DNA from: Mixta hanseatica
GTDB lineage: Bacteria; Pseudomonadota; Gammaproteobacteria; Enterobacterales; Enterobacteriaceae
Direction: 5' to 3'
Length of the DNA: 64,000 nt
Assembly (NCBI RefSeq): GCF_023517775.1
Contig: NZ_CP082904.1
Coordinates: 3,162,001 to 3,226,000, forward strand
Shown: in pieces, positions 1 through 64,000 of the stretch
How the letters are laid out: each line of letters opens with the position of its first letter
Numbering within the stretch: the first letter of the stretch is position 1
Translations under genes and position numbers: made by a program
The notes under the pieces: generated by a model
The model's database searches: none
What the model was told of the DNA's origin: nothing
What the model saw: the letters and a program-made list of their open reading frames with translations, nothing else

Positions 1-420
1 TACGTCCAGCAGCGGCAGGCCCGCAGCGCTGACGGAATCTTCAATGCCACGCACCAGCGCGCTGTCGGTTCTGACTTCCACCTGCGCATAGCCAAACTCA
101 CGCTCGCTGGAGCCTTCTACTTTGCCGCCCAGCTGCATCGCCATGGTCTGCATGCCATAGCACACGCCCAGTACCGGCACGCCAGCGTTAAACACATATT
201 CCGGCGCGCGCGGGCTGTTAAGCTCGGTGGTGCTTTCCGGGCCGCCAGAGAGGATGATCCCGCTCGGCTTAAAGCCACGGATCTGCTCTTCAGTCACATC
301 CCACGCCCAAAGCTCACAGTAAACGCCCAGTTCACGCACGCGACGCGCGACCAGCTGGGTGTACTGCGAACCGAAATCGAGGATTAAAATACGGTGCTTA
401 TGAATATTTTCCGTCGTCAT
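1..420 (-). CDS. guaA: GMP synthase (glutamine-hydrolysing), N-terminal part
   Basis: The minus strand from position 420 encodes the first 140 residues of GMP synthase; the rest lies beyond the left edge. The visible part is the class I glutamine amidotransferase domain, which releases ammonia from glutamine for amination of XMP to GMP. The nucleophile motif GVCYGMQ (Cys near residue 87) and the early strand [20 protein letters not shown] are intact. The start is the ATG at 418-420. It follows guaB by about 70 bases on the same strand, the usual guaBA operon. The ATP-pyrophosphatase and dimerisation domains cannot be seen. Confidence 0.97.
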
Positions 421-454
421 TAAGGCAATTCCAGGGCGATAAACTCAATAAAAG

Positions 455-474
455 CGCCCGGCTGAAGCCGGGCG
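455..474 (-). terminator. Hairpin in the guaB-guaA spacer
   Basis: A perfect 8-bp stem (CGCCCGGC/GCCGGGCG) with a TGAA loop lies between guaB and guaA. Read on the minus strand it is followed by CTTTTATT, a short T-rich tail, so it may act as a partial terminator or an mRNA-processing hairpin that tunes guaA against guaB. The weak T-tract argues against full termination. Confidence 0.5.
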
Positions 475-488
475 AGAAAGGTTCGGGA

Positions 489-1955
489 TTAGGATCCCAT
501 GCGGTAGTTCGGAGACTCTTTCGTAATGGTCACGTCATGAACGTGGCTTTCCGAAATGCCCGCGCCGCTGATACGAACAAATTCTGCTTTGGTGCGTAGT
601 TCTTCAATGGTGGCGCAACCGGTCAGCCCCATGCAAGAGCGCAGGCCGCCCATCTGCTGGTGAACGATCTCTTTCAGGCGGCCTTTATACGCCACGCGGC
701 CTTCGATCCCTTCCGGCACCAGCTTATCCGCAGCGTTGTCGCTCTGGAAATAACGGTCGGAAGAGCCTTTGGACATCGCGCCCAGAGAACCCATGCCACG
801 ATAGGATTTAAACGCGCGTCCCTGATAGAGTTCAATCTCGCCCGGAGATTCTTCAGTACCGGCCAGCATAGAACCGACCATTACGCAGGCGGCGCCAGCC
901 GCAATCGCTTTCGCGATATCGCCAGAGAAACGAATGCCGCCATCGGCAATTACCGGTACGCCGGTACCTTCCAGCGCTTCTACCGCATCGGAAACCGCAG
1001 TGATCTGCGGCACGCCGACGCCGGTCACGATACGGGTGGTGCAGATAGAACCCGGGCCAATACCCACTTTCACCGCGCTTACGCCCGCCTCGGCCAGCGC
1101 TCGAGCGCCTGCGCCGGTAGCGACGTTGCCGCCGATGATTTGCAGATCGGGATATTTAGCGCGGGTTGCGCGAATGCGCTGCAGCACGCCTTCGGAATGG
1201 CCGTGAGAAGAGTCAATCAGCAATACGTCAACCCCAGCGGCAACCAGCGCATCTATGCGCTCTTCGTTGCCGGCGCCGGCACCGACCGCCGCGCCGACGC
1301 GCAGGCGGCCATGCTCATCTTTACAGGCCAGCGGTTTACGCTCTGCCTTCTGGAAATCTTTCACGGTGATCATGCCCAGCAGGCGGAAACTGTCATCCAC
1401 CACCAGCGCTTTTTCCACGCGCTTCTCGTGCATTCTCTGCAGCACGACTTCGCGCGCTTCACCCTCTTTCACCGTTACCAGCCGCTCTTTCGGCGTCATT
1501 ACCGCCGTCACCGGCAGGCTCAGATCGGTAACGAAACGCACATCGCGACCGGTAATAATGCCCACCAGTCGGTTATCGTCACTCACCACCGGATAACCGG
1601 CAAAACCGTTACGCTCGGTTAACTCTTTTACTTCGCGCAGCGTGGTGGTCGGCAATACGGTTTGTGGATCGGTCACCACGCCGCTTTCATGTTTTTTCAC
1701 CTTGCGCACTTCTTCAGCCTGGCGCTCAATGGACATATTCTTGTGGATAAAGCCCAGCCCGCCTTCCTGCGCCAGTGCGATAGCCAGACCGGCTTCGGTC
1801 ACGGTATCCATAGCAGCAGAGAGCATTGGAATGTTCAGACGAATTTTTTTGGTCAGTTGGGTACTGAGATCGGCCGTGTTAGGCAGGACAGTAGAGTGAG
1901 CAGGAACGAGCAAAACGTCGTCAAAAGTGAGTGCTTCTTTAGCGATTCGTAGCAT
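489..1955 (-). CDS. guaB: Inosine-5'-monophosphate dehydrogenase
   Basis: This 488-residue protein oxidises IMP to XMP with NAD+, the first committed step to GMP. It has the (beta/alpha)8 barrel, interrupted near residues 95-205 by a pair of CBS domains (segments [11 protein letters not shown] and [11 protein letters not shown]). The catalytic-cysteine loop GPGSICTTR falls near residue 305, and the IMP-binding GGIRFSGD and flap segments follow. Length matches the E. coli enzyme. It is the first gene of guaBA and diverges from xseA; a PurR-like box and a good -10 box lie upstream. Confidence 0.98.
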
Positions 1956-2006
1956 GGCAATATCTCAACCTGGGGTGAATGAGAACAGATAAAATATTGC
2001 CGCGGC

Positions 2007-2012
2007 ATTATA
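2007..2012 (-). promoter_or_regulatory. -10 box of the guaBA promoter
   Basis: The minus strand reads TATAAT exactly here, about 50 bases upstream of the guaB ATG. No strong -35 hexamer is seen; the region where it should lie overlaps the PurR-like operator, which fits a repressible promoter. Confidence 0.6.
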
Positions 2013-2016
2013 CAGG

Positions 2017-2032
2017 GCGTAATCGGTTGCCT
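2017..2032. promoter_or_regulatory. PurR-type operator upstream of guaB
   Basis: GCGTAATCGGTTGCCT resembles the palindromic PurR consensus ACGCAAACGTTTGCGT, with the central CG and most outer positions kept. It lies directly upstream of the guaB -10 box, so a bound repressor would cover the -35 region. guaBA is a known PurR target in E. coli; binding here is inferred from the match. Confidence 0.6.
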
Positions 2033-2124
2033 CCAGCTTTTTTTCAGAAAATGTCTTGATCATCCCCGACAGCCATGTAGTATCGACTAATTAACTCGCT
2101 GATTTATTATTTGATCCCTATCAC

Positions 2125-3489
2125 ATGTCGCTACCTCCTTCCGCCAATATTTTTACCGTTAGCCGTCTTAACACCACGGTGCGTCAGCTGCTGGAAGGCG
2201 AAATGGGACATATCTGGCTCAGCGCTGAAATCTCCAACTTTACCCAGCCCGCTTCCGGCCACTGGTACTTTACGCTTAAAGACGATACCGCCCAGGTGCG
2301 CAGCGCGATGTTTCGCAACAGCAACCGCCGCGTGACCTTTCGTCCACAGCATGGCCAGCAGGTGCTGGTGCGCGCTACGGTCACGCTTTATGAGCCGCGC
2401 GGCGACTATCAGCTGATCGTGGAGAGCATGCATCCAGCCGGCGAAGGATTGCTGCAACAGCAGTTTGAACAGCTGAAGCAGCGGCTGGCGGCGGAAGGCC
2501 TGTTTGAGCAGCAGCATAAACAGCCGCTACCCGATCCGGCGCGCCAGGTCGGCGTGATCACCTCCGCTACCGGCGCGGCGCTGCATGACGTGCTGCGCGT
2601 GCTGCATCGTCGCGATCCTTCCCTGCCGGTGATCATCTATCCCACGGTGGTACAGGGCAATGACGCACCCGCCGCGATTGTCCGCGCCATCGAACTGGCT
2701 AACCAGCGCAATGAGTGTGACGTGCTGATCGTAGGGCGCGGTGGTGGCTCGCTGGAAGATTTATGGTGTTTCAATGATGAACGCGTGGCGCGGGCTATTT
2801 TTGCCAGCCGTATTCCGATTGTCAGCGCCGTCGGCCATGAAACCGACGTGACGATTGCCGATTTCGTCGCCGATCTGCGCGCCCCGACGCCTTCGGCGGC
2901 GGCGGAAATGGTCAGCCGTAACCAGGTGGAACTGCTGCGTCAGCTGCAGTCACAGCAGTCGCGGCTGGAAATGGCGATGGATTATTATCTGGCTCAGCAA
3001 CAGCGTAGCTTTACCCGTCTGCAGCATCGTTTGCAGCAGCAGCATCCGCAGCTGCGACTGGCACGTCAGCAGACCACCCTGTTCCGCCTGCAGCGTCGGC
3101 TGGATGAGGCGATGCAACTACAGCTGCGTGACGCTACGCGTCGGCAGGATCGTCTGGCGCAGCGCCTGACGGTCCAGCAGCCGCAGCGCAATATCAACCG
3201 GGCGCAGCAGCAGCTTCAGCAGTGGCATTATCGCCTGGCGCAGGCGATGCAGCAGCGGCTGAGCGAAGAGAAGCAGCGCTTTAGCGTGTTGGCGGCGCAT
3301 CTGGACGGCGTCAGTCCGCTGGCGACGCTGGCGCGCGGCTTTAGCGTGACGCAAACGCCTGCCGGTGAAGTGCTGAAAGAGACGCATCAGGTGCAGCCCG
3401 GCGAGACATTACAAACTCGCCTGCAGGACGGCTGGATAGAGAGCGAAGTGAAAGCGATCGTGCCATTTACTGGCGTGGTGGTGAAATAA
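2125..3489 (+). CDS. xseA: Exodeoxyribonuclease VII large subunit, altered C-terminus
   Basis: XseA is the catalytic subunit of exonuclease VII, which degrades single-stranded DNA from both ends with the small subunit XseB. The 454 residues show the N-terminal OB-fold ([17 protein letters not shown] to about residue 100), the nuclease core with [15 protein letters not shown] near residue 210 and [25 protein letters not shown], then a long Gln/Arg-rich coiled coil. The last seven residues (FTGVVVK) follow a 19-bp sequence repeated 3,065 bp downstream, where the reading frame continues into a Lys/Arg-rich tail like that of other XseA proteins. The native end was therefore displaced by an insertion; the nuclease core is unaffected. 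Confidence 0.96.
3446..3464 (+). repeat. Left 19-bp direct repeat (att-like) inside xseA
   Basis: AAGTGAAAGCGATCGTGCC is identical to positions 6511-6529. It is xseA coding sequence (codons for VKAIVP). The flanking bases differ on both sides, so the exact repeat is 19 bp. It is the left boundary of the inserted islet. Confidence 0.9.
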
Positions 3490-3520
3490 ACGAATCATAC
3501 CGCCAACGCTTTATTCAGCA

Positions 3521-3562
3521 TGGCTCATTGCTGAGATGAGCCACTGTTCCTCTCTGAACAGT
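3521..3562. terminator. Two adjacent hairpins between xseA and the phosphoesterase gene
   Basis: TGGCTCAT (3521-3528) pairs with ATGAGCCA (3536-3543), and a second stem ACTGTTC/GAACAGT spans 3543-3562. They sit in the gap between the convergent xseA and phosphoesterase genes. No clear T-run follows, so they could be weak terminators or structural ends of the inserted element. Confidence 0.4.
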
Positions 3563-3645
3563 AAATAGTGAAATAACACTATCCGTACCATTCGTCGAAG
3601 CAGCAGCGTTGACGGTATTGTTAAATGGCTATCTGACTGGCCAGA

Positions 3646-5634
3646 TCAACCAATATCATGCATTTCCCAGTGCATACCATCAGAAACATAAACCAGGCGC
3701 TGGCCTTTTCTTACCGTCGTGACGCTGTCATTGACATCAATTGTTGAACTGTAAGAAGCGTTATGTTTTATAAATATTGCTTTCCCCTTAAACTTGCCGG
3801 GAGTCGGAAAATGCATGTTAGGGGACCAGTTGCCATCCCACGTGGAAATAACAACCGAATCGGTTTGTTGCAATGCGTCAGAAAGGAGCTCGTCAGACAA
3901 GTCGATCCCGTTGACCACAGGCACTTCAAAAGACTGGGAGAAACCATCATCTATTGATTGCTCAACACAGGGCGCAGCTGAAACACGGCTCCTTGCGCTG
4001 ATATATTCCCAATAGGCATTACTGGTTTCGCCTGCTGGCAGCGGCTTATCACCTGAACTTTCGCTTTTTGCCTTAAAATAGCGCACGTTAGATATACTGT
4101 TGCCATTCAGATCGGTCAGTTCCCACTTCTGATAATTATTACCATGACTCAATGTGGATCGGGTGCCATAGGCTTCTCCGCCAGCGTTAGCATCCAGTAA
4201 ACGATGAGTAGCACGGTTCCGTAGTTGAATAAGACCACCATCATCATATTTTAATATTTCCCATTGCTGATAAGGCCCAGCGTTCCACCATTTAGTATAA
4301 ATTTCGCCATCGCCGTCTCCATCCAGTATTCTTTTATCTTTATTGTGAATTACCCTGTAAAAATCCTGTCCATAGGCATTTGTTGATAAATGTTCTATTC
4401 TCCAACGCATATATGGATTATTGGTTTGTGATTTGTTGGTATATACCTCACCATTAGCATTGCTATCAAGCGCTCTTGATGTTTGATACTGTTTTAAAAT
4501 AAAAACTTCCCGATCGCTTTGGATCAGTTTGCTTTTTACAATATCACCAGGCTGGACATTATCGCCTGGCTTAAGGCAAGCAGGAGGCGCTTTTGGCATA
4601 TTAACAGGATCGTGATTTTCTACCAGTTTCACCTTATGATTTTTTACCTGATAGCTTTGAACCTGGAAACTATCCCATTTTACGTTCAGGATATCAAAAT
4701 ATCCTGAATAGAGCGCTCCGGTAGTATATATCGGAACCTCACCAAACACCTCTTTATAATACTCTTTTTGGGGTTCATGAGTATGCCCAACAAAAACCGC
4801 AGAAATCTTATACTCTTCGAGCATAGCTTTTAGCGCAGCTTTCTGCCATGCCGTTGCCTCTTTAACATATTCAAGGCCATGGAAATTAAGGAAAATATTC
4901 CTGACTCCACGTTTTCTGGCCAGAGCCAGGTCATGTCTTAACCATGCAAGCGAGTCGTTAATGGTATAGGCGTAACCAAAATGTTGAATGTAATCTGTAT
5001 GGGTTGGTGCCAGCTGAAGTTGCACAAAATGACTGGTGCCACTTGCAGGTGAGAAATCATCCCAAGAGTATGAAAAGCTAGCCATACTCTTATTTGAATT
5101 TCTCTTGGCATAGTCCATATCAAAATTTTTCAGTCTGGAGCTATATTTAGCGGTAAGATCTTCCAGATGCTGCAACATATAAAAGGCGCAGGCATTAGTG
5201 GAGAAATCCAATTTTCCCGGCCGGGTACAGTCAAGAACGTTATTCTCATAATCATGGTTGCCATAGCCGAGATATAGCGGAAGTTTCAATACATCGCCAT
5301 AAGCCTCGTAGTACGACTTAAGCTGCGCATCTCTGCCAAATTCAGTAATATCGCCATTGATAATGCCAAACCGGAGTTTTAATTCATCTACCTTAGAATT
5401 TATCCCTCTGGCTACCGCCTGATTAAATCCGACCCATTTCCCTGAACTGGCTCCATCGTTAGGATCGGGATATCCACTTCCTTGCCCTAATCGCCACGCC
5501 TGCGGGCCGGCCATAATTAAATATTTAGTCCCCAAATCTGATGCAGTAAATTCGCTGGCGAAGCTATTGCATGCGCTCCCAGAGAGCAATAATAAGACCA
5601 ACAGCTGCTTTCTTCTCTGTTTCTTCTCTTTCAT
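3646..5634 (-). CDS. Secreted calcineurin-like phosphoesterase with ricin-type beta-trefoil
   Basis: The chosen ATG (5632-5634) has the Shine-Dalgarno sequence AAAGGA and begins a signal peptide (MKEKKQRRKQLLVLLLLSG..., likely cut after NSFA); an in-frame ATG 17 codons upstream lacks these. The 662-residue product has a metallophosphoesterase domain (about 37-335) with GDITE near 94, GNHD near 125, NFHG near 252 and GHTHEP near 283. Motif I, where related proteins have Asp (DPQxW), reads GPQAW. Next comes a beta-trefoil (about 373-508) with three QxW-like repeats (MRW, QQW, QKW), a short region ending YWEYIS resembling carbohydrate-binding modules, and a beta-rich C-terminal domain. Exported, glycan-targeted hydrolase is an inference; the substrate is unknown. 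It is the sole cargo of an AT-rich islet. Confidence 0.8.
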   Translation of the reverse strand: MKEKKQRRKQLLVLLLLSGSACNSFASEFTASDLGTKYLIMAGPQAWRLGQGSGYPDPNDGASSGKWVGFNQAVARGINSKVDELKLRFGIINGDITEFGRDAQLKSYYEAYGDVLKLPLYLGYGNHDYENNVLDCTRPGKLDFSTNACAFYMLQHLEDLTAKYSSRLKNFDMDYAKRNSNKSMASFSYSWDDFSPASGTSHFVQLQLAPTHTDYIQHFGYAYTINDSLAWLRHDLALARKRGVRNIFLNFHGLEYVKEATAWQKAALKAMLEEYKISAVFVGHTHEPQKEYYKEVFGEVPIYTTGALYSGYFDILNVKWDSFQVQSYQVKNHKVKLVENHDPVNMPKAPPACLKPGDNVQPGDIVKSKLIQSDREVFILKQYQTSRALDSNANGEVYTNKSQTNNPYMRWRIEHLSTNAYGQDFYRVIHNKDKRILDGDGDGEIYTKWWNAGPYQQWEILKYDDGGLIQLRNRATHRLLDANAGGEAYGTRSTLSHGNNYQKWELTDLNGNSISNVRYFKAKSESSGDKPLPAGETSNAYWEYISARSRVSAAPCVEQSIDDGFSQSFEVPVVNGIDLSDELLSDALQQTDSVVISTWDGNWSPNMHFPTPGKFKGKAIFIKHNASYSSTIDVNDSVTTVRKGQRLVYVSDGMHWEMHDIG

Positions 5635-6510
5635 ATATAGTCCTTTATCTGTCATTATCCTGATACTTTTATCTACGCTTTTCACGGATCACGGAGCATT
5701 CCGGTTAATGCGCTTTATGGCCGCCTGAAGTCTTATCACAACCCGACGTCTGGCTTGTTGTCTTCGGCGTCATCACCTGACTACAGGTAAACGGCACCGT
5801 ACAGTTACACTAACAAGTAATGAGGATTAACTACAAAACCAAGTCTCTTAAATAAGAAATTAATTTTTACCAACCTATCCATCCAAGGCATTTTTTAGAT
5901 ATCAATTACATATGTTTTAAGTAATGCTTTTAGAAAAGTGCTTGCAGTCATAGCGGCGGGGTTTTATCTGCGCCTGTAAGATTTCGCGACCCGCTGAGTC
6001 CTGCCAGGCAAGTCGTTGCTTATAATCTAAAAAAGGTTTATGGCGGTAACGATGTCAAACACTAACAAACATAACCATTAAACGGATCGTCAAACAGCAG
6101 CATTGCAGCATATATCTGGCGTAATGGGCTTAAGGAAGTTATAAAGCATTCAGTAAACCGAATAGAGAAAGTTGCAGGGATAAAATTAAAACAATAATGA
6201 ATACTTAAATTATGTAGTTTCAGGCCTGGCGTTATTGAAACTCCAGCCATATTTGGCAACTTAATTTCTCTGTTGGTTTTGTTGCAGTGTAATCCAGGGG
6301 TATCCCCTATTTTTCGCCATCAGGCGCACTTAATATTTATCCATTATCAGGTTGTTTTACAATGCAACAATTCATGTCAATAACCGCCAGGTAAAGGGCA
6401 GTATTTCATGTATTTATTCGATGGGGGCGCTGGAAGAAAGTTAGCCCTAACTAAAACAGATTATCGCTATATATCGCCAGGGTTTTGCTTTAAGCAGAGT
6501 GGGAAAAATA
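5635..6510. other. AT-rich non-coding right part of the xseA islet
   Basis: About 880 bases upstream of the phosphoesterase gene hold no credible gene. The longest open frame (6062-6259, minus, 65 codons) has no good ribosome-binding site and no recognisable features. The base composition is much more AT-rich than neighbouring core genes. A small inverted repeat AGTTAG-CC-CTAACT lies at 6439-6452. The segment presumably carries the phosphoesterase promoter and the right end of the element. Confidence 0.5.
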
Positions 6511-6529
6511 AAGTGAAAGCGATCGTGCC
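6511..6529 (+). repeat. Right 19-bp direct repeat (att-like)
   Basis: Exact copy of 3446-3464, lying at the junction between the AT-rich islet and the displaced xseA 3' end. Together the two copies look like attL/attR of an integration event. Confidence 0.9.
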
Positions 6530-6566
6530 GCTGAAAAAGCCGCGCAGAAAACGCGCGGCCGACTAG
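6513..6566 (+). pseudogene. Displaced 3' end of xseA
   Basis: In the xseA frame these 18 codons read VKAIVPLKKPRRKRAAD followed by TAG. The Lys/Arg-rich end resembles the native C-terminus of enterobacterial XseA (the E. coli tail is similarly basic). Joined to codon 441 of the upstream gene it would give a 458-residue XseA, close to the 456 of E. coli. It has no start of its own. Confidence 0.85.
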
Positions 6567-6570
6567 TTAG

Positions 6571-8931
6571 CTACAGACGATACGCCATGCCCTGCGCGCC
6601 GTTAACCCACAGCTCGCGCTGCTCGCCGGGCGGCAGCGTAAACTGCAAACGCCGCCAGGCGGGCTGATAGCGCCCTTCCCGCGCCACGTTAAGCTCAATG
6701 CGCGTCGCGCTACAGCTCATGCGCCAGCGCAGCCAGAGGGCATCGCCTGTGCGCCAGCCGTGGCTTTCGCCGTCATCCTCAAAAATCATCCCCTCGCTCT
6801 GCCCTTCCGCCAGCGGGAACAGCCGTAGCTCACGCTGGTCGTCCGCTGCGGCATCCACATGCGCCATGCGCTGCGACAGCGGCAGCCCAGCCCCGGCACG
6901 CACCAGCAGCGGCAGCCGCTCCAGCGGCGCATCCAGCGAGATCCACTGCCCGCCGCCGTACCACTGACCGCTCCAGAAGCAATACCAGCCCGTGCCGTTA
7001 TCCGGCAGCCAAAGCGCGCGCTGACGCTGGCCCGGCTCTACCACGCTGGCCACCAGCAGATCGCGTCCGATAAGGAAATCATCCGTTTCCTGCCAGGTTT
7101 GTGCGTCATGTTCATGATCGAGGAAGGTGGGCCGCAGCATCGGCTCATCGCAGGCGCTGGCCTGCCACAACAGGGTATAAAAATAAGGCAGCAGACGATA
7201 GCGCAGCCGGATCGCTTCACGCACTATCGCCGTCACGCCGGGGTACATCCAGGGTTCATTCACCGTGCCATCATCGTTCCACGAGTGGATGGTAAAGCGC
7301 GGATGCATTACGCCGTTCTGCACCCAGCGAACAAACAGCTCCGCATCCGGCCTGTCGCCGGAGAAGCCGCCGACATCATGCCCGACGTTATACAATCCGG
7401 AAAGGCTCATCCCCAACCCCATGCGGATGTTGTAGCGCAACGTTTGCCAGCTGGTACGGTTGTCGCCGCTCCAGGTCTGCACATAGCGCTGCATACCGGC
7501 GCAGCCGGAACGTGAAATCAGGTAAGGCCGCCGCTGCGGGGCGAAACGCTGCTGCGCCTCCAGCGAGGCGCGCATCATCAGCAGCGGCATCACCGGGCGA
7601 ATATGCTTAATCGCCACCGGACGGCCAAAGCCGTGACAGCGCGCCTCGCCGTCCCAGATTTCATATTCGTTGTTGTCGTTCCAGGTGGCGTCGATGCCCA
7701 TTTCCAGCAGTTGATCGGAGACGCCCTGCTGCCACCAGCGGATCGCCGCCGGGTTGGTAAAATCGAGATGGGACCCTTCGTCATCCCAAAAACAGGAGCG
7801 TTCCGGCGCATCGCTTTCTGAATCACGGATAAACAGCCCCTGCTGCGCCACCTCTGCGTAGCGCGGATGGTCCTGCAGCAGACAGGGTTTGATATTGGCC
7901 GCCAGACGCAGCCCGGCATCATGAAAGGCCTGACTGAGCGCCCGCGGCTGCGGCACTTTTTCATGGTTCCAGTTAAACACGTAACGCTTGTTGCCGATGG
8001 AGGTGTAGCCGGATGAGAGCTGAAAAGAGTCGCAGGGAATCGCATGCTGATGGCAGAGCTGAATAAACTGCTGTAGCTGCTGCTGCGCATCAGGCGCATC
8101 GGTATAATGCATCGTCGAGCCGCTGTAGCCGAGGCTCCATTTCGGGCCGAAACAGGTTCTACCGGTGAGCCGCACAAAAGCTTTGGTTACATCCAGTACC
8201 TGGGGGCCAAAAAACAGGTAATAGTCGAGATCGCCCGCCTCCGCCTGATAGCGCCGGTAGGGCTGATGATAGTTATCCAGCTCATTGCCGAGGTCCAGCC
8301 AGCAGCTGCTGAGGTTATCGTAAAACAGGCCGAAACTGACCTGCCCATGACGGGTAATGGTAAAAGGGATATGTTTATAGAGCGGATCGGTGCTGGCGGC
8401 GTTATAACCCATCGCGTCAAGGTTGCGCATCTCGAAACGCCGGCCGCTACGTTCAAGATCGCCCGATTTTTCTCCCAGCCCGTAGTAGCGATCGTCGGCG
8501 AAACGTCGCTGATAGTGCGCCACGCCATCGCCGTGCATATTTAACAGATAGGCGCTGGTGCGGCGATCTTCGGTCAACAATCGCCACTGATGGTCGTTAT
8601 CAAGATATTCCCACTGCAGCCAGAGCGGCTGATGCACCGTTACGCGCAGGGTCTGACTGCTGATCACCAGACGATCGTCATGCTTTTGCAAATGATAGCC
8701 CGGCAGGCTGAAGCCCTGTACGCTCAGGCGATCGCGCCCTTCCCAGGGCACATCCTCTTCTGGCGCGATGCTCCAGGTGCGATCCAGCGCCAGCTCACCA
8801 TGGCGTTTGATAAGGACGCGAAACAGCGACGGTTCCAGTACATAGAGAACAAACAGATGCCGCCCATCCACCTGCAATTCGATCCTGTCGGCGTACTCTC
8901 CCACCAGCGTCCAGTTTTTTAGCGTTTTCAT
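6571..8931 (-). CDS. Glycoside hydrolase family 31 alpha-glucosidase-type enzyme
   Basis: A 786-residue GH31 enzyme. The catalytic nucleophile lies in WNDNNE (Asp near residue 419) and the general acid/base in WSGDNRTSW (Asp near 490), in the order expected for this family: N-terminal beta-sandwich, (beta/alpha)8 barrel, C-terminal beta domains. No signal peptide is seen, so it is probably cytoplasmic and acts on an imported alpha-linked glycoside. The ATG at 8929-8931 is preferred over the GTG two codons upstream because GGAG is correctly spaced from it. It lies just downstream of the MFS transporter gene, forming a two-gene operon. The exact substrate (alpha-glucoside, alpha-xyloside or sulfoquinovoside) cannot be told. 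Confidence 0.9.
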   Translation of the reverse strand: MKTLKNWTLVGEYADRIELQVDGRHLFVLYVLEPSLFRVLIKRHGELALDRTWSIAPEEDVPWEGRDRLSVQGFSLPGYHLQKHDDRLVISSQTLRVTVHQPLWLQWEYLDNDHQWRLLTEDRRTSAYLLNMHGDGVAHYQRRFADDRYYGLGEKSGDLERSGRRFEMRNLDAMGYNAASTDPLYKHIPFTITRHGQVSFGLFYDNLSSCWLDLGNELDNYHQPYRRYQAEAGDLDYYLFFGPQVLDVTKAFVRLTGRTCFGPKWSLGYSGSTMHYTDAPDAQQQLQQFIQLCHQHAIPCDSFQLSSGYTSIGNKRYVFNWNHEKVPQPRALSQAFHDAGLRLAANIKPCLLQDHPRYAEVAQQGLFIRDSESDAPERSCFWDDEGSHLDFTNPAAIRWWQQGVSDQLLEMGIDATWNDNNEYEIWDGEARCHGFGRPVAIKHIRPVMPLLMMRASLEAQQRFAPQRRPYLISRSGCAGMQRYVQTWSGDNRTSWQTLRYNIRMGLGMSLSGLYNVGHDVGGFSGDRPDAELFVRWVQNGVMHPRFTIHSWNDDGTVNEPWMYPGVTAIVREAIRLRYRLLPYFYTLLWQASACDEPMLRPTFLDHEHDAQTWQETDDFLIGRDLLVASVVEPGQRQRALWLPDNGTGWYCFWSGQWYGGGQWISLDAPLERLPLLVRAGAGLPLSQRMAHVDAAADDQRELRLFPLAEGQSEGMIFEDDGESHGWRTGDALWLRWRMSCSATRIELNVAREGRYQPAWRRLQFTLPPGEQRELWVNGAQGMAYRL

Positions 8932-8945
8932 ATCCACTCCAGCAT

Positions 8946-10244
8946 TTAACGTTTTTTAGCGCCGCGCTCGGCTAACAGGGCGATCAGAAACAGCGCGCCG
9001 ATCAGGTCGAAAAATCCCATCGCCACAAACAACGGGCCGAAGCCGACGGTATCGGAAACGGCGCCGATCAGCAGGGAAAAGAGGAAGCTGGCGATCCAGG
9101 CGCAGGAGCCACGCATACCGTTGACCGTCGCCATCTGATTTTTATCGAACGATTCCACCACCAGCGCACTGAGCATGCAGGAGATCACCTGATGGCCGAA
9201 GCCGCCGACGGAGATCAACGCGATCGCCAGAAAAGGATCTTTAGTTACGGCAACCAGCGTCAACGAGAGCATCATAAAAGCGCCGGTGACGGAGCTGGCA
9301 ATCACTGAATTAATACGCCGGAAGCCGAACCATTTGCGATAAAGATGGGTAAGGTAGCCGCTGGCGACGCTGCCGATATCCGCCGCTAAAAAAGGCAGCC
9401 AGGCAAACAGCGCAATCTGTTTCAGATCCATGCCGCGTTCGCTGGCGAGATAGAGCGGTACCCAAAAGCTGAAGACCGCCCACGCCGGCTCGGCAAGAAA
9501 GGCCGGTATGGCGATACCGTAAAACTTTTTGTCACGGCAGAGCCGTCCCAGCGAGGTGAAAAACGGCAGTTTCGGCAGGTCCGGTTCCTTATCTTCACGA
9601 ATAAGATCCAGTTCCTGCTGGCTCAGATTAGGGTGCTGCTGCGGCGCATGGTAGAAGCGCCACCACAGCACCACCCAGGCTAAGCCCAGCGCGCCGGAAA
9701 AGAGAAAAGCGCCCTGCCAGCCCAGCGTCAGATGGGTAACGACGATAATCGGCGGGGCCAGCATCGCGCCGACAGAAAAGCCAACGCCAGCCCAACCGGC
9801 GGCGACGGGACGCTCTTTCTTCGGAAACCAGTCGGCGATAGCGCGGGCGTTAGCCGGCGTGGCAGCTGCTTCGGCGCCGCCCATAAAAAAGCGCAGCAGC
9901 GCCAGCTGCACCCAGCTTCCCGCTCCAGCGTGCAACATACAAACCAATGCCCAGATAATGGCGCAGATCATAAAGCCGGTTTTCAGGCCAATCACATCGA
10001 TCAGCCAGCCGCAAAGCGGCTGAAACAGGGTATAGGCGAGCTGAAACGCCGCGACGACCCACGAGTACTGTTCGGTGGTCATATTCAGGCTGACTTTCAG
10101 CTCAGGGGCCAGAATCCCCAGCGAATTGCGGGTGATATAGTTAATGGTGATGCCCAGCAGGAAGAGCGCCAGCATCCACCAGCGTAGCGATTTAAACTTA
10201 CGAGCGGAACGGGTTGCGACGGCCTGTTCGGTTTCAATACTCAT
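8946..10244 (-). CDS. MFS transporter, anion:cation symporter type
   Basis: A 432-residue membrane protein with about 12 hydrophobic segments of the major facilitator superfamily. The N-terminal GITINYITRNSLGILAPEL and the GGAEAAATPANARAIADWFPKKERPVAAGWAGVGFSVG segment are typical of the ACS subfamily (hexuronate/ExuT-like). The ATG at 10242-10244 has GGAG seven bases upstream. It precedes the GH31 gene by 14 bases, so it most likely imports that enzyme's glycoside. The divergent LacI-type gene is the likely local repressor. Confidence 0.88.
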   Translation of the reverse strand: MSIETEQAVATRSARKFKSLRWWMLALFLLGITINYITRNSLGILAPELKVSLNMTTEQYSWVVAAFQLAYTLFQPLCGWLIDVIGLKTGFMICAIIWALVCMLHAGAGSWVQLALLRFFMGGAEAAATPANARAIADWFPKKERPVAAGWAGVGFSVGAMLAPPIIVVTHLTLGWQGAFLFSGALGLAWVVLWWRFYHAPQQHPNLSQQELDLIREDKEPDLPKLPFFTSLGRLCRDKKFYGIAIPAFLAEPAWAVFSFWVPLYLASERGMDLKQIALFAWLPFLAADIGSVASGYLTHLYRKWFGFRRINSVIASSVTGAFMMLSLTLVAVTKDPFLAIALISVGGFGHQVISCMLSALVVESFDKNQMATVNGMRGSCAWIASFLFSLLIGAVSDTVGFGPLFVAMGFFDLIGALFLIALLAERGAKKR

Positions 10245-10602
10245 CTGTTTTCTCCAGCAACGCCTGTTATGCAGCTTGCCCGCAGGCGTTTCAGTTGTGG
10301 TATCGAAGGCTACAACAGCGGGGTAATGCGACGGCTTTCACAGAACGATCGCATGCTTCGCTTAACCCTATGATTATCAGTTGCTTTTTATGGCAAGCCG
10401 CCAGCATAGTGACCAGCTGCGCCTGCTCAATGGGACTACCATTGCAGACTAACCAGCCGCTTGACGGGGCGAAACTGCGTTTTTTGCAAAAATTTTCATC
10501 AGTAAGCGAAATTGTGCGCAGGAGTGGCTGCTCCGCTGGAACAGGCGGCTATTCGCCTGCTATGAAAAAATTTTCATCGCCTGATTTGAAGGGGATCACA
10601 AA
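10245..10602. promoter_or_regulatory. Divergent control region, MFS-GH31 operon versus LacI-type gene
   Basis: This 358-base spacer holds both divergent promoters. The 13-mer AAAAATTTTCATC occurs twice in the same orientation, at 10488-10500 and 10566-10578. The second copy is part of an imperfect palindrome with TGAAAA and TTTTCA arms (10563-10576). They are candidate operators for the adjacent LacI-family regulator. No small gene is credible here. Confidence 0.5.
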
Positions 10603-11691
10603 ATGAATGGAAAGTTAAAAATCAGCCTGATCGCCCAGCAAACCGGGCTGTCGATCAGCACCGTTTCACGCGTGCTGGCAGGGAAAGCCAATACCAGCGA
10701 TGCCGCTCGTCAAGCCGTAATGGCCTGCGCGCGGCAGCACGGCATTTTGCAGGATCTCTCGCAGGGCAGGCTGATGCTGAACAGTCTGATGATCTTTGCT
10801 CCGCCGCGCGCGTTTTCCGTGCGTACCGACATTTTTTATTACAAGGTTATCCAGAGCGTCATTGAAGCGCTCAGGCCGTATGAAGTGCGCATCAGCTCGT
10901 GTGGGCTGGAGGAAGAGAGAAGCAATAGCGCGCTATTTGTCGAAAAGATGAATCATCTGCAGACGCAGGCCGCGCTGATTATCGGCATTGACGATCCGCA
11001 TATTCATGCGCTGGCGGCAGATCTGAATAAACCCTGCGTATTAATCAACTGCAGCGATCGCGAGATGCGCCTCGACAGCGTTTCCCCCGACCACCAGCTG
11101 ATCGGGGAATTTTCCGCCAACTATCTGTTCCAGCAGGGGCATCGCGATATCCTTAATTTGCAGTGCCTGCGGCGCGCTACCATGGAGCTGCGTCTGGCAG
11201 GCATCCGCCAGGCCTGGATGCGACAAAATCTCACCTTTGACGCCAGCCAGCATTTGGTTACCACGGCCGGTTTCGGCGCAGAAGAGGCGGAGCTGGCCGT
11301 TACCAGCTGGCTCAGCGCTCTGTCCGAGGGCAGCCGCAGGCCGAGCGCCATTCTCGCCGGCGGCGATTTTATGGCGATGGGCGCAGTGGCGGCGATAAAA
11401 AAACGCGGTCTGTCTGTGCCTGGCGATATTTCTGTGATGAGCATCGACAGCTCCAATCTGGCGGAAATTCATGATGTGCCTTTAACCTCGGTGCAGGTGC
11501 CGCGCGATGAACTGGGTTTCGAAGCGATTCAACTGTTGCAGCGACGACTGCTGCGCCCCGCTGCCCCAGCATGCAATTTGCTGCTTCAGGGAAGGCTGGC
11601 GGTACGGGAATCGGTGCGGCGCTTTAATGCGCACAAGATGAAACCGGCGCTAAGCACTCATCATCCGCAGCTGTATGACGAGGGTACATAA
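10603..11691 (+). CDS. LacI-family transcriptional regulator
   Basis: A 362-residue repressor-type protein. Residues 4-50 form a LacI helix-turn-helix with hinge helix (ISLIAQQTGLSISTVSRVLAGKANTSDAARQAV). The remainder is a periplasmic-binding-protein-like sugar-sensing domain (VMSIDSSNLAEIHDVPLTSVQVPRDELG near the end). The ATG follows AGGGG by eight bases. It is divergent from the transporter-GH31 operon, which it very likely controls in response to the imported sugar. The inducer is unknown. Confidence 0.88.
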   Translation: MNGKLKISLIAQQTGLSISTVSRVLAGKANTSDAARQAVMACARQHGILQDLSQGRLMLNSLMIFAPPRAFSVRTDIFYYKVIQSVIEALRPYEVRISSCGLEEERSNSALFVEKMNHLQTQAALIIGIDDPHIHALAADLNKPCVLINCSDREMRLDSVSPDHQLIGEFSANYLFQQGHRDILNLQCLRRATMELRLAGIRQAWMRQNLTFDASQHLVTTAGFGAEEAELAVTSWLSALSEGSRRPSAILAGGDFMAMGAVAAIKKRGLSVPGDISVMSIDSSNLAEIHDVPLTSVQVPRDELGFEAIQLLQRRLLRPAAPACNLLLQGRLAVRESVRRFNAHKMKPALSTHHPQLYDEGT

Positions 11692-11811
11692 CATTAAATT
11701 TTTTAATAAATAAACAATCCAGACGTAAACAAGATCCGGTTCATATCTGAGCTACACTTAGCCCGATACGCTTTCATCAATAAGGGTTATTGCAGCCTAA
11801 GGAGAGCCATA

Positions 11812-12840
11812 ATGTTTCGTCAACCCGTCAGTTCAGTTATCCCACCCTATATCCTGCGCAAAATTATCGATAACGGATCGGGACATCAGCAAGATTACGC
11901 GCGCCGCACGTTAAATCATGTCCAGCATTTAATGGCGCATAACTGGCAGAAGCCGACAGCGCCGAAAAACGCCGTAGGCGGTCATGTCGATCGTGAAATT
12001 TATGATGCGCAAAATACGGAAAGCCTGCCCGGCACGCTGGTACGTAAAGAGGGTCAGCCTGGCAATAATGATGTTGCCGCCACCGAAGCCTGGGACTATT
12101 TGGGCGTAACCTATGATTTCTTCTGGCAGGCTTATCAGCGTAACTCGCTGGATAACCAGGGGTTAACGCTGATGGGGACGGTCCACTATGGTAAGGAGTA
12201 TCAAAACGCCTTCTGGAATGGTCAACAGATGGTGTTTGGCGACGGCGACGGCGAAATTTTTAACCGCTTTACTATCGCCATTGATGTGGTGGCGCATGAG
12301 CTGGCGCACGGCGTAACGGAAACAGAAGCGGGCCTGATCTATTTTGAACAGGCGGGCGCGCTTAATGAATCAATCTCTGACGTGTTTGGATCGCTGGTTA
12401 AGCAGTTCCATCACAAGCAGACGGCGGATCAGGCCGACTGGCTTATCGGCGAGGGCCTGCTGGCGGAAGGAATCAACGGACGCGGACTGCGTTCTATGTC
12501 CGCACCGGGCACCGCCTATGACGACCCGATGCTGGGCAAAGATCCGCAGCCAGGCCATATGCGCGATTATATTCAAACTCGCGAAGATAACGGCGGCGTT
12601 CATCTTAATTCGGGCATCCCTAACCGCGCCTTTTACCTGGCGGCGAAAGCGCTGGGCGGCTACGCCTGGGAGCTGGCGGGACGCGCCTGGTATGATACCG
12701 TTTGCGATAAAGAGCTGCCGCAGGATGCTGATTTTGCCACCTTCGCGCAGTTTACAATTCGCCACGCGCAAAATCGTTTTAACGAAACCACAGCGCAAGC
12801 AATTGAGAATGCGTGGAAAGAAACGGGCGTTTTATCATGA
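11812..12840 (+). CDS. Protealysin-like M4 metalloprotease
   Basis: A 342-residue thermolysin-family zinc protease. The N-terminal segment with IPPYILRKI is the short propeptide typical of protealysins. The zinc site HELAH lies near residue 164, the third ligand is the Glu of GALNESISDVFG, and the catalytic His region HLNSGIPNRAFY follows. No signal peptide is present, as is usual for protealysins. The stop codon overlaps the ATG of the downstream inhibitor gene (ATGA), implying coupled translation. In Serratia this protease is linked to invasion and cleavage of host actin; that role here is only an inference. Confidence 0.92.
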   Translation: MFRQPVSSVIPPYILRKIIDNGSGHQQDYARRTLNHVQHLMAHNWQKPTAPKNAVGGHVDREIYDAQNTESLPGTLVRKEGQPGNNDVAATEAWDYLGVTYDFFWQAYQRNSLDNQGLTLMGTVHYGKEYQNAFWNGQQMVFGDGDGEIFNRFTIAIDVVAHELAHGVTETEAGLIYFEQAGALNESISDVFGSLVKQFHHKQTADQADWLIGEGLLAEGINGRGLRSMSAPGTAYDDPMLGKDPQPGHMRDYIQTREDNGGVHLNSGIPNRAFYLAAKALGGYAWELAGRAWYDTVCDKELPQDADFATFAQFTIRHAQNRFNETTAQAIENAWKETGVLS

Positions 12841-13169
12841 AAGAGTTACCGGAACTGACCGACGACGCCGTGATCGATCTGGCGCGCGAAGGCGGTTTTG
12901 CTTATATCCCGAAACTGGCCGGTCAGCGGCGTATTGCGCTGGCGCAACTGCCTAATCCGCAGAAAGAGCGCGTCTGTGAAATTTTGCGTCACTCTCTGCC
13001 GCTGGGCGAGCCGGCCGATAAGCCACAACAGGCCGGACGTGGCGATCAATACTATTACCGTATCCAGATTAGCTACGCTACGCAGCAGCATTCGGGCGAT
13101 ATAGTGATTGTGATCCCTGACAGTCTGGCGCCGCCGGAACTTAAGGCGCTGTGGAAAGAAGGCGAATAG
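12837..13169 (+). CDS. Emfourin, proteinaceous inhibitor of protealysin
   Basis: A 110-residue protein starting at the ATG that overlaps the protease stop by four bases; a longer reading from 12813 lies inside the protease gene and is not credible. The sequence (MKELPELTDDAVIDLAREGG, then a Tyr-rich middle and IVIVIPDSLAPPELKALWK) resembles emfourin-type M4 protease inhibitors known as operon partners of protealysins. It has no signal peptide and probably holds the protease inactive inside the cell. The operon ends in the terminator at 13180-13199. Confidence 0.82.
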   Translation: MKELPELTDDAVIDLAREGGFAYIPKLAGQRRIALAQLPNPQKERVCEILRHSLPLGEPADKPQQAGRGDQYYYRIQISYATQQHSGDIVIVIPDSLAPPELKALWKEGE

Positions 13170-13179
13170 CGCGATAAAA

Positions 13180-13199
13180 AAGGCCCCTTGCGGGGCCTT
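13180..13199. terminator. Bidirectional terminator between emfourin and gcd
   Basis: AAGGCCCC pairs with GGGGCCTT around a TTGC loop. On the plus strand GTTATTATTT follows; on the minus strand TTTTTTAT follows. It can end both the protealysin-emfourin transcript and the convergent gcd transcript. Confidence 0.85.
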
Positions 13200-13203
13200 G
13201 TTA

Positions 13204-15654
13204 TTATTTCTTCTCTGCCTGGTCATCCAGCGCATAGGCAATCACATAATCGCCGCGATCCGGCGACTGACGCGCGCCGCCTGCGGAAATCAGGATGTAC
13301 TGTTTGCCGGTGGTCGGTGAGACATAGCTCATCGGGCCGCCCTGGCTGCCAACCGGCAGACGAGCTTTCCACACTTCTTTGCCGGTGGAGCTGTCGAAAG
13401 CGCGCAGATAGTAATCCTGCGTACCGGCGATAAACACTAAACCACCCTGCGTTGCCAGCGTACCGCCCAGCGTCGGCATGCCAATCGGCATCTGCATGCG
13501 CATTTTGATACCAAAGGGGCCGGTATCCTGCACGGTGCCTACCGGAACCTGCCAGACGATTTTCTGCGTTTTCAGATCAATCGCCGAGAGCGTGCCGAAC
13601 GGCGGCGCCTGACAAGGAATGCCCAGCGGCGACATAAAGCGGTTTTTATTAACCGCATACGGCGTGCCTTTCAGCGGTACGGCGCCCATACCAGTATTGA
13701 TCGCTTCGCCGCCGTTACTGCCGCGAGAAATCTTGTCGGTATTGGCCGGGATCATCTGCACCCACAGACCCAGACGCATATCATTCACAAAGATATAATG
13801 ATTGTTCGGATCGGTTGAGAGGCTGCCCCAGTTCATGCCGCCCAGCGATCCCGGGAAGCTCAGGGATTTATCGGTGCCCGGTACGGTGAACAAACCGTCA
13901 TAGCGCATTGATTTAAAGGCGATACGGCATACCAGCTGATCGAACGGCGTAGCGCCCCACATATCGGACTCTTTTAGCGTTTGCGCGCCAATTTGCGGCA
14001 TACCGGTAGAGTGCGGCTGCGTTTTGGTGTACTGCTCGTTCGGGATGTTGCCCTGCTTCATCGGCAGCTCTTCGACTTTCGTCAGCGGCTTGCCAGTCAG
14101 GCGATCCAGCACAAAAATCTGTCCAGCCTTGGTGCCAAACACTACCGCCGGCTTAGTGCTGCCATCCTTCTGCGGGAAGTCCACCAGGCTCGGCTGCATC
14201 GGAATATCAAAATCCCACAGATCGTTATGTACCGTCTGGTAAACCCACTTCTCTTTACCGGTGGTGGCATCCAGCGCCAGAATCGACGCGCCATATTTAT
14301 GATCCAACGGCGTGCGGTTGGCGCCCCACAGGTCAACGGAAGAGCTGCCCATCGGAATAAATACGGTATTGGTTGCGGCATCCCAGGACATCGGCGCTCA
14401 GGAGTTTGGCGTGCTGCGGGCATAGGACTGATCCGGCTGCAGCGGCGCGTTCGGCTGCTCATTGCCTGGATCGAACGCCCAGCGCATCTGGCCGGTCACC
14501 ACATCAAAACCGCGCAGTACGCCGCCCGGCATATCAGTCTGTACGTTATCTGCCACGCGGCCGCCAACGACGACGGTGGTGCCCGCCAGGGTTGGCGCAG
14601 AGGTCAGCTGATATTTAGGATCTTGCGCATCGCCAAGACCGGCTTTCAGATCAACGCTGCCGTTGTTGCCAAACTGCTGGCACAGTTCGCCGTTATCAGC
14701 GTTGATAGCGATCAGACGCGCATCGATGGTGTTCATCAGAATACGACGCTGACAGCTATCGCCCGCCGACAGCGTAGCCGGTGTAACCGGCGTGGAGCCC
14801 GGCAGGGTTGGCTGAGGCAGCGGCTTAGTCACGTCAAAGTAAGCCAGCCCGCGACAACGGTTCCAGACTTCGGCCTGGGCGTTCACCTCATGCTTCCAGA
14901 TCTGCTTGCCGCTATCGGCATCGACTGCAATCACGTTATTGTGCGGCGTACACATATAAAGACGGTTGCCAACCTGCAGCGGCGTTTGCTGATCTTCTGC
15001 GCCGTTACCGGTCGGGCTGTCCGGTATATCGCCGGTATGGAAGGTCCAGGCGACCTTCAGATCTTTAATGTTATCGCGAGTAATTTGATCGAGCGCGACA
15101 AAGCGGCTGCCACCGGGCGTATTGCCGTAGTTATCCCAGTCTTTCTGCGCGTTCGCCTTGTCTACCGGCACCAGCGGCAGCTGTTGGCCTTCAAAGGCCA
15201 CTGTCGGATGCGGCTGGAACATCTGCACCAGCGTTGCCAGCATCGCAACGATCAGCACCGCGCTGGCGCCATAAGCGGCTTTTGCGGCGGCGGGCTTCTG
15301 CTCTTGTTTACGCAGCGCCGGTAAGGTCAGCAGTGCGAGGATCATAAAGCCGGTAGGCACCATCAGGCGCGAAACCAGCGGCCAAAAATCAAAGCCGCCA
15401 TCAATCGGCGCCCAAATCAGCGAGCCGATAAAGACCAGTGCGAACAGCAGCACCGCCGACGTTTTGCGGCGGAAAAACTGAATCGCGGACAGAATGGTAA
15501 CTATCCCAGCCAGCAGGAAGTACCAGCTACCGCCAAGCATGGCGAGCTTGCCGCCGCCAATAGCAAAAAACAGGCCGGTAGCAAGCAGTACCAGACCCAG
15601 CAATATGCACCATATACCCAGTCCTTTCGAAGACCGGGCGGTTGTTTGAACCAT
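13204..15654 (-). pseudogene. gcd: Membrane quinoprotein glucose dehydrogenase, interrupted by TGA
   Basis: The frame encodes a PQQ-dependent glucose dehydrogenase of about 816 codons: five N-terminal membrane helices, then a periplasmic eight-bladed propeller that oxidises glucose to gluconate and passes electrons to ubiquinone. One TGA at 14398-14400 splits it after ...RSTPNS; the frame resumes with APMSWDAATN. Homologues have NSWAP there, so Trp (TGG) has become stop by one base. The first part would have about 418 residues and lack half the propeller; the second has an ATG at 14391 but no clear ribosome-binding site. The start at 15652-15654 has AGGAGAG upstream. Loss of function, readthrough or a sequencing error are all possible. 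Confidence 0.88.
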
Positions 15655-16012
15655 AGTAAAACTCTCCTGGTGAAACCAAGGCTCGCAATAACGTGTAAGT
15701 CGTCCGCCCGGCATGCGGGCTGGCGCTGCGCTTTATTAACCAGCCATAACAATCAGTTAACCTGACACGGGGATGATTCCCATTGTTGGCGTGCTGCCTT
15801 TGCCGTCAGCGTTCGCCGTACGACTAAAAACAAGGTAGACCAACGGCGCAGATTGTACCAATCGGTACGTAATGAAAGAAACAAAAATTTAACAATGATG
15901 AGAAATTCGCACTTTTACTGAAAAAAGGGAAAAAAGCGGGGACGGGAACAGAGGGATAGCGCTTCTGCCAAATAAAGAGCAGAAGCGTCTGAATGCCAGC
16001 TGCTCTACTGAC
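15655..16012. other. Spacer between gcd and yfgJ
   Basis: No gene is credible in these 358 bases. Two hairpins are visible: GCCCG/CGGGC at 15706-15720 in the gcd leader, and a 9-bp stem CGCTTCTGC/GCAGAAGCG at 15960-15987 just past the yfgJ stop. The second may end the yfgJ transcript but has no T-run. The gcd promoter must lie here. Confidence 0.4.
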
Positions 16013-16234
16013 TTACTGCTTTACCGGAACAAACTCGACCCGCATTTTCGAAATTAGTCCATGCCCGTGCGGGCAGAAATAGTCGGTCGCCCCACAGGCT
16101 TTTAACACCTGTAATGGCTGATGGCACTCGGGACATTGCGGCTGACGTGCATAATGCGCATCACATTGCTGACAGGAAAAATCATGGTCGGTTAACGTTA
16201 GCGGTGACTTACATCTCTCACAAAGCTGGCTCAT
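16013..16234 (-). CDS. yfgJ: Zinc-ribbon protein YfgJ
   Basis: A 73-residue protein with four pairs of Cys or Cys/His: CERC, CQQC, CPEC and a late CGATDYFCPHGH, consistent with tandem zinc ribbons. It matches the small YfgJ family, which in E. coli lies between xseA and der. Its function is not established. Here it is separated from xseA by more than 12 kb of accessory genes, but still precedes der on the same strand. Confidence 0.85.
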   Translation of the reverse strand: MSQLCERCKSPLTLTDHDFSCQQCDAHYARQPQCPECHQPLQVLKACGATDYFCPHGHGLISKMRVEFVPVKQ

Positions 16235-16534
16235 AACTACACCTTATTAATAAATATAAGCTAAGCATCATATTGTTGTGGCCGCGCGCAAGGCGGCACA
16301 ACCCTGACGCTATCATAATCTTTTTTATTTTTCCCTGCATAACGCGGTTGCCTGCTGCATAAACTCTTTTTATATCAACCTGTAATGTTTGATGTCTGCC
16401 AGACTGAATTATATTCACTGATTTATTGCTAAAACAGTTATAGAAAAACAGCAGCGGAAATTAGTTAATTAATACGGTATCTGACGATACCAAAGCAAAA
16501 GCTTAATTAATTATTTTATTAAAGGATCAATCAA
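16235..16534. promoter_or_regulatory. AT-rich control region of the small-peptide gene
   Basis: The last 80 bases before the small-peptide gene are strongly AT-rich. They hold a 16-bp inverted repeat GGTATC-TGAC-GATACC (16476-16491), flanked by two TTAATTAA palindromes (16465-16472 and 16503-16510). This could be an operator embedded in the promoter. The rest of the spacer shows the yfgJ upstream region and no further gene. Confidence 0.45.
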
Positions 16535-16717
16535 ATGAAATACTTAAACCGCGAACAAATAAAACAGATCTCAGGTGCTGGGCAGGCTGATGGATATTGG
16601 GAAAACGATAACTGGAACGATAATGAGCATAGCGACTGGGCTAATAAGTGGCATGAAGCAGGACGCGATGCCTGGAATAAAAGAGGTAACAGAGATTATC
16701 CGTGGCGCAGGTCGTAA
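16535..16717 (+). CDS. Small Trp-rich peptide with microcin-like leader
   Basis: A 60-residue open frame with a good ribosome-binding site (AAAGGATC eight or so bases before ATG). The N-terminus MKYLNREQIKQISGAG resembles the double-glycine-type leaders of class II microcins and related bacteriocins (hydrophobic spacing, then SGAG in place of GG). The predicted core of about 43 residues has six Trp, many Asn/Asp in its first half and Arg/Lys in its second. No peptidase-exporter, modification or immunity gene is next to it, so export would rely on genes elsewhere. It is not a family I can name; a non-bacteriocin secreted peptide is possible. Confidence 0.6.
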   Translation: MKYLNREQIKQISGAGQADGYWENDNWNDNEHSDWANKWHEAGRDAWNKRGNRDYPWRRS

Positions 16718-16727
16718 ACCATAACAA

Positions 16728-16749
16728 AGGGGCTGCATCGGCAGCCCCT
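16728..16749. terminator. Bidirectional terminator between the small-peptide gene and der
   Basis: AGGGGCTGC pairs with GCAGCCCCT around ATCG. The minus strand continues TTTGTTAT, so it ends der; the plus strand, which would end the small-peptide gene, has only a weak T-tract. Confidence 0.75.
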
Positions 16750-16755
16750 GAACAA

Positions 16756-18249
16756 TTAACGCTTATTCTTTTTCAAATGTGACAGCAGACGCTTACGCTT
16801 ACGCTGCTGATTTGGCGTCAGCAGGTTACGTTTGCCGGCGAAGGGGTTATCGCCCTCTTTAAACTGAATACGGATCGGCGTACCCATGACGTTCAACGAA
16901 CGGCGGAAATAGTTCATCAGGTAACGCTTATAAGAGTCAGGCAAATCCTTCACCTGGTTACCATGAATCACCACGATCGGCGGGTTATAACCGCCGGCGT
17001 GGGCATATTTCAGCTTAACGCGACGTCCACGCACCAGCGGCGGCTGATGATCTTCAGACGCCATATTCATAATACGCGTTAGCATAGAGGTGCCAACACG
17101 GCGCGTAGAGCAATCGTAGGCTTCAGTGATCGACTCAAACAAATTGCCAACGCCGCTGCCGTGCAGCGCAGAGATAAAGTGAACACGGGCGAAATCAATA
17201 AAGCCCAGACGGAAATCGAGCGTCTCTTTCACTTCGTCTTTCACTTCCTGCGACAGGCCATCCCACTTGTTAACCACAATCACAAGTGAGCGCCCACTAT
17301 TCAAAATAAAGCCGAGCAGCGAGAGATCCTGGTCGGAAATACCCTGTCGGGCATCAATAACCAACAGGACCACGTTCGCGTCTTCAATCGCCTGCAGCGT
17401 TTTGATCACCGAGAATTTTTCTACCGTATCGGTGACCTTGCCGCGCTTACGCACGCCCGCAGTATCGATCAGGATATATTCGCGGTCGTCACGCTCCATA
17501 GGAATATAGATGCTGTCACGCGTGGTTCCCGGCATGTCATACACCACCACGCGATCTTCGCCAAGGATGCGGTTAGTAAGTGTTGACTTACCTACGTTAG
17601 GACGTCCTACAATCGCAATCTTGATCGGCAGGCCCGTAGGGTCGAACTCTTCTTCCTCTTCTGCGTCTGCATCTTCACCGCTCTCTTTGGCTGCTAACTC
17701 TGCCCAGTAGGCCTCGTTCTCTTCCTCTTCGGTCAGCGGCTCCGCCGGTGCGATCTGGTCCATCCACGGCAGCAGCGCCGTTTCCAGCAGAGAAGTCACG
17801 CCACGTCCGTGCGATGCGGCGATAGAGTGGATCTCGCCGAGGCCCAGCGCATAAAAGTCGACGACGGCGCTGTCGGCATCCAGACCATCCGTTTTATTGG
17901 CGACCAGGAACGTCGCCTTTTCGCGCGAGCGCAGATGCTTGGCAATAGCCTGATCGGCTGGCATCAGGCCAGCACGGGCGTCCACCATGAACAGCACCAC
18001 GTCCGCTTCTTCAATCGCTAACAGCGACTGTTCCGCCATCCGGGTTTCCACGCCGTCTTCGGTACCGTCAATACCACCGGTATCGATGACGATGAACTCA
18101 CGTCCTTCCACCTCGGCGCGCCCGTATTTACGATCGCGCGTCAGACCGGGGAAATCTGCCACCAGCGCATCGCGGGTGCGCGTTAAACGGTTAAACAGGG
18201 TGGATTTGCCCACGTTAGGACGCCCAACCAGCGCGACCACAGGTATCAT
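16756..18249 (-). CDS. der: Ribosome-biogenesis GTPase Der
   Basis: A 497-residue protein with two tandem GTPase domains, each with a full P-loop ([14 protein letters not shown] near residue 8 and [14 protein letters not shown] near 210), G2/G3 (DTGG, DTAG) and NKxD motifs (NKTDG, NKWDG). They are joined by an acidic linker rich in Glu and followed by a KH-like domain with a basic tail. It assists late 50S subunit assembly. It lies downstream of bamB, with a terminator-like hairpin between them. Confidence 0.98.
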
Positions 18250-18365
18250 AAATAAAGCCTCATTACGAAACGAAAAATCAGAAGCCTGAACAGGTTAGTA
18301 TATACGGTCACAGCCGCCCCGATCAGGCTGAAGGCGCTAAGGATAACACGCCGTCAAAAAAACGA

Positions 18366-18392
18366 AACGGCCCCTGTAAGCCAGGGGCCGTT
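18366..18392 (-). terminator. Terminator after bamB
   Basis: AACGGCCCCT pairs perfectly with AGGGGCCGTT across a 7-base loop; on the minus strand TTTCGTTTTTTT follows. It would end the hisS-yfgM-bamB transcript, implying separate or read-through transcription of der. Confidence 0.8.
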
Positions 18393-18419
18393 AAGCAGCA
18401 TTACGTTCGCCGCCAGGGG

Positions 18420-19601
18420 TTAACGGGTAATGGAATAAACTTCACCGTTTTTGGCCTGAATCAGCAGTTTATCGCTGGCCACTACCGGTTCAGTCTGGAA
18501 ACCGGAGCCGTCAACTTTCTGCTGCGCCACAAAACGTCCATCATCCGTATTCAGCCAGTGCAGATAGCCTTCGCTGTCGCCTACCACGATATAGCCGTTG
18601 TAGAGTACCGGCGATGTCAGGTTACGGTGCAGCAAATCGCTCTGACGCCAAAGGGTGACGCCGCCGTCAGCGTTAAGCGCCACGATACGATCGTCCTGAT
18701 CCACCAGGTAGATGCGTCCCGCGTCAACGATGAAATCTTTCACCGAGCCGATTTCACGTTTCCATAAAATCTGACCAGAACGCAGATCCAGCGCCGTCAG
18801 GTTGCCGTTATAGGCCAGCGCATACACGATACCGTTAACGATTACCGGCGTAGTATCCACGTCGCTCAGGCGATCGATCTCGGTTGCGCCGCTCGGCTGA
18901 GAAATACGCTGCTGCCAGATAATCTGACCCTGATTCATGATCACGGCGCTCACGCGGCCATTATCGCCGCCGACGATGGCGCCGCCAAAGGCGGTTGCCG
19001 GCGCAGACTCGCCGCGCAGCGACAGCGCAGGCATATCCAGGTTAACGGTCCATTTTACGACGCCGCTGTTTTGATCCAGCCCCTGCAGCATACCGTTGCT
19101 GGTGTGAACCAGCACCAGGCCGTCGCTCACTACCGGACGAGAAAGCGCTTCACCTGCGACTTTCGTCTGCCAGGCGATGGAGCCATCGCTGCTGTTCAAC
19201 GCATAAATCTGCGCGCGCTCGCTGCCGATATAGATATGCTCGCCAGCTGCGGTAATCCCGCCCGACAGCAGAGCCGGAGTGTTTTTCGAGAAGAAACCGT
19301 TATCGGTAGAAAGATTTACCTTCCATTTTTGCTTACCGTCGCTGGCGTCCAGCGCCTTAACGATACCAAAACGATCGGCGGCATAAACAGTGCCTTCCTG
19401 CCAGGCGGGATGCAGATTTGAGTAAAAATCGCCAATGCCGTCGCCGACAGAGGTGCTCCACGCTTCCTGCGGCTCAAACTGGTTTTCAACTTTCGGCAAC
19501 GGGGCCATTTTGACGACATCTTCTTCGCCGCTAAACAGCGAACAACCGCTGAGTAAAGTGACTGAAATCAGTCCTGGCAGCAGGTATTTACGTAATTCCA
19601 T
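18420..19601 (-). CDS. bamB: Outer-membrane assembly lipoprotein BamB
   Basis: A 393-residue lipoprotein: signal peptide with lipobox LLSGC (Cys near residue 20) and then an eight-bladed beta-propeller with repeated PQQ-like WxxxL blades (GKQKWKVNL, GSIAWQTKV, GVVKWTVNL, GQILWKREI). It is a subunit of the Bam complex that inserts beta-barrel proteins into the outer membrane. It follows yfgM by 18 bases or so on the same strand. Confidence 0.97.
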   Translation of the reverse strand: MELRKYLLPGLISVTLLSGCSLFSGEEDVVKMAPLPKVENQFEPQEAWSTSVGDGIGDFYSNLHPAWQEGTVYAADRFGIVKALDASDGKQKWKVNLSTDNGFFSKNTPALLSGGITAAGEHIYIGSERAQIYALNSSDGSIAWQTKVAGEALSRPVVSDGLVLVHTSNGMLQGLDQNSGVVKWTVNLDMPALSLRGESAPATAFGGAIVGGDNGRVSAVIMNQGQIIWQQRISQPSGATEIDRLSDVDTTPVIVNGIVYALAYNGNLTALDLRSGQILWKREIGSVKDFIVDAGRIYLVDQDDRIVALNADGGVTLWRQSDLLHRNLTSPVLYNGYIVVGDSEGYLHWLNTDDGRFVAQQKVDGSGFQTEPVVASDKLLIQAKNGEVYSITR

Positions 19602-19620
19602 GCGCTCTCTCTTGAATGGC

Positions 19621-20238
19621 TTAACCTAAGTTATTCATTTTCATCTGCATCATTTCTTTCAGCGCCGGAGACGCCTCGGAATCGATCCCCTTACTCCAGG
19701 CATCACGGGCACCTTGCTTATCGCCTTTACTCAGCAGCGCTTCACCGCGAATATCCGCGACAATAGCCGTCCAGCCTTCGCCTTTTACGCTATCCAGGGT
19801 TTTCAGCGCATCGTCAGCCTGCTTTTGCTGCAGCTGAATACGCGCCAGACGCAGATTCATTACCGCCTGTAGGTTGGCGTTCTGCGTGTGTTTTATTCCA
19901 CTTTGCAGCTGCGCAGCCGCTTTTGCCAGTTCATTTTTATCCACGTACTGCTTCGCCAAGTCGAGCGAAGCCAGCGCGCCATAGGTATTGCTGTTGTCGT
20001 TGGCAAATTTTGCCACCGCTTCCAGCGTCTGCGGCTTGTTGCCGTCCAGCGCGCTGGTTAACTGCTGATAATGCGCTGACACCTCGCGCGCGGAGGTATC
20101 TTCATGACCGCTCCAGTAACGCCAGCCAGCCAGGGCGCCGATGCCCAGCACCACGCCAACTGCTAATGCTTTGCCGTTATTGGCAAAAAAACGACGGAGC
20201 GCGTCCACCTGTTCGTTTTCGTTGCTGTAAACTTCCAC
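19621..20238 (-). CDS. yfgM: YfgM, membrane-anchored TPR-like periplasmic chaperone partner
   Basis: The GTG at 20236-20238 is chosen because the product then begins VEVYSNENEQVDALRRFF, aligned with the E. coli start, and GAAGGAGAAGGA lies upstream; an earlier in-frame GTG at 20256 has no such support. The protein (about 205 residues) has a short cytoplasmic N-terminus, one membrane helix (ALAVGVVLGIGALAGWRYW) and periplasmic helical repeats. YfgM associates with SecYEG and PpiD and affects the Rcs response in E. coli. It sits between hisS and bamB. Confidence 0.92.
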   Translation of the reverse strand: MEVYSNENEQVDALRRFFANNGKALAVGVVLGIGALAGWRYWSGHEDTSAREVSAHYQQLTSALDGNKPQTLEAVAKFANDNSNTYGALASLDLAKQYVDKNELAKAAAQLQSGIKHTQNANLQAVMNLRLARIQLQQKQADDALKTLDSVKGEGWTAIVADIRGEALLSKGDKQGARDAWSKGIDSEASPALKEMMQMKMNNLG

Positions 20239-20274
20239 GCCATCCTTCTCCTTCACTGTTCCTGCCGTAAGCGC

Positions 20275-21549
20275 TTATGACAGCAGCGTCGCTAACGCCG
20301 CCGCGAGATCGTTTTGCGCCAGCGTTTGTTGCTCGCCGCTGCGCAGGTCTTTCACTACCACCTGCCCGGCTTTTACTTCATCTTCACCCAGTACCAGCGC
20401 AACGCGAGCGCCCCACTTATCGGCACGGGCAAATTGCTTTTTAAAGTTACCGCCGCCAAAGTTGGTCATCAGCTTCAGCGTCGGCGCCGCATCACGCACT
20501 CGCTCAGCCAGCTGCATGGCGGCAGACTGCACGCCCTGACCCGAAGCGATAACATAGACATCAACAATGCGGGACGGTTCAAAATCAGGATTTACCGCCT
20601 GCACCAGCAGCACCAGACGCTCCATGCCCATCGCAAAGCCGACGGCTGGCGTAGCGCGGCCGCCCAGCTGCTCGACCAGACCATCATAACGGCCGCCGGC
20701 GCAAACCGTGCCCTGCGCGCCGAGGCTGGTGGTGACCCACTCAAATACCGTGCGGTTATAGTAGTCCAGGCCGCGTACCAGACGCTGGTTAACGGTATAG
20801 GCAATACCGACGCTGTCCAGCAGCGCGCACAGGCCGGTGAAATGCTCGCGTGACTCGTCATCCAGATAGTCGCCCAGCGTAGGCGCATCGTTTAACAGCG
20901 CCTGCACCTCTGGGTTTTTACTGTCCAGCACGCGCAGCGGATTGCTATACATGCGACGTTTGCAGTCTTCATCCAGCTTCTCTTTATGCTGTTCAAGGAA
21001 CGCCACCAGCGCTTCGCGATAGTTGGCGCGCGCTTCCAGCGAGCCAATCGAGTTCAGCTCCAGCGCAACGTGATCGGCGATGCCCAGCGCTTTCCACCAG
21101 CGGGCGGTCATCATAATCAGTTCGGCATCAATGTCCGGGCCCTGTAGGCCAAAGACTTCAGCGCCGATCTGGTGGAACTGACGATAGCGGCCTTTCTGCG
21201 GGCGCTCATAACGGAACATCGGGCCCATGTACCACAGACGCTGTTCCTGGTTATAGAGCAACCCATGCTCGATACCCGCGCGCACGCAGCCTGCGGTCCC
21301 TTCCGGGCGCAGCGTCAGACTTTCGCCGTTGCGATCGTCGAAGGTGTACATCTCTTTTTCCACCACGTCGGTCACTTCACCGATAGCGCGCTTGAACAGC
21401 GGCGTATGCTCTACGACCGGCAGGCGGATTTCGCTGTAGCCATAGCTGCCCAGCACCTGTTTAAGGATCCCTTCGATACGCTGCCAGACAACGGTGTCGG
21501 CCGGCAAATAGTCGTTCATGCCGCGGATGGCCTGGATGTTCTTCGCCAC
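20275..21549 (-). CDS. hisS: Histidyl-tRNA synthetase
   Basis: A class II synthetase of 424 residues, the same length as in E. coli. The GTG at 21547-21549 gives the conserved N-terminus [15 protein letters not shown]; the frame is open 38 codons further upstream but that stretch is not conserved. Motif 2 ([20 protein letters not shown]), the His-specific loops [15 protein letters not shown] and AGGRYDGL, and motif 3 (GFAMGMERL) are all present. The C-terminal anticodon-binding domain follows. Confidence 0.98.
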
Positions 21550-21624
21550 GTCATTTCTCTCTATATGTAAATTACACCAGACAGGTTGTCTGGCCGTTCT
21601 GGTCATCACGCCAGAAACGTAAAA

Positions 21625-21660
21625 CAGAAAAAAACCTGTACGGCGAACGCCGTTCAGGTT
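21625..21660 (-). terminator. Terminator after ispG
   Basis: A 12-bp stem with one T-T mismatch (AACCTG...CGGCG pairing with CGCCG...CAGGTT, 21633-21660) is followed on the minus strand by seven T. It ends the rlmN-to-ispG transcription unit before hisS. Confidence 0.85.
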
Positions 21661-21682
21661 CATTCAGCGCGCCACCAATCGG

Positions 21683-22804
21683 CTACTTTTCTACCTGCTG
21701 CACATCAATGCGGCGGGTTTCATCAAGCATCGCCGCTTTGGCACGAATCCGCGCTTCAAGCTGGTCGATCATATCGTCATTGTCGAGACGGTCACGCTGG
21801 CGCACGCCATCTTCATAGAAGCCGCTTTTCTTATTACTGCCGGTCACGCCCAGCGTGGAGACCAACGCTTCGCCGGGACCATTGACCACGCAGCCGATGA
21901 TCGACACATCCATCGGCGTAATAATATCTTCCAGCCGTTGCTCCAGCGCGTTGACGGTGCCGATAACATCGAACTCCTGGCGCGAACAGGTAGGACAGGC
22001 AATAAAATTAATGCCGCGGGTGCGGATACGCAGCGACTTCAGGATATCGAAGCCTACTTTGACTTCTTCCACCGGATCGGCCGCCAGCGAAATACGCAGC
22101 GTATCGCCAATCCCTTCGGAAAGCAGCAAACCTAAGCCGATGGCTGATTTAACCGCGCCGGCACGCGCCCCGCCCGCTTCGGTAATACCGAGGTGCAGAG
22201 GCTGATCGATCTGTTTCGCCAGCAGGCGATAGGACTCCACCGCCAGGAAAACATCAGAGGCTTTAACGCTCACTTTAAACTGATCGAAGTTCAGGCGGTC
22301 AAGATGATCGACATGACGCATGGCGGATTCCAGTAACGCCTGCGGCGTCGGCTCGCCATACTTTTCCTGCAGATCTTTTTCCAGCGAGCCGGCGTTAACG
22401 CCGATGCGGATAGGAATATTACGATCGCGCGCGCACTCCACCACCTGGCGGATACGCTCATTGTTGCCAATGTTGCCGGGATTAATACGCAGGCAGTCAA
22501 CGCCATACTCCGCCACCTTCAGCGCAATACGGTAGTCAAAGTGAATATCCGCCACCAGCGGAACGTTAACCTGCTGCTTGATAAGCTTAAAGGCTTCGGC
22601 GGCATCCATCGTCGGGACGGAAACCCTAACGATATCGACGCCAACGCGCTCCAGCGCTTTAATTTGTTTAACCGTCGCTTCCACATCCGTGGTACGCGTA
22701 TTGGTCATGGATTGTACGGCGATAGGCGCGCCGTCACCCACTGGCACCTTGCCGACGTAAATACGCGTTGATTTGCGACGGATAATGGGTGCTTCGTTAT
22801 GCAT
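21683..22804 (-). CDS. ispG: 4-hydroxy-3-methylbut-2-en-1-yl diphosphate synthase (flavodoxin)
   Basis: A 373-residue iron-sulphur enzyme of the MEP isoprenoid pathway, converting ME-cPP to HMBPP. The N-terminal TIM barrel ([20 protein letters not shown]) and C-terminal cluster domain with [10 protein letters not shown] and [10 protein letters not shown] are present; these Cys ligate the [4Fe-4S] cluster. It lies between rodZ and hisS on the same strand, as in E. coli. Confidence 0.98.
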
Positions 22805-22843
22805 GTTGTTTCTCCATAATCGCCGCGAAGCAGCGCCCGGGGC

Positions 22844-23884
22844 TTACTGCGCCCCAAGCGTCAAGCGGGCAACCTGGTTGGTACGAATAAAACGACTTAA
22901 ATCAACGGGTTGGCCCTGATAATGAACCTGTACCGCTGCCGGCGCGCCAATTTTCAGACGATACGGCGCTGTACCGGAGAGGCTGAGTTTACCACCACTA
23001 CGTTGCATTCCGCTGAACAGTTTTTTCCCGGCCGCATCGGTCACTTCCAGCCAGCAGTCGGCGTTAAAATTCAGCACCACCGTATTGGCATCGGCGGCCG
23101 GCTGGCTAACGCTGGCGCTGGCGGTAGGTAAAGGCGAGGCGTTGTTCGCCACAGGCACGGGATCGGTAACCGGCGCCTGGCTCGGTGAGACTACCGCATT
23201 GGCGTCGTTACCGGCGGCAGGCGCTGGTGCGGCGGTTGCCGGCGCGGTGGTATTCGGCGCCGGCGCGCTGACGCCAGGCGCTGCGGTGTTAGCTGCCGCG
23301 CTGCTGGTATTATTAGCGTTATTTAACGGCACGCTGGTGCCCTGATTTTCAGGCTGCGCCGTCTGTGTGGCGTTATCGATGCTGCCGCTATCGGTTAACG
23401 GAATCGACTGGCTGTTATCATCGCCCGCGCTGCTCTGATCGGTGAGCGACACCAGATCGTCCTGGGCGGCTTTATGATTCTGCCACCACCAGGCGCCGGT
23501 TAAGCCGACCACGACAAAAACCACCAGCCAGGTGAAAATCATCAGCCAGCCGTCACGTTTTTTACGCCGCTTGCCCAGCGAGAAGCTCTGCATCGGCTCG
23601 ACTTTAGCCGCACGTACCGGAGCCTGCTTCGCCATCATCGGCAGCAGTTCCTCTTCGGGCACGTGAACCAGGCGCGCATAGGAGCGAATATAACCGCGTA
23701 AAAAGGTCGAGGCTAAATCAGCGGGAGCTTTATCCTCTTCAATGTCTCGCACGGTGGAAAGTTTCAGGCACAAGCGTTCAGCTACGTTTTGCTGCGTCAG
23801 TCCCATCTGCTCACGGGCTGCACGCAGGCGGGTGCCTGTGGAATTTGCTGCTGCTGTTGTATCTTGAGTGGCTTCAGTATTCAT
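22844..23884 (-). CDS. rodZ: Cytoskeleton protein RodZ
   Basis: A 346-residue bitopic protein. The N-terminal helix-turn-helix domain ([33 protein letters not shown]) binds MreB. A basic stretch KRRKKRDG precedes one membrane helix ([22 protein letters not shown]), followed by a long Ala/Pro/Thr-rich periplasmic linker and a C-terminal DUF4115 beta domain ([21 protein letters not shown]). It sets rod shape. Its start overlaps the end of pilW by 11 bases. Confidence 0.97.
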
Positions 23885-24611
23885 TAGCTAAAAAATGCTG
23901 GTACTGTATCGATTGTGGAAAATTTTGCGCCAGTTGCTGACCGTAACGTGCTTTATCTACGGTCCGCTGTTCCAGCGCAGCGAAACGAATCTCCAACCAC
24001 AGGCTTTCTGCTGTCGCAGGCACGCTGTGATGATATACCTCTAACAAAAGCCGCGCTTGCTCAAGCTCATGTTTTTCAAGATGCTTTTTAGCTTCAATCA
24101 GTAGCGTATCCGCCTTCTGCCGATCGTTCTGCAGCGCCTGTAGCAGCCACTGCCGCGCAGATGCATACTCTTTCTGCTGCAGCCAGCAATAGCCGGCGCG
24201 CTCCTGACTATCAACCCGCGCTACGGCAGAATTTTGCACCGCAGCCAGAGTAAATTGTTGATGCGCCGCATCATACTGCCCTAAACCGCAAAGAAACGCA
24301 CCGTAATTGTTAAGCGCATAACCATTTTCCGGTGCGTATTTCAGCGCCGTTTGAAAATAACGACGCGCCATGACGCTATCGTTCTCCTGCTGGAAAAGAC
24401 GCGCCATCGCCAGTAAGACCCGATAATCCGTTGGCGCATCCTGCAACGCCCGCTGTAAATTGCGGCGCGCCGCCGGCAGTTCCCCCTGCGCGAGATAAAT
24501 AAGCCCAAGCTGCAGGCGAATCTGCCCGCTGGCGCTGGGGGTTTTTGGCCTGCCGCAGCCCGCCAACATCAGCGCTGCTAATCCTATCAGGCAGAGTAAT
24601 CCTTTACGCAT
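23874..24611 (-). CDS. pilW: PilW/PilF-family TPR lipoprotein
   Basis: Starting at the ATG 24609-24611 (AGGGAGG just upstream) gives a lipoprotein signal peptide, [19 protein letters not shown], of a 245-residue protein. TPR repeats follow ([46 protein letters not shown]). It belongs to the type IV pilus biogenesis/stability family; the E. coli orthologue is YfgC-region YfgH-neighbour annotated pilW/yfgL-adjacent TPR protein. No pilus genes are near, so the role here is uncertain. Confidence 0.88.
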
Positions 24612-24705
24612 GCCGCCTCCCTGTGTCATGAAGTCTGGTATGTTACGCCAAACTCAGCAAGGCAGGCAGCCTCTCACGCCTGAAAAAGGCTTTACTTGCC
24701 CGGTT

Positions 24706-25875
24706 TCAGAGCGCCTTCACAGATATTTGTTCACCCGCCATTTTCTTGCGCAGGGTTCGCTTGGTACGGTCAATCACATCACCCGCCAGCTGACCACAAG
24801 CGGCATCGATATCGTCGCCGCGCGTTTTACGTACGATGGTGGTGAAACCATAGCTCATCAGCACTTTCGCAAAGCGATCGACGCGGCTATTTGAGCTGCG
24901 GCCGTAAGGCGCGCCCGGGAAGGGGTTCCATGGGATCAGGTTGATCTTGCAGGGAGTATCCTTCAGCAGTTCAGCCAGTTCATGCGCGTTGTCGGTGCTG
25001 TCGTTAATGTGATCCAGCATGACATATTCAATCGTAACGCGACCCTGATTAGCATTGGATTTTTCCAGGTAACGGCGTACCGCGCCAAGGAAAGTTTCAA
25101 TGTTATATTTTTTATTGATCGGGACGATCTCGTCGCGAATGGTGTCGTTCGGCGCATGCAGCGAAATCGCCAGCGCGACGTCGATAACATCACCCAGCTT
25201 ATCCAGCGCCGGCACTACGCCTGAGGTAGAGAGCGTCACGCGGCGTTTGGAAAGACCAAAGCCGAAATCATCCAGCATAATTTCCATTGCCGGGACGACA
25301 TTATTCAGGTTAAGCAGCGGCTCACCCATGCCCATCATGACGACGTTAGTAATCGGACGCTGGCCGGTGACTTTAGCGGCGCCGATAATTTTTGCAGCAC
25401 GCCATACCTGGCCAATAATTTCAGAAACGCGCAGGTTGCGGTTAAAACCTTGCTGTGCGGTTGAACAGAATTTACATTCCAGTGCGCAACCCACCTGGGA
25501 AGAAACGCACAGCGTAGCGCGGTCGTCTTCCGGGATATAAACCGTTTCCACCAGCTGATCGCCAACGCGGATAGCCCATTTGATGGTGCCGTCGGCAGAG
25601 CGTTTCTCTTCAGCCACTTCCGGCGCGCGGATTTCAGTGAGCTGCTTAAGCTTGTTGCGCAGTACCTTATTGATGTCGGTCATTTCATCGAAATCATCAC
25701 AGCAGTAGTGATACATCCATTTCATAACCTGATCGGCACGGAAGGGTTTCTCGCCGAGAGAAAGAAAAAATTCGCGCATCTGCTGACGATTAAGATCGAG
25801 CAGATTGATTTTTTCGCTTTTTGGGGAAACAACAACGGGAGATGCGGACGACGGCGTCACAATGTGTTCGGACAT
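24706..25875 (-). CDS. rlmN: Dual-specificity 23S rRNA A2503 / tRNA A37 C2-methyltransferase
   Basis: A 389-residue radical-SAM enzyme that methylates C2 of A2503 in 23S rRNA and A37 in some tRNAs. The cluster motif [10 protein letters not shown] (CxxxCxxC) is near residue 130, the SAM-binding GMGEPLLNL follows, and the C-terminal catalytic Cys lies in [14 protein letters not shown]. The N-terminus MSEHIVTP...[16 protein letters not shown] matches the E. coli protein. It leads the pilW-rodZ-ispG run. Confidence 0.98.
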
Positions 25876-25923
25876 AATGTTCTCTGGCCTCGTTATTACA
25901 CGTTATGGCCCTGGTTAGGGATA

Positions 25924-25963
25924 GAAAAAGAAGCGCCCTCGCTGAGTAAACTCATGAGGGCGC
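25924..25963 (-). terminator. Terminator after ndk
   Basis: GCGCCCTC (25933-25940) pairs with GAGGGCGC (25956-25963), with an inner TGAG/CTCA stem and a TAAA loop. The minus strand continues TTCTTTTTC. It closes the ndk transcript upstream of rlmN. Confidence 0.85.
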
Positions 25964-26060
25964 ATTATTGTACAAATAACTCTGGCCTGAAGCTATTGCA
26001 TGACCGGTTAACCTGACAATTAATTTGTAACTGTCATTGTGCGGTCAGGCGCATCCGTGA

Positions 26061-26492
26061 TTAACGGGTACGCGGGCAAATCTCGTTTTCACCGAAGAAG
26101 AACGCGATTTCACGTGCGGCAGACTCCTGAGAGTCAGAGCCGTGGGTGGCGTTTTCAGTGAAGCTGTCAGCGTAATCAGCACGCAGCGTACCCGCCAGCG
26201 CGTTAGCCGGGTTGGTTGCGCCCATCAGGTCACGGTGACGCTGAACGGCGTTTTCGCCTTCCAGTACGGAAACTACGATCGGACCGGAGGTCATGAACTC
26301 AACCAGACCGTCGAAGAAAGGTTTGCCTTTATGCTCGGCATAAAAACCTTCCGCCTGCTCCTTGGTCAGGTGCAGCATTTTTGCAGCAACAATTTTGAAA
26401 CCTGCGGCTTCGAAACGGTTATAAATTGCACCAATTACGTTTTTTGCCACCGCGTTCGGTTTTACGATGGAAAAGGTACGTTCTACTGTCAT
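26061..26492 (-). CDS. ndk: Nucleoside diphosphate kinase
   Basis: A 143-residue enzyme that transfers the gamma-phosphate among nucleotides through a phosphohistidine. The active-site motif NATHGSDS (His near residue 117) and the N-terminal [11 protein letters not shown] are intact. It is a single-gene unit between rlmN and pbpC. Confidence 0.98.
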
Positions 26493-26677
26493 TTTGACCT
26501 CTGTCTTAACTTCCAGGTTAAGCCGGTTGTGAATATATTGATACCGGCCTGTGAAAACGGCGCCGATTATAGGGGCGCAGAGCCAGCTTGCCTATCTTAG
26601 ATTCAGCAATTTATGGAAAAAGTATGATCCTTTTCGCGTTGCTGCTTCATTAATGCCCATTCTGACCCTACCGTAAT

Positions 26678-29002
26678 TTATTCCACGGTGAAAGATGCGG
26701 CGGCGACCTGACCGGCATTATCCAGTACGCTGAGTTGATATCGTCCGGCACGATTAAAAACCAGCCGCTGCGTCAGACCGCCGTCGGCAGCGCTCAGCAC
26801 TTCGCCATTAAGAAACCACCAACGCTCTTCGCCATGGCCTCCCTGCGCCGTGACGCTAAGCGTTAATTCAGATTTTCCCGGCAGGCGATGCAGAATCTGC
26901 CCATCCCGAATGCCGGTTAGCAGCAGAGGCGGCGCGTTGTTTTCCATCGTCGGCGGGCAATGGGCCGAGACGCTCGGCAAACGCTGCGCTCGCCGCTCGC
27001 CGGGCTGCAGCCATGGCTCCAGCGGCAGCGGCCAAAGCGCCACCCGCTGCGCCTGTGCTCCACTACAGTCTGCGGCGACCCGCTCGCCTTGCGAATTGAG
27101 CCAGACGGTTTGCTGCAGGCCGAACAGCCCTTCCTGCCCGTCAGCGAGCAGAGTGGGAGGCGTGGTGCCGTTTAATATCCAGCTTTGGCGCCGCTGACGG
27201 CAACTGCTATCGCCGGCGGGCAACGGCTGCCCGCCCGGCCAGCATAATGTCAGCGCGCTAACGCTGGCCGGACGCGGATCGGCGGGCAACATATGTCCAC
27301 GCAGCTGCGGCGACGCCATTAGCAAATGATGCAGTTGGTTAAGCACCGGAATGGCGCTTGCCGCCCCGTACTGGCCCGCGACCGGCGTGCCGTCAGGACG
27401 CCCGACCCAGACGCCAATCAAATAACGCGCATTAATACCGATAGCCCAGGCATCGCGATAACCATAGCTGGTGCCGGTTTTCCAGGCCAACGGCACTACT
27501 GCGGGCAGCGTGGCGTCAGGCTGAGGCTGCGCTTCGCCTGCCAGGATACGCCGTACAATCCAGGCGGCACCCGGCGACAGCAAAGGCCGTTCAATTAAGG
27601 GGTCCTGTGCCAGTAAGCGCAAACGGGCCGCCTGACCATGGCGGGCGAAAGCGCTGTATGCCGCCACCACCTCTTCCATCCGCGCGCCGGTGCCGCCGAG
27701 GATCAGCGACAGATTAGGCTCTGCCGCCGCGGGAAAATGCAGCGTCAGCCCGGCATTACGCAGCGCCGCAGTCAGACGTTTCGGGCCATAAGCTTCCAGC
27801 AGCTGCACCGCCGGTAAATTCAACGATCGAACCAGCGCTTCGCTGGCGCTGACCGGGCCATGAAAACCTGTATCAAAGTTACCGGGGCGATAATCCCCGA
27901 AACGGCGCGGCACATCCTGTAGCAGTGATTCAGCGGCAATCAGGCCATCATCCAGCGCCAGCCCATATAAAAAGGGCTTCAGCACCGATCCCGGCGATCG
28001 CACGCTGCCGATCATATCGACATGGCCGAAACGGCTTTGATCATCAAGATCGACCGAGCCCATCCATGCGCGAACCTGCATGGTGGTGTGATCCACCACC
28101 AGTACCGCCATGGAGGTTCGCGGCGGCAAGGATCCTTTCCAGCCCTGCGCTAATGCTTCGATCTGCCGCTGTAGCGAGGCGTTAATCGTGGTGGTGATTT
28201 TGGCTTGCGTTGACAGCGACACGACCCGACGCGCCAGCAACGGCGCCAGCTGCGGCATCTGGCGCGGCGCCAGCCAGACCGACTCCTGCATGATCTCCTC
28301 AACGGTCGCTTGTGGCCAAACGCCATACTCAGCCAGACGCAACAGGACTTTATCACGCGCCGCCTGCGCCCGTTCCGGCCAGCGATCCGGTCGTAAACGG
28401 CTGGGAGCCTGAGGCAATACCGCTAACAGCGCCGCTTCGCCGCGAGTGAGCGCCGCAGGCGGCTTGCCCAGCCAACTCCAGCTGGCTGCGCCTACCCCTT
28501 CCAGCGTCCCGCCAAAGGGCGCACGGTTCAGGTAAAGCGTTAATATCTCTCGTTTGGAGAGATGCCACTCCAGCTGCAACGCGCGCCATGCCTGATGCAA
28601 CTTGCCGGTAAAGTTCCGCGGTTGCGGATCGATCAGCCGCGCGACCTGCATAGTGAGGGTACTGCCGCCGGAAATGATTTCCCCGCCGCGTAAATCCTGC
28701 CAGGCGGCACGCAGCAGCGCGAAAGGATTGATACCGGGATGATGCCAGAACCAGCGATCTTCATAGGTCAGCAGCGCCTGCAAATACCAGGGCGAAACTT
28801 CTTCCGGCGTGACCGGATAACGCCAAATGCCATTTTTATCGGCGAAGCGCCACAGCGGCGTGCCGTCTTGCGCCACCACCACGCGGGCAGGCGCAACCTG
28901 CTGCAACGGTAAAGGAAATAAGCGATCTACCAGCCACAGCAGGGCCAGCAGAAGCAGCAGACTTAACAACAGAATTTTTACGGAACGTAAAAGAGATGTC
29001 AT
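26678..29002 (-). CDS. pbpC: Penicillin-binding protein 1C
   Basis: A 774-residue bifunctional class A penicillin-binding protein. It has an N-terminal membrane anchor (ILLLSLLLLLALLWLVDRLF), a GT51 glycosyltransferase domain (LLTYEDRWFWHHPGINPFALLRA and GGSTLTMQVARL), a transpeptidase domain with SVLK and KTGTSYG, and a C-terminal beta domain. It follows yfhM by 33 bases, and the pair is conserved in many proteobacteria, where PbpC is thought to repair the wall while the macroglobulin traps proteases. Confidence 0.97.
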   Translation of the reverse strand: MTSLLRSVKILLLSLLLLLALLWLVDRLFPLPLQQVAPARVVVAQDGTPLWRFADKNGIWRYPVTPEEVSPWYLQALLTYEDRWFWHHPGINPFALLRAAWQDLRGGEIISGGSTLTMQVARLIDPQPRNFTGKLHQAWRALQLEWHLSKREILTLYLNRAPFGGTLEGVGAASWSWLGKPPAALTRGEAALLAVLPQAPSRLRPDRWPERAQAARDKVLLRLAEYGVWPQATVEEIMQESVWLAPRQMPQLAPLLARRVVSLSTQAKITTTINASLQRQIEALAQGWKGSLPPRTSMAVLVVDHTTMQVRAWMGSVDLDDQSRFGHVDMIGSVRSPGSVLKPFLYGLALDDGLIAAESLLQDVPRRFGDYRPGNFDTGFHGPVSASEALVRSLNLPAVQLLEAYGPKRLTAALRNAGLTLHFPAAAEPNLSLILGGTGARMEEVVAAYSAFARHGQAARLRLLAQDPLIERPLLSPGAAWIVRRILAGEAQPQPDATLPAVVPLAWKTGTSYGYRDAWAIGINARYLIGVWVGRPDGTPVAGQYGAASAIPVLNQLHHLLMASPQLRGHMLPADPRPASVSALTLCWPGGQPLPAGDSSCRQRRQSWILNGTTPPTLLADGQEGLFGLQQTVWLNSQGERVAADCSGAQAQRVALWPLPLEPWLQPGERRAQRLPSVSAHCPPTMENNAPPLLLTGIRDGQILHRLPGKSELTLSVTAQGGHGEERWWFLNGEVLSAADGGLTQRLVFNRAGRYQLSVLDNAGQVAAASFTVE

Positions 29003-29010
29003 AAAAATAA

Positions 29011-29030
29011 CGCCCGGTGTTACCCGGGCG
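29011..29030 (-). terminator. Terminator-like hairpin between yfhM and pbpC
   Basis: CGCCCGG pairs with CCGGGCG around a 6-base loop; the minus strand then reads TTATTTTTATG, running into the pbpC start codon. It may attenuate pbpC relative to yfhM. Confidence 0.6.
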
Positions 29031-29035
29031 CTCGG

Positions 29036-32000
29036 TTAGCGAACCGTCAGACGCGCCGGCGTTTCACCGGTTGCACGCCACTGCGGTACATACATCGATT
29101 CCACCTGCGGCGCCGGAACCTGATAGTTGCCCGGCGTAACCGCCCGCGCCAAATAGAGCAGTTCGGCGGGCCGGTAGCTATCCACATCAATAGCCGCAAC
29201 AAAACGATCGTCGCGAAACTCGATATGTTTGATGCTCACCTGTTGCATATCATTCATCAGCTCCTGCACATTTGCCGCGCTTTCGCTCAGGCTGGCGCTG
29301 CTATTGGCCAGGTTTTGATTCTCCAGCTCCAGTCCGGCGGGAAGCAGATCGGTTACCAGCGCGTCCGGTATGCGATCGGCGGCAGAGACGGTGAGATGCA
29401 CCAGCACCAGCTGCCCGCTCTCCAGCGCATCCAGAGCCAGCGGTTTGCCGTTTAGATCGAAATATTCGCGACGCACCTTCAGGTTATGGCTGGCGGCTGG
29501 CGGCGGCGTCTGTGCGTAGCCGACCACATCCAGTCGACCATAAACCGGCGCGTCGCCAGCATTGTTAACCGTTATGCCTGCGGCGAGCTGAGATTCGCTT
29601 AGCGGCAGAATGCGGGTTTTGTTACCGCTGAGCGGCTGTGCCTGCCCATTAAGGCTGACCTGCCACGCCGCGTCTTCATCCTGCTCCAGCGCGCGTCCCG
29701 CAAGAAACAGCGCATTGTTTTCCTGCGTCGACAGCCACTGTTTGCCGTTCAGCTGTTGCGCCAGAGCAATGATTAATGTGTCCTGAACCTCCGGCAACAG
29801 CTGATATTCGCGTAGCAGCGTCAGGATTTGCGCGCTGTCGCGCAGCGGGCTGCCGTAATCCTCCAGCCAGTAAAGATGAGCCGGACGCACGCTATTTACG
29901 CCCTGCTTCAGCAGCGCGTTGGCGCGCGGCGTATCGCCCATCAGCTTGAGCGCTACACTCAGTTGTACCAGCGCCAGCCCCGATTTGGCCTGCGCGCGCT
30001 GTTCATACAGCGCACGCAGCGCCCCCAGCGGCGCTTTCTGCTGACGCGCCAATACCAGCGCGGCGTAAGACTGCACGTTGAAACGCGTCGCGGCAGCATC
30101 GTTGCTGTAATAAACCTCAATCTGGCTGCCATCCTGCAGATAGCGCAGCAGGCGCTCATTGCCTTTCTTCAGCACCGCGTTATCCAGGCTATAGCCCTGC
30201 TCGCCTGCGCGGGTGAGGAAATCCATCGCGTAAGCAGTAAGCCAGAACTCTTCGGCGCTCTCTTTACCCCACAAACCAAAGCCGCCGTTATAGCGCTGCA
30301 TCTGACCGATACGATCGAGCCCGGTATCAATCGCCGCGCGTCGCTCGCTATCGCTACCGCTTTTGATTCCTAATGCCGTTAGCTCGGCATGATTGGTATA
30401 GAGCGAAGGCCACAGGCCGCTGATGGTTTGTTCCAGGCAGCCGTAGGGCCAGGCGTAAAGCTCGCTGATATAACGCGCGATATTGAGCGGCGGACGGCCG
30501 CTGAGCGCCAGCTGGCTCTGTACCGTGGCCGGCACCAGCCCACTGAACATTTCGGCAGGTATCTGCCACGGCAGGTCGGGGCGGATAACGGCGTTAAAAC
30601 TGCGTGTTTCTGCCGGCCAGGCGGGACGCACGCCAAGGCTCCAGTGTCCTTTAGCAGGCGTCACGGTTTCGCCAGGGATTTCCACCCCGCTAATAATGGC
30701 GTCGATGCTGCCCTCGCCATAGCCCATCGCGGCGTTGACCGGCACGTACAGCGTGGTGCGCTGACCCGGACGCAGCCGCAGCTGACGCGGTGAAGGGTCC
30801 TCCAGCGTGACAAGACCGCTGGCCTGCAGATCAACCTGCAGCGTTTGCGGCTGCTCCGTCAGGTTCGTGATATCCAGCGCCAGTCGGCTGCTGTCGCCGC
30901 CGGCCAAAAAACGTGGCGTCGCCAGCTGGGTAATCAACGGCGCGGCGACCACCACTTTACTTTCGCCCTGGCCGAAGCGATCGTCGCTCCAGGCCTGAGC
31001 CATCAGCCGCACCTCTCCGTTAAATTCCGGTATCGGTAGATTAATTGTACCTTCGCCGTTGGCATCCAGCGTTACCGGCTGTAGCTGCGTCGCAAGGATA
31101 TTGACGTGATTAACCGGCTGTTGTCCGCCGCGCTTGAGCGGATCGCCTTCGTCACCATCCCCGCCAAAGCGCAACGCGGCCAGCCTGCCCTGCCCTTCGA
31201 TAAGATGCCCGTAGACATCATACTGATCGGCGTTATAGCGCTTACGACCAAAGAAGGCGACATAAGGATCGGGGGTTTTATAATCGGTAATGCTCAACAC
31301 GCCGCTATCAACGGCTGACACCAGCACCTTGACCTGTTTCGGCAGCTCGCCGCCTGCGCTGGAAGCTTTCACCTTTACCGTCAGATTTTGATTCGGCCGT
31401 ATTTTTTGCGGCGCCGTTAGCGTCAGATCCAACCGGCGCGCGGTATCCTGCATCGGTAAATGTAAAATCCCCACGGCGCGTTTCGGCGTAACGCCCTGTG
31501 CCTTATCACCAGGACGAATCACCAGCGCGCTGAAGTAAAGATCGTGGCGACGCCAGGCCTTATCAATCGGAACCGCTACCGTGGTTCCCCCGGCTGGCAC
31601 ATCGACCGTTTGCCACCAGAGCGGACCGTTGCTCGACTCCACCAGCAGATAACCTTTACCTGCGGCGGGCGCTTCTATCTGCACCATCGCCCTTTCTCCG
31701 GGCTGATAGTTGGCTTTGTCCAGCTTTAGTTTTACCTGATCGGGGCGCACCGCGCCGGTGCTGTCGGTGTTATCCTGCCAGCTGTAGCCGGCCCAGAAGC
31801 GTACGCTGCTGCGCAGATCGCTATTGGGCGCTACCGCTTCGATGCGATATGCGCCCCACTCCACCGGAAAAGCCACCCTGGCTTCGCCCTGTTCGCTTAG
31901 CGTTATTTCACGCGTCTCTTCCACCAGATCTTTTTGCTCATAGCGTGACTGCCAGCCCTCGCCTTCAGCGAAACTCCAGTAATAGTCACGCCGCTCGCGG

Positions 32001-34003
32001 ATCAGACGCACCTCAACCGGCTGGCCGGTCATTTTCTCGCCGCGCGCATTCGCCAGCACGATACTGAACGCCGCGTTACTGTTCTCATCGACAACCGGCT
32101 GGATGAGAGTGGTATCGTTGCGGTAATCGTAGACCTCTTTACTGGCGAACAGTGGACGGATGCCCGGCAACACGTCGGCAGGCCAGATCGCCTGGCTAAC
32201 GCGTCGCGTAACCGGACGCCCGCCGCTTTCCAACAGGCTGGCCTGCAGAATCAACTGGGCTGGCGAATGTATCTCCTGCCATGAAGTCGGCGCGGCAACC
32301 GAAATTTCTCCCTGCTGATCCAGCGTCAGGTCAATTTCATCCAGATTACGCTTCAGGCCCTGTTCGTTAATATCGCCGAACTGATAGCCAGGCAGCGTTT
32401 TCACCGCCTCGCGATCGGGACGCAAGAACAGTTGTCCCTGCAGGCGATTGCCGGTAGCGGGCGCGCCGTACAGATAACGCCCGCTGGCATGAAAATTCAC
32501 ATCGCTGGCAGGCGTAATGGGCCGGTCGCTGGCTGTCAGGCTGAGCGCCATACGCTCCGGCATAAAATCTTCTACATTGAACGGCCACTGACGTGGGCGG
32601 CCATCGCTCGCATCCACGCGCAGCATCCAGCGTCCGGTCGGTGCATCCTTCGGTAGCGGGTAACGCAGCTGCCACAGACCGTTTTCTGGCTGCCAGGTCA
32701 GGGTACGCGCCGTATCACCGTCCGGTTTGACTATCTCCAGCTTTACCGGCTGCGGCGGCAATGGTTTGCCATCTGCGTCACGTAGCAACGCGTTGGCAAT
32801 CAGTGTCTCGCCGGGACGATAAAGATCGCGCGGTCCGAAAATAAACAGCTGTTTGTCATAGCCCTCCGGCCCGGTCACGGCGAACTCCGCCAGATCCAGC
32901 GCCGGGCGGCTAAGATCGAGCAGCGAAGTTTGATCGTTTTTCGTTGCCAGGATCAATTTTGCTTTGCTCTGCCAGGGCAGCGTCGCGTGCCCCTGTTGAT
33001 CGGTAGCGGCCTGGCTTAATGTATGCCCTTTCTCATCCAGCATGGTCAGCGTTACGCCATCCAGCGCTGCGCCATCCTCCAACCGCTGGCTGAACAGATC
33101 GATTCGCTGCGGGAATTGATGCAGCGAGAGGCCGATATCACTGAGCGTAAACAGCGTGGCGGCGTTGGTGTAGCTGTAGGTGCCCGCCTGTTTCATGACG
33201 GCCAGGTAGACGCCCGGCTGCGACAGCGGCTTAATATCGCCCAGCGGCAGCTGAAGCTGCTCGCGCGTATTGCGCGTCGGATTAAGATCGAATCGTCCGG
33301 TATAGACCAGCTCCGCCTTTTGCAGCAGCGACTCGGACTGCCAGGTTTGCAGGCTATTGCCATATTGCCAGTCGGCAATAAAGGCCGGGAGGGAGGCGGT
33401 TTTGATACGGAAGAAATCGACATCCACCTGATTAACATTCAGCGCCATCACCGGCAGCCCGGTGGTGATGCGCGTCGGCAGCAGCGAGCCGCGGCTGGCG
33501 AACCCGACCATCGGCTGAATATCTCGCGTGGTTAGCGTCTGTTCCGCCTGCTTTTCCAGCGTGGCGCCATTAGCGGCTTTTAGCCCGCTATCAATGCGCA
33601 CCTTCAGTTCTCTTGCCGGCTCCAGATGGCGAAAACGCAGCTCTTTTCGATTGGGTGAAAGCTCCCAGCCGCCTTCCAGAACGCCGCTTTTACTGTCGGC
33701 GATATGCGCGTACTGGCTAAAATCCTGTTGCTCATTCAATGAAACGGAAAAGGTCACCAGCAGCGTGCTGGCGCCGTCGAGCTGCACTTCCGACATATCG
33801 ATAACCTGCAGCGGCTTGCCCCGCTCGCGCGCCTGCTGCGCGGCCCGCTGTTCAGCGCTAAGGGGTGGCGGGCTGCTCTTCGCCGCAGCCGGTTGGCGGG
33901 CGGCGGCCTGCGGCGGCACGTCCTGTTTATTATCATCGCAGCCGCTCAGCAGCATCAGCGACAGCAGCAAGGCGGCGCCTGCTTTATATCCTAATCCGGA
34001 CAT
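29036..34003 (-). CDS. yfhM: Bacterial alpha-2-macroglobulin lipoprotein (YfhM type)
   Basis: A 1,655-residue periplasmic lipoprotein with signal peptide and lipobox LLSGC. Successive macroglobulin-like beta domains are followed by a thioester domain with the motif YGCLEQ (about residue 1,180), the reactive Cys-Gln thioester that captures attacking proteases. The toroid region with helix pairs and a C-terminal receptor-binding-like domain follow. Length matches the E. coli protein. It is the first gene of a unit with pbpC and diverges from sseA. Confidence 0.96.
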   Translation of the reverse strand: MSGLGYKAGAALLLSLMLLSGCDDNKQDVPPQAAARQPAAAKSSPPPLSAEQRAAQQARERGKPLQVIDMSEVQLDGASTLLVTFSVSLNEQQDFSQYAHIADSKSGVLEGGWELSPNRKELRFRHLEPARELKVRIDSGLKAANGATLEKQAEQTLTTRDIQPMVGFASRGSLLPTRITTGLPVMALNVNQVDVDFFRIKTASLPAFIADWQYGNSLQTWQSESLLQKAELVYTGRFDLNPTRNTREQLQLPLGDIKPLSQPGVYLAVMKQAGTYSYTNAATLFTLSDIGLSLHQFPQRIDLFSQRLEDGAALDGVTLTMLDEKGHTLSQAATDQQGHATLPWQSKAKLILATKNDQTSLLDLSRPALDLAEFAVTGPEGYDKQLFIFGPRDLYRPGETLIANALLRDADGKPLPPQPVKLEIVKPDGDTARTLTWQPENGLWQLRYPLPKDAPTGRWMLRVDASDGRPRQWPFNVEDFMPERMALSLTASDRPITPASDVNFHASGRYLYGAPATGNRLQGQLFLRPDREAVKTLPGYQFGDINEQGLKRNLDEIDLTLDQQGEISVAAPTSWQEIHSPAQLILQASLLESGGRPVTRRVSQAIWPADVLPGIRPLFASKEVYDYRNDTTLIQPVVDENSNAAFSIVLANARGEKMTGQPVEVRLIRERRDYYWSFAEGEGWQSRYEQKDLVEETREITLSEQGEARVAFPVEWGAYRIEAVAPNSDLRSSVRFWAGYSWQDNTDSTGAVRPDQVKLKLDKANYQPGERAMVQIEAPAAGKGYLLVESSNGPLWWQTVDVPAGGTTVAVPIDKAWRRHDLYFSALVIRPGDKAQGVTPKRAVGILHLPMQDTARRLDLTLTAPQKIRPNQNLTVKVKASSAGGELPKQVKVLVSAVDSGVLSITDYKTPDPYVAFFGRKRYNADQYDVYGHLIEGQGRLAALRFGGDGDEGDPLKRGGQQPVNHVNILATQLQPVTLDANGEGTINLPIPEFNGEVRLMAQAWSDDRFGQGESKVVVAAPLITQLATPRFLAGGDSSRLALDITNLTEQPQTLQVDLQASGLVTLEDPSPRQLRLRPGQRTTLYVPVNAAMGYGEGSIDAIISGVEIPGETVTPAKGHWSLGVRPAWPAETRSFNAVIRPDLPWQIPAEMFSGLVPATVQSQLALSGRPPLNIARYISELYAWPYGCLEQTISGLWPSLYTNHAELTALGIKSGSDSERRAAIDTGLDRIGQMQRYNGGFGLWGKESAEEFWLTAYAMDFLTRAGEQGYSLDNAVLKKGNERLLRYLQDGSQIEVYYSNDAAATRFNVQSYAALVLARQQKAPLGALRALYEQRAQAKSGLALVQLSVALKLMGDTPRANALLKQGVNSVRPAHLYWLEDYGSPLRDSAQILTLLREYQLLPEVQDTLIIALAQQLNGKQWLSTQENNALFLAGRALEQDEDAAWQVSLNGQAQPLSGNKTRILPLSESQLAAGITVNNAGDAPVYGRLDVVGYAQTPPPAASHNLKVRREYFDLNGKPLALDALESGQLVLVHLTVSAADRIPDALVTDLLPAGLELENQNLANSSASLSESAANVQELMNDMQQVSIKHIEFRDDRFVAAIDVDSYRPAELLYLARAVTPGNYQVPAPQVESMYVPQWRATGETPARLTVR

Positions 34004-34321
34004 ATCTACTCCATGGCCAAAAAGCCTTATAAAATCAGAGCGGCATTATCGCCTGAACCGCGGAAAAAATTAACAACCCTAATTAATTTCCTGCGGGACA
34101 CGTTATTGCGCCATTCAGAAATGCTGGCAAGCATTTCTCATCGCACAGGCTATTTATTGCGGCCAGCACCGCAAAATAAATGTAACGATCGGGAAAACAT
34201 GACGCTTTCTGCTGCCTCTTTTCCGATTCTGCAATCCTGCCCGCAGCATCACAGATTGGGCCTTGAGCTGGGCTGCGAGATCGTCGACACTCACAGCACA
34301 TCAGTGAATATTGAGGTTGTT
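34004..34321. other. yfhM-sseA divergent spacer
   Basis: The frame of sseA stays open through this stretch, but the sequence has no conserved protein signal and a better start for sseA exists at 34322. The spacer must hold the divergent promoters. I see no strong operator or repeat. Confidence 0.4.
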
Positions 34322-35170
34322 ATGATATCCGCTCTCTTTGTAACCGCTCAGTGGTTAGCCGAACATCAAAACGATGCAGATTTGCAGATTATCGACGCGC
34401 GTATGGCCCCCGCCGGTCAGGAACATCTGCGGGATATGCATGCAGAATATGCTGCAGGACACCTGCCTAACGCGCCTTTTTTTGATATTGAGCGGCTTTC
34501 CGATCGCAACAGCCCTTATCCGCATATGATGCCGCGCGCGGAAACTTTTGCCGTCGCCATGCGCGAGCAGGGCATCGACAGTGGAAAACACTTGGTGGTG
34601 TATGACGAAGGCAATCTGTTTTCCGCGCCGCGCGCCTGGTGGATGCTGCGCGCGTTCGGCGTTGAGCGGGTTTCGCTACTGGCGGGCGGCCTGGCAGGCT
34701 GGAAACAGGCGGGCTATGCCCTGCAAACCGGCGAGGTGCAGCTGCCGGAAGCGGAATTTGAGGCGCGTTACGATACGCAATTAGTGAAAAGCGTAACGGA
34801 TGTCTTGTTGATCAGCCATGAAGGCGGCGCACAGCTGATTGATGCGCGTCCGGCCAATCGCTTCACTGGCGAAGTTGACGAGCCACGTCCCGGCCTGCGG
34901 CGCGGGCATATTCCCGGCAGCCTGAATGTACCGTGGGGCGAACTGGTGGTTGATGGCCAACTGAAGCCGGAGGCGGAACTGCGTGCGGTCTTCCAGCGCC
35001 ACGGAGTGGATTTAACTCAGCCTATTGTGACCAGCTGCGGATCCGGCGTCACGGCGGTGGTGGCTATCCTGGCGTTAACGGCGCTGGGTATTAAAGATGT
35101 GAAGCTGTATGACGGCTCATGGAGCGAATGGGGTAGCCGCGACGATCTGCCCATCGCCAACGCGCATTAA
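34322..35170 (+). CDS. sseA: 3-mercaptopyruvate sulfurtransferase
   Basis: A 282-residue protein with two rhodanese domains. The start at 34322 has TGAGG six or so bases upstream and yields the conserved N-terminus (FVTAQWLAEHQNDADLQIIDARM); the frame is open 103 codons further upstream without support. The active-site loop CGSGVTA, near residue 238, is that of mercaptopyruvate sulfurtransferases rather than thiosulfate-specific rhodaneses. It transfers sulphur from 3-mercaptopyruvate to thiols or cyanide. Confidence 0.95.
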   Translation: MISALFVTAQWLAEHQNDADLQIIDARMAPAGQEHLRDMHAEYAAGHLPNAPFFDIERLSDRNSPYPHMMPRAETFAVAMREQGIDSGKHLVVYDEGNLFSAPRAWWMLRAFGVERVSLLAGGLAGWKQAGYALQTGEVQLPEAEFEARYDTQLVKSVTDVLLISHEGGAQLIDARPANRFTGEVDEPRPGLRRGHIPGSLNVPWGELVVDGQLKPEAELRAVFQRHGVDLTQPIVTSCGSGVTAVVAILALTALGIKDVKLYDGSWSEWGSRDDLPIANAH

Positions 35171-35306
35171 GCGCTGATGCTTTGCCTGGGATCGGGCATT
35201 GGCGTTCTGAGCAGAGAAAAGCGTTTGTATCCGGGCATTAGCGCGCTGAGCAGAGAAAATTGCCTGCATCCGGACGATAGCGCCCTGAGCAAAAAAAGCG
35301 TTGGCG
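35171..35306. repeat. Imperfect 38-39 bp tandem repeat after sseA
   Basis: Three consecutive imperfect units start at 35191, 35229 and 35268, each opening ATC(C)GG and containing a CTGAGCA(G/A)A core. A partial unit (GCGCTGAT...) precedes them directly after the sseA stop. The units are 38, 39 and about 39 bp. They are non-coding, lacking an open frame with a start. A polymorphic minisatellite in the sseA 3' untranslated region is the likely reading. Confidence 0.7.
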
Positions 35307-35334
35307 TCTGCAGATAAACCCTGTTCACAATACA

Positions 35335-35357
35335 AAAGGGTCGGTAGCCGACCCTTT
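35335..35357. terminator. Bidirectional terminator between sseA and sseB
   Basis: AAAGGGTCGG pairs with CCGACCCTTT around TAG. Plus-strand T-tract is short (TTT); the minus strand continues TTTTGTATTG. It separates the convergent sseA and sseB units. Confidence 0.75.
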
Positions 35358-35411
35358 AAACATTAACGAACCTTGCGCTATTGGTGTGCGCGGCGCCTGA
35401 GCGCAGCCCGC

Positions 35412-36191
35412 TTAGATAATTCGCTGGCCGCCTTTGAACTCACGCAGGAAGCTGCCCCAGCGCCGCTCATAGAACGGCGTAATATGTGCCGTAAAGAAGT
35501 GGCTGATGCCCTTCTCGCCTTCAACGATCTGGCAAATATCTACCGGCTCATCATCCAGCAGGGTATCGGTCGCTACCGCCCCCACCGCGCGAATGATGTT
35601 ATCAATATCCTCATCCGCCTCGATGGCAATCAACAGATTAGGCCGATCGTCCGCCTGCTCCTTGATATGCGCGATAAAGGCCCGGCGTACCTGCTTATAT
35701 TTGCTTAACAGCTGAGTTAGAGAATCGATCATCTGCGCAGGCGGCTCGGCAACTTCAGATAACAGCAGCGGCGTACCGCCCTCCAGCACCGTTTGCTGGC
35801 TTAGCGCATCGCCCTCTTCACCCAGCAGATGGGCGATTTCGCGCGGGGAAAACTCTTTTCCCGCCGGCAGTTTGGGATTAAGAAATAGCGTCTCGCCCTG
35901 GGTCATCTCAAACAGCGTGCGTACCGGCAGCATAACGTAAGACTGCTCGCCTTCCGTCGCTTCCGCCATCGCCGCTTCCGAGGTAAAGAAAGGAATAACG
36001 CTGGTGCCATCTTCCTTTTCCCAGTGCTGAAGCTCTACCGGCGTGCTGGCATCCAGCTGTTCGCCGGTGCTGCTGCCCGGCACCCACACGCTGGCTTCCA
36101 TCAGCCGCGTAAAAAATTCTGGCCGATGCGCAGGCTCGGTTGCCGCCAGCTCCAACACTTTTTCCAGACGTGCGTTCGGATTGGTTTCCAT
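35412..36191 (-). CDS. sseB: SseB, enhanced serine sensitivity protein
   Basis: A 259-residue cytoplasmic protein of the SseB family (paired SseB N- and C-terminal domains). The ATG at 36189-36191 (METNPNARLEKVLELAATEPAHRPEFF) aligns with the E. coli start and is better spaced from AAGAG than the ATG three codons upstream. Family knowledge is thin: the gene was named for serine sensitivity when overexpressed. It follows pepB on the same strand with a short gap. Confidence 0.9.
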   Translation of the reverse strand: METNPNARLEKVLELAATEPAHRPEFFTRLMEASVWVPGSSTGEQLDASTPVELQHWEKEDGTSVIPFFTSEAAMAEATEGEQSYVMLPVRTLFEMTQGETLFLNPKLPAGKEFSPREIAHLLGEEGDALSQQTVLEGGTPLLLSEVAEPPAQMIDSLTQLLSKYKQVRRAFIAHIKEQADDRPNLLIAIEADEDIDNIIRAVGAVATDTLLDDEPVDICQIVEGEKGISHFFTAHITPFYERRWGSFLREFKGGQRII

Positions 36192-36248
36192 GTGATTCAT
36201 GCTCTTTGTCTTGTTTAACGGGGCCAGAATAAAGCTGGCCCCTGGCGC

Positions 36249-37535
36249 TTATTTCAGCAGCAGCCTGGCGATGGTACGCACGCCAAGCCCGGTGGCACCG
36301 GCCGCCCACTGTTCAACCGCGCCTTTGCGATAGGTGGCGGAGCAGTCAATATGCAGCCAGCCCTGCTGATAGTTGCTGACAAAATGCGACAGGAACGCCG
36401 CGGCTGTGCTGGCGCCGGCGGTGTGGGCCGCACCGGCAATATTATTCAGATCGGCAAAGTTGGATGAGAGATGCGTACGGTGGAACTCTGCCAGCGGCAG
36501 ACGCCAGAACGCTTCGTTTTCGCTGGCGGCGCTGTTTAACAGTTCCTGCGCCAGCGCATCGTCAAAGGTAAACAGCGCATGATAATCGTTGCCCAGCGCG
36601 GTTTTAGCGGCGCCGGTCAGCGTCGCGGCATCAATCAACAGCTCCGGCTGCTGCTGGCTGGCGTCAATCAGGCCGTCCGCCAGAACCAGACGTCCTTCCG
36701 CATCGGTATTCATCACCTCAACGGTTTTGCCATTGCGATAACGAATAATATCGCCCAGACGGAAAGCGTTGCCGCTGACCATGTTATCCGCACAGCAGAG
36801 ATAAAGTTTTACGCGTTTCTTCAAACCGCGCGCAATCGCCAGCCCTAACGCGCCGGTGACGGTGGCTGCGCCGCCCATATCGGATTTCATGGAATCCATA
36901 AAGGCGCTTTGTTTCAGGCTGTAGCCGCCGGTATCAAAGGTAATGCCTTTGCCCACTAAACAGGCGTAGACCGGCGTGTTTTCATCGCCGCCCGGATTAT
37001 AATCCAGCGCCAGCAGCACCGGACTGCGCGATGAGCCGCGGCCGACGGTATGCAGCCCCATATAGTTCTGCTCGCGTAGATCTTCGCCTTTGGTAATACG
37101 GTAGCTCACCGCATCGCCGGCATACTTGCTGATCAAATCGACCGCGCGGCGCGCCAGCTGTTCCGGGCCCAGCTCTTCCGCCGGCTGGTTAATAACGTTG
37201 CGCACCCAGTCGATAATATTCAGGCGACGCTCCAGCTCCTCGCGATCGCTGTCGCTAAGCGGCGCCCAGTCCACGCTGCGCTCACCTTTCGGCCCGCGAT
37301 AGCCCTGCCAAAACGCCCAGCTTTTCTCCAGATCCCAGCCGTCGCCGCTTAACGTCACCTGGCGAATGCCCTGGCCGTCAATCTTACGCGCCGCGCGCTG
37401 AATGGTAGCCAGCGCATCGCCACCGGTCAGGTGAATCGTCATCCCTTGTTCATTGCTGCTGAGGATCGCTTTTTCGCCCCAGCGTGCATCCGCTGCCGTG
37501 GTCGACAGCGCGATATTCATCTTTTCAGTGGTCAT
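36249..37535 (-). CDS. pepB: Aminopeptidase B (peptidase B, M17)
   Basis: A 428-residue M17 leucyl-aminopeptidase-type enzyme with the [14 protein letters not shown] signature (about residue 270) and the metal-site segments [10 protein letters not shown] and MKSDMGGAA. It removes N-terminal residues in cytosolic peptide turnover. It lies downstream of iscX on the same strand, as in E. coli. Confidence 0.97.
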
Positions 37536-37585
37536 AACCAGGTTCCCTTTATATTTATCTGAAGCGAGAATGGAAGCTGCCGGAA

Positions 37586-37786
37586 TTACTCAAACTCATC
37601 CAGCCAAACCAGCAGTATCGCTTCGAGAATTTTTTCACTGGATGCATCAGGATTATCATCAAACCCTTCCAGCTGACAAATCCATTGATGCATATCGGTG
37701 AAGCGTACCGTTTTTGGGTCGGTATCTGGATAAGCATCGTACAAGGCTTCGCCGATTTCACGGCTGTTGGTCCATTTCAGTCCCAC
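37586..37786 (-). CDS. iscX: Fe-S cluster assembly protein IscX
   Basis: A 66-residue acidic protein ([35 protein letters not shown]...) of the IscX/YfhJ family. It binds iron and IscS and modulates cluster assembly. It is the last gene of the isc operon, separated from fdx by a hairpin. Confidence 0.95.
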
Positions 37787-37806
37787 AATGACTCCTCAGA
37801 CGAAAA

Positions 37807-37829
37807 CGGGCCGGCTTTAGGCCGACCCG
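37807..37829 (-). terminator. Hairpin between fdx and iscX
   Basis: CGGGCCGGC pairs with GCCGACCCG with one mismatch; the minus strand then reads TTTTCGT. It may partly terminate the operon before iscX. Confidence 0.55.
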
Positions 37830-37837
37830 CGTCATGA

Positions 37838-38173
37838 TTAATGTTCGCGCGCATGGTTGATGGTATAGCGTGGAATTTCCACCACCAGATCCTCATCCGT
37901 TACGCGCGCCTGGCAGCTAAGACGGCTTTCCGGCTCCAGCCCCCAGGCCTTATCCAGCATGTCATCTTCATCTTCGCTGCTTTCCGGCAGTGAGTCGAAG
38001 CCTTCCCGCACGATGCAGTGGCAGGTGGTGCAGGCACAGGATTTTTCACAGGCATGTTCAAGCTCAATGCCGTTACGCAGCGCGACGTCAAGAATGGTTT
38101 CGCCCTGAGCGGCGTCAAATACGCCGCCTTCCGGCAGCAGGTCCTGATGGGGTAAAAAGACAATCTTCGGCAT
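37838..38173 (-). CDS. fdx: [2Fe-2S] ferredoxin of the isc system
   Basis: A 111-residue adrenodoxin-type ferredoxin. The cluster ligands are visible as [10 protein letters not shown] with a distal Cys in LSCQAR. It supplies electrons to IscS/IscU during cluster assembly. It starts three bases after the hscA stop. Confidence 0.97.
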
Positions 38174-38176
38174 TGA

Positions 38177-40027
38177 TCAAACCTCATCCACAGAATGCCC
38201 CGCCAGCGCGCGACGGACAGAGTTGTCCATTCGACGAGCGGCAAAATCCTGGGTTACTTTATCTAATTGTTTTACCGCCGCGCTGATGGCATCCGCCTCG
38301 TCGGCGCGGAGGGTTTCCTGCAGCTGCCGCTGCGCCTGTTGAATCTTCTGCAACTCATCCGCGCTCAGCAGCGCGGCATCTTCCGCCAGCGCGCCGGCCA
38401 GGCTTTCCAGCACCCGCAGGCCTTCTACCTTTTGCTCGGCCAGCTTACGCGCCGCCACATCCTGCTGCGCATAGGCCATTGAGTCGGTGATCATACTGGC
38501 GATTTCGTTTTCGGTCAGTCCATAGGAAGGCTTAACCTGAATGGAGGCCTCTACGCCGGTCGATTTCTCCATCGCCGTCACGCTCAGCAAGCCATCCGCA
38601 TCCACCTGGAAGGTCACGCGAATATGCGCGCCGCCCGCCGGCAGCGCTGGAATATTGCGCAGCGCGAAACGCGCCAGCGAACGGCAATCGGCCACCAGCT
38701 CACGCTCGCCCTGCAGCACATGAATGCTCATCGCCGTTTGGCCATCCTTAAAGGTGGTAAAGTCCTGCGCACGCGCCACCGGAATGGTGGTGTTGCGCGG
38801 AATGACTTTCTCCACCAGCCCGCCCATGGTTTCCAGCCCCAGCGAGAGCGGGATCACATCCAGCAGCAGCATATCGCTGTCCGGCTTGTTGCCGACCAGA
38901 ATATCGGCCTGAATCGCGGCGCCGATAGCCACCACTTTATCCGGATCGATGGCGGTTAACGGCTGGCGGCCAAAAAACTCGCCGACCTTTTCACGCACCA
39001 GCGGGACGCGCGTCGAGCCGCCGACCATCACCACTTCCAGCACCTCTTCCGGCGTAACCCCCGCATCTTTCAATGCCCGACGGCAGGAGAGCAGCGTACG
39101 CTTCACCAGCCCGGCGATCAGGTGGTCAAAATCAGCACGCGTCACCGTGCCCTGCCAATTGCCCAACGTCACGACCGTGCTGTCGTCTGTACTCAGGGCG
39201 ATTTTGGCGGCAATGGCCTTGTCCAGCAGCTGACGCTGTACGCCGTGATCGTCACGATCGTGCAGCCCGGCCTGCTCGCGCAGCCAGTCCGCCAGCAGAT
39301 GATCGAAATCATCGCCGCCCAGCGCCGAGTCGCCGCCGGTCGCCAGCACTTCAAATACGCCGCGGCTCAGGCGCAGCACAGAAATATCGAAGGTGCCGCC
39401 GCCCAGGTCGTAGACCGCGATCACCCCTTCCTGGCCGGAATCAAGGCCGTAGGCGATCGCTGCGGCGGTCGGTTCGTTCAGCAGACGCAGCACCTCTAAT
39501 CCCGCCAGGCGGGCAGCATCTTTGGTGCCCTGACGCTGCGCATCGTCGAAATAGGCCGGTACGGTAATCACCACGCCGTCCAGCTCGCCCTGCAGGCTTT
39601 CACGCGCCCGTGCGGCCAGCGTTTGCAGAATATCGGCAGATACGCGTACCGGGTTGACTCTTCCTGCCGCCGTCTGGATCATCGGCAGACCATTTTCACT
39701 GGGCTGCAACTGATAAGGTAGATGCGGATAGCGCTGTTGAATATCGGCCAGCGATCGGCCCATCAACCGCTTCACCGAACTGATGGTATTAACCGGATCG
39801 GCCGCCGCCTGCTGGCGCGCTTCCCATCCCACCACATGTTGCTGCGCCTGATACTGCACTACCGAAGGCAAAAGATGACGACCCTGCGCATCGGGCAGGG
39901 TTTCTGCCTGTCCGCTGCGCACGGTGGCAACCAAAGAGTTCGTGGTGCCCAGATCGATCCCCACGGCCAGACGACGCTGGTGCGGGGCCGCGCTCAGGCC
40001 CGGCTCACTAATTTGTAATAACGCCAT
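38177..40027 (-). CDS. hscA: Fe-S scaffold-specific Hsp70 chaperone HscA
   Basis: A 616-residue DnaK-like ATPase: nucleotide-binding domain with [22 protein letters not shown] and the [10 protein letters not shown] segment, then a substrate-binding domain (about residues 390-500) and helical lid. It binds the LPPVK motif of IscU and, with HscB, drives cluster transfer. It follows hscB by 14 bases. Confidence 0.97.
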
Positions 40028-40041
40028 GTTAGTTTTCCCGG

Positions 40042-40560
40042 TTAGAAATCGAGCAGCTTCTCTTCCAGCTGTTCTGTCTGGCTGCGCAGTTTAGCGAGAA
40101 AACGCAACTTGCGCACCGTATCCGCCGCCGTCTCCCACTGTGCGGCGGCCAGCTGCTGCTGCATCTGCTGGCTGCGCTGCTGCGTCATAACGGCCAGCCG
40201 CTGCATAAAGTCCTGCAGTTTCGCTTCGGCGTCCGGCGCCTGTTCAATCGCATCCAGCTCTTCGCGCAGCTCCAGCTGCTCCATCAGAAAAGCGGTATCG
40301 CGCATCGTATGCTGTTCGTTATTGATATCGAAACCGTGCAGCGACAGCAGATATTCCGCGCGTGGCAACGGCTGACGCAGCGCCTGATAGCCCTGGTTGA
40401 TGGTCGCGGCCTGCTGTAAAGCCTGGAGACGTTCACGCTCCGGCTGTGCGGCGAAGCGATCGGGATGGAACTGACGCTGCAGCGCCTGAAAACGAGTGGT
40501 GAGCTGTGCCGCATCAATCTCAAAAGCGGGCGGCAGGCCAAAAAGGGTGAAGTAATCCAT
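40042..40560 (-). CDS. hscB: Fe-S co-chaperone HscB
   Basis: A 172-residue J-domain protein starting at the ATG 40558-40560 ([16 protein letters not shown]); the open frame upstream is not conserved. The HPD motif is in [10 protein letters not shown] near residue 32, and a C-terminal helical domain binds IscU. It stimulates the ATPase of HscA. A terminator-like hairpin separates it from iscA. Confidence 0.97.
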
Positions 40561-40597
40561 AGCAGACTCAGTTGATAACAGAGGGATGCATAAAAAG

Positions 40598-40621
40598 AAT
40601 CGCTCCGTTCCCGGAGCGATT
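40598..40621 (-). terminator. Terminator-like hairpin between iscA and hscB
   Basis: A perfect 10-bp stem AATCGCTCCG/CGGAGCGATT with a TTCC loop is followed on the minus strand by CTTTTTATG. It has the form of an intrinsic terminator inside the isc operon and could lower hscBA-fdx-iscX relative to iscRSUA. Confidence 0.75.
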
Positions 40622-40642
40622 GATCCTGCTACTGCGCCAACG

Positions 40643-40966
40643 CTAAACGTTGAAGCTTTCTCCGCAGCCGCATTCATCTTTCATGTTCGGGTTATTGAAC
40701 TTGAACCCTTCGTTCAGGCCTTCCTTCACGAAATCAAGTTCGGTCCCGTCGAGATAAACCAGGCTTTTCGCATCGATAACCACGTTAACGCCTTTATCTT
40801 CAAAGACGGTATCTTCCGGCTGGGGCGCACCGACAAACTCCAGCACGTAGGCCATGCCGGAACAGCCGGAGGTACGCACGCCAAGGCGTAAGCCGAAGCC
40901 TTTACCGCGGTGGTGCAAAAAGCTGCTCACGCGGGAAGCTGCGCTCTCGCTCAGGGTAATAGACAT
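40643..40966 (-). CDS. iscA: A-type iron-sulphur carrier IscA
   Basis: A 107-residue A-type carrier. The three conserved Cys are present, in TSGCSGMAY (near residue 35) and in the C-terminal CGCGESFNV. It ends the iscRSUA part of the operon and helps deliver clusters, mainly [4Fe-4S]. Confidence 0.97.
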
Positions 40967-40976
40967 AACTCCCCCC

Positions 40977-41363
40977 TTACTGTGCGTCTTTCTTGCTCTT
41001 GTAATCCGCGATGGCGGCCTTGATGGCGTCTTCGGCCAGGATCGAGCAGTGAATTTTCACCGGCGGCAGCTCCAGCTCTTCGGCGATCTGGGTATTTTTA
41101 ATCGCGGCGGCTTCATCAAGCGATTTGCCTTTTACCCATTCGGTAATCAGCGAGCTGGACGCGATGGCGGAACCACAGCCGTAAGTTTTGAAACGCGCAT
41201 CTTCAATGATGCCGCTGTCGCTGACCTTGATTTGCAGTTTCATGACGTCGCCGCACGCCGGCGCGCCGACCATGCCGCTGCCGATAGAGGGATCGCTATT
41301 ATCAAATGATCCTACGTTGCGTGGATTTTCGTAGTGATCGATTACTTTTTCGCTGTAAGCCAT
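40977..41363 (-). CDS. iscU: Fe-S cluster scaffold IscU
   Basis: A 128-residue scaffold with cluster ligands in GAPACGDV (Cys37), YGCGSA (Cys63) and KIHCSILAE (Cys106), plus the HscA-binding LPPVK motif just before the last. Ten bases separate it from iscA. Confidence 0.98.
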
Positions 41364-41387
41364 GATCTGTTCTCCTGAAACCTGAAA

Positions 41388-42602
41388 TTAATGATGCGCC
41401 CATTCGATGCTGTTCAAATCCACGCCCGCTTTAAACATTTCCCACAAAGGAGAAAGTTCACGCAGTCGACCAATGGATTTGCGCACCAGCGCAATGGTGT
41501 AATCAATCTCTTCTTCAGTCGTGAAGCGGCCAAGGGAGAAACGGATTGAGCTGTGTGCCAGCTCGTCGCTCATGCCGAGCGCGCGCAGCACATAAGAGGG
41601 TTCCAGGCTGGCGGAAGTACAGGCGGAGCCTGAGGAGACCGCCAGGTCTTTCAGCGCCATGATCAGCGACTCGCCTTCAACATAGTTGAAGCTGACGTTA
41701 AGAATATTCGGGGCGCCCTGCTCCAGATTGCCGTTCAGATAGACTTCTTCGATATCTTTCAGGCCATCCCACAGGCGGTTGCGCAGCGTGCGCAGGCGCG
41801 CCATTTCGCTTTCCATCTCTTCTTTCGCGATACGGTAAGCTTCACCCATGCCGACGATCTGATGCACCGGCAAGGTGCCGGAACGCATACCGCGCTCATG
41901 ACCGCCGCCGTGGATCTGCGCTTCCAGACGGATACGCGGCTTGCGACGCACATAGAGCGCGCCGATACCTTTCGGGCCGTAGAGTTTATGCGCGGAGAAG
42001 GACATCAGATCCACTTTCAGCTGGCTGAGGTCGATCGGCAGTTTGCCTACGCTCTGCGTCGCATCAACGTGGTAAATGATCCCGCGCGCCCGGCACATTT
42101 CACCGATGGTCGCGATATCCTGCACCACGCCGATTTCGTTATTTACGTGCATGATGGAAACCAGCACGGTGTCATCGCGCATTGCGGCTTCCAGCGCCTG
42201 CAGATCGATAATGCCATTGCTCTGCGGAGCGAGGTAAGTCACTTCAAATCCTTCGCGCTCTAACTGGCGACAGGTATCCAGCACCGCTTTATGTTCAGTC
42301 TTGCTGGTAATGATGTGCTTGCCTTTTTTCTGATAAAACTGCGCGGCGCCTTTGATGGCCAGGTTGTCGGACTCGGTCGCGCCAGAGGTAAAGACAATCT
42401 CACGCGGATCGGCGCCGACCAGCTCGGCAATTTGGTTGCGCGCGATATCCACCGCCTCTTCGGACTGCCAGCCAAAACGGTGGGAACGGGAGGCCGGGTT
42501 ACCGAATGTTCCGTCCAGGGTGAGATATTGCATCATCTTTTCCGCCACACGCGGATCGGCCGGCGTGGTGGCGGAATAATCCAGGTAAATCGGTAATTTC
42601 AT
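41388..42602 (-). CDS. iscS: Cysteine desulfurase IscS
   Basis: A 404-residue class V PLP enzyme. The PLP lysine is in [10 protein letters not shown] (near residue 206) and the persulfide Cys in [16 protein letters not shown] (near 328). It supplies sulphur for Fe-S clusters and tRNA thiolation. It lies between iscR and iscU. Confidence 0.98.
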
Positions 42603-42642
42603 TGCTCTTAAGCTCCGTACATCGCTTCAAATCAAAAAAATA

Positions 42643-43137
42643 TCAGGCCCGCAGATTTATATTAATCGTCTCCTGCGTGCGGCCATTCGCCATACGGCGC
42701 GTTTCATTATTCTGACGATCGGCTATATCAAGGATCTCTTTATTATTCACCAGCTCAGCCAGCGTAATGTTGTTGAGAAAATCGCTGATACGCTCGCTTA
42801 AATCGTGCCACAGGACATGAGTCAGACAGCGCTCGCCGCCCTGGCAGCCCTCTTTCCCCTGACAGCGCGTGGCGTCAACCGACTCATCGACGGCGGTGAT
42901 CACCGCGCCAACGGCGATTTCCGCCGCGCTTTTGCCCAGCAGGTAACCGCCGCCCGGTCCACGTACGCTGGCCACCAGGCCATTTTTACGCAGGCGGGAA
43001 AAGAGCTGTTCAAGGTAAGAGAGAGAGATCCCCTGACGCTCTGAAATATCGGCCAGCGGCACCGGCCCTTCGTGTGAGTGCAGTGCAACGTCAAGCATCG
43101 CGGTAACGGCGTAACGCCCTTTTGATGTCAGTCTCAT
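42643..43137 (-). CDS. iscR: Fe-S regulator IscR
   Basis: A 164-residue Rrf2-family regulator starting at [21 protein letters not shown] (ATG 43135-43137); the open frame upstream overlaps the promoter. The winged helix is followed by the cluster motif [13 protein letters not shown] (CX5CX5C) and the His ligand in LTHVLW. With a [2Fe-2S] cluster it represses its own operon through type-1 sites. Confidence 0.97.
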
Positions 43138-43198
43138 AGCTTGGCGACCCTCGGTTATACCCTGTTTCGGAGTGATATATGATGGCCGCAAGTCTGAC

Positions 43199-43248
43199 AT
43201 TCCTGAGTGTTTTGGTCAACTATTTAACCTGGTAAAACACTCAAGTAT
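43199..43248 (-). promoter_or_regulatory. Tandem IscR type-1 sites at the isc promoter
   Basis: On the minus strand two 25-base elements, at 43224-43248 and 43199-43223, begin ATACTTGA and ATAGTTGACC respectively. The second matches the type-1 IscR consensus (ATASYYGACT...AGTCRRSTAT) closely; the first is weaker. The TTGACC inside the second also fits the -35 hexamer. In E. coli the same region carries two IscR sites. Confidence 0.75.
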
Positions 43249-43276
43249 TCCCCGCTTCGCTTGTACTCTGCCGGGC

Positions 43277-44014
43277 TTATTTTTCGCCGCGCTTTTTCTC
43301 AAAGGAAGAGAGCATGCCGCGCAGGATGTTCAGCTCGTCACGTTCCGGACGCGCGCGCGTGTAAAGGCGGCGCAGCTTGCTCATCACCTGTCCCGGATTG
43401 GACTGGCGAATAAAGCCGCTATTCACCATCATCTGCTCCAGATGTTGATAAAAACGCTCCAGATCGTCCACTAACGGATAGGGGCTTTCTTCATACTGCG
43501 GCTGTTCCACGCGATCGCTTTGCAGGAAAGCCATACGCACTTCATATGCCAGGATCTGCACGGCCATCGCCAGGTTCAGCGAGCTGTAGTCAGGATTCGC
43601 CGGGATCGCCACATGATAATGGCATTTTTGCAGTTCATCATTGGTCAGGCCGACGCGCTCGCGGCCAAACACGATCGCTACCGGCGCCTGTGCGCCCTCT
43701 TCCACGCACTTAACGCCGCATTCGCGCGCATCCAGCATTGGCCAGGGCAGCGTACGCGACCGGGCGCTGGTGCCAACCACCAGGCTACAGCCGGCAATGG
43801 CTTCGTCCAGCGAATCGACAATCACCGCATCGCCAATCACATCGCTGGCGCCTGCGGCGAGCGAGATGGCCTGCGAATCAGGTTTAACCAGCGGATTAAC
43901 CAGGTAAAGGTTAGTCAGCCCCATGGTTTTCATCGCGCGAGCGACGGAGCCCATATTGCCAGTGTGAGAGGTTTCCACCAGCACAATACGAATATTTTGC
44001 AGCATATAACTCAA
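43277..44014 (-). CDS. trmJ: tRNA (Cm32/Um32) methyltransferase TrmJ
   Basis: A 245-residue SPOUT-class (TrmH-like) enzyme that 2'-O-methylates position 32 of several tRNAs. The family segments are [37 protein letters not shown] (near residue 115) and [12 protein letters not shown]. It is upstream of iscR on the same strand and divergent from suhB. Confidence 0.97.
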
Positions 44015-44054
44015 GGAGGTCGGTGAGATAATTTGGCAATGCTAGCATAAATGC

Positions 44055-44083
44055 AGGACATTTTCCGATCTCCCTGCTATACT
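44055..44083 (+). promoter_or_regulatory. Candidate suhB promoter
   Basis: TATACT at 44078-44083 is a good -10 box; AGGACA at 44055-44060, 17 bases upstream, is a weak -35. Transcription would start about 35-40 bases before the suhB ATG at 44128. Confidence 0.45.
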
Positions 44084-44127
44084 CCGTGCCGTTTTCCCCG
44101 TTCTTTAACATCCAGTGAGAGATACTG

Positions 44128-44931
44128 ATGCATCCGATGCTCAACATCGCCGTGCGCGCTGCGCGCAAGGCTGGCAACTTAATCGCCAAAAACTACGAAA
44201 CTCCAGACGCCGTTGAAGCTAGCCAGAAAGGCAGCAACGATTTTGTGACCAATGTTGACCGCGACGCCGAGCGCCTGATTATTGAGGTGATTCGCAAATC
44301 TTATCCGCAGCACACCATTATCGGCGAAGAGAGTGGTGAACTGTCGGCAGAAGATCAGGATGTACAATGGATTATCGATCCGCTGGATGGCACCACCAAC
44401 TTCATTAAACGCTTACCGCACTTCGCGGTTTCCATCGCCGTGCGCATTAAAGGCCGCACCGAAGTGGCGGTGGTTTACGATCCAATGCGTAACGAACTGT
44501 TCTCTGCCGTACGCGGCCAGGGCGCTCAGCTGAACGGCTATCGTCTGCGCGGCAGCAATGCGCGCGATCTGGACGGCACCATTCTGGCGACCGGCTTCCC
44601 GTTTAAACAGAAGCAACATGCCGCAACCTATATGAAACTGGTAGGCAAACTCTTTACCCAGTGCGCGGATTTCCGTCGTACCGGTTCAGCCGCGCTGGAT
44701 CTCTGTTATGTCGCCGCCGGTCGCGTTGACGGCTATTTCGAGATCGGCCTGAAGCCGTGGGATTTCGCTGCTGGCGAACTGATTGCACGTGAAGCGGGCG
44801 CGCTGGTGACCGACTTTACCGGCGGTCACGGCTTTATGACCACTGGCAACATCGTTGCGGGTAACCCACGCGTGGTTAAAGCCCTGCTGGCTTCCATGCG
44901 AGATGAGCTGAGCGATGCGCTGAAGCGTTAA
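44128..44931 (+). CDS. suhB: Inositol-1-monophosphatase / Nus factor SuhB
   Basis: A 267-residue inositol monophosphatase-fold protein. Metal-site motifs GEESGE (near 67), DPLDGTTNF (near 84) and the C-terminal KPWDFAAGELIAREAG are intact. In E. coli SuhB also acts in rRNA transcription antitermination and ribosome maturation. The strong terminator at 44946-44988 follows. Confidence 0.97.
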   Translation: MHPMLNIAVRAARKAGNLIAKNYETPDAVEASQKGSNDFVTNVDRDAERLIIEVIRKSYPQHTIIGEESGELSAEDQDVQWIIDPLDGTTNFIKRLPHFAVSIAVRIKGRTEVAVVYDPMRNELFSAVRGQGAQLNGYRLRGSNARDLDGTILATGFPFKQKQHAATYMKLVGKLFTQCADFRRTGSAALDLCYVAAGRVDGYFEIGLKPWDFAAGELIAREAGALVTDFTGGHGFMTTGNIVAGNPRVVKALLASMRDELSDALKR

Positions 44932-44945
44932 GTCTCACGCGAACG

Positions 44946-44988
44946 AAAAAATGCCGCATGCTCCTTCGGGAGGTGCGGCATTTTTTTT
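44946..44988. terminator. Strong bidirectional terminator, suhB / zevB
   Basis: AAAAAATGCCGCA pairs with TGCGGCATTTTTTT, with an inner CTCC-TTCG-GGAG hairpin. T-runs on both strands end suhB and the convergent zevB transcript. Confidence 0.92.
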
Positions 44989-44997
44989 GCCTTGCCG

Positions 44998-45978
44998 TTA
45001 GCGCAGCGCGCGCAACCCGCCTGATATCGCCGGCTGCGCGCTTAGCCACAAGATTATGCCGCCGGCAATCAACAACAAACCGCCCGCCAGCGCCAGGCTG
45101 TGTAGCGCTACGCGTTGCCATGGCGCAGGCGCGGCGCGTTGGTTAAGGCGCTGCGCCAGCGCACGCGAACTCTGCACCAGCAGCGCCATCATCGAGACCG
45201 TCAGCGCCGTGCCGAGAGCCATCGCCAGCGCGCTCAGTACGCCCCAGGCATAAACGCCGATCACCCGTGAGAACAGCAGCATCATAATCGCGCCGGAACA
45301 GGGCCGCAGCCCCATCGACAACACCACCAGCAGCGAGGTTTTCCAGCCGGTCGCCCGCGCCAGCTGTTGTTCATCAGGCAGATGCTGATGACCGCAGCCG
45401 CAGTGCTTATCGTGCTGATGATCGCGCGGGCGAAACGTATGCACCCGCATCGCTCCGCTACGCCGCAGCTGACGCAGCGCGCGCCAGCAGAGCCAGACGC
45501 CAAGCGCGGCAACCAGCAAATAGCTGCTCTTTTCCAGCCAGTAGCTGCTGAGGTGAAGCTGACGGGAAGAGGCCTGCAGGAGCCCCAATACCAGGCTCAC
45601 CAGCCCTACCGCCACGGCGCCTTGCACCATTGCGGCCGCCAGCGTTAAGCGCAGACTGGTTTTCAGCCGGACAGGATGCGTCGCGAGAAAGGTAGCGATC
45701 ACCACTTTGCCATGCCCCGGCCCCAACGCATGTAAAATGCCATATGTGAGGCTGAAACCGAGCAGAGCCAGTCCGGTCTGATGCGGATGCTGCGCCACGC
45801 GCTGCAACAGGCCAATCATTTGCTGATGAAGGCTTTTTTGCCACAGCACGCTCTGCCACAACAGCTGCGGCCAGTACCACCAGGCGGCCAGGGCCCCCAG
45901 CAGCGCCAGCGCCAGCACGCTCCATAGCGGCCACAGGCGACGCCAGCGCGGATAATCGCGTTGCAGTATTATTGACAT
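44998..45978 (-). CDS. ZevB-like metal transporter of the nickel/cobalt family
   Basis: A 326-residue polytopic membrane protein of the NicO/RcnA-like family, with LGPGHGKVVIATFLATHP (conserved HxxxH-type metal motif region) and SMGLRPCSGAIMMLLFSR. A cytoplasmic His-rich loop (HQHDKHCGCGHQHLP) lies near residue 190. It overlaps the upstream DUF1007 gene by 10 bases, the arrangement called zevAB in Haemophilus, where the pair serves zinc acquisition. Nickel or cobalt are alternatives. Confidence 0.8.
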   Translation of the reverse strand: MSIILQRDYPRWRRLWPLWSVLALALLGALAAWWYWPQLLWQSVLWQKSLHQQMIGLLQRVAQHPHQTGLALLGFSLTYGILHALGPGHGKVVIATFLATHPVRLKTSLRLTLAAAMVQGAVAVGLVSLVLGLLQASSRQLHLSSYWLEKSSYLLVAALGVWLCWRALRQLRRSGAMRVHTFRPRDHQHDKHCGCGHQHLPDEQQLARATGWKTSLLVVLSMGLRPCSGAIMMLLFSRVIGVYAWGVLSALAMALGTALTVSMMALLVQSSRALAQRLNQRAAPAPWQRVALHSLALAGGLLLIAGGIILWLSAQPAISGGLRALR

Positions 45979-46616
45979 GACAGCGTTACCGTTTGCGCGA
46001 ATTGACGCCCCAAATCCATGCTTTCCGGCGGCGCATCGGCTTTATCCAGCGACAGGGCAAAATCTTTCAGCGCCGCATCCGGCTCTGGAGTATGCAGCGT
46101 CAGCTTGCAACGGGAGGAGAGCGCCTCCGGCAGGCTCAGCGACTGGGCATTTTTATAAGTCATATCAACAAAATAGGTGGGATCAAATGAGCTAAAAGTA
46201 TAGCTCTGGCCTGCCAGCGGCTGCGGCCGCGCCAGCGGTAAAACAAAAGTCAGTACCGCCTGCGCCCCGCTGCGCGCCAGCGAGTAGGCGGGCGGCAGAT
46301 TTTCAAACTTGACCGCTTTGCCCTGATGCCAGAACTCAGTGAAATAGTGCTGTGCCAGGACGTTAGCCATCACTTCCGCCGCCAGCTTTTTCCACACTGG
46401 CGAATCGGGCGTAGCGTCGCCGGCATCATAAAGCAGATCGGCTGAGGTGATCTCATCCATCGTCCAGACCATCTTTAAACCGGTCAGGGCATCATTGCTG
46501 ACCACCGGCGTGGTTTGCATCGCAATAAAACTGTGCGGATGAGACCAGGCTAAAGGCGAAAGCAGCAGAGCCAGGCAGCCGCCGGCGGCGCGTTTGATCA
46601 GAGTAGTGGCTGTCAT
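45969..46616 (-). CDS. ZevA-like DUF1007 periplasmic protein
   Basis: A 215-residue protein with a signal peptide (ending LLSPLAWS) and then HPHSFIAMQTTPVV, the His-rich mature N-terminus typical of DUF1007 proteins. It has no other recognised domain. Its overlap with the zevB-like gene makes it the likely periplasmic metal-binding partner of that transporter. It is divergent from csiE across a 124-base spacer. Confidence 0.8.
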   Translation of the reverse strand: MTATTLIKRAAGGCLALLLSPLAWSHPHSFIAMQTTPVVSNDALTGLKMVWTMDEITSADLLYDAGDATPDSPVWKKLAAEVMANVLAQHYFTEFWHQGKAVKFENLPPAYSLARSGAQAVLTFVLPLARPQPLAGQSYTFSSFDPTYFVDMTYKNAQSLSLPEALSSRCKLTLHTPEPDAALKDFALSLDKADAPPESMDLGRQFAQTVTLSCQ

Positions 46617-46740
46617 TCATCTTCCTGTACGGCAATTCTGTGACCCAGGTTAACGTCTGGATAAAAAATTGTCGACGCGCATCTGTTGTCACGTCGGTTG
46701 TCTATGCTTATTTTTGGTATGACTGACCGGAAAATTCACG

Positions 46741-48009
46741 ATGAGTTCTGCTACAACTACAGCACCACTCTTCTCCAGTTCCCAGCGTCGTTGTCATCTC
46801 CTGCTTATGCTTTATCTGCCCGAGCCTTTGCTGACTCTGGATAGCCTGTGCCAACTCAATCAAGTCGACCCTTCGCTTGCCCGGCAAGATATAGCGGAGG
46901 TTGAGGAGGAGATCCAGCGTTATCACCGCCTTGGTATTTTACAGCAGCAGGACGGCACTTTTTTATTGCAGGGCGATGAACTGGATCAACGCCTGTGTCT
47001 GCTGCACTGGCTGCGCCGGGCGCTGCGCGTTTCGCCGGTATTTATCGAGGGGAATTTTGTTCCCGCTCTGCGCCAGCATTTGCAGGCGCGTCAGATAGAA
47101 AAACTGCTGTATAACGAGCGCAATCTGCAGGCCCTGATTGAACATTGCGCCAGCCGCCTACAGCGCAACTTCAGCCCGCGCGATCGGTTGTTTCTTCAGC
47201 TTTTTATGCAATATTCGCTGTGCCACACGCGGCAGGCTATATTTTCCGCCCGGCAACGGCTATGGCTGGAAAATAAGGCCGAACGGCTGGCGGCACAGGA
47301 CATTATTCAACACTGGCAGCGGCGCTGCCGGTTCGCGCCCGACGCCAGCGAAATCGATTTTTATACGCTGCTGTTTAGCATGATCCATGCACCCTCCGCC
47401 GCGCGCCTGGCACATCAGGGCGAACTGCAATTGATGGAGCAAACCCGGCTGCTGATGACGCGTTTTCAAAGGCTCTCCGGCATGCGCTTCAGCAATGAAC
47501 AGGGCCTGTGCAGCCAGCTTTATACTCATCTGGCGCAGGCGCTGGATCGCTGTCATTTTGCCGTCGGCATTGATAACAGCCTCTCTGAAGAGGTGATTCG
47601 CCTCTATCCACGCCTGCTGCGTACGACCCAGGCCGCCGTGGAAACCTTTGAAGATCATTACGGCATCCGCTTTTCCGCGGAAGAGATGGGGCTGATCGCG
47701 GTTATTTTCGGCGCATGGCTGATGCAGGAGAGCGTGCTGCAAGAGAAGCAGGTGCTGCTGTTAACCGGCACAGACGCCGCGCTGGAAAAGGAACTGGAGC
47801 ACCAGCTGCGCGAGCTGACGCTGTTGCCGTTGAATATTAAATATTTATCTGTTTGCGATTTTCAGCATCACGGCGCGCCAAAAGGGGTAACGCTGGTGAT
47901 CTCGCCTTATGCCGCTCCGTTACCGCTCTATTCGCCGCCGTTGATACACGCCGAACTGCCGTTAAGCGCGCATCAACAGCAGCGTATTCGTCTACTGTTG
48001 GAGTCCTGA
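46741..48009 (+). CDS. csiE: Stationary-phase-inducible protein CsiE
   Basis: A 422-residue protein resembling CsiE of E. coli, with a helix-turn-helix-like N-terminal part (RRCHLLLMLYLPEPLLTLDSLCQLNQVD) and PRD-like helical domains (residues about 180-320). It is induced in stationary phase under sigma-S and cAMP-CRP in E. coli; its function is unknown. Its 3' end overlaps that of hcaT by 18 bases. Confidence 0.9.
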   Translation: MSSATTTAPLFSSSQRRCHLLLMLYLPEPLLTLDSLCQLNQVDPSLARQDIAEVEEEIQRYHRLGILQQQDGTFLLQGDELDQRLCLLHWLRRALRVSPVFIEGNFVPALRQHLQARQIEKLLYNERNLQALIEHCASRLQRNFSPRDRLFLQLFMQYSLCHTRQAIFSARQRLWLENKAERLAAQDIIQHWQRRCRFAPDASEIDFYTLLFSMIHAPSAARLAHQGELQLMEQTRLLMTRFQRLSGMRFSNEQGLCSQLYTHLAQALDRCHFAVGIDNSLSEEVIRLYPRLLRTTQAAVETFEDHYGIRFSAEEMGLIAVIFGAWLMQESVLQEKQVLLLTGTDAALEKELEHQLRELTLLPLNIKYLSVCDFQHHGAPKGVTLVISPYAAPLPLYSPPLIHAELPLSAHQQQRIRLLLES

Positions 48010-49146
48010 CGACTGTACGGGCGGGCGTAAAAACAGCGCCGGCAGCACCAGCAACGCCATTAACCAGAAGATATCGCCCTGTAAATAGGTGAACAGCACG
48101 CCGCAGACCATAGTCATCACTGCGATACCGCCGCCCATCGCCAGTGCAGAATAGACCGACTGCAGACGAATCACCTGCCCGCCCTGACGCGCCGCGATGA
48201 AACGCATCGCCGCCAGATGACAAACGGTAAAACTGCCACAGTGCAAAATCTGAGCGACGATCAGCCACGGCAGCTGAGTGGTTGAAGCCATCAGGCTCCA
48301 GCGCACCAGCGCGCAGATCCCGGAGAGCAGCAGCAAATCACGCGCGCTCCAGCGATGAAATAGCCGATTGCTCAGCGCAAAGATGATGATTTCCGCCACC
48401 ACGCCCAGCGACCATAGATAGCCCACCACGCTGGCGGAATAGCCCGCCTCCTGCCACCAGATAGCGCTGAAACCGTAATAGGCGGCATGCGCGCCCTGCA
48501 TCAGCGTCACGCACAGCAGGAAACGCCATACGCTCTTCTCGCGCAGCAGCGATCTCCATTCGGCCCAGCCGGCACTGTTCGCCGTGCGCGCTTCTCCCAG
48601 CGGCATCACCGTCGGCCGCAACAACATGCCGCCCAGCATCATCACAATGCCGACGCTTAACAGCGCCAGGATCGCCTGACTGTTCCAGGCAGTAATCAGT
48701 ACGCCGGTCAGCGCCGAGCTGATCACAAACGCCAGCGATCCCCATAACCTGACCGGCCCGTAAGGCAGCGCGATTTGCCGTGTCCAGGTAGCGGCCAGCG
48801 CATCGCTGAGCGGCACCAGCGGCGAGAAAAAAAGATTAAAACCGATCATTACCAGCAGCAGCCATAGCCATTGCTGCCCCAGCCAGAAGCCGGCGGCGCA
48901 CAGCAGGGTTAACAAGGCCAGCAGACGCAGTGCCAATACCAGCTGTGACGGATCGCGCACGCGTGAGGCGATAAGCAGACTGCCGACAAAACGGGCGATC
49001 ATCCCGGCCCCCAGCAGCAGGCCAATTTTTTCTGCATCCAGGCCGCTGCCTTTTAGCCAGACCGCCCAGAAAGGAAGATAGATGCCATAGCAAAAGAAGT
49101 AGGTGAAGTAACCGAGTGCTAACCAGTATGTTGAACGGACCGTCAT
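47992..49146 (-). CDS. hcaT: MFS transporter HcaT (3-phenylpropionate type)
   Basis: A 384-residue MFS permease starting at MTVRSTYWLALGYFTYFFCYGIYLPFW (ATG 49144-49146, with GGGGG upstream). About 12 membrane segments and IGLLLGAGMIARFVGSLLIASRV match the HcaT family. No hca dioxygenase genes are nearby, so the true substrate is open. It lies downstream of the glyA terminator and converges on csiE. Confidence 0.9.
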   Translation of the reverse strand: MTVRSTYWLALGYFTYFFCYGIYLPFWAVWLKGSGLDAEKIGLLLGAGMIARFVGSLLIASRVRDPSQLVLALRLLALLTLLCAAGFWLGQQWLWLLLVMIGFNLFFSPLVPLSDALAATWTRQIALPYGPVRLWGSLAFVISSALTGVLITAWNSQAILALLSVGIVMMLGGMLLRPTVMPLGEARTANSAGWAEWRSLLREKSVWRFLLCVTLMQGAHAAYYGFSAIWWQEAGYSASVVGYLWSLGVVAEIIIFALSNRLFHRWSARDLLLLSGICALVRWSLMASTTQLPWLIVAQILHCGSFTVCHLAAMRFIAARQGGQVIRLQSVYSALAMGGGIAVMTMVCGVLFTYLQGDIFWLMALLVLPALFLRPPVQSSGLQQ

Positions 49147-49214
49147 ATTTCCCCCCGACAATGAGGCGCTACTTTGGCAAATCGCGGAAAGATAAGCAAT
49201 TGAGGGCTTCACAG

Positions 49215-49252
49215 GGCATAAAAAAGCCCCGGCCAACGGGACGGGGCTTTTT
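49215..49252. terminator. Bidirectional terminator after glyA
   Basis: AAAAAGCCCCG pairs with CGGGGCTTTTT across a 10-base loop. On the minus strand, after glyA, it ends in TTTTTTATG, and T-runs exist on both strands. Confidence 0.9.
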
Positions 49253-49273
49253 GTTAAAGCGAGAGAAAAACAA

Positions 49274-50527
49274 TCAGGCGTAAACCGGGAAGCGCGCGCA
49301 AACTTCCAGCACTTTCTGCTTCACGCGCTCGATGGTCGCTTCATCATTGATGTTATCCAGCACGTCGACAATCCAGCCGGCCAGCTCACGAACTTCCGCT
49401 TCTTTAAAGCCGCGACGGGTAACCGCCGGGGTACCGATACGGATACCGGACGTGACGAATGGGCTCTTAGGATCGTTCGGCACGCTGTTTTTGTTCACAG
49501 TGATGTTCGCGCGGCCCAGCGCGGCATCCGCCTCTTTACCGGTCAGGTTTTTATCCACCAGATCCAGCAGGAACAGGTGGTTATAGGTGCCGCCGGAAAC
49601 CACGTTATAGCCGCGCTCCAGGAACACTTCGACCATCGCCTTGGCGTTCTTCGCTACCTGCTGCTGATAAACCCGGAACTCCGGCTCCATCGCTTCTTTC
49701 AGCGCCACCGCTTTACCGGCGATAACGTGCATCAGCGGGCCGCCCTGTCCGCCCGGGAACACAGCGGAGTTCAGTTTTTTATACAGATCTTCGTCGCCGC
49801 CCTTCGCCAGGATCAGGCCGCCACGCGGACCCGCCAGGGTTTTGTGAGTAGTCGTAGTGACGATATGCGCATGCGGAACCGGGTTCGGATAGACGTCTGC
49901 GGCAATCAGACCGGCAACGTGCGCCATATCAACAAACAGATAAGCGCCTACGCTATCGGCGATTTCACGCATTTTCGCCCAGTCGCATACGCCGGAATAG
50001 GCGGAGAAGCCGCCGATAATCATTTTTGGCTTATGCTGCTGCGCCAGCGACGCCAGTTCGTCATAGTTGATCTTGCCCGTCTCGTCGATGCCGTAAGGCA
50101 CCACGTTATACAGTTTGCCGGAGAGGTTTACCGGAGAGCCGTGCGTCAGGTGACCGCCATGCGCGAGGTTCATACCTAAAATGGTGTCGCCCGGCTGCAG
50201 CAGCGCGGTATAGACCGCAAAGTTTGCCTGTGAACCAGAATGCGGCTGGACGTTGGCATAATCTGCGCCAAACAGCGCTTTGGCGCGATCGATCGCCAGC
50301 TGCTCAACGATATCGACATACTCACAACCGCCGTAGTAGCGTTTGCCCGGATAGCCTTCGGCATATTTATTGGTTAGCTGTGAACCTTGCGCCTGCATTA
50401 CACGCGGGCTGGTGTAGTTTTCTGAAGCAATCAGTTCAATATGCTCTTCCTGACGCACTTTTTCTTGCTCCATTGCTTGCCACAACTCGGCATCGTAATC
50501 GGCAATGTTCATATCTCGCTTTAACAT
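49274..50527 (-). CDS. glyA: Serine hydroxymethyltransferase
   Basis: A 417-residue PLP enzyme interconverting serine and glycine with tetrahydrofolate, the main source of one-carbon units. [19 protein letters not shown] gives the start at 50525-50527 (two codons after an upstream ATG). The PLP lysine lies in [14 protein letters not shown] (near residue 229). It diverges from hmp; a PurR-type box lies in the spacer. Confidence 0.98.
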
Positions 50528-50639
50528 CCGCATCTCCTGACTCAGCTAACTTTAAACGGCACTATATGGCCCTGACGGGCGAAGGCCCACAGTGTAAACC
50601 GTTTTGCAGGTGGAAGCATAGCCTCATGGCCCGCTTTTT

Positions 50640-50655
50640 ACGCAAACGATTGGCT
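50640..50655. promoter_or_regulatory. PurR-type operator upstream of glyA
   Basis: ACGCAAACGATTGGCT keeps the left half of the PurR consensus perfectly (ACGCAAACG) and part of the right. glyA is a known PurR target in E. coli. The site lies about 115 bases upstream of the glyA start. Confidence 0.6.
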
Positions 50656-50801
50656 TGAGCGCTGGCAAGGCCTACAGCCCGATTTGCTCTCCGCTTTTAT
50701 CACGATAGTTATTCAGTCTTCGCTTGCAGTTTTTTCATTATTGTTAACCTCGGCATCCTTTATTTTTTCAGGGTTATTTACAAATATCGACAAAAGCGAT
50801 T

Positions 50802-50824
50802 AACATGCATTTAAAATGCAACTT
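50802..50824. promoter_or_regulatory. NsrR-type site upstream of hmp
   Basis: An 11-1-11 inverted repeat with arms AACATGCATTT and AAATGCAACTT closely matches the NsrR consensus. It ends 24 bases before the hmp ATG, overlapping the expected promoter, so nitric oxide would relieve repression of hmp. Confidence 0.8.
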
Positions 50825-50847
50825 ATAAAGCTAATCGGAGAGCCACC

Positions 50848-52032
50848 ATGCTTGATGCCCAAACTATCGCTACCGTTAAATCTACTCTGCCCGCCGTTGC
50901 GGCGACGGGCCCCGCGCTGACCGCTTACTTTTATGACCGGATGTTTACCCATAATCCGGAACTGAAAGATGTATTTAATATGAGCAATCAGCGCAATGGC
51001 GATCAGCGTCAGGCCCTGTTCGACGCCATCTGCGCCTACGGCGCCAATCTGGAAAATCTGGCGGCCCTGCTGCCGGCCGTTGAGCGCATTGCGCAGAAAC
51101 ACACCAGCTTTTCCATTAAGCCTGAGCAGTATCAGATTGTGGGCAAGCACCTGCTGGCGACCATTGATGAAATGCTGCGCCCTGGCCCGGAAGTGCTGGA
51201 CGCCTGGGCCAAAGCCTATGGCGTATTGGCTAATGTCTTTATCCAGCGTGAAGAAGAGATTTATCACGAGCATGAGAAAAAACAGGGCGGCTGGCGCGGC
51301 ACTCGCGCTTTCCGCATTAGCGCTATTCAGCCGCAGAGCGAGGTGATTAAAAGCTTTACCCTGACGCCGGTGGATGGCAAGCCGGTAGCAGATTTCCAAC
51401 CCGGCCAGTACCTGGGAGTGCATGTTCAGGACCCTGACTTCGCTAACCATGAAATCCGTCAATATTCCCTGACCCATGCGCCAAATGGCCGCGATTATCG
51501 CATCGCCGTGAAACATGAGGCGCAGGGTACGGTTTCCGGCTGGCTGCATGCGAAAGCGCAAGTCGGCGATGTAATTAACCTGGCGGCGCCGGCCGGTGAC
51601 TTTTTCCTGCAGGCGGACGCCGCCACGCCCGTAACCCTGATTTCCGCCGGCGTCGGCTTAACACCCATGCTGGCGATGCTGCACGCCCTTGCTAAACAAC
51701 AGCATCAGGCGCCGGTAAGCTGGCTGCACGCGGCAGAAAACGGCGCTCGCCACGCGTTTGCCGATGAAGTCGCGCAAACCGGCGCGCAGCTGGCTCACTT
51801 CAGCAGCCATGTCTGGTACAGCAACCCGCGCGCTGAAGATGCCGGACGCTTTAACGCTCAGGGCATGATGAATCTGGCCGCCGTTGCCGCCGATCTGGCT
51901 GATATTCACCGCCACTACTACCTCTGCGGCCCGGTAAGCTTTATGCAGTTTGTCGCTCGCCAGCTGTTGGATGCTGGCGTACCGAATCAGCATATTCATT
52001 ATGAGGTGTTTGGCCCGCACAAAGTGGTTTAA
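50848..52032 (+). CDS. hmp: Flavohaemoglobin, nitric oxide dioxygenase
   Basis: A 394-residue three-domain protein: globin (about 1-140, proximal His in [11 protein letters not shown] near 85), FAD domain with RQYSLTHAP, and NAD-binding domain ([14 protein letters not shown], then YLCGPVSFM). It oxidises NO to nitrate. GGAGAG precedes the ATG. The NsrR site upstream explains its control. Confidence 0.98.
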
Positions 52033-52070
52033 GCTGATCTGCTGAGTCTGGGTATTTACACGGGTGAAGC

Positions 52071-52763
52071 ATGAAAACAATCGGTTTGCTGGGCGGGATG
52101 AGCTGGGAGTCAACGGCGCTCTACTACAAGATTATCAACGAAGGCATTAACGCGCAGCTTGGCGGTTTACACTCCGCCAGGCTGGTGATGTACAGCGTCG
52201 ATTTTTATGAAATAGAGCAGTTGCAGGCAGCAGGCGACTGGCAGGAAGCCGGAGAAAAGCTGGCGGCGGCGGGCCGTGCGCTGCAGGCGGCGGGCGCTGA
52301 TTTTATCGTGCTCTGTACCAATACTATGCATAAAGTCGCGCCCGCCATCGCCGCGGCGACGTCGCTGCCGCTGTTGCATATCGCCGATGCTACGGCCGAA
52401 GCGATTAAAACGGCCGGACTGAGCAAAGTCGGCCTGTTAGGCACCCGTTTTACGATGGAGCAGGCGTTTTATAAGCAGCGGCTGCAAAGCGAGTATGGCA
52501 TTGAAGTGGTGATTCCGGATGAGGCTGGGCGCGAAACGGTGCATCAGGTTATCTATCAGGAGCTGTGCCTGGGCCACATTAATGCCGCTTCGCGCGAGAA
52601 ATATCGCGCCGTGATGGAGGATTTGGTCGCGCAGGGAGCAGAGGCGATAATTATGGGTTGCACGGAAATCACGCTGCTTATCGATCAACAGGACGCAACG
52701 GTGCCGCTGTTTGATACCACGCAAATTCATGCTGAGGCGGCCGTTGCGCTGGCCTTAGCCTGA
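52071..52763 (+). CDS. Aspartate/glutamate racemase-family amino-acid racemase (YgeA-like)
   Basis: A 230-residue protein, the same length as E. coli YgeA. The first catalytic position is Thr83 (LCTNTMHK) instead of the usual Cys, and the second is Cys197 (MGCTEI), the same T83/C197 pair as in YgeA, a broad-specificity racemase active on homoserine and related amino acids. It starts 38 bases after hmp on the same strand and may be co-transcribed with it. Confidence 0.85.
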   Translation: MKTIGLLGGMSWESTALYYKIINEGINAQLGGLHSARLVMYSVDFYEIEQLQAAGDWQEAGEKLAAAGRALQAAGADFIVLCTNTMHKVAPAIAAATSLPLLHIADATAEAIKTAGLSKVGLLGTRFTMEQAFYKQRLQSEYGIEVVIPDEAGRETVHQVIYQELCLGHINAASREKYRAVMEDLVAQGAEAIIMGCTEITLLIDQQDATVPLFDTTQIHAEAAVALALA

Positions 52764-52769
52764 GAAAAA

Positions 52770-52792
52770 GCCAGCGCCCGTCGGGTGCTGGC
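52770..52792. terminator. Terminator between the racemase gene and glnB
   Basis: A 9-bp stem with one G-T pair (GCCAGCGCC/GGTGCTGGC) and a 5-base loop. The minus strand continues TTTTTCTC, so it ends glnB; on the plus strand the T-tract is weak. Confidence 0.7.
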
Positions 52793-52872
52793 GCAGACCG
52801 TTCTTCTGGTTAAAAGCAACAGAGCCCAAGTCAATGCGCTATCAGCGCGCCTGGGTTTTGTCGCGTTCGCCG

Positions 52873-53292
<420 letters not shown>

Positions 53293-53331
53293 CTAAGCTA
53301 TCATATCTGACCGCCTGAACGGCACTAAAAA

Positions 53332-54669
53332 CTATGACTCTTTGAAGTCGTTCGCATCCAACTCGTGACGCGCCAGCAGCTTATAAAACTCGGTGCGATT
53401 ACGTCCCGCCAGCCGCGCGGCATTGGTGACGTTGCCTTTGGTCATCTGCAGCAGTTTCCGCAGATAGTTCAGTTCAAACTGGTTACGTGCCTCGACAAAG
53501 GTCGGCAGCGCGGTGTTTTCGCCCGCCAGCGCCTGCTCCACCAGCGCCTCGCCGATCACCGGCGCGGAGGTCAAAGCCACGCACTGCTCAATAACGTTAA
53601 CCAGCTGACGCACATTGCCCGGCCAACTGGCGCTCATCAGACGCTTCATCGCATCGGTCGAGAAGCTACGCACAAAAGGCTTATGACGTTCTGCCGCCTG
53701 GCGTAGCAAATGGTTAGCCAGCAGCGGAATATCTTCTGCCCGCTCATGCAGCGCCGGGATTTTCAGGCTGACGACATTCAGGCGGTAAAACAAGTCTTCG
53801 CGGAACTCCTGCTTTTCCATTGCTTTTGGCAAATCGCGATGGGTAGCGGAAATAATACGTACATTGATATCCAGATCGCGGTTGCTGCCCAACGGCCGCA
53901 CTTTCCGCTCCTGCAGCACGCGCAGCAGCTTAACCTGCAGCGTTGGCGGCATATCGCCGATTTCATCCAAAAACAGGGTGCCGTCTTCGGCGGCCTGGAA
54001 TAACCCTTCACGCGCGCTAACCGCGCCGGTAAAGGCGCCGCGCGCGTGGCCAAACAGCTCCGATTCCAGCAGCTGCTCCGGCAAGGCGCCGCAGTTGATA
54101 GCGATAAAAGGCTTCCCGGCGCGCGGGCTGGCGGCATGAATCGCCTTCGCCAGCACCTCTTTGCCGGTGCCGCTTTGCCCGTTAATCAATACGCTGACGT
54201 CAGATTGCGCCACCATATGTGCCTGCTCCAGCAGGCGCTGCATCAGCGGGCTGCGGGTGACGATCACTTCACGCCAGGCATCGTTGCTGGATGGCGCGCT
54301 GTGCGCCATCGCCTCATCAATCGCCTTATAGAGCGCATCCCGATCCACCGGCTTGGTAAGAAAGCTAAACACGCCCTGCCGCGTCGCCGAAACCGCCTCG
54401 GGTATCGAGCCGTGTGCCGTCAGGATAATCACCGGCAGGCCGGGATGCAGCTTTTGAATTTCACCAAACAGCGCCAGGCCATCCATCTCATCCATGCACA
54501 GATCGCTGATCACCAGATCGACTTTCTCTTTATTAAGCTGACGCAGCGCATCTGGCCCGCTGGTGGCCGTGGTGACCTGAAAACCTTCACTGGTCAGGCG
54601 CATGCCTAATAGCTTCAGCAGCGCGGCATCGTCGTCAACCAGCAGCAGACGGGCGGAGTTACGTGGCAT
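53332..54669 (-). CDS. glrR: Sigma-54-dependent response regulator GlrR
   Basis: A 445-residue regulator: receiver domain with the phospho-acceptor in VDLVISDLCMDEMDG (Asp near 56), AAA+ domain with Walker A GQSGTGKE, GAFTGA loop (GARGAFTGAVS) and Walker B DEIGDM, and a C-terminal Fis-type helix-turn-helix (NVTNAARLAGRNRTEFYKLL). GlrR activates the sigma-54 promoter of glmY. Its start overlaps the glrG stop by one base (TAATG). Confidence 0.97.
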   Translation of the reverse strand: MPRNSARLLLVDDDAALLKLLGMRLTSEGFQVTTATSGPDALRQLNKEKVDLVISDLCMDEMDGLALFGEIQKLHPGLPVIILTAHGSIPEAVSATRQGVFSFLTKPVDRDALYKAIDEAMAHSAPSSNDAWREVIVTRSPLMQRLLEQAHMVAQSDVSVLINGQSGTGKEVLAKAIHAASPRAGKPFIAINCGALPEQLLESELFGHARGAFTGAVSAREGLFQAAEDGTLFLDEIGDMPPTLQVKLLRVLQERKVRPLGSNRDLDINVRIISATHRDLPKAMEKQEFREDLFYRLNVVSLKIPALHERAEDIPLLANHLLRQAAERHKPFVRSFSTDAMKRLMSASWPGNVRQLVNVIEQCVALTSAPVIGEALVEQALAGENTALPTFVEARNQFELNYLRKLLQMTKGNVTNAARLAGRNRTEFYKLLARHELDANDFKES

Positions 54670-55397
54670 TATTGCGCCTCTTTTTCATGACTGTTTTCCC
54701 CCGATGGCGCGGATGACGTACTGGCCTCATTCACATCGGGATGACTGTTATCAGAGACATCCGGCGATTTACGCGAAGAGAGCTGGCGCTCAATATCGGT
54801 CAGCGTCTCCAGTTTGCGCCGCGTCTCCGTAAGCTCCCGGCTCAGGCTGAGCTGTTTTTGCCGCAGGGCATCAAGCTGGCTATCGCTGGTCTGCTGCAGA
54901 TGATGATAGCGCGTTCGGCTTTCTGATAACTCGAGCTGGGCCGCCTGATTATTACGCCATAGCTGCAATAGCGGGCGTACCGAGGCGGGATAGGCCATGC
55001 TAAAGCTATCCAGCTGTTCAACATACTGACGACGCTCAACCGGCGTGACGTTGCCATTATCCAACAGGATCCCCTGCTTGAAACTGTTTTGCCAGTTGGT
55101 GGCGGGCCAGCCGTGCGCCTCCGCCCGCGCCTGTACCGGCGACAGCCGCGCGGCGCAGTCAATGGCGCGCATCCAGTAAAGCGGGTTTTTGATGCTGTTG
55201 CCGTCGTCGATATGCCAAACGCGGGTGCAATCCACGGCGAGGTAATCAACAATATTGATTTTCGGCTCAGGCGGCGTCGCGGCCTGACGCGGTAAAACGC
55301 TGTGTATCGGCTGCTGACAGGCAGCAACCAGTAAGGCCGACAATAACAGCAGACGACGGCCAAAACCTTGTGCGGCAGAGAATGTAAATATGGTCAT
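54669..55397 (-). CDS. glrG: Outer-membrane lipoprotein GlrG/QseG
   Basis: A 242-residue lipoprotein with lipobox LVAAC (Cys near 27), a globular part (NPLYWMRAIDCAARLSPVQARAEAHGW) and a C-terminal coiled coil ending ETLTDIERQLSSRK. It interacts with the kinase GlrK in E. coli. It lies between glrK and glrR. Confidence 0.92.
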   Translation of the reverse strand: MTIFTFSAAQGFGRRLLLLSALLVAACQQPIHSVLPRQAATPPEPKINIVDYLAVDCTRVWHIDDGNSIKNPLYWMRAIDCAARLSPVQARAEAHGWPATNWQNSFKQGILLDNGNVTPVERRQYVEQLDSFSMAYPASVRPLLQLWRNNQAAQLELSESRTRYHHLQQTSDSQLDALRQKQLSLSRELTETRRKLETLTDIERQLSSRKSPDVSDNSHPDVNEASTSSAPSGENSHEKEAQ

Positions 55398-55403
55398 TAG
55401 CTA

Positions 55404-56828
55404 TCATTTCCCGGCGCTCAAATTAAGTTCTATACGGAAGCAAACCTCAGCCTGTTCCGTGGTGATAAGCTGCAGATCGCCCTGCATACGCCGCAGACAG
55501 TCTTTGGCAATGCTCAGCCCCAGCCCGCTGCCTTTGACGGCCCCTTTACGCTGCTGGCTCCCCTGGAAAAAAGGCTCGAAGATCATCGCCTGTTCCGCTT
55601 CAGGGATCGGCGTGCCGGTATTGGCTACATCAATCCATACCCGATTGCCCTGTTTCTGACTGCGCAGCCAAATGGTACCGGATTCACTGCCGTAATATAC
55701 AGCGTTGGAATAGAGATTATCGATTACGCGCATCAACAGCATGGGTTCAGCGCGGCAGGTGGTTACCTGCAAATCCACCTCGGTTTGCATTAACTTACTG
55801 CGCGCCGGGAGCGCGTGCGTATCCACCACGCTGTGAATGATCTCCGCCAGGTTCACCGTTTCCAGCGCCTGCGGGCTGTCGGCCAGCTTGCGGTTGTAGT
55901 CAAGCAGTTGTTCGATCAAACGCTGCAAATGTCGGCTGCTGCCGTCCAGGATGGCGACCACCTCTTTTTGATCGGCGGTCAACGGCCCGGCCACCTCATC
56001 CGCCAGCAGTTCGGTCCCTTCACGCATACTGGCCAGCGGCGTTTTCAATTCATGAGAGATATGGCGTAAAAATTCATGGCGCTGTGACTCCAGCCATGCC
56101 AGCCGCTCGCTCAGCCACAGAATGCGTTGGCCCAGCGCCCGGATTTCCCGCGGGCCTTTAAAGCTCACCATATTGCCCAGCGGCCTGCCCTCCCCCAGTC
56201 GATTGATCATTCGCTCGACCGCTTTCACCGGCCCGATAATCATGCGGGTGAACAGCAGCACCAGCCCCAGCGTGACGATAAACAGCAGCAGCGCCTGCCA
56301 GCCAAAGAACTGACCGCGCTCGGCGATTTCCCGCTGCAGCTGTAAGCCGCGCGAAAAAGCGGTTTCCCGCGTGGCCTGTACCATCTGCGCATTGGCGCTG
56401 GAAAAAGACGCCAGGCTCTCCGTGGCGCTGCTGATCGGGTTACTGTTCAGGCAGTGCAGCTGTTCCAGCCGGGTCAATGCCTGCCGCAGGCTTTGCCAGG
56501 CGCGCAGGTCGGGCAGTACCTGGGCGTGCGCATCCAGCATTTGCGAGTAACGCGCGCGCTGGGTCTGATAAAGGCGCGCCAGCATCGGATCGCCCAGCAC
56601 GCAATATTGTCGATAGCTGCGTTCCAGCTCCAGCGCGGTGCGCGCCATCGCTTCACTGCGCCGCACGTCAGTTAAGGTGGTGCGATTGGTGTCGGCCGCC
56701 TGCTGGCTAAGCGCGGAAAGGCTTTCCCAGGCCTGCCAGGCCAGCACCAACAGCGGCAGCAATACCAGCAAAAACGCCATCAGCACCAGCTGACGCAGGG
56801 AACGCGGGAAAAATCGCCAGGTTTTCAC
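55404..56828 (-). CDS. glrK: Sensor histidine kinase GlrK/QseE
   Basis: Starting at the GTG 56826-56828 (AAGGA eight bases upstream) gives 474 residues, matching the 475 of E. coli; the longer frame from 56900 runs into the glmY terminator region. Two membrane helices (LVLMAFLLVLLPLLVLAW and ALLLFIVTLGLVLLFTRM) flank a periplasmic sensor. A HAMP region, the phospho-His in LRHISHELKTPLASM and the ATPase motifs (NLYSNAVYYG, GSGLGLSIAKD) follow. It phosphorylates GlrR. Confidence 0.95.
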   Translation of the reverse strand: MKTWRFFPRSLRQLVLMAFLLVLLPLLVLAWQAWESLSALSQQAADTNRTTLTDVRRSEAMARTALELERSYRQYCVLGDPMLARLYQTQRARYSQMLDAHAQVLPDLRAWQSLRQALTRLEQLHCLNSNPISSATESLASFSSANAQMVQATRETAFSRGLQLQREIAERGQFFGWQALLLFIVTLGLVLLFTRMIIGPVKAVERMINRLGEGRPLGNMVSFKGPREIRALGQRILWLSERLAWLESQRHEFLRHISHELKTPLASMREGTELLADEVAGPLTADQKEVVAILDGSSRHLQRLIEQLLDYNRKLADSPQALETVNLAEIIHSVVDTHALPARSKLMQTEVDLQVTTCRAEPMLLMRVIDNLYSNAVYYGSESGTIWLRSQKQGNRVWIDVANTGTPIPEAEQAMIFEPFFQGSQQRKGAVKGSGLGLSIAKDCLRRMQGDLQLITTEQAEVCFRIELNLSAGK

Positions 56829-56933
56829 ATGCAATATCCTTTTTGAAGTGGGAATGATGCTAGCGAACAACGCGGCAGGAGGAAAGCCTGAAACCGGCAA
56901 GGCAAACGGAAACGCGGCGGTCGCCGCAGAAAT

Positions 56934-57154
56934 AAAAACGGCAGAGCCAAAGCTCTGCCGTTTTTGATGCGCTGAAGGTTCACCGCATTTGAATAGGTGG
57001 TGCCTAACTCAACGTTGCGCCCGGTGTTTGATAAAGTCGCAAGCAAGCTATTATCGGTACGTGGACGGCAGGCACCGTATTGTGCGTCATTCGGAGTTTT
57101 ATGAAGCGCTTGACCGCGTTAGCAGGGCTGTCATAAGGAGGTGAATGAGCCACT
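56934..57154 (-). ncRNA. glmY: Small RNA GlmY
   Basis: The minus strand from about 57154 begins AGTGGCTCATTCACC and later contains TGCCTGCCGTC and ACGTACCGATAATAGCTTGC, as in E. coli GlmY, and it ends in a strong terminator (AAAAACGGCAGAGC/GCTCTGCCGTTTTT, 56934-56965). Position between purL and glrK is also that of E. coli glmY. The RNA, about 220 nt here versus 184 in E. coli, protects GlmZ by sequestering RapZ and so raises glmS expression when glucosamine-6-phosphate is low. The exact 5' end is set by the sigma-54 promoter. Confidence 0.9.
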
Positions 57155-57164
57155 GCCGATATAT

Positions 57165-57181
57165 TAGCAAATAATATGCCA
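57165..57181 (-). promoter_or_regulatory. Sigma-54 promoter of glmY
   Basis: The minus strand reads TGGCATATTATTTGCTA: a TGGCA(T) -24 element, five bases, and a TTGC(T) -12 element, an almost perfect sigma-54 promoter. The distance to the GlmY 5' end is right (about 12 bases past the GC). Confidence 0.9.
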
Positions 57182-57283
57182 ACTTTGTAATTTTTATATA
57201 AGTCGCTAATTAATCAGGATTTATGCCATTTACTTCCTGTTTCTCTGCGCGTAAGACAAATCGCTGCTGCCTTTTCTGTCGCT

Positions 57284-57301
57284 TATCAACAACAGTTGAC
57301 A
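57284..57301. promoter_or_regulatory. Second GlrR-type site (one mismatch)
   Basis: TATC-N10-GACA differs from the GlrR consensus TGTC-N10-GACA at one position. It lies about 130 bases upstream of the GlmY start, in the enhancer region. Confidence 0.6.
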
Positions 57302-57324
57302 ACCATTATCCAATAATAACCAGT

Positions 57325-57337
57325 TATCAATAGGTTA
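57325..57337 (+). promoter_or_regulatory. IHF site in the glmY enhancer region
   Basis: TATCAATAGGTTA matches the IHF consensus WATCAANNNNTTR exactly. It lies between two GlrR-type sites, where bending could bring the activator to the sigma-54 polymerase, as known for E. coli glmY. Confidence 0.7.
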
Positions 57338-57339
57338 AA

Positions 57340-57357
57340 TGTCTCCTTTTAGAGACA
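57340..57357. promoter_or_regulatory. GlrR activator site upstream of glmY
   Basis: TGTC-N10-GACA is a perfect match to the GlrR recognition sequence, about 190 bases upstream of the GlmY start. Confidence 0.8.
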
Positions 57358-57401
57358 CTCTTTATACTATCCTGTCGCATTTTAGCAACAGCGCTAAATA
57401 T

Positions 57402-57437
57402 AAAAAAAACCGCAGCGGAAACCGATGCGGTTTTTTT
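57402..57437. terminator. Terminator after purL
   Basis: AAAAAAAACCGCA pairs with TGCGGTTTTTTT around an 11-base loop. The minus strand, following purL, ends in a run of eight T. It insulates purL from glmY. Confidence 0.92.
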
Positions 57438-57450
57438 AACAGGTAAAGAA

Positions 57451-60400
57451 TTAGCCTAACTGTTTACGTGCGTTACGGAAAATACGCATCCACGGACCGT
57501 CTTCGCCCCACTCAGCTGGATGCCAGGAGTTGCTTACGGTACGGAAGACGCGTTCCGGATGCGGCATCATAATGGTTACACGACCATTTTCACTGGTCAC
57601 GGCGGTAATGCCGTTCGGCGAGCCGTTAGGGTTAGCCGGGTAGTTTTCCGTTACCTTGCCGTAGTTATCGACAAAACGCAGCGCCACTACGCCTTTGGCT
57701 TCCAGCGCGGCAAGATGAGCGCCATCGCGCACCTCAACAAAGCCTTCGCCGTGTGATACTGCAATCGGCATCCGCGAACCGGTCATGCCTTCCAGCAACA
57801 GCGACGGGCTGGCTGCTACCTCAACCAGACTAAAGCGCGCTTCAAAACGCTCGGACTGGTTGCGGACAAATCGCGGCCACAGATCGCTGCCGGGGATCAG
57901 CTCACGCAGGTTAGACATCATCTGGCAACCGTTACAGACGCCCAGCGCCAGGGTTTGTGGACGATGGAAGAAGGACTCAAACTGATCGCGTACGCGGCTG
58001 TTGAACAGAATGGATTTCGCCCAGCCCTCGCCGGCGCCCAGCACGTCGCCATAGGAGAACCCGCCGCAGGCGACCAGCGCCTGCATCTCTTCCAGGCCGA
58101 TGCGTCCCGCCAGCAGATCGCTCATATGCACATCTACCGCATCGAAACCGGCGCGATGGAAAGCCGCGGCCATTTCAACGTGCGAGTTAACGCCCTGCTC
58201 ACGCAGCACGGCGACTTTTGGCCGCGCGCCACGGGCAATAAAAGGCGCGGCGATATCGTCCTGCGGATTAAAGGTAAGCTGAACGTTCAGCCCCGGATCG
58301 TTATCATCTTTTTTCGCTTGATGTTCCTGATCGGCACAGTCCGGGTTATCGCGCAGGCGCTGCATTTGCCAGGTTGTTTCCGCCCACCAGACGCGCAGCG
58401 TGGAGCGGCTTTCGCTGTATACCACATCGTTGCCCGCACGGATCTCGAAGCGATCGCCCGGCAGCGCTTTGCCAAGGTAGTGAACACAGTCGCTCAGGCC
58501 ATATTCGCCGAGCAAGGCTTCTACCGCGGCGCGATCCTGCGCTTTCACCTGAATTACCGCGCCCAGCTCTTCATTAAACAGCGCCGCCAGCGCATCCGCG
58601 CCCAGCGTGGCGATATCCGCCTCGATGCCGCAATGGCCGGCAAACGCCATTTCCGCCAGCGTAACCAGCAGGCCGCCGTCGGAGCGGTCGTGATAGGCCA
58701 GCAGCTTGTTCGCCTGAACCAGCGCCTGCATCGCCCGGAAAAAGCCTGCCAGCTGCTCGACGTCGCGTACGTCAGCCGGCTTATCGCCCAGCTGACGGAA
58801 CACCTGCGCCAGGGCTGTCGCCCCTAACGCGTTATGCCCTTTGCCGAGGTCGATCAGCAGCAGCGCATTATCTTCCGCCGCCCGTAACTGCGGGGTGACC
58901 GTGCGGCGCACATCTTCAACGCGGGCAAAGGCGGTAATCACCAGCGAGAGCGGCGCGGTGATTTCACGCTGCTCGTTATTCTGCTGCCAGCGGGTTTTCA
59001 TCGACATTGAGTCTTTACCCACCGGAATCGTTAGCTCCAACGCCGGACACAGCTCTTCGCCAATGGCTTTTACCGCCTCGTACAGGCCAGCATCTTCGCC
59101 CGGATGCCCGGCGGCGGCCATCCAGTTAGCCGAAAGCTTCACGCGCTTCAGCGCGCCAATATCGGTTGCCGCCAGGTTAGTTAACGCCTCTCCCACCGCC
59201 AGACGGGCCGAGGCGGCAAAGTCCAGCAGCGCCACCGGCGCGCGTTCGCCAATGGAGAACGCTTCGCCATGATAGCTATCCAGGCTGGCGGTGGTAACCG
59301 CACAGTTAGCCACCGGTATCTGCCACGGACCGACCATCTGATCACGCGCCACCATCCCGGTTACGCTGCGATCGCCAATGGTAATCAGGAAGGTTTTTTC
59401 CGCTACGGTCGGCAGATGCATCACGCGTTTTACCGCCTCTTCCAGCGTCAGGTCGTCGCGTACCAGCGCCTCGCCCTGCGCCTGCTGACGCTTGACGTCG
59501 CGCGTCATCTTCGGCGTTTTGCCCAGCAGCACGTCCAGCGGCATATCAATCGGCTGATTGTCGAAATGACTATCGGAAAGCGTCAGATGCTGCTCTTCCG
59601 TCGCTTCGCCAATCACCGCATACGGGGCGCGTTCGCGCTGGCACAGCTGATCAAACAGCGCCAGTTTGTCTGGCGACACCGCCAGCACGTAGCGCTCCTG
59701 TGATTCGTTGCACCAGACTTCAAGCGGGCTCATGCCCGGCTCATCATTAAGAATATCGCGCAGGTTGAAACGCCCGCCGCGTCCGCCGTCACTCACCAGC
59801 TCCGGCATGGCGTTCGACAGGCCGCCCGCGCCGACATCATGAATAAACAGGATCGGGTTCTGCTCGCCCAGCTGCCAGCAGCGGTCGATCACTTCCTGGC
59901 AGCGCCGCTCCATTTCCGGGTTATCGCGCTGTACGGATGCAAAATCGAGATCGGCATCGGACTGGCCGGATGTCATTGATGAGGCCGCGCCGCCGCCCAG
60001 GCCGATATTCATCGCCGGCCCGCCCAGCACGATCAGTTTCGCGCCCACGCTGATCTCGCCTTTCTGCACATGATCGGCGCGGATATTACCGATACCGCCC
60101 GCCAGCATAATCGGCTTATGATAGCCGCGCAGCTCGGTGCCGTTATGGCTGTTGACGCGCTCTTCATAGGTACGGAAATAGCCGTTCAGCGCCGGACGAC
60201 CAAACTCATTGTTGAACGCCGCGCCGCCCAGCGGGCCTTCGGTCATAATATCCAGCGCGCTGACGATACGATCGGGCTTGCCGAAATCTTCTTCCCACGG
60301 CTGTTCAAAGCCCGGAATGCGCAGGTTAGATACCGAGAAGCCCACCAGCCCTGCTTTGGGCTTGGCACCGCGGCCGGTTGCGCCTTCATCACGGATTTCG

Positions 60401-61341
60401 CCGCCGGAGCCGGTTGCCGCGCCCGGCCACGGCGAGATCGCCGTCGGGTGGTTATGGGTTTCCACTTTCATCAGGATATGGGTCGGCTCCTGATGGAAAT
60501 CGTAAACGCCCTGCTGCGCATCGGCATAGAAGCGTCCCACCGCCGAGCCCTCCATCACCGCCGCGTTATCTTTATAGGCTGACAGCACATAGTCCGGCGT
60601 CTGGGCAAAGGTGTTTTTGATCATTTTGAACAGGGATTTCGGCTGCGATACGCCGTCAATCACCCAGTCCGCATTGAAAATTTTATGGCGGCAATGCTCA
60701 GAATTGGCCTGAGCAAACATATACAGCTCGATATCATTCGGGTTGCGCCCCAGTTTTTCGAACGCCGCCAGCAGATAGTCAATTTCATCATCGGCTAACG
60801 CCAGGCCCAGCTTCTGATTGGCCGCCTCCAGCGCCGCGCGCCCTTGCGTCAGGATATCCACGCTCTGCAGCGGCTGCGGCTGCTGCTGTATAAACAGCTG
60901 TTCCGCTTCCTGTAGATCGCTAAATACCGTTTCCATCATGCGATCGTGCAGCAGCGCGGCCAGCTGCGACCATTGCGCGTCGGTGAGCTGCGGCGCCTGC
61001 AGATAAAAGGCCAGACCGCGCTCCAGACGACGCACCTGCGGCAGATCGCAATTATGAGCGATGTCGGTCGCTTTAGAAGACCAGGGAGAAATGGTGCCCG
61101 GACGGGGTATTACCAGCAGCAAACGCCCTTGCGGCGCATGTTCGGCGAGAGAAGGACCGTATTTCAGCAGACGTTGCAGGCGGGATTTTTCTTCTGCGTT
61201 CAGCGGTGCGCTGACATCGGCAAAATGGACGTACTCGGCGTAAATATCACTCACCGGCAGGTGAGCGTCCTGAAAACGGGTCAGCAGTTTGTTTACACGA
61301 AATGCCGACAGAGCGGGCGAACCACGCAGAATTTCCATCAT
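57451..61341 (-). CDS. purL: Phosphoribosylformylglycinamidine synthase
   Basis: A 1,296-residue large-form PurL, one residue longer than in E. coli. It has the N-terminal substrate-channelling domain, two AIRS-like ATPase halves ([28 protein letters not shown]), and a C-terminal glutamine amidotransferase with nucleophile GVCNGCQMM (near residue 1,136) and HGEGF. It converts FGAR to FGAM in purine synthesis. A PurR box lies in its promoter. Confidence 0.98.
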
Positions 61342-61403
61342 TAAGATCTCTCGTCAGAGCGCCGGAGGACGCTTCTTTGGGCGCAACAGGGAAAACGGGC
61401 GAC

Positions 61404-61409
61404 ATTATA
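61404..61409 (-). promoter_or_regulatory. -10 box of the purL promoter
   Basis: The minus strand reads TATAAT here, about 60 bases upstream of the purL ATG; the -35 region falls inside the adjacent PurR box. Confidence 0.65.
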
Positions 61410-61426
61410 AAGAAACGGGGCCGCTA

Positions 61427-61442
61427 ACGAAACCGTTTGCGT
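61427..61442. promoter_or_regulatory. PurR operator upstream of purL
   Basis: ACGAAACCGTTTGCGT matches the PurR consensus ACGCAAACGTTTGCGT at 14 of 16 positions and overlaps the -35 region. purL is a known PurR target. Confidence 0.85.
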
Positions 61443-61605
61443 GGAAATTTCCGCGCTGCGAAATAGCCTGAAAATTGCGCAGTTCCTGCTATTAAAGTTG
61501 CTCTATGCCGCTTTGTTGCGCAAAATGCCCCACGCTCTGGGATTTAATAGATAACAAACGCTGCCCGAAGAGACAGAGGCCTGAGAGCCACCGAGAGATA
61601 ACTAT

Positions 61606-63063
61606 TTGAAACGCCTGAAAATTAATTATCTGCTTATCGGGTTGATCACCGTGCTGCTGGCAGTAGCGCTTTGGCCAACCATCCCGTGGTACGGCGGGAC
61701 ACAGGATAAAATTGCGCAGATAAAATCGCGGGGAGTGCTACGAATTAGTACCATTAATTCTCCGCTGACTTACTACACCGTCAATAACGCACCGGCTGGA
61801 ATGGATTATGAGCTGGCGAAGCGATTCGCCGATTATCTGGGCGTAACGCTACAGGTTACCGTTCGGCAGAATCTGAACGACCTGTTCGACGACCTTGATG
61901 ATGGCGATGCCGATCTGCTGGCTGCCGGGCTGATTTATAACAATGAGCGGCTGGCGCGTTTTCGTACCGGCCCCAGCTACTATTCCGTCTCACAGCAGCT
62001 GGTTTACCGCATCGGCACCTCGCGACCGAAAAACCTTGGCAACCTTAAGGGGCGGCTAACGGTTGCGTCCGGCTCCGCTTATATGTCCACGCTGCGCAAC
62101 GTCAAAGAGAACCAGTATCCCGATTTGGACTGGGCGATCTCTACCGATCAGAGCCCAAAAGCGCTGCTGGAAGCGGTAGCGGACGGCGAACTGGATTATA
62201 CCATTGGCGATTCCGTCACTATCGGCCTGCTGCAGCGTATCCATCCGCAGCTGGCGGTGGCGTTTGATATTACCGATGAGGAGCCTGTCACCTGGTACAT
62301 GCAGCGCGACGAGGATGACAGCCTTTACGCAGCGATGCTCGATTTCTTTAGCCAGATGGAAGAAGAAGGCGCGATGGCCCGGCTGGAAGAGAAATACCTG
62401 GGGCATGTCGGCGCCTTTGACTATGTCGATACCCGCACTTTCCTGCGCGCTATCGACGACATTCTGCCCGGCATCAGGCCGCTGTTTGAGCGCTATGCCA
62501 CAGAGATAGACTGGCGACTGCTGGCGGCGATCTCTTATCAGGAATCGCACTGGAATCCGCAGGCGACATCGCCTACCGGCGTGCGCGGTCTGATGATGCT
62601 GACCCGCAACACCGCCGACAGCCTTGAGGTGAGCGATCGTCTCGATCCGGAACAGAGTATTCGCGGCGGCAGCGAATATCTGCAGCGCATGATGGAGAAA
62701 GTCCCCTCCTCCGTGCCGGAAGATGAACGCATCTGGTTTGCATTGGCGGCCTATAACATGGGCTATGCGCATATGCTGGACGTGCGTAAGCTGACGGAAA
62801 AACAGGGCGGCAATCCGGATAGCTGGGCTGACGTGAAGCTGCGTCTGCCGATGCTGAGTCAGAAACGCTACTACACTCAGACCACCTACGGCTATGCGCG
62901 GGGCCACGAAGCCTATAACTATGTGGAGAATATCCGCAAGTATCAGCTCAGTCTGGTGGGCTATCTGCAGGAGCAGGAGAAAAAGCTGGCCCAGCGCAAA
63001 GCGCTGGAGGCCGCTTTAGGCGACGGCTATCCGGCGGTTGCGCCTGATATCGCCATGAACTGA
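61606..63063 (+). CDS. mltF: Membrane-bound lytic transglycosylase F
   Basis: A 485-residue protein starting at TTG (61606), which gives the E. coli-like N-terminus [29 protein letters not shown]. The N-terminal membrane or signal segment is followed by a periplasmic solute-binding-like domain (about 40-265) and a C-terminal SLT transglycosylase domain with the catalytic Glu in [15 protein letters not shown] (near residue 314) and [11 protein letters not shown]. It cleaves peptidoglycan glycan strands. It diverges from purL. Confidence 0.96.
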
Positions 63064-63112
63064 ATCAGCGCCAGAAGGGTTGCGCCAGCGGGCGGCATAC
63101 GCTGAATCGGCT

Positions 63113-64000
<888 letters not shown>

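Follow-up and report, generated by a model that had tools for sequence, protein, structure and literature searches.

The window, which is the whole stretch of 64,000 nucleotides of the Mixta hanseatica genome that was analysed, carries xseA, a housekeeping gene of DNA repair, with a short islet lodged in its 3' end. The islet is bordered by two copies of AAGTGAAAGCGATCGTGCC, identical at 19/19 positions, at the places given in Table 1. A first-pass annotation of this DNA had reported perfect 19-bp direct repeats around an islet of 3,065 bp; the repeats are confirmed without a mismatch, and the size holds as the start-to-start distance between them, but not as the DNA between the copies, which measures 3,046 bp. 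In 100 shuffled windows, a mean of 0.03 repeat matches was obtained at up to 3 mismatches, and the whole genome holds only five further matches, each with 3 mismatches and none with fewer. The inserted DNA is also set apart by its composition, with a GC content of 0.375-0.465 (400-bp windows within 3500-6499) against 0.545-0.675 in the surroundings (400-bp windows within 2100-3499 and 6500-9499).

Table 1. Features of the xseA locus, with positions in the window.
Feature	Position	Strand	Remarks
xseA, exodeoxyribonuclease VII large subunit, C-terminal tail replaced	2125..3489	+	454 codons; PF02601 E 1.4e-115; uninterrupted in six congeners
Left 19-bp direct repeat copy, candidate attL core, inside xseA	3446..3464	+	repeat searches
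Insert-supplied xseA end, FTGVVVK + stop	3465..3489	+	near copy FAGAVKK in G203
Inserted DNA between repeats, 3,046 bp, AT-rich	3465..6510	.	absent from xseA of six congeners
Cargo gene, predicted exported metallophosphoesterase + beta-trefoil lectin + StcE-type beta-sandwich	3646..5685	-	convergent with xseA
AT-rich stretch upstream of cargo gene	5686..6510	.	no recognised gene or RNA family
Right 19-bp direct repeat copy, candidate attR core	6511..6529	+	repeat searches
Native xseA end, displaced: LKKPRRKRAAD + stop	6530..6566	+	compared with six empty-site tails
Terminator-like hairpin + U tract, formed by displaced xseA end	6533..6560	-	-16.5 kcal/mol; behind convergent downstream gene
Downstream gene	6571..8937	-	adjoins xseA site in 8/8 genus genomes
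yfgJ-like ORF + der	16028..18249	-	far border of variable xseA-der interval

At this locus the end of xseA has been exchanged. The present gene terminates in the residues FTGVVVK, which are supplied by the insert and replace the native last residues, while reading on from the second repeat copy the xseA frame runs ...VKAIVPLKKPRRKRAAD*. The insertion point lies about eleven codons upstream of the native stop, and the reading frame is kept. The seven-residue foreign tail and the insertion into the 3' end of xseA, with a basic native tail beyond the second copy, had both been described in the first-pass annotation; the former was found as described, and the latter is borne out by the uninterrupted xseA genes of six congeners. 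The displaced native tail lies about 3 kb downstream, where its DNA is predicted to form a strong terminator-like hairpin serving the opposing gene, which presumably encodes a YicI-like glycosidase; this represents a plausible route by which the end of one gene comes to be reused as a terminator.

The content of the islet is likewise as first described: the GC windows, Pfam and PF00589 searches agree with an AT-rich segment that bears one exported-protein gene and no recognised recombinase. The genome has 18 PF00589 matches, all of them outside the window. Within the 825-bp non-coding part, the six longest stop-to-stop pieces (40 aa or more; 12 pieces reach 28 aa) gave no Pfam match better than E 0.11, and an Rfam search returned nothing up to E 1. 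The islet DNA had no match at E 1e-3 among 72,556 plasmid and 50,697 phage records, and searches of viral contigs with XseA and with the cargo alignment revealed no relative. Two short matches to the islet non-coding part occur in G200 (E 3e-4 and 0.006).

The sole gene of the islet has its likely start at the ATG at 5634, giving a protein of 662 aa, as in the relative P0001. Its Metallophos, RicinB-lectin and StcE beta-sandwich domains all exceed the Pfam cut-offs, with PF00149 scoring 36.4 bits against a curated cut-off of 21.5, and the hydrophobic N-terminus makes it likely that the protein is exported. Among calcineurin-like metallophosphoesterases combining PF00149 and PF14200, the cargo has the same domain order as relatives from Erwinia and Mixta, and its lectin part is similar to actinohivin; it differs from such proteins by the extra StcE-type beta-sandwich, which is also present in P0002-P0004. 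In an alignment of the window's cargo with 10 of its 33 relatives, position 60, in the first metal motif, is a glycine in the window alone and D in the 10 other rows. This aspartate is, we assume, the metal residue of the first motif in PF00149 metallophosphoesterases, and with a glycine in its place phosphatase activity would be expected to be weak or absent. Members of the cargo family were observed beside xseA, secA, mutT and eno, and a duplicated gene end was found at none of five loci of cargo relatives, only A/T-rich 13-mers at two secA loci. Four distant relatives (L163, L164, L165 and L179), located at none of these four genes, were excluded from the site comparison.

Comparison within the genus reveals both states of the site. 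Six of the eight genus genomes have an empty site, with an uninterrupted xseA and a tail of the form LKK[TA]RKK, and two have a filled one, namely the window genome and the Mixta theicola-like G203, where a related but different cargo occupies the same site. Over its first 43-46 bp, which take in the repeat copy, the right flank can be aligned directly with the end of xseA in G201, G130 and G199, at 78-79% identity (E 7e-5 to 3e-4); the exact 19-mer is missing from xseA of these three, and a homologue of it is present. The first-pass annotation had proposed this comparison of relatives, and the two outcomes it had named against its own reading, a short xseA with the same downstream segment in all relatives and intact xseA genes without the repeat copy and basic tail, were looked for in the congeners and neither was found. 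The window and G203 share the insertion point and similar replacement tails (20/24 nt; 0/3000 shuffles as good). For the islet of G203, the family search covered the cargo alone.

The reading we favour, at roughly even confidence, is that of a cargo-only islet which entered the 3' end of xseA by site-specific integration at an attachment site there. The 19 bp would be the core that attP and attB of a tyrosine-type recombinase have in common, and this recombinase may have been lost from the element or may never have been on it, acting in trans instead. The insert brings in the new seven-residue tail and stop, and the native tail now lies 3 kb downstream; within Mixta, the xseA site would have been filled or refilled on at least two occasions. 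Various genomic islands and prophages integrate by tyrosine recombinases into the 3' ends of protein genes, and an in-frame exchange of the gene end is the usual footprint of such integration. The islet resembles them in its 3' location, kept frame, flanking direct repeats and empty site; it differs in that no integrase was found, in its single gene, and in that the native end is swapped rather than restored. It therefore works like an integrase-borne island without being a member of the group, because no integrase gene is on the element. One island of that group is SGI1 at trmE, cited in PMC3091717. With regard to the integration footprint proposed in the first-pass annotation, the insertion itself, the empty sites and a second filled congener stand, and recombinase action and mobility are putative, with no integrase or terminal inverted repeat found.

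An illegitimate or homology-assisted insertion is a credible though somewhat unlikely alternative, in which incoming DNA carried a related xseA end, with homology on the left and microhomology on the right, and the recipient tail was left behind. Such an event would be a variant of the process set out by Oliveira et al. 2017 (PMC5635113), in which hotspots turn over through recombination at the core genes beside them; according to that paper, many hotspots lack integrases, recombination is seen at flanking core genes, and the origin of integrase-less hotspots is under debate. The islet is similar to such hotspots in its variable interval between conserved genes and in having no integrase, and the variation is considerable: of the 80 loci, 55 had der in reach, and in these the xseA-der interval ranges from 402 to 8,521 bp. 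Integrase-less islands at xseA in two E. coli genomes also speak for this alternative. Both UTI89 and Ecol_448 have islands without an annotated integrase and with surface-protein genes, and both xseA ends are divergent: compared with strain LY180, the final 134 and 152 aligned bp are 79% and 74% identical; in UTI89 the identity per 120 columns is mostly 89-98%, falling to 80% once and to 70% in the last. On the other hand, the islet has a sharp 19-bp edge, and no identity dip peculiar to the window genome lies next to the insert. The latter is a weak test of imported flanks, since conservation at the xseA end is low among all the congeners, with G203 and G198 at 79% in the final full window. 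A one-sided illegitimate junction also does not predict a shared insertion point and similar tail in two lineages.

Also against this alternative, no islet-free xseA with the replacement tail was found among the 80 xseA loci or among 120 XseA proteins, of which 31 were read at the tail and the other 89 have at least 4 basic residues there, which the replacement tail lacks. A degenerate pattern of the replacement tail, built from the window and G203, was searched in 392 family genomes and matched in 3. Besides the two source genomes this was G343, at one place away from xseA, where neither XseA nor cargo lies within the 3 kb examined and the match was taken as chance. A search of the 80 loci (mostly with about 10 kb of flank, some less) for a second xseA tail copy downstream gave no convincing case, only isolated 18-mers in L046, L065, L091 and L108, four in all and each with 2 mismatches. 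An integrase match on the 3' side of xseA was found in 0 of 80 loci within the flank examined, using as queries 18 ORFs from the genome itself, the longest over each match and some possibly in the wrong frame. Like the failure to find a recombinase or terminal inverted repeats at the islet, these negative results count against the favoured reading. Matches in eight of the 80 loci all lie about 3.6-5.8 kb upstream, at the place of guaA in E. coli, and are not evidence of an xseA integrase.

Distinctly unlikely, in our view, is a single ancestral insertion by any mechanism before the window and M. theicola-like lineages split, followed by very fast divergence of the secreted gene and its flanks, and by loss or absence in G198. 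It is consistent with the same site and the similar replacement and displaced tails in neighbouring species, and it keeps some standing because the branching order among the window genome (G000), G203 and G198 could go either way (AU p 0.23 for G000+G203 and 0.44 for G000+G198) and because the displaced tails of the filled genomes are alike, both having KKPR.K.AA[DE] by reading of the DNA, unlike the six other congeners. Against it, the repeat pair differs at 0/19 positions in the window and at 8/19 in G203 (Fisher p 0.003), though the G203 branch is the shorter (0.059 vs 0.084). The fourfold-site divergence of the cargo between the two is 0.597 (77/129), compared with 0.192-0.368 in five neighbouring genes, that is, 1.6 to 3.1 times as high, uncorrected. 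Three core intergenic stretches align at 77-92% between the window and G203, whereas the non-coding parts of the insert do not align above the best of 100 shuffles, and the C-terminal domain is present in only one of the two cargos. A tree built from residues 1-575 of the window's cargo and from 8 relatives trimmed to 620 places the window's cargo closer to the metagenomic P0002 than to that of G203, with 100/100 support. Repeated filling of an attachment site, as in the favoured reading, is inferred because the window and G203 have the replacement tail in common while the islet interiors differ. A suspected likeness between the islets at their right inner ends was tested, found to be absent and dropped, and its absence counts against the favoured reading.

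It is very improbable that the islet is a transposon or insertion sequence that made an unusual target duplication of 19 bp. A direct repeat does flank AT-rich DNA, and relatives have the site empty, but the repeat is longer than the usual target duplication of transposons, no terminal inverted repeats, recognised transposase or copies elsewhere in the genome were found, and the five cargo-relative loci show no duplicated gene end.

The location of the islet, on the 3' side of xseA and before yfgJ/der, is that of CS54-type islands, and the statement in the first-pass annotation that no element of this type had been described in xseA was too strong, because the xseA flank is already a published integration hotspot. 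CS54, which we take to carry shdA/ratA, and the CFT073 island lie on the same side of the gene as the islet, and their exported or surface proteins are likewise opposite in strand to xseA. The two E. coli islands that were read resemble the islet in lacking an annotated integrase, and differ in carrying adhesin, SinI and SinH genes instead of a phosphoesterase-lectin, and in their position behind a complete, basic-ended xseA whose end is not duplicated. The hotspot includes the CS54 island of Salmonella and a 14-kb island of CFT073 (PMC3091717, PMC9861973), and regions of plasticity at this flank in Photorhabdus and Xenorhabdus have also been published. An Anabaena paper (PMC4907049) concerns an xseA deletion unrelated to the islet. 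No description of the tail-duplicating geometry at xseA was found in the open-licence literature, an absence which is weak evidence.

With the islet, the known xseA hotspot gains an example from Erwiniaceae; what is new is the tail-swapping scar and the cargo family beside xseA, secA, mutT and eno. There is a small chance that these loci belong to one Erwiniaceae family of non-autonomous phosphoesterase-lectin cassettes at the 3' ends of the four housekeeping genes, with a recombinase in trans, which at xseA gave a new coding end and a terminator. The phosphoesterase-lectin cargo, and not mobility, is probably what selection keeps. The genus Mixta displays an empty site, a filled site with perfect repeats, another filled one whose repeats have decayed and whose cargo differs, and what became of the displaced gene end. 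Because all these states can be read in one genus, site-specific integration and flank recombination can be told apart with strain collections and sequencing reads.

The islet, judged from its comparison with congeners, is an insertion into the 3' end of xseA. The repeat AAGTGAAAGCGATCGTGCC stands at both borders with 0 mismatches between copies, and a search of the whole 4.44-Mb genome returns five further matches and no others, each with three mismatches, which bears out the perfect 19-bp repeat of the first-pass annotation. Past the left copy the xseA frame reads FTGVVVK and stops; past the right copy, it continues to LKKPRRKRAAD and a stop, the basic tail that had been described. Relatives with an uninterrupted, basic-tailed gene, which that annotation had anticipated, are found as well. 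In the genus, which named protein hits point to as Mixta, all eight genomes (8/8) have xseA, and it is uninterrupted with a basic end, e.g., PLKKTRKKRA, in six (G198, G201, G130, G199, G202 and G200), the short tail being that of the window and of G203, a second filled congener. Over its first 43-46 bp, the right flank matches the xseA end of G201, G130 and G199 in a direct alignment (78-79%), and the interval from xseA to der measures 13.3 kb in the window and 12.9 kb in G203, against 10.0-10.6 kb in the six genomes where the site is empty. Because of these empty sites, the flank alignment and the interval lengths, the right copy is the displaced native xseA end and the 19-bp overlap a scar, not chance. 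The DNA in between agrees with its earlier description, being AT-rich with one minus-strand gene, the cargo; searches for integrases, Rfam families and repeated elements recognised none in it.

Integration by a tyrosine recombinase leaves an insert at a gene 3' end with the frame kept, a short identical core and an empty site. The geometry of the xseA site fits this. Site-specific integration by a recombinase that was lost or acts in trans is our leading explanation, about as likely as not. The earlier interpretation stands as to the insertion with its empty sites; the recombinase is not found in the islet. Among 80 xseA loci, there is no convincing second gene end and no integrase match on the xseA 3' side (0/80). 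Integrase matches do occur in 8 of the 80 (L042, L061, L073, L079, L096, L100, L115 and L119), all upstream of xseA by about 3.6-5.8 kb, and the corresponding upstream place in E. coli holds guaA. Another explanation is import by homologous recombination at the flanks. The identity to congeners beside the insert has no window-specific dip, a test of little power because the xseA end is poorly conserved in all congeners; in E. coli UTI89, whose genome has an island at this very site, identity of xseA to that of LY180 is 89-98% per 120 columns, except for 80% once and 70% in the last. A transposon as the source is argued against by an islet with no inverted ends and no transposase found.

The comparison with G203 is read as one xseA site filled or refilled more than once, since the tails are alike while the interiors have diverged, the cargoes group apart and the repeats have decayed differently. 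It is not proof, because the AU test rejects neither a pairing of the window genome (G000) with G203 (p 0.23) nor one with G198 (p 0.44), and the displaced tails of the window and G203 have a common motif. Other cargo at the same site, as the first reading had proposed, is seen in part: in G203 the stretch from xseA to the downstream gene, which is the same as in the window, holds a related but diverged cargo (56% identical residues), resembling Mixta theicola protein P0005, and the left and right 19-bp copies of G203 differ. The replacement tails, FTGVVVK and FAGAVKK, are alike at 20/24 nt, with 0/3000 shuffles as good. A 24-nt near match to the tail in another genome (G343), with no xseA in the 3 kb of DNA that includes it, is probably chance; on the other strand it resembles what we take to be a conserved helicase motif. 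Fourfold-site divergence between the window and G203 is 0.597 (77/129) for the cargo, 0.192 for guaB, 0.276 for xseA, 0.248 for the downstream gene, 0.254 for a transporter gene and 0.368 for a regulator gene. Of the surrounding intergenic DNA, three stretches align at 77-92%, and the non-coding parts of the islets give an alignment score not above the best of 100 shuffles. The cargo tree places the window cargo with metagenomic P0002, not with that of G203 (100/100). Repeat mismatches of 0/19 in the window vs 8/19 in G203 (p 0.003), with the G203 branch the shorter of the two (0.059 < 0.084), suggest that the window islet is the younger.

The xseA flank is a known hotspot for foreign genes. 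PMC3091717 names xseA as one of the conserved sites where plasticity regions lie in Photorhabdus and Xenorhabdus, and has it flanking the Salmonella CS54 island and the 14-kb CFT073 island; a table of PMC9861973 lists CS54 at xseA-yfgK. The earlier statement that no element of this type was known in xseA is therefore too strong, and novelty narrows to the scar, in which an exchanged gene end and the displaced native one go with 19-bp repeats. In E. coli, at least 80% of the xseA-yfgJ-der query is covered at one place in 3,639 of 5,375 matched genomes. Two of the remaining 1,736 that were read, UTI89 and Ecol_448, have divergent xseA 3' ends and islands before a yfgJ-like gene. These are like the islet in place and in having no annotated integrase, but differ in their sinH, sinI and adhesin genes and in having no duplicated xseA end. 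The xseA-to-der interval spans 402 to 8,521 bp (55/80 loci with der in reach).

The cargo product carries Metallophos, RicinB-lectin and StcE beta-sandwich domains, all above curated cut-offs, and its predicted structure (mean pLDDT 80) has a lectin part like actinohivin. In its first metallophosphoesterase motif, position 60 has glycine in the window where the 10 other aligned rows have aspartate. This makes phosphatase activity doubtful, and the protein may have lost its enzymatic function but retained the lectin part. ORFs of ~345 aa elsewhere in two congeners have only the StcE-type C-terminal domain in common with it. Relatives along most of its length occur in few genomes: outside the genus, E 1e-100 is passed by one of 392 sampled family genomes (G228) and E 1e-30 by 14. 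The latter threshold is passed by 8/37 genomes of Erwinia, the genus of G228, with the match confined to the phosphoesterase part in two of the eight, and by 0/61 of the genus of G146. With neighbours named from reading the proteins, without family search, the six fuller Erwinia copies lie behind secA (G228, G421), mutT (G427) and eno (G408), each convergent with the core gene next to it, or in the space from queE to eno, where one more gene stands towards eno (G419 and a broken one in G410). The four sites need three changes on the cargo tree, same-site copies staying together. Four more distant relatives lie at other sites (L163, L164, L165, L179). No duplicated gene end is found at five cargo-relative loci tested, A/T-rich 13-mers at the two secA loci being all that turned up.

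Coordinates of the features compared at the xseA site and of the cargo relatives
Feature	Location	Remark
xseA	2125-3489	left repeat copy inside gene
19-bp repeat, left copy	3446-3464	
19-bp repeat, right copy	6511-6529	
Cargo gene	3646-5685 (-)	
Downstream gene	6571-8937 (-)	convergent with xseA
E. coli xseA islands (UTI89/Ecol_448)	L184 9502-20910; L185 10182-21594	
Erwinia cargo relatives	L162 7836-9617; L174 5840-7624; L175 6028-7722	behind secA, mutT or eno
Erwinia cargo relative	L177 5729-7438	as for the three above	
Erwinia cargo relative, G419	L176 5765-7501	further gene between cargo and eno
Broken cargo relative, G410	L178 5956-7728	several stops
StcE-domain-only ORF matches	G200:C1:2822640-2822936; G202:C67:128201-128473	
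Near match to replacement tail, G343	L188 1501-1524	

Read on the minus strand, the displaced end of xseA is predicted to form a hairpin with nine base pairs in its stem and a U tract after it, at -16.5 kcal/mol in the window and -17.5 in G203; the equivalent DNA of the six empty sites gives -6.9 to -12.2 kcal/mol. The hairpin comes directly after the stop codon of the convergent downstream gene, and from this fold we infer that the displaced end serves as its terminator.
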